Assembly (NCBI RefSeq): GCF_009711475.1
Contig: NZ_SMMD01000901.1
Span: 1-15,183 of the forward strand
Direction: 5' to 3'
Source: Fulvivirga aurantia
GTDB taxonomy: Bacteria > Bacteroidota > Bacteroidia > Cytophagales > Cyclobacteriaceae
DNA length: 15,183 nucleotides
Shown in pieces: positions 1-15,183 of this stretch. The position numbers and the translations under genes are program-made. The notes under the pieces are model-generated. The model searched no databases and was not told the origin of the DNA. It saw nothing but the letters and a program-made list of their open reading frames with translations. How positions within the stretch are numbered: position 1 is the first letter of the stretch; each line of letters starts with the position of its first letter.

Positions 1-3
1 CAT

Positions 4-2871
4 ATGCAAATGAAAAAACTGTCTTTATGCCTTTTCCTGGCTGCTCTGGTTATATTCCAGGCTTGTCAAACCGGAGGCGAAAAAGAGGAAAACAGTGGTA
101 ATACTGAGCTTTCTATCGAAAATGAGAAGTACACATTACCCAATGGCCTTGATGTAATCCTTCACCAGGACACTTCAGATCCTATTGTGGCTGTAGCGAT
201 CCAGGTACATGTAGGCTCCAACCGTGAGAAACCAGGTCGAACTGGCTTTGCTCACTTTTTTGAACACATGCTCTTCCAAAAGTCAGAAAACGTGGAAGAT
301 GGCGCTTTCTTTAAGAACATCAATGACCTTGGTGGTACATTTAATGGTGGCACCTGGTCTGACGGAACGGTTTACTATGAAGTAGTACCAAAAGATGCCC
401 TTGAGCGTATTCTATGGATGGAATCTGACCGTATGGGCTTTTTCATCAATGCAGTTACAAAAGCTGATTTGGAAGGTGAAAAACCTGTAGTAAAAAATGA
501 AAAGCGCCAGCGAGTTGACAATGTACCTTACGGGCACAGAACTTATGTAATCAAAAAGGCGCTTTACCCTGAAGGCCACCCGTATAACTGGGAAGTAATC
601 GGAGAACTTGAAGATCTTGAAGCAGCTACGCTTGATGATGTGAAGGAGTTTTATGACAAGTGGTATGGACCAAATAATGCCACTCTTGTAATTGCTGGTG
701 ACTTCAACAAAGAAAAAACTAAAGCATGGGTAGAAAAATACTTTGGAGAAATACCATCCAGAGGAGAAGAAGAGCCCTTGGAAGCTATGCCGGTATCTTT
801 AGAGGAGAGCAAAATGCTTTATCATGAAGATGACTATGCTAAGGTGCCTGACCTACGTATGGTTTACCCTACAGTAGAATCTTACCATCCTGATTCATGG
901 GCTTTAAGTGCATTGGCAGAAATTCTTACTGAAGGTAAAAGAGCCCCTCTTTATAAAGAATTGGTAGAAGGTACTGAATATGCACAAAGCGTTTTTGCCT
1001 ACAACAATTCTAGCGAGCTTGCTGGTGAATTTAATATCGGTGTGAGAGCAAAAGATGGTGTAGATCTTGACTCTGTGTATGCTGCTATACAAACTGCGTT
1101 GAATCAGTTTGAGCAAAATGGTTTTTCTGATAAAGATCTACAGCGCATAAAAGCAAGACAAGAAACCAGTTTTTACAATGGTATTTCTAGTGTTTTAGGC
1201 AAAGCATTCCAGTTGAGTAGCTACAATGAGTTTGCCGGCTCTCCTGATTATATCTCAACAGATATAGAAAATATTCTGGCTGTTACCAAAGAAGATGTGA
1301 TGGAGGTGTATAAGAAATACATCAAAGACAAGCCTTTCGTAATGACAAGTTTTGTACCTAAAGAGCAATTAGATCTCATCGTTGAAGGATCTGAGAAGGC
1401 AGAAGTGAAAATGGAGGAAATTGTGCCTAATGAAGCCGCTGAAAGTACTGAAGAAACTGTAGCTGAGATTGAAAAGACACCTAGCAACATCGATAGATCG
1501 GTTGAACCTGAATTAGGAGAAACACCGCTTGTTTCTGCTCCGAAGATCTTTGAAACTAAGCTTTCTAATGGCATGAAAGTGTATGGCATACAGTCTGATG
1601 AGTTGCCTTTGGTAAACTTTAGTATAAGAATAAAGGGAGGTCAGTTATTAGATAGCCCTGAGTTGCCAGGTGTAGCTAGTCTGATGACTGACATCATGCG
1701 GGAAGGTACTAAAAACAAGACTCCTGAAGAATTGGAAGATGCGATTGGGCAAATTGGAGCAAGCATCAACATGTATACGTCTCGTGAGTACATCACAATC
1801 ACTGCCAATTGCCTGGCAAGGTACTTTGATGAGACAGTTGCACTTGTTGAAGAGATGCTTCTAGAGCCTCGTTGGGACGAAAAAGAGTTTGACAGAATTA
1901 AGAAAAATCAGATCAACTCGATTAAGCAGAGAAATGCCAACCCTAACATCATCGCATCAAATGTTTCTGATAAGATGATGTATGGTGAAGGACATATATT
2001 CTCACAGCCTATAAGCGGAACATTAGAATCTGTAGATAAAATCACTATCGATGATCTTAAAGCTTATTATGCAAATTACTATGCACCTGGCATCAGCTCA
2101 TTTCACATAGCAGGTAGTGTAGATTCAGATAAGGTAACAAATGCGCTTAAAGGCCTTGAAGAAAAATGGGCGGCTAAGGAAGTAAACTTCCCTGAATATG
2201 AAATAAACAACACGCCAGCCAATACTGAAATGTATTTTGCCAATTTTGACAATGCAAAGCAGTCAGTAGTGCGTATAGAGCGCATGGCAGTACCAAGAAA
2301 TCACCCGGATTATTTCCCTCTTACTGTGGCTAATTATGGGCTAGGTGGCAATTCCGGTGCTAAGTTATTTCAGGTGCTGAGAGAAGAGAAAGGCTATACC
2401 TATGGTGCTTACTCATTCTTAAGCAGCAGTACTCAGGAGTCGCCTTTCACCATGTACTCAAGCGTAAAGACTAATGTAACACCGGAGTCTGTACAGACTT
2501 TTAAAAGTGTGCTTGAAGAGTATATGACAAATTATGATGCAGCAGAACTTGAAAAAGCCAAGACTGCATTGATCAGACAAGAAGCAAGAGATTACGAAAC
2601 CCTCAATGATAAACTTGATATACTTCAACAGATATCAACTTATGATTTGCCTGAAGATTTCGTAAGACAAAATCAAAAAGCTTTGAAGGATTATTCTGTA
2701 GAAGACATGAAGTCGATCATGAACAAATACATGAATCCTGAAGAGATGACTTATATAATCGTGGGTGATGCAAAAACACAATTAGATGGTGTTGAGAAGC
2801 TCAATATCGCTCCGGTTGTAAAAGTGGATAGCGATGGAAATCCTATCGATAAAAAGATCGAAGCAAATTAA
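4..2871 (+). CDS. M16 family zinc metallopeptidase, two-domain lipoprotein
   Basis: A 955-residue M16 (pitrilysin/processing-peptidase type) protease. The N-terminus is a lipoprotein signal: two lysines, a hydrophobic stretch, then IFQAC with the candidate lipidated Cys21, so the protein should be anchored in the cell envelope and face the periplasm or the surface. The N-terminal M16 half carries the inverted zinc motif HFFEH (His84, Glu87, His88), with Glu159 and Glu166 downstream at the spacing expected for the third ligand and its partner. The second half (from about residue 515) repeats the M16 fold but has no HxxEH; it keeps the REEKGYTYGAY segment (about residues 795-805) that resembles the conserved Arg/Tyr region of M16 C-terminal domains. 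This active plus inactive pair is normal for the family and forms a closed peptide-degrading chamber. A second ATG at 10 gives MKKLSL, a more typical lipoprotein start, and is equally likely. The gene is followed by a strong terminator, so it is probably separate from the arginine operon. The substrate is unknown. Confidence 0.93.
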   Translation: MQMKKLSLCLFLAALVIFQACQTGGEKEENSGNTELSIENEKYTLPNGLDVILHQDTSDPIVAVAIQVHVGSNREKPGRTGFAHFFEHMLFQKSENVEDGAFFKNINDLGGTFNGGTWSDGTVYYEVVPKDALERILWMESDRMGFFINAVTKADLEGEKPVVKNEKRQRVDNVPYGHRTYVIKKALYPEGHPYNWEVIGELEDLEAATLDDVKEFYDKWYGPNNATLVIAGDFNKEKTKAWVEKYFGEIPSRGEEEPLEAMPVSLEESKMLYHEDDYAKVPDLRMVYPTVESYHPDSWALSALAEILTEGKRAPLYKELVEGTEYAQSVFAYNNSSELAGEFNIGVRAKDGVDLDSVYAAIQTALNQFEQNGFSDKDLQRIKARQETSFYNGISSVLGKAFQLSSYNEFAGSPDYISTDIENILAVTKEDVMEVYKKYIKDKPFVMTSFVPKEQLDLIVEGSEKAEVKMEEIVPNEAAESTEETVAEIEKTPSNIDRSVEPELGETPLVSAPKIFETKLSNGMKVYGIQSDELPLVNFSIRIKGGQLLDSPELPGVASLMTDIMREGTKNKTPEELEDAIGQIGASINMYTSREYITITANCLARYFDETVALVEEMLLEPRWDEKEFDRIKKNQINSIKQRNANPNIIASNVSDKMMYGEGHIFSQPISGTLESVDKITIDDLKAYYANYYAPGISSFHIAGSVDSDKVTNALKGLEEKWAAKEVNFPEYEINNTPANTEMYFANFDNAKQSVVRIERMAVPRNHPDYFPLTVANYGLGGNSGAKLFQVLREEKGYTYGAYSFLSSSTQESPFTMYSSVKTNVTPESVQTFKSVLEEYMTNYDAAELEKAKTALIRQEARDYETLNDKLDILQQISTYDLPEDFVRQNQKALKDYSVEDMKSIMNKYMNPEEMTYIIVGDAKTQLDGVEKLNIAPVVKVDSDGNPIDKKIEAN

Positions 2872-2893
2872 TTTAAATTTTCTTCAATCATAG

Positions 2894-2930
2894 AAAAGAT
2901 GCCTCAAATGACATTGAGGCATCTTTTTTT
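2894..2930 (+). terminator. Intrinsic terminator after the M16 peptidase gene
   Basis: A perfect 12-bp stem, AAGATGCCTCAA (2896-2907) pairing with TTGAGGCATCTT (2914-2925), closes a 6-nt loop and runs straight into a T-tract (2924-2930). Flanking A residues (2894-2895) can extend the stem by pairing with the T-tract. It begins 22 bases after the peptidase stop codon and should insulate the arginine operon from readthrough. Confidence 0.93.
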
Positions 2931-2972
2931 ATTTCTAAACCAGTTTTTACCCACGTTGCAAGATCCCCGTAC

Positions 2973-3004
2973 TTGCTTATTAAAAATAAATTGACATACC
3001 TTTG
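2973..3004 (+). promoter_or_regulatory. Bacteroidota-type promoter of the arginine operon
   Basis: TACCTTTG at 2997-3004 is a full match to the Bacteroidota -7 element TAnnTTTG. A TTG at 2973-2975 lies 21 bp upstream, in the range expected for the -33 element. The expected transcription start is a few bases after 3004, about 3008-3011, immediately before the ATG of the short leader ORF. An AT-rich dyad (TTATT at 2977-2981, AATAA at 2985-2989) sits between the two elements, and a second dyad (GCAAG 2958-2962, CTTGC 2972-2976) overlaps the TTG. Either could be an operator, but neither matches a site I can name. Confidence 0.75.
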
Positions 3005-3012
3005 CCCTAACA

Positions 3013-3123
3013 ATGGCAGAACAACTCACAAATATCCTAATCAATAAGCAAGTCTCTCTTGCTCAGGGTATTGTTTTGTCTTTATCTACTTCACGCAATA
3101 GGAACCTACGCCTTAGGGCGTAA
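3013..3123 (+). CDS. Putative arginine leader peptide (36 aa) of the arg operon
   Basis: A 36-codon ORF from ATG 3013 to TAA 3121. Its start lies only a few bases after the expected transcription start, so the message would be nearly leaderless. The peptide begins MAEQLTNILI and ends SRNRNLRLRA: Arg is residue 28, 30, 33 and 35, that is, four of the last nine residues. Their codons are CGC, AGG, CGC and AGG, whereas argF' and argB downstream use AGA for 12 of 13 arginines by my count. A short ORF with clustered codons for the end product, sitting between the promoter and the first structural gene and overlapping competing hairpins, is the classic layout of a ribosome-mediated attenuator. Stalling at these codons when charged tRNA-Arg is scarce would change the fold of the downstream leader RNA. 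No homologue is recalled. The evidence is positional and compositional, and no family match was made. Confidence 0.62.
   Translation: MAEQLTNILINKQVSLAQGIVLSLSTSRNRNLRLRA
3047..3063 (+). promoter_or_regulatory. Leader RNA hairpin inside the early leader-peptide codons
   Basis: AGCAAG (3047-3052) and CTTGCT (3058-3063) form a perfect 6-bp stem around the 5-nt loop TCTCT. It lies within the first half of the leader ORF and could act as a pause hairpin that keeps RNA polymerase in step with the translating ribosome, as in proteobacterial attenuators. That role is inferred from position only. Confidence 0.4.
3107..3122 (+). promoter_or_regulatory. Leader hairpin over the Arg codons and stop codon
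   Basis: TACGCC (3107-3112) pairs perfectly with GGCGTA (3117-3122) around the 4-nt loop TTAG. The hairpin covers the last leader codons (Leu32 to Ala36) and the first two bases of the stop codon, so a translating ribosome would open it. Its 3' arm (3118-3122) can instead pair with 3141-3145, so this stem and the alternative fold exclude each other. Confidence 0.5.
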
Positions 3124-3133
3124 TACACTCTTT

Positions 3134-3152
3134 GCAGAGCTACGTGCTCTGC
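3134..3152 (+). promoter_or_regulatory. Candidate attenuator hairpin after the leader ORF
   Basis: GCAGAGC (3134-3140) pairs perfectly with GCTCTGC (3146-3152) around the loop TACGT, giving a compact GC-rich 7-bp stem 10 nt after the leader stop codon. A competing fold pairs 3118-3122 with 3141-3145 (one G-U) and 3128-3131 (CTCT) with 3136-3139 (AGAG), which would destroy this hairpin. That is the expected terminator/antiterminator relation. The weak point is that no T-tract follows directly; the first TTTT is at 3164-3167. If it terminates, it would do so imperfectly or with help, or control may act on translation instead. Confidence 0.45.
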
Positions 3153-3214
3153 TATCCTCATAGTTTTATCTATTTATCATCTCTTTCTGAAAAGAAAGTA
3201 AATCCTATTTTCTC

Positions 3215-3868
3215 GTGAAATTTACAATTACTGTGGCTGATAATAGCCATCTGGAATATGCTGAATCTATCTGTCAAATGATGGCAGATGCGGCACAAAT
3301 AAGGGGTACGGGTATAGCTCAAAGACAACCTGAGTACATCAAACAAAAAATCGAGCAAGGTAAGGCGATTATTGCCCTACACAAAGATAAACTTATTGGT
3401 TTTTGCTATATCGAAAGCTGGCAAGATCAGAAGTATGTAGCTAATTCAGGCCTTATTGTTCACCCAGATTATAGAAATGAAGGTCTGGCCAAAGTCATCA
3501 AAAAAGCGACCTTCGACCTTTCTAAAAAGATGTTTCCAAACGCACTGCTTTTTGGTATCACTACCAGTATGGCGGTGATGAAGATCAATTCTGACCTTGG
3601 TTACAGACCCGTCACTTTTTCTGAACTCACTACAGACGAAACTTTCTGGAAGGGTTGCCAGAGTTGCAACAACTATGACATACTTATGAGAACAAGCAAA
3701 AGTATGTGTCTTTGCACAGGTATGATCTGCGATCTAAGCAAAGAAACCAACAGGCAGTTACCAAAAAAGCTTGCCTGGACAAAGTTTAAAGAGTTTTTCA
3801 AGGAAAGACTCAAAGTAAAATCAAAGCAATTGCTCAACCTCACAAAAATCACTTCAGATGTCAAATAA
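3215..3868 (+). CDS. GNAT acyltransferase, candidate acylglutamate synthase
   Basis: A 217-residue GNAT-fold acyltransferase and the first structural gene of the arginine operon. The acyl-CoA binding motif A is visible as VHPDYRNEGLA (residues 82-92, with the R-x-x-G-x-A pyrophosphate loop at 87-92). After the GNAT core comes a Cys-rich segment with CxxC (Cys148, Cys151) and CxC (Cys165, Cys167) plus Cys172, then a basic Lys-rich tail. No classical argA, argJ or kinase-fused synthase is present. Its lead position suggests that it makes the N-acylglutamate (acetyl- or succinyl-) that starts the pathway; this is inferred from context, and some other acetyltransferase role is possible. The start is GTG: the frame is open back to a TGA at 3188 without any ATG, and the first internal Met is at residue 22, inside the fold. 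Its end overlaps argG by 11 nt, implying translational coupling. Confidence 0.78.
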   Translation: MKFTITVADNSHLEYAESICQMMADAAQIRGTGIAQRQPEYIKQKIEQGKAIIALHKDKLIGFCYIESWQDQKYVANSGLIVHPDYRNEGLAKVIKKATFDLSKKMFPNALLFGITTSMAVMKINSDLGYRPVTFSELTTDETFWKGCQSCNNYDILMRTSKSMCLCTGMICDLSKETNRQLPKKLAWTKFKEFFKERLKVKSKQLLNLTKITSDVK

Positions 3869-5057
3869 GAAAGTACTACTCGCTTACAGTGGTGGTCTGG
3901 ATACCTCCTACTGCATTAAATATTTAAAACACGAACTACAACTAGATGTATACACAGCCATAGTCAACACTGGTGGATTTGACACACTGAGCCTGAAACA
4001 AATCGAAGACAAAGCCTACCAGTTGGGGGCTAGCTCACACATTGTGCTTGAGCAAACTGATGCTTTTTATCAAGACATACTCAGATTTTTGATTTACGGC
4101 AATGTGTTAAAAAACGGCACCTATCCCCTTTCAGTGAGTGCAGAGAGAGTGCATCAGGCTAAAGCATTGGCCAAATATGCGTTGTCTATTGATGCTGATT
4201 ATATCGCACATGGTAGCACGGGGGCTGGCAATGATCAAGTGAGGTTTGACAGTATTTTTCAACTGGTAGCACCTAATCTAGAGATTCTCACACCTATAAG
4301 AGACCAGCAGTTAAGCAGAAAGCAGGAACTCGATTTTTTGGCTGCTCATGGTGTTGCTATAAAGTGGGAAGAGGCTCAGTATTCGATCAATAAAGGCCTT
4401 TGGGGCACAAGTGTTGGCGGAGCTGAGACACTCACTTCAAACACTCCTCTTCCTGAAAAAGCTTACCCCAGTCAGCTTACAGCAAAAGAGCCACAACAAA
4501 TTACGCTGTCATTTACAAATGGTGAGTTATCGGCAGTAAACGGAAAAACGGCTAACCCTACCCAACTGATCAAACAGATTGAAAAAATTGCATCAGCGTA
4601 CGCGATAGGTAGAGACATTCATGTTGGAGACACTATAATTGGTATAAAAGGCAGAGTAGGGTTTGAAGCAGCCGCTGCCAAAGTGATTATAGCTGCTCAT
4701 CAGGTTTTAGAAAAGCATACGCTTTCTAAATGGCAATTACATTGGAAAGAACAGTTGGCTGGTTGGTATGGCATGTTCATTCACGAGTCACAATATTTTG
4801 AGCCAGTGATGAGAAATATAGAAACGTTTTTAGAGGCCACACAGAAGAATGTTTCTGGTGAAGTGTACATCAGGCTTTTTCCCTACAGTTTTGAGATTGA
4901 AGGCATTACTTCACCTCATGACCTTATGACATCGGCATTTGGTATCTATGGAGAAGCCAATGACCAATGGAGCGGAGAAGATGTTAAAGGATTCACGAAA
5001 ATCTTTAATAACAGCACGCAAATTTATAACGCAGTAAACAGTGTGAGCTATGATTAA
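3858..5057 (+). CDS. argG: Argininosuccinate synthase
   Basis: A 399-residue argininosuccinate synthase, which condenses citrulline and aspartate using ATP to give argininosuccinate, the penultimate step of arginine synthesis in the cytoplasm. The N-type ATP pyrophosphatase loop AYSGGLDTS is at residues 9-17, and the conserved AHGSTGAGNDQVRFD segment at about 117-131 contributes to nucleotide and substrate binding. The length is normal for the family. The gene starts inside the end of the GNAT gene (11-nt overlap), and its own end overlaps argC by 8 nt, so it belongs to one transcript. Placing argG second, before the early-pathway genes, is a Bacteroidota-style order. No missing key residue was seen. 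Confidence 0.97.
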   Translation: MSNKKVLLAYSGGLDTSYCIKYLKHELQLDVYTAIVNTGGFDTLSLKQIEDKAYQLGASSHIVLEQTDAFYQDILRFLIYGNVLKNGTYPLSVSAERVHQAKALAKYALSIDADYIAHGSTGAGNDQVRFDSIFQLVAPNLEILTPIRDQQLSRKQELDFLAAHGVAIKWEEAQYSINKGLWGTSVGGAETLTSNTPLPEKAYPSQLTAKEPQQITLSFTNGELSAVNGKTANPTQLIKQIEKIASAYAIGRDIHVGDTIIGIKGRVGFEAAAAKVIIAAHQVLEKHTLSKWQLHWKEQLAGWYGMFIHESQYFEPVMRNIETFLEATQKNVSGEVYIRLFPYSFEIEGITSPHDLMTSAFGIYGEANDQWSGEDVKGFTKIFNNSTQIYNAVNSVSYD

Positions 5058-6027
5058 AGTTGGCATTATAGGAGGTAGTGGCTATGTAGCCGGAGAATTG
5101 ATCAGATGTTTACTGCATCACCCTGAGGCCGAGATCGACTTTATTTACAGTCACTCAAAGGCTGACCTTGCAATTGAGGAAGTGCATGGTGACCTTTTTA
5201 CTATAAAAAAGATTGCTTTTAGCCAATCAATAAATTACGCTGTCGATGTAGTATTTCTATGTATGGGTCATGGTCACTCAAGATCATTTCTAGAGGAAAA
5301 TGAATTTAGTTCTTCAACAAGGATTATTGATTTAAGCAGTGATTTCAGACATAACGCTTCCAGAGATTTAGGAAACAAACAGTTTTACTATGGTTTGCTA
5401 CCGCTTAAGAAAGAGACAATCAAAAACAAAAAATACATAGCAAATCCGGGTTGTTTTGCCACTGCCATACAACTGGCATTACTACCGGCTGCGAATGCGC
5501 ATCTTCTGCCACAAGAAGTACATATTCATGGCATTACTGGATCAACCGGAGCCGGAGGAAGTTTAAGTGAGACAGGGCATTTCAGTTGGAGAAACAACAA
5601 TATTTCTATTTACAAACCCTTTCAACATCAACACTTACAGGAAATTTCAGAGAGTTTAAAAAGCTTGCAGCCAGAGTTTGAAGGTAGCCTCAACTTTATA
5701 CCTCACAGAGGAAACTTTACGCGTGGGATTTTGGCGAGTGTTTATTTCAATTCTTCGATTGATGAGGAAGATTTAGTTAATCTATACAGCACATATTATG
5801 AGTCAGACCCATATACTTCTGTAACCACTCAGCAAGTTCATCTCAAGCAGGTAGTAAATACCAATCACTGTTTGCTTCAAGTTCAAAAAATCGATGGAAA
5901 GGTGTTGATAACAAGTGTTATAGACAATCTGCTAAAGGGTGCTGCCGGGCAGGCCATCCAAAATATGAACATACTATTTAATCTGGACGAAACCAGCGGC
6001 CTGCAATTAAAGGCGAGCTATTTCTAA
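5050..6027 (+). CDS. argC: N-acyl-gamma-glutamyl-phosphate reductase
   Basis: A 325-residue NADPH-dependent reductase that converts N-acyl-glutamyl-5-phosphate to the semialdehyde, the third step of the pathway. The N-terminal Rossmann motif GIIGGSGYVAGEL is at residues 5-17. The catalytic Cys135 sits in NPGCFATA. The conserved segment PHRGNFTRG, with His219 as the likely catalytic partner, is at residues 218-226. GSTGAGG at 165-170 is the conserved substrate-side glycine loop. The length fits the family's short form. The start overlaps the argG end by 8 nt, and argF' follows after 12 nt. In many related operons argD would come next, but here it does not. Whether the acyl group is acetyl or succinyl cannot be read from this protein. 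Confidence 0.96.
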   Translation: MIKVGIIGGSGYVAGELIRCLLHHPEAEIDFIYSHSKADLAIEEVHGDLFTIKKIAFSQSINYAVDVVFLCMGHGHSRSFLEENEFSSSTRIIDLSSDFRHNASRDLGNKQFYYGLLPLKKETIKNKKYIANPGCFATAIQLALLPAANAHLLPQEVHIHGITGSTGAGGSLSETGHFSWRNNNISIYKPFQHQHLQEISESLKSLQPEFEGSLNFIPHRGNFTRGILASVYFNSSIDEEDLVNLYSTYYESDPYTSVTTQQVHLKQVVNTNHCLLQVQKIDGKVLITSVIDNLLKGAAGQAIQNMNILFNLDETSGLQLKASYF

Positions 6028-6039
6028 AAACTAAGAACA

Positions 6040-6981
6040 ATGAATTTTACAAGTATAAATGATATATCATCTCCTGTTCAACTGCTTGAACTGGCTAAAC
6101 AGATAAAACTTAAGCCGTTTGATTACAGGGAGTTTGGCCAAAATAAAACATTAGGCCTGCTATTTTTTAACCCTAGCCTGAGAACCAGACTTAGCACACA
6201 AAAAGCTGCCAATAATCTAGGCATGGATGTGATTGTAATGAATGTTGGTCAGGATGGCTGGCAACTTGAGATGGATGAAGGGGTCGTGATGAATGGCAGT
6301 AAACAGGAGCACATCAAAGATGCTGTTGCCGTGCTCTCACAATACTGTGACATAATCGGTGTCAGAACTTTTGCTTCACTCAATGATAGAAAGGCTGATT
6401 ATGAGGAGTTGGTACTCAAGCAATTTTTAAAGTATACCCATGTACCCATTATTTCACTTGAGAGTGCCACGCTGCATCCACTACAGTCGTTGGCCGATTG
6501 GTTGACCATTGAAGAACATAAGGTGGCTCATAAGCCTAAGGTTGTACTTACCTGGGCGCCACATGTGAAACCACTCCCACAAGCCGTGGCTAACTCTTTT
6601 GTTGAGTGGATGAAGCTTGCCGAGGTTGATTTGACCATTACCAATCCGATAGGTTTTGATTTGGCACCTCAATTCAGCAAAGATGTAAAAGTCGAACACA
6701 ATCAAGATATGGCGCTTGCACAGGCCGATTTTGTCTATGCTAAAAACTGGTCTTCGTATCAGGATTATGGCACAATAGGTGGTGAAATGACTGATTGGCA
6801 AATCACACCAGAGAAAATGAGCCTTACTAACAATGCCAAATTTATGCATTGCTTACCTGTAAGAAGAAATGTAGTGGTTTCTGATGAAGTGATAGATGGA
6901 CAAAACTCACTCGTTTACGAGCAAGCCAATAACAGAACATACGCTGCACAAGCTGTGCTATTAAACCTCTTACAATTATGA
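6040..6981 (+). CDS. argF': N-acyl-L-ornithine carbamoyltransferase
   Basis: A 313-residue transcarbamylase of the acetyl-/succinyl-ornithine branch (AOTCase/SOTCase), not classical OTCase. It transfers carbamoyl from carbamoyl phosphate to N-acyl-ornithine to give N-acyl-citrulline. Visible signatures are the carbamoyl-phosphate loop NPSLRTR (44-50), HPLQ (146-149), the branch-typical proline loop WAPHVKPLPQAV (172-183) and HCLPVRR (270-276). Overall it closely resembles the Bacteroides fragilis succinylornithine enzyme as I remember it. The residue that sets the acyl preference in characterised enzymes (Pro90 in B. fragilis, Glu92 in Xanthomonas) aligns with Gln89 here, in GSKQEHI, so the natural substrate is uncertain. 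The stop codon overlaps the argB start in an ATGA junction, indicating coupled translation. Confidence 0.94.
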   Translation: MNFTSINDISSPVQLLELAKQIKLKPFDYREFGQNKTLGLLFFNPSLRTRLSTQKAANNLGMDVIVMNVGQDGWQLEMDEGVVMNGSKQEHIKDAVAVLSQYCDIIGVRTFASLNDRKADYEELVLKQFLKYTHVPIISLESATLHPLQSLADWLTIEEHKVAHKPKVVLTWAPHVKPLPQAVANSFVEWMKLAEVDLTITNPIGFDLAPQFSKDVKVEHNQDMALAQADFVYAKNWSSYQDYGTIGGEMTDWQITPEKMSLTNNAKFMHCLPVRRNVVVSDEVIDGQNSLVYEQANNRTYAAQAVLLNLLQL

Positions 6982-7751
6982 AGTTACAAGTGATAAAAAT
7001 TGGAGGAGAGGTAATTGACGATGCACAAATGCTTCACAGATTTTTAGAAGATTTTAGTGCGCTCAAAAACCCAAAAATACTTGTGCATGGAGGTGGTAAG
7101 GTGGCGAGCAACCTCAGTAAACAACTTGGCCTTACACCAAACTTCGTAAACGGCAGAAGAATAACCCAATCAGCCGATCTTGAGGTGGTAGTTATGGCTT
7201 ATGCAGGCAAACTCAACAAATCACTTGTGAGCAAACTGCAAAAGATCGGTTGTAACGCAATTGGTATATCAGGTGCAGACGGAGATAGTGTAAGAACTGC
7301 AAAAAGAGTGCAAAGCCCGGTGGATTATGGTCTTGTCGGTGATATCACAAAAGTAAATGGCCAGTTAATCAACCAATTGATAAAGGCCAACCTTACACCG
7401 GTATTTTGTGCTATTACACATGACGGGAATGGTCAATTGCTGAATACCAATGCCGATACCATGGCTGCAGCGATCGCGAGCACTATGAACATGTTTTTTG
7501 AAACTGAGCTTGTTTACTGTTTCGAGAAACAAGGAGTGCTCTCAGATATAAAGCAACCTGATTCTGTAATCCAGGAGATTTCTCAAAAAAAATACACAGC
7601 GCTTTTAAAGGATAAACAGATCTATGAAGGCATGCTTCCCAAGCTGGAAAACTGCTTTAAGGCACTTAAAAATGGAGTAAAATCTGTAAAAATAGGCAGT
7701 TATAAAATGCTGACTGAGGATACAAACAATCACACCAAACTTGTATTATGA
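6978..7751 (+). CDS. argB: N-acylglutamate kinase
   Basis: A 257-residue amino-acid kinase that phosphorylates N-acetyl- or N-succinyl-glutamate, the second pathway step. Motifs in order: KIGG (Lys7 to Gly10, phosphate binding), HGGGK (37-41), NGRRIT (58-63, with the substrate-binding arginine region), and NTNADTMAAAIAS further on, with the conserved Asn and Asp of the active site. The protein begins directly at the first beta strand, with no room for the N-terminal helix found in the hexameric, arginine-inhibited kinases. It matches the length of the arginine-insensitive E. coli enzyme. This suggests little feedback on this step (inference). It overlaps argF' by 4 nt upstream and argE by 4 nt downstream when the first ATG of argE is used. 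Confidence 0.95.
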   Translation: MKLQVIKIGGEVIDDAQMLHRFLEDFSALKNPKILVHGGGKVASNLSKQLGLTPNFVNGRRITQSADLEVVVMAYAGKLNKSLVSKLQKIGCNAIGISGADGDSVRTAKRVQSPVDYGLVGDITKVNGQLINQLIKANLTPVFCAITHDGNGQLLNTNADTMAAAIASTMNMFFETELVYCFEKQGVLSDIKQPDSVIQEISQKKYTALLKDKQIYEGMLPKLENCFKALKNGVKSVKIGSYKMLTEDTNNHTKLVL

Positions 7752-8812
7752 TGGCTGAGGTAATAGAAAACTCCTGTATTGGTTTGCTCAAAAAATTGAT
7801 TGAGACCCCTTCATTTTCTAAAGAAGAAAATAAGACTGCTGACATCATTCAAAGCTTTTTATCGGCAAATCAAATCAACGCTAAAAGAGCATTAAATAAC
7901 GTTTGGGCTGTAAATAAGTATTTTGACCCTGAGAAACCAAGTATTTTACTTAACTCTCATCACGATACGGTGAAGCCAAATAGTAGCTACATAAGAGACC
8001 CATTTGAGCCCAAGGTAGAAGATGGCCGATTATATGGGTTAGGAAGCAATGATGCGGGAGGGTGTTTGGTATCACTATTGGCTACTTTCATGCAGTTTTA
8101 CGAGCAAGAGCACCTGAAATATAATCTCATTTTTTCGGCAACGGCCGAAGAAGAAATATCAGGATCGAATGGTATAAGCTATTTATACCCAATGCTGCCC
8201 TCGATTGATTTTGCCATCGTTGGAGAACCTACGCAAATGAAAATGGCCATTGCAGAAAAAGGTCTTATGGTGATCAATGGATGTGCACATGGCAAAGCAG
8301 GCCATGCCGCACACGGAAATACAACAAATGCTATTTATGAAGCCCTAAAAGACATCGAGTGGATCAGTAATTATGAATTTGCAAAATCCTCCACCTTTTT
8401 AGGCCCGGTAAAAATGAGCGTCACTCAAGTTACGGCAGGATCGCAACATAATGTAATTCCAGACCGATGTGCATTTGTAATTGATGTACGTACCAATGAA
8501 TACTATAACAATGAGGAGGTATTTAAAATCATAGAGCAACACACGCATAGTCAATTAAAAGCTCGCTCCTATAGACTTAACTCATCATCAATCGCTGTGG
8601 ACCACCCGGCAGTGCTTGCAGGAAAACAATTAGGCCTTGAGCTTTATGGCTCCCCTACACTATCTGACCAGGCACTTTTAACTTGCCCCTCAATAAAAAT
8701 AGGGCCGGGTATCTCAACCAACTCACATATAGCAGATGAGTTTATTGAGATTAAAGCGATTTATAAAGGAATTGAAATTTACACCAGCTTACTAAACACA
8801 ATAATAAAATAG
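7748..8812 (+). CDS. argE: M20 family deacylase, N-acylcitrulline/acylornithine deacylase
   Basis: A 354-residue M20 zinc amidohydrolase. Because carbamoylation here happens on acyl-ornithine, the expected reaction is removal of the acyl group from N-acyl-citrulline to give citrulline for ArgG. Metal-site motifs are present: SHHDT (His71, Asp73), GSNDAGG (bridging Asp102), TAEEE (catalytic and ligand Glu within 134-136), VGEP, and a late His in NSHIADEF. The central dimerisation region contains GKAGHAAHG. Two adjacent ATG codons at 7748 and 7751 are possible starts; the first overlaps the argB stop by 4 nt, and the second directly follows it. ArgH begins 2 nt after the stop. The family includes dipeptidases and DapE, so the substrate assignment rests mainly on the operon. 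Confidence 0.92.
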   Translation: MMAEVIENSCIGLLKKLIETPSFSKEENKTADIIQSFLSANQINAKRALNNVWAVNKYFDPEKPSILLNSHHDTVKPNSSYIRDPFEPKVEDGRLYGLGSNDAGGCLVSLLATFMQFYEQEHLKYNLIFSATAEEEISGSNGISYLYPMLPSIDFAIVGEPTQMKMAIAEKGLMVINGCAHGKAGHAAHGNTTNAIYEALKDIEWISNYEFAKSSTFLGPVKMSVTQVTAGSQHNVIPDRCAFVIDVRTNEYYNNEEVFKIIEQHTHSQLKARSYRLNSSSIAVDHPAVLAGKQLGLELYGSPTLSDQALLTCPSIKIGPGISTNSHIADEFIEIKAIYKGIEIYTSLLNTIIK

Positions 8813-8814
8813 CC

Positions 8815-10095
8815 ATGAAACTCTGGGACAAAGGATATAAAACAGCTCACATCGTTGAGAGCTTTACAGTAGGAAAAGACAGACTTTTAGATCAAAAATT
8901 AGCTAAATATGACGTACAAGGAAATATAGCTCATGCTAAAATGCTGGCTCAAATTGACATTTTAAGCACTCAGGAGTTAAATCAAATCCTGCATGCATTG
9001 GATGAAATAGAAGGAGACATAGCAAGTGGCACTTTTCAAATTGAAGAGCAGTTTGAGGATATACACAGCAAAATCGAACACGAACTCACTGAAAAAATAG
9101 GTGAAGCAGGTAAAAAAATCCATACGGCAAGGTCTAGAAATGACCAGGTGCTAGTCGATCTTCATTTGTATTGTAAAGATGAGATCGACCAAATTAAAAG
9201 GCTGATAAATAAGCTATTCCATACATTGATCAATTTGAGCGACAAGTACAAAAATGTGCTACTTCCCGGCTACACACATATGCAGGTGGCCATGCCTTCA
9301 TCTTTTGGTTTGTGGTTTAGTGCGTATGCCGAATGCCTCGTTGATGACATCACCCTCTTGAATGCAGCTTACAAGATCGCTGACCAAAACCCTCTTGGTT
9401 CTGCTGCCGGCTATGGTACCTCCTTCCCTATCGACAGACAAATGACAACCGATTTATTGGGTTTTGATTCATTGAAATATAACGTTGTAGCAGCACAAAT
9501 GAGCAGAGGGAGGTTAGAGACATCAGTAGCTTATGGTTTGGCCTCTACCTCTTCCACATTATCTAAACTGGCCTCTGATGTGTGTTTGTACATGTCTCAG
9601 AACTTTAATTTCATTGCTTTTCCCAAAGAGCTAACAACCGGATCAAGCATAATGCCTCACAAGCAAAATCCGGATGTTTTTGAATTGGTAAGAGCGAAAT
9701 GTAACGTCATTCAGAACCTGCCAGGGCAGCTGATGTCAATCACAAGCAATCTCACGAGTGGTTATCATAGAGATTTACAGGTATTAAAAGAGTTGCTTAT
9801 CAACAATATAGATTCAATTAAGGAGTGCCTGGAGGTCAGCACATTTATGTTAGAAAACATCATTGTAAATCAAGACATAATCAATCAGCCAATATACGAT
9901 CACTTATTTACTGTAGAAACTGTGAATCAGTATGTTATGGATGGATTGACATTTAGAGAAGCCTATAAAAAAGTCGGCAAAGAAGTTTTGCAAGGAGAAT
10001 ATAAGCCTGAAAAAAAAGTGAAGCATACGCATGAAGGCAGCATCGGTAATCTATGTTTGACTGAAATCAAAGAGAAATTTGAGAAAGCGTATTGA
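8815..10095 (+). CDS. argH: Argininosuccinate lyase
   Basis: A 426-residue member of the fumarase/aspartase superfamily, which splits argininosuccinate into arginine and fumarate, the last step. Signatures: HTARSRNDQ (103-111), PGYTHMQVAMP (151-161), and the superfamily signature GSSIMPHKQNPD (276-287), whose serines include the catalytic residue on a flexible loop. Where most bacteria have THLQRAQP, this protein has THMQVAMP followed by SSFGLW, the variant I associate with Bacteroidota ArgH. It is somewhat shorter than the 455-470 residues common elsewhere, without obvious loss of a motif. It is the last arg gene. No clear terminator was found in the 112 bases that follow, so readthrough into the next gene is possible. 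Confidence 0.97.
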   Translation: MKLWDKGYKTAHIVESFTVGKDRLLDQKLAKYDVQGNIAHAKMLAQIDILSTQELNQILHALDEIEGDIASGTFQIEEQFEDIHSKIEHELTEKIGEAGKKIHTARSRNDQVLVDLHLYCKDEIDQIKRLINKLFHTLINLSDKYKNVLLPGYTHMQVAMPSSFGLWFSAYAECLVDDITLLNAAYKIADQNPLGSAAGYGTSFPIDRQMTTDLLGFDSLKYNVVAAQMSRGRLETSVAYGLASTSSTLSKLASDVCLYMSQNFNFIAFPKELTTGSSIMPHKQNPDVFELVRAKCNVIQNLPGQLMSITSNLTSGYHRDLQVLKELLINNIDSIKECLEVSTFMLENIIVNQDIINQPIYDHLFTVETVNQYVMDGLTFREAYKKVGKEVLQGEYKPEKKVKHTHEGSIGNLCLTEIKEKFEKAY

Positions 10096-10167
10096 TAAAA
10101 TCATCATCACTTAGGTCGTTGCTTTGGCTCACATTATAAAATTGGTTAGATTCATTTTTTCAATAGC

Positions 10168-10186
10168 TTTAAGTAATAACCTTAAA
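10168..10186. repeat. AT-rich inverted repeat between argH and the membrane protein gene
   Basis: TTTAAG (10168-10173) and CTTAAA (10181-10186) are a 6-bp inverted repeat around the loop TAATAAC, 22 bases before the next start codon. It is AT-rich and lacks a T-tract, so it is a poor terminator. It could be an operator or a chance palindrome. The rest of the 10096-10207 gap shows only poor matches to the -7 element (TTGCTTTG at 10119-10126, TAAAATTG at 10137-10144, one mismatch each). Confidence 0.3.
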
Positions 10187-10207
10187 CTAAGCTTCTTATA
10201 AATAAAA

Positions 10208-11206
10208 ATGCAGCAGATTGACTTAAAGAGGCCTTCTTCAACGGCATCCCGGCTGCTAGGTATTCTACTGCTAATCGGCTCCTCGGTGTTAATCTGGGAG
10301 TGGTTAAAAACCGATCAGGTTTTTCTGTTGGTATTAGGGTTGGTATTACTACTCTTCTACATCTCTACATTAGCTTCTTATCATAAACTTAAATACGACA
10401 AGGACTCAAACAAAATCACCTTAATCAAAGGACTATTTTTACCTTACAAATACAGAAAAATAGATAAGAAGCTAATAAAAAAAATAGAACTACGCTCAAC
10501 AAGTGTCGACTCAAAAAGAGGTCCTTATATCGACTATCAAATGTACCTGTTGGGTGAAGATGAGCACCTCATTTGCACAGACACCCCGCTAGAAGTAAGG
10601 CGATTAGGTGAAGAAACCGCTGATATGCTGAGGCTCAGCTTAACGAATAAAATGTTTGCCAAGGCTACCACCCGTAGGTTTTCGGAGCTTAACACTCCGC
10701 TTATCGAGCAGTGGAAAAAGAAAAAGACAACCCCTAAGAAACCACGACAAACAAAAGACCTGAAATCTATAGAGGTAAATCAAAAAGATGATTATGCGGT
10801 AATAACCATACCCGCACATTTCGACATTTATAAGAAAGTAACCATAGGACTATCAGTAATAGCCATAGTGATTGTTGGCGCACTTATGTTCACCAAAGAT
10901 TTTCAGTTATTTTATTTAGGCTTATTTGCCAGTACTTGTTTGCTTGTGGCCTATGGATTGACCGTGTTACTGACCAGGTCGGCTATAAAGATTGGGGGTA
11001 ACTACATTAGCTACGGCCAGGGTATGCTTTCTTTGAAGGAAAAAATTAAAATAAATCTCATCGAAGAGATTGTTTATCACAACAACGCTTTGGTGATAAT
11101 AGCTGATCATAAATACCTTCATATAAAAACTGTTTTAGACGATAACGAATTTGCTTTCTTCAGTAGTATTATAGAGTACTACCTGTATCGTTTCGGAAAG
11201 ATTTAA
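10208..11206 (+). CDS. Hypothetical membrane protein with duplicated helix-pair plus beta domain layout
   Basis: A 332-residue protein I do not recognise. Hydrophobic segments at about 16-33 and 38-56 form a first helix hairpin, followed by a soluble region (58-170) rich in alternating hydrophobic residues (for example DSNKITLIKGLFLPYKYRKI). A Lys/Pro-rich linker lies at about 170-186. A second hairpin (about 211-228 and 232-255) is followed by another short beta-rich region (256-332). The order helix pair, beta domain, helix pair, beta domain resembles proteins with bacterial PH-like domains after paired membrane helices, but this is a guess from layout. Both soluble parts would face the same side. 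It lies 112 bases after argH on the same strand and its stop faces the convergent minus-strand module. A-rich DNA before the ATG fits a genuine start. A role in arginine metabolism is not implied. Confidence 0.8.
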   Translation: MQQIDLKRPSSTASRLLGILLLIGSSVLIWEWLKTDQVFLLVLGLVLLLFYISTLASYHKLKYDKDSNKITLIKGLFLPYKYRKIDKKLIKKIELRSTSVDSKRGPYIDYQMYLLGEDEHLICTDTPLEVRRLGEETADMLRLSLTNKMFAKATTRRFSELNTPLIEQWKKKKTTPKKPRQTKDLKSIEVNQKDDYAVITIPAHFDIYKKVTIGLSVIAIVIVGALMFTKDFQLFYLGLFASTCLLVAYGLTVLLTRSAIKIGGNYISYGQGMLSLKEKIKINLIEEIVYHNNALVIIADHKYLHIKTVLDDNEFAFFSSIIEYYLYRFGKI

Positions 11207-11230
11207 CTAGCAAGAAAATACTCACATAGT

Positions 11231-11250
11231 ACTTTAAGTAGCACTAAAGT
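11231..11250. repeat. Inverted repeat in the convergent gap, possible weak terminator
   Basis: ACTTTA (11231-11236) and TAAAGT (11245-11250) pair around an 8-nt loop, 24 bases after the membrane-protein stop codon. No T-tract follows on the plus strand, so any terminator function would be weak. The gap 11207-11386 otherwise holds two TACGTG motifs and the longer inverted repeat at its right end. Confidence 0.25.
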
Positions 11251-11346
11251 TAAGACAAATACGTGCTTTAAAATCACATCCTGAAACTTCTCGATTGCTA
11301 AAATTTTTCTCATATCGTAAAGATGGTGGGTTGGAAAATTTATTTT

Positions 11347-11390
11347 CTAAGGGACTTTGCTTATTTATTAAAATACGTGTTTTCCCTTAG
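11347..11390 (-). repeat. Inverted repeat at the end of the receiver-like gene
   Basis: CTAAGGGA (11347-11354) and TCCCTTAG (11383-11390) are a perfect 8-bp inverted repeat around a 28-nt AT-rich spacer that contains one TACGTG motif. The right arm overlaps the stop codon of the minus-strand receiver-like gene. It could fold as a long-loop hairpin at the 3' end of that transcript, but the loop is large and there is no clear T-tract, so terminator function is uncertain. Confidence 0.35.
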
Positions 11391-11752
11391 GGCAACGGAC
11401 ACGACAATTTTTCGGTAACAAAGGTCTCTCCACTCAACACAGCACTTAGAGCATGGGGCAGTTCTTCAATAAAATCTTCAACTAATAAATAAGCACGTTT
11501 GCTACAATTTGTAATCGAACTTACAAATGCACTCTCCTTGTATCCATCGAGAATTACCAACGCTTTATCTGTAAAGAAATCGTTTTTTAATGTAGTTAAA
11601 CCGTATGAGAAGCTGTCATACACGATCACATCTGCCACCACCTCTTCTTTATTCACATTCTGACAGTCATTACACCACGACACTTCATACTCATGATCGG
11701 GCATAAGTTCTACCAAAACGGGATTTTTGCTTATCAATAGCAGCTTCTTCAT
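11387..11752 (-). CDS. Small degenerate receiver-like (pseudo-receiver) protein
   Basis: A 121-residue protein from ATG 11752 that reads like a response-regulator receiver without an output domain. By eye it aligns with the neighbouring regulator: MKKLLLISKNP to the first strand, ADVIVYDSF to the phospho-Asp strand (Asp46 retained), and AYLLVEDFIEELPHALSAVL to the final strand and helix. The acidic pocket is lost (Ser8-Lys9-Asn10 instead of Asp-Asp), and the conserved receiver Lys is Val, so normal Mg-dependent phosphorylation is doubtful. A longer reading from 11812 is rejected because a -7 element at 11783-11776 lies inside that extension, and only the shorter start leaves a sensible leader of about 20 nt with A-rich DNA. 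It sits 89 bases after the response regulator gene on the same strand. It may modulate the adjacent two-component pair, but this is inferred from position only. Confidence 0.68.
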   Translation of the reverse strand: MKKLLLISKNPVLVELMPDHEYEVSWCNDCQNVNKEEVVADVIVYDSFSYGLTTLKNDFFTDKALVILDGYKESAFVSSITNCSKRAYLLVEDFIEELPHALSAVLSGETFVTEKLSCPLP

Positions 11753-11775
11753 ACAGTTAGTTTTTTTCACAACTG

Positions 11776-11783
11776 CAAATGTA
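11776..11783 (-). promoter_or_regulatory. Candidate -7 promoter element of the receiver-like gene
   Basis: On the minus strand 11783 to 11776 reads TACATTTG, a full TAnnTTTG match, about 24 nt before the ATG at 11752. No TTG lies at the usual -33 distance. Instead two TACGT motifs (cores at 11816 and 11830) lie 33-52 bp upstream of the element. A promoter lacking -33 with repeated sites just upstream suggests activator dependence. Confidence 0.5.
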
Positions 11784-11841
11784 AATAGTTGCCAGCTACC
11801 TGATTTAAGCACAAATACGTAATTCGATCTACGTGTTTCCC

Positions 11842-12495
11842 TTAAATGTTATCGAAAAGTTGATTTTTGACTGCGTATAAAACGAGCCCTGTAGAATTTT
11901 TGGCTCCTGTCTTTTCCATGAGATTGCGCTTATGCACCTCTACAGTTCTTACACTTATAAAAAGTTTATCGGCTATCTCCTGATTAGACATCTCCTCTAA
12001 AATAAGCTCGTAAACCTCCAGCTCTCGCGGTGTGAGTGGTGTGGCCAATTGTTCTGTTGCCTTTGGTTTCTTCCTGGCCAGGTTATTCATTACAGTTTGG
12101 GCCACTTCCTTACTGTAAAAAATTTCATCATTCATTACTGCATTTATTGCAGTAAGCATCTCTTTTTCGTCACAGCTTTTGAGAATGTAGCCACTTGCTC
12201 CTGCATCCATCATGGCCTTAATGTGCTGGTAGTCGTTATGCATGGTGAGTGCAAGCACTTTCACGTCCTTATATGTGTCAGTAATATTCTTTGTAGCCTC
12301 AATACCATTCATCTCAGCCATATTTATGTCAATCATGACCAGATCTACAGTTACATCCTTAAGTTTTTTGAGGGCATCATCTCCGTTGACTGCCTCGTCA
12401 ACAATGTCAAAATCTGCATTCTTCTCGAGGTAAAGCTTAACTCCATCACGTACTATTTGGTGATCGTCAACGATAAGTAGTTTAATCTTGCTCAT
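11842..12495 (-). CDS. NarL/FixJ-family two-component response regulator
   Basis: A 217-residue response regulator. The receiver domain (about 1-120) has the full phosphorylation site: Asp10 and Asp11 acidic pocket, phospho-acceptor Asp56 in MIDINMAEMNG, Thr84 and Lys106 in GYILK. The C-terminal LuxR-type helix-turn-helix (about 149-212) begins LTPRELEVYELI and contains SNQEIADKLFISVRTVEVHKRN, with the recognition helix in the latter part. It should be phosphorylated by the kinase encoded just upstream, whose 3' end it overlaps by 14 nt, and then bind DNA as a dimer. The TACGT motifs near its stop codon and before the receiver-like gene are candidate targets. No specific pathway (nitrate, oxygen or other) can be read from the sequence. 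Confidence 0.96.
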   Translation of the reverse strand: MSKIKLLIVDDHQIVRDGVKLYLEKNADFDIVDEAVNGDDALKKLKDVTVDLVMIDINMAEMNGIEATKNITDTYKDVKVLALTMHNDYQHIKAMMDAGASGYILKSCDEKEMLTAINAVMNDEIFYSKEVAQTVMNNLARKKPKATEQLATPLTPRELEVYELILEEMSNQEIADKLFISVRTVEVHKRNLMEKTGAKNSTGLVLYAVKNQLFDNI

Positions 12496-15183
12496 TAAAG
12501 TAATGTTTTTTTGCTGGTATCTCTATGGTAAGGTTGGTACCTCTACCTTCCTGACTATTAATTTCAATATTTCCTGACAGTATTTGCACACGATGTTTCA
12601 TGCTGTCTAACCCAAAATGGTGGTTTTGCATGACTTCCTCTTTGTTAAAACCTTTGCCATCGTCTTCTATAGACCATATGATCACATCATCATAAGCCAT
12701 TACCTGCAGGGTCACTGTCTTTGCATTGGCATATTTTAGCGTATTATTTATCGCTTCTTGCGTAATACGATATAAATGTAACCCAACACTGTCCTTAAGG
12801 TTTTTCTCATTGAGATTATGGTAGAACTCAAATTTGGTTTCTGATATACGATTTAACTCTGTAATCAAGCTTTCTACTGACAAGGCAAAACCAAAGTCTT
12901 CAATACTTCTAGGCATTAGGTTGTGAGAAATATCTCTGGCGTCTTTTATCGCATTAGTAAGGTGAGTCAACCCTTTGCTTACCCGATCTAAAAGCTCCTC
13001 ATCATTGAGCTGTGATTTAAGCGCATTGAAATTTAATGAAGCCGTTGTGAGCTTTTGGCCAAGGTTATCATGCAATTCGCTAGCTATACGCTTGCGTTCC
13101 CTGTCCTCTGTTTCAATGATGGTTTGTATAATTCGTTCTTCGGCCTCCACCCGCTCAGTGATATCAGTAATAATCCCTTCAAGTTGACCTTTCTCCAATT
13201 CCTGCCCTTTATCAAACAGCCATTTAACACCAGAGGGAGTCTCTATCTCGTAGATTAAGTTGTAAGGCCTGTTTTCTGCAAGTGCCTTACTTACCTCCTC
13301 TTTTACATAATCATGATATGAAGGCTTAATCAGTTTAAATAAACTCAGCTTGCCGCTTGTAAATTCTCTGGGAAGATAACCTGTGAGTTGCTTGGCACCT
13401 TCACTCACAAATGACATGGCGAAACCATCTTCATAAAAACTTCTGTACACCATACCTGGTAGATTAGAAATTAGCGCCTGTAGCCTCGCTCTACTCTTTA
13501 CCAGAGCAATTTCCATTTTCTTTCTCTCATTAATGTCCAGATGCACACCCATGGCTCTCAGTGCTTTACCCTCTTTATCTCTATCGATTACCTGCCCACG
13601 CACCATTATCCACTTAAATGTGTTGAGCTTTGTTTTTAATCTATATTCAACCTCGAAGAATTCCGTTTCTCCTTTGATGTGAGCAATCATAAGCTCATAG
13701 ATGCGTTCTCTGTCATCGGGGTGTACTCTGGCGGCCCACCAGTCAAAAGAGGTACCTACCTCCTGCAAACCAAAGCCAATCATACTTGCCTGATAAGCGT
13801 TTACAACCACTTCATGCGTAGGAATCTGCCAATCCCACATACCTTGCCTGGCGCCATCGATTGCCGTTTTTAATCGCTCTCTGTTTTCTTCTCTATCTGT
13901 GATATCTATCAAGATACCATCAAACACTACCTCTCCTGTACTTAAGGTCACAGGCTTAAATCGATCTATCAGCCAGCGCTTGTCTTTTCCTTTCGTTCTA
14001 ACAATTAACTCCTGCCCCTCTCCTGTTTCAAGAGCGGCACGAGACTTTACCCACATCTCCTGATGAAACTCATCATCTATTACATCTATAGGTACAAGAT
14101 TTTTCTCATCGATTACTTTAGGCGAGTGCCCAAGCACCTCATTACTTTTCTCGCTCACAAAGTGCACTCCAAAAGGTGGCTCGCTACTTACCCTGTACAC
14201 CATACCAGGCATATTGTCAATCAGCGATTCCAGCTGCTCTTTGCTTTCCTGCATTTTAGCTTGGGCTTCTCGGTAAAAGGTTACGTCAAGCATCGTGGCA
14301 ATTACATATAAAGTGTCTTCCACGTAAGTAGGCGCCAGCATAAGCTCACAACTGAAAGTTGAGCCATCTTTGCGAAGGGCGGTAAGCTTCCTGTCTCTAC
14401 CAAAATAATAAACTCTTGGTCGTGTATTGAGCTCTTTTCTTACTTCAAATAAGGTAGGGTAATGTTCTTTGGGTACAATGATCGTAGCATCCTGCCCAAT
14501 AATTTCTTCTCCATGGTAACCAAAATATTCATTGAACTTGCTATTGACCATCTCTATTTTACCATTACTATTGAATAGTAAAATTGCTGCCGGGTTATTC
14601 TCAACAAGACTTTGAAACATCTTGACCGCCCTCTCCAGTCTCAATTCTGCGTCCCGCTCTGCTGTTATATCACGAGAAACATACAATACATGCCTGCACT
14701 TACCTTGATCAGCCATAGGGATGAGCATAGACTTAGCCAGGCCGCGTGTACCGTTAGGGCGTTTATAGTCTTCCTCATATTTATAGGTCTTGCAGTTTTC
14801 TACGACATACTTCAGGTTTTCATACCTGAGGGCTTTTTCGTCAGATGTAAGATTTAGCACATCATTATATAAAAAAGAAATTGGCTCCCCTATGATATCT
14901 TTTTTGGTATAGCCGGTGTGTTTCTCCAGGGATTGCAAGTAGCTTTCTGGCAATTGCTGGATTATGTATTTACCCTCTACAAGCTGATATAAGGCTATAA
15001 AATCGTTGGCATTCTCATATATCAACGACATCACCTTTTCGCTGCTGTTAAGTTTTTCGTAAGCTTTTTGGAGTTTGTTATGGCCTATTACCTCCTCTGA
15101 TTTGATTTTTCTTAAGTAAAAAATCAAAACAATAAGGGCTGTAAAAAGCACACCTATTATAAGCAAAGCAATTGTTGGTGAGA
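12482..15183 (-). CDS. Multi-PAS sensor histidine kinase, HisKA_3 type, 5' end cut off
   Basis: At least 899 residues are visible; the frame is still open at the window edge, so the true start lies outside. The visible N-terminus is a membrane helix (ALLIIGVLFTALIVLIFYL) followed by KLQKAYEKL, a probable short coiled coil. Numbering from the TTG at 15166, five PAS-like domains follow, at about 45-170, 183-300, 308-425, 430-550 and 558-672, most ending in the typical DIT or LD-x-N/T linker. The third and fifth share NMPGMVYR/NLPGMVYR and HFVSE/SFVSE and look duplicated. The HisKA_3 box ERKRIASELHDN carries phospho-acceptor His699. The HATPase domain has its N box at about 799-812 (ITQEAINNTLKYA), G1 at EDDGKGF (834-840) and G2 at GRGTNLTIEIP (874-884). 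The PAS array suggests cytoplasmic redox, small-ligand or oxygen sensing, but no cofactor-binding residue could be assigned. It overlaps the response regulator by 14 nt. Confidence 0.94.
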   Translation of the reverse strand, partial: SPTIALLIIGVLFTALIVLIFYLRKIKSEEVIGHNKLQKAYEKLNSSEKVMSLIYENANDFIALYQLVEGKYIIQQLPESYLQSLEKHTGYTKKDIIGEPISFLYNDVLNLTSDEKALRYENLKYVVENCKTYKYEEDYKRPNGTRGLAKSMLIPMADQGKCRHVLYVSRDITAERDAELRLERAVKMFQSLVENNPAAILLFNSNGKIEMVNSKFNEYFGYHGEEIIGQDATIIVPKEHYPTLFEVRKELNTRPRVYYFGRDRKLTALRKDGSTFSCELMLAPTYVEDTLYVIATMLDVTFYREAQAKMQESKEQLESLIDNMPGMVYRVSSEPPFGVHFVSEKSNEVLGHSPKVIDEKNLVPIDVIDDEFHQEMWVKSRAALETGEGQELIVRTKGKDKRWLIDRFKPVTLSTGEVVFDGILIDITDREENRERLKTAIDGARQGMWDWQIPTHEVVVNAYQASMIGFGLQEVGTSFDWWAARVHPDDRERIYELMIAHIKGETEFFEVEYRLKTKLNTFKWIMVRGQVIDRDKEGKALRAMGVHLDINERKKMEIALVKSRARLQALISNLPGMVYRSFYEDGFAMSFVSEGAKQLTGYLPREFTSGKLSLFKLIKPSYHDYVKEEVSKALAENRPYNLIYEIETPSGVKWLFDKGQELEKGQLEGIITDITERVEAEERIIQTIIETEDRERKRIASELHDNLGQKLTTASLNFNALKSQLNDEELLDRVSKGLTHLTNAIKDARDISHNLMPRSIEDFGFALSVESLITELNRISETKFEFYHNLNEKNLKDSVGLHLYRITQEAINNTLKYANAKTVTLQVMAYDDVIIWSIEDDGKGFNKEEVMQNHHFGLDSMKHRVQILSGNIEINSQEGRGTNLTIEIPAKKHYFNEQD

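Follow-up and report, generated by a model that had tools for sequence, protein, structure and literature searches.

The open reading frame (ORF) at 3013–3123, a 36-codon leader in front of an arginine biosynthesis operon, is in all likelihood the sensor of a ribosome-mediated arginine attenuator with an unusual, possibly Rho-dependent, output. This reading rests on sequence comparison, from which the leader, its Arg codons, two tandem hairpins (P2 and P3), the rarity of terminators and the lack of a detectable ArgR all emerge. We regard leader-peptide attenuation by Arg codons as well supported, because relatives keep the position, frame and Arg-rich end of the ORF, because each of the six Arg codons occurs, and because searches for ArgR in the order came back empty. 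The window, that is the whole stretch of DNA analysed (15,183 nucleotides), contains the following features.

2973–3004, + strand: promoter-like site of the Bacteroidota type (TTG, 21 nt, TACCTTTG), by pattern match
3013–3123, + strand: leader ORF of 36 codons, ATG to TAA, MAEQLTNILINKQVSLAQGIVLSLSTSRNRNLRLRA; position and Arg-rich end kept in relatives
3030–3037, + strand: AAATATCC, a degenerate ACATATC-like element (the window has no exact ACATA)
3094–3117, + strand: Arg codons CGC (3094), AGG (3100), CGC (3109) and AGG (3115), codons 28, 30, 33 and 35
3107–3122, + strand: hairpin P2 (TACGCC-TTAG-GGCGTA), covering the last Arg codons and part of the stop codon; from folding and the swap test
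3134–3152, + strand: hairpin P3 (GCAGAGC-TACGT-GCTCTGC), whose loop is almost invariant and whose stem covaries; from folding and covariation
3153–3208, + strand: G-poor, pyrimidine-rich spacer, a candidate Rho-loading stretch judged from composition
3215–3868, + strand: gene for a GNAT acetyltransferase, heading the operon and starting with GTG
3858–10095, + strand: argG, argC, argF', argB, an argE/dapE-type deacylase and argH

A strong intrinsic terminator at 2892–2929, 3' of the upstream gene (ORF 4–2871, which we take to be peptidase-like), splits that gene from the arg operon. Within the operon, argF' is of the N-acetylornithine carbamoyltransferase type and the argE/dapE-type deacylase belongs to M20. 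The initial annotation had described a 36-codon ORF between a promoter and the first of seven arginine-pathway genes, ending in SRNRNLRLRA with Arg at positions 28, 30, 33 and 35. The ORF, its Arg residues and its placement are all borne out; the gene count holds for six pathway enzymes, joined by the leading GNAT with a putative role. The leader ATG lies 8 nt past the promoter-like site, so the transcript is expected to start near the beginning of the leader ORF; a TAnnTTTG consensus for Bacteroidota-type promoters is given in passages of PMC9723704.

Scanning of named genome records with the GNAT protein yielded 34 related loci, including representatives of Flavobacteriales, Crocinitomicaceae, Cytophagales, Saprospiraceae, Chitinophagales, Marivirga, Mesonia, Fodinibius and Rhodothermales. 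Upstream of GNAT in 32 of these loci (all except L032 and L035) is a short ORF with at least three Arg among its last 12 residues, and these ORFs begin some 150–242 nt upstream of the gene. We also sampled 194 genomes of the window's order, 125 of which contain GNAT, and used the upstream DNA of 124; G110, at a contig edge, and second GNAT copies in G000, G024, G040 and G151 were left aside. The full set comprises 158 GNAT upstream regions, and leader counts within it depend on the threshold applied; for the swap test, the codon counts and the P3-based test below, kinship among loci was reduced by identity cut-offs and not by a tree. Short ORFs whose last 12 residues include at least four Arg occur at 59 of the 158 loci (37%), compared with 28 of 1580 dinucleotide shuffles (1.8%) and 15 of 158 opposite strands, and we consider these ORFs a secure class. 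Lowering the threshold to at least three raises the count to 108 loci (68%), part of which are probably chance ORFs because 11.5% of shuffles and 22.8% of opposite strands (36/158) reach it too. Among residues, Arg stands out in this test, the second being Leu with 16% at the threshold of four. A further 69 loci (29 plus 40), an uneven draw from a phylum sample, gave 46 with at least three Arg in an upstream ORF end, chance ORFs included; L320 and L321, described below, are among the 69. That the ORF is more than chance is upheld by the contrast with shuffles, and the alignment check suggested in the initial annotation came out as anticipated, in that position, frame and Arg-rich end are kept and the rest drifts. 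Homologous regions lacking a short Arg-rich ORF had been named as counter-evidence; this objection fails for the family as a whole, yet 50 of the 158 loci stay below three Arg.

As a second test, loci were picked by an automatic rule for hairpin P3 alone, ignoring ORFs (58 of 158, 40 of them non-redundant). At 31 of these 40 loci an ATG-initiated ORF of 12–75 codons ends 8–26 nt before the P3 loop, and in every one of the 31 at least two Arg occur in the last 12 residues; when TTG and GTG starts are counted, an ORF is found at 38 loci, 37 of them with at least two Arg. The Arg share of the last 12 residues is 29.0% in frame, against 4.6% and 3.8% in the other frames, and Lys accounts for 0.5%. 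A hand-edited list (8 loci added and 2 removed), which was also used for the swap test, the A3 covariation analysis and the codon counts, gave the same picture, with an ORF at 37 of 45 loci and Arg at 29.7% in frame and 5.4% and 3.4% out of frame. This frame dependence bears on the idea that the conserved entity is a non-coding, riboswitch-like RNA in which the ORF is incidental. Such an RNA could account for the conserved hairpins P2 and P3 and for the ACATA element described below, a feature at the nucleotide level, but not readily for an Arg excess that is restricted to one frame and draws on all six codons. Moreover, no Rfam covariance model, those for Bacteroid-trp, T-box and others included, reached E ≤ 1 in the window's leader or in those of four relatives (L002, L080, L105 and L026), and we consider this explanation highly improbable.

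The leader ends differ from group to group (RLRA, RPNRV, RFTFRV, RSPRTA, RIPRRR, RSARTQ), which shows that it is Arg richness, and not a peptide sequence, that is conserved between groups. In Jiulongibacter/Emticicia-type loci (L026, L027, L028 and L031) the leader ends in ..RSxRTQ, and these loci share a second element, GGATACAGCGTCTCC ... CGACGATGA, which by eye could pair over the GNAT start codon. An arrest peptide, in which the nascent chain would sense free arginine in the ribosomal tunnel without codon starvation, has a precedent in SpeFL, which senses ornithine, and C-termini within groups are indeed alike (RIPRRR, SPLRRxRFTFRV, TPFRFRSPRT). Between groups, however, length, spacing and neighbouring residues vary and Arg richness alone is shared, which is not the conserved stalling peptide that such a mechanism calls for; the likeness within groups can be explained by P2 pairing, and an arrest peptide is therefore unlikely. 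It is extremely improbable that the ORF encodes a small functional protein: although it has 36 codons and its own start near the promoter, there is no sequence common to the groups beyond Arg richness, and an NCBIfam search of its product gave no match. Codon choice within the leaders is distinctive. Those linked to P3 (hand-edited list) use AGG 66 times, CGC 25, AGA 17, CGA 11, CGG 7 and CGT 6, so that all six Arg codons are in use; AGG makes up 39% of Arg codons in the 108 leaders as opposed to 5% in the GNAT genes of the same loci. The coding sequences of the window favour AGA (77 of 150 Arg codons), which its leader does not contain. AGG may be the sensitive Arg codon in arg leaders; synonymous codon choice is argued, in passages of PMC1183508, to set the sensitivity of attenuation.

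Near the 5' end of the leaders we observed a short ACATA element, present in 56 of 108 arg leaders, where shuffles would give 3.5, at 12–27 nt past the A of the start codon (15–18 nt in 52 of the 56). It occurs in all three frames (23, 18 and 15 cases), and its spacing is kept relative to the start codon (sd 2.4) more than relative to the promoter box (sd 5.7 in the 20 loci that have one). The element is also found in candidate leaders for other amino acids, namely L168 (His), L197 (Trp), L164, L226 and L253. Pairing of ACATA with the P3 loop was considered and is disfavoured: both the His and the Trp leader of the window's own genome contain the element, and the hisG upstream region of that genome shows no P3-like hairpin. 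In addition, a hairpin interrupted by an internal loop is predicted for the 5' half of the leader ORF in the window (3015–3080) and at L002, L004, L005, L010, L012, L017 and L020.

The predicted folding energy of positions 3010–3230 is −60.2 kcal/mol, whereas shuffles average −34.4 (z −6.9), and each of the 200 shuffles folds less well. In an alignment-free swap test on 39 loci, P2 scored a z of −5.1 (unselected) and P3 a z of −10.7 (biased by selection). The best z among all other segment pairs was −2.95, leaving P2 and P3 as the only ones that stand out, and no mutually exclusive pairing of the terminator/antiterminator type was found among leader segments in this test. The initial annotation had referred to competing hairpins; two tandem hairpins are indeed conserved, and that description is only partly right. 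Among upstream hairpins of at least four pairs the commonest pentaloop by far is TACGT, at 36 of 158 loci, followed by TTTTT at 17, and loop variants (TATGT, CATGT, TACGC and others) raise P3 to 58 loci by rule or 62 by a looser rule. The loop begins 9–25 nt past the stop codon of the assigned leader. Outer pairs 5, 6 and 7 of the stem, which the rule does not demand, are paired in 80%, 93% and 90% of the 40 automatic non-redundant loci, compared with shuffled means of 44%, 39% and 57%, and involve up to six pair types. In alignment A3 (29 sequences), 86 stem cells are double-changed, against 24.6 in shuffles and at most 36 in slid versions; 98% of its P3 stem cells are paired, a figure inflated because A3 was hand-chosen and leaves out loci with short or shifted stems. 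Alignment A1 omits L124, L159 and L048.

P3 is not a universal readout element, since it was found by rule at 58 of 158 loci and with a UACGU-type loop at none of the 69 further phylum-level loci; groups without P3 of this type must use another readout. In another group, represented by six loci (L030, L300, L312, L313, L315 and L317), the arg leader is followed by a hairpin whose 11-nt loop, UAGGUGAGUCC, is likewise fixed and takes the place of UACGU. We also considered whether P3 is a general element of amino-acid leaders. A P3 model (R1, 29 sequences, window included) run on the window's own genome recovered the arg copy at E 0.009, followed by matches at E 4.0 and 4.6, with none other below E 3.9, and a P3-like hairpin was absent from all 29 hisG upstream regions scanned, out of a set of 30, so this possibility was rejected. 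A combined P2 and P3 model (R2) gave 14 matches at E ≤ 0.1 on 296 phylum genomes, of which only the own copy is convincing and the remainder look like chance; as 18 candidates were scored per genome, this search says little on the absence of P2 and P3 elsewhere. TadA editing sites contain a TACG motif. Because UACGU is the commonest loop, mimicry of the tRNA-Arg(ACG) anticodon loop or a TadA site was considered for P3, and is disfavoured as CAUGU, UAUGU, UCCGU, UUCGU and UGCGU loops occur too.

The arrangement of an Arg-codon ORF and rightly placed tandem hairpins would suit a classic transcription attenuator, in which stalling of the ribosome tips the balance from an intrinsic terminator at P3 towards an antiterminator, and genomes of the same order do show leader-plus-terminator layouts for trp, ilv and his. 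The initial annotation had predicted altered readthrough past 3152, which implies a terminator ending there. This part of its proposal did not hold: P3 of the window (3134–3152) is followed by TATCCTCATAG, with no T-run, and a terminator scan of the + strand 3' of the window's leader found none. Terminator-like sites follow only 7 of 108 arg leaders and occur in the last 200 nt of 8 of the 69 further arg loci, so that an intrinsic terminator between leader and first gene, at P3 or elsewhere, was rejected for most arg loci as for the window. A few of the terminator-like sites could be real, for example those of L003 and L004, where P2 precedes a T-rich run. Furthermore, a plain terminator would not be expected to keep a fixed loop, and taken together these results make a classic attenuator very unlikely here. 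Ribosome-mediated arginine attenuation, as originally suggested, is hence supported by comparison as regards the sensor, but not as regards the classic terminator readout.

With the same detector and in the same order, a terminator follows 9 of 14 Trp-cluster ORFs before trpE and 4 of 5 Ile/Leu/Val-rich ORFs before ilvD, as opposed to the 7 in 108 for arg, which sets the arg leader apart from those of trp and ilv. The regions scanned were not identical: for arg they began 40 nt ahead of the leader stop and ended at the estimated start of GNAT, and for trp, ilv and his they reached from the leader stop to the first residue of the Pfam domain. Before hisG a terminator follows only 1 of 8 candidate His ORFs, MQLYSATYNHHHHHHVNSASMHGRFML, which belongs to the window's own genome and has six His; the remaining seven candidates are for the most part probably spurious. 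The hisG, trpE and ilvD sets comprise at most 30 loci each, with leader candidates picked by codon-cluster thresholds, several of them chance-like, and the numbers of such loci without a leader are uninformative because in many cases the gene may lie further down its operon. The own-genome His leader (L168, G000:C696, at −365 of the HisG domain) has six consecutive His codons and an intrinsic terminator before hisG; it also matches the Rfam family Phe_leader, though below threshold (E 0.0048, 37.1 bits against a cut-off of 55). A second short ORF of the same genome, MRNNNIHSAWWWHFLK (L197, G000:C280, near a contig end), contains WWW and is a probable Trp leader. The six-His and WWW leaders suggest that the window's genome uses leader peptides.

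Control at the level of translation was considered as well. If the Arg-codon region paired with the start region of GNAT, a stalled ribosome could free the latter, and in the window 3091–3104 does pair with 3201–3217 around the GTG start, with similar pairing at L020, L023 and L025. Across 108 loci, however, true partners pair no better than swapped ones (mean z −0.03), and 5.6% of loci fall below p 0.05 as compared with 9.3% for a control region. Sequestration of the GNAT start by Arg codons is striking in the window and three Fodinibius-type loci, but it is not conserved and was rejected as the general mechanism; translation attenuation of this kind is improbable.

The preferred reading thus remains a leader-peptide sensor read out by other means than a terminator, and the composition of the spacer is suggestive of one such means. 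Between 32 and 72 nt past the arg leader stop, G makes up 9.8% and C 23%, and the combination of at most 12.5% G and at least 20% C is found in 52% of 102 arg windows as against 16% of 171 controls before other amino-acid genes. This fits Rho loading, without proving it. We infer ribosome stalling, the direction of regulation and the output step as follows. Translation of the leader ORF would begin near the transcript's 5' end. A shortage of charged tRNA-Arg would stall the ribosome in the Arg codons at 3094–3117 and leave P3 free to fold, and an early stall in these codons would leave P2 free also. With P3 free, RNA polymerase and ribosomes would continue into GNAT-argG and the genes that follow. 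With ample arginine, the ribosome would reach the stop codon that overlaps P2, placing its front edge at the base of P3; P3 would be disrupted or later remodelled, and the G-poor, pyrimidine-rich spacer could become exposed to Rho or to decay.

In the window's group, the readout probably lies with P3 and its UACGU-type loop. Rho-dependent termination is our tentative choice for the output, at a little less than an even chance; mRNA decay or translation control in its place is a serious possibility that we would put at about one in three. Whichever the output, a loop-binding factor might read P3, a suggestion that we consider plausible without expecting it to hold. In a wider and equally tentative formulation, ArgR-less Bacteroidota and neighbours of the Fodinibius type may share a terminator-less attenuation in which the leader stands where two genomes have argR, and a group-specific hairpin after the stop codon (with a UACGU-type or UAGGUGAGUCC loop) is read by Rho, RNA polymerase or an unknown factor.

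Bacterial arginine biosynthesis is usually taught as the story of a repressor, ArgR. Searches for the ArgR C-terminal domain found it in none of the 194 genomes of the order, the own genome included, whereas 8 of 14 control genomes, including Bacteroides ihuae, gave a match. Of 296 genomes sampled across the phylum, 109 have ArgR and 124 have a GNAT of the window's type (E ≤ 1e-20), and only 3 have both, where 45.7 would be expected (Fisher p 6e-30, shared descent being ignored). One of the three has a weak ArgR match with an internal stop. In the other two (L320 and L321) a complete argR lies directly before GNAT, in the leader's place, and their upstream regions contain no ORF end with three or more Arg. 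GNAT matches in G077, G118 and G143 cross one TAG and one TAA, and one lies within a 630-aa open frame. It appears, then, that part of the Bacteroidota controls arginine biosynthesis by ribosome sensing, beside ArgR-bearing genomes of the same phylum, and the two genomes with argR at the head of the same operon make a swap from repressor to attenuator directly testable. The leader and its hairpins would represent a new family of cis-regulatory RNA in a phylum with few known RNA regulators, and with a fixed-loop hairpin in place of the expected terminator they pose the question of its reader.

Leader-peptide transcription attenuators are known for the trp, his and ilv/leu operons of proteobacteria. 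The arg leader resembles them in being a short ORF just past the promoter, with a cluster of end-product codons, before a pathway operon, and its position between promoter and first gene together with the conserved in-frame excess of end-product codons places it among leader-peptide attenuators in the broad sense. It differs in that it senses arginine, in that intrinsic terminators are rare and, in the window's group, in its nearly fixed-loop hairpin. Arginine attenuators are reportedly not listed by Vitreschak et al. 2004. Our search of the open-access literature, outside which most subscription papers lie, found no Bacteroidota arginine biosynthesis operon described as having an arginine leader. 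Bacteroid-trp RNA, which is linked to Trp leaders, is likewise a candidate cis-regulatory RNA of Bacteroidota before amino-acid genes, and it has no match in the leader of the window or of the four relatives searched; it is Rfam RF01692, tabulated in part of PMC2864571. For Flavobacterium, of the same phylum, leader-peptide attenuation before amino-acid operons has been suggested in print, the F. psychrophilum candidates being presented in passages of PMC9723704 that give 'strong clues' for attenuation and name no arginine leader; leader-like sORFs are mentioned for B. thetaiotaomicron in a passage of PMC7366714. In Staphylococcus aureus, excerpts of PMC13009471 describe rbfL, a leader peptide whose (rare) Arg codons sense arginine limitation, as proposed here; unlike the window's leader, rbfL overlaps the rbf ribosome-binding site, represses a biofilm regulator and has two Arg codons. 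The Salmonella speF/orf34 leader, as set out in sections of PMC6386406, likewise has Arg codons in a leader ORF that control another gene and a hairpin 3' of the stop codon, with an output through Rho and RNA stability of the kind proposed for the window's leader. There the gene is a polyamine gene and the peptide a conserved one (DUF2618) of gamma-proteobacteria, whereas the window has an arginine biosynthesis operon and no conserved peptide. Relative to known attenuators, the sensor described here is of a known kind and it is the readout that is unusual.
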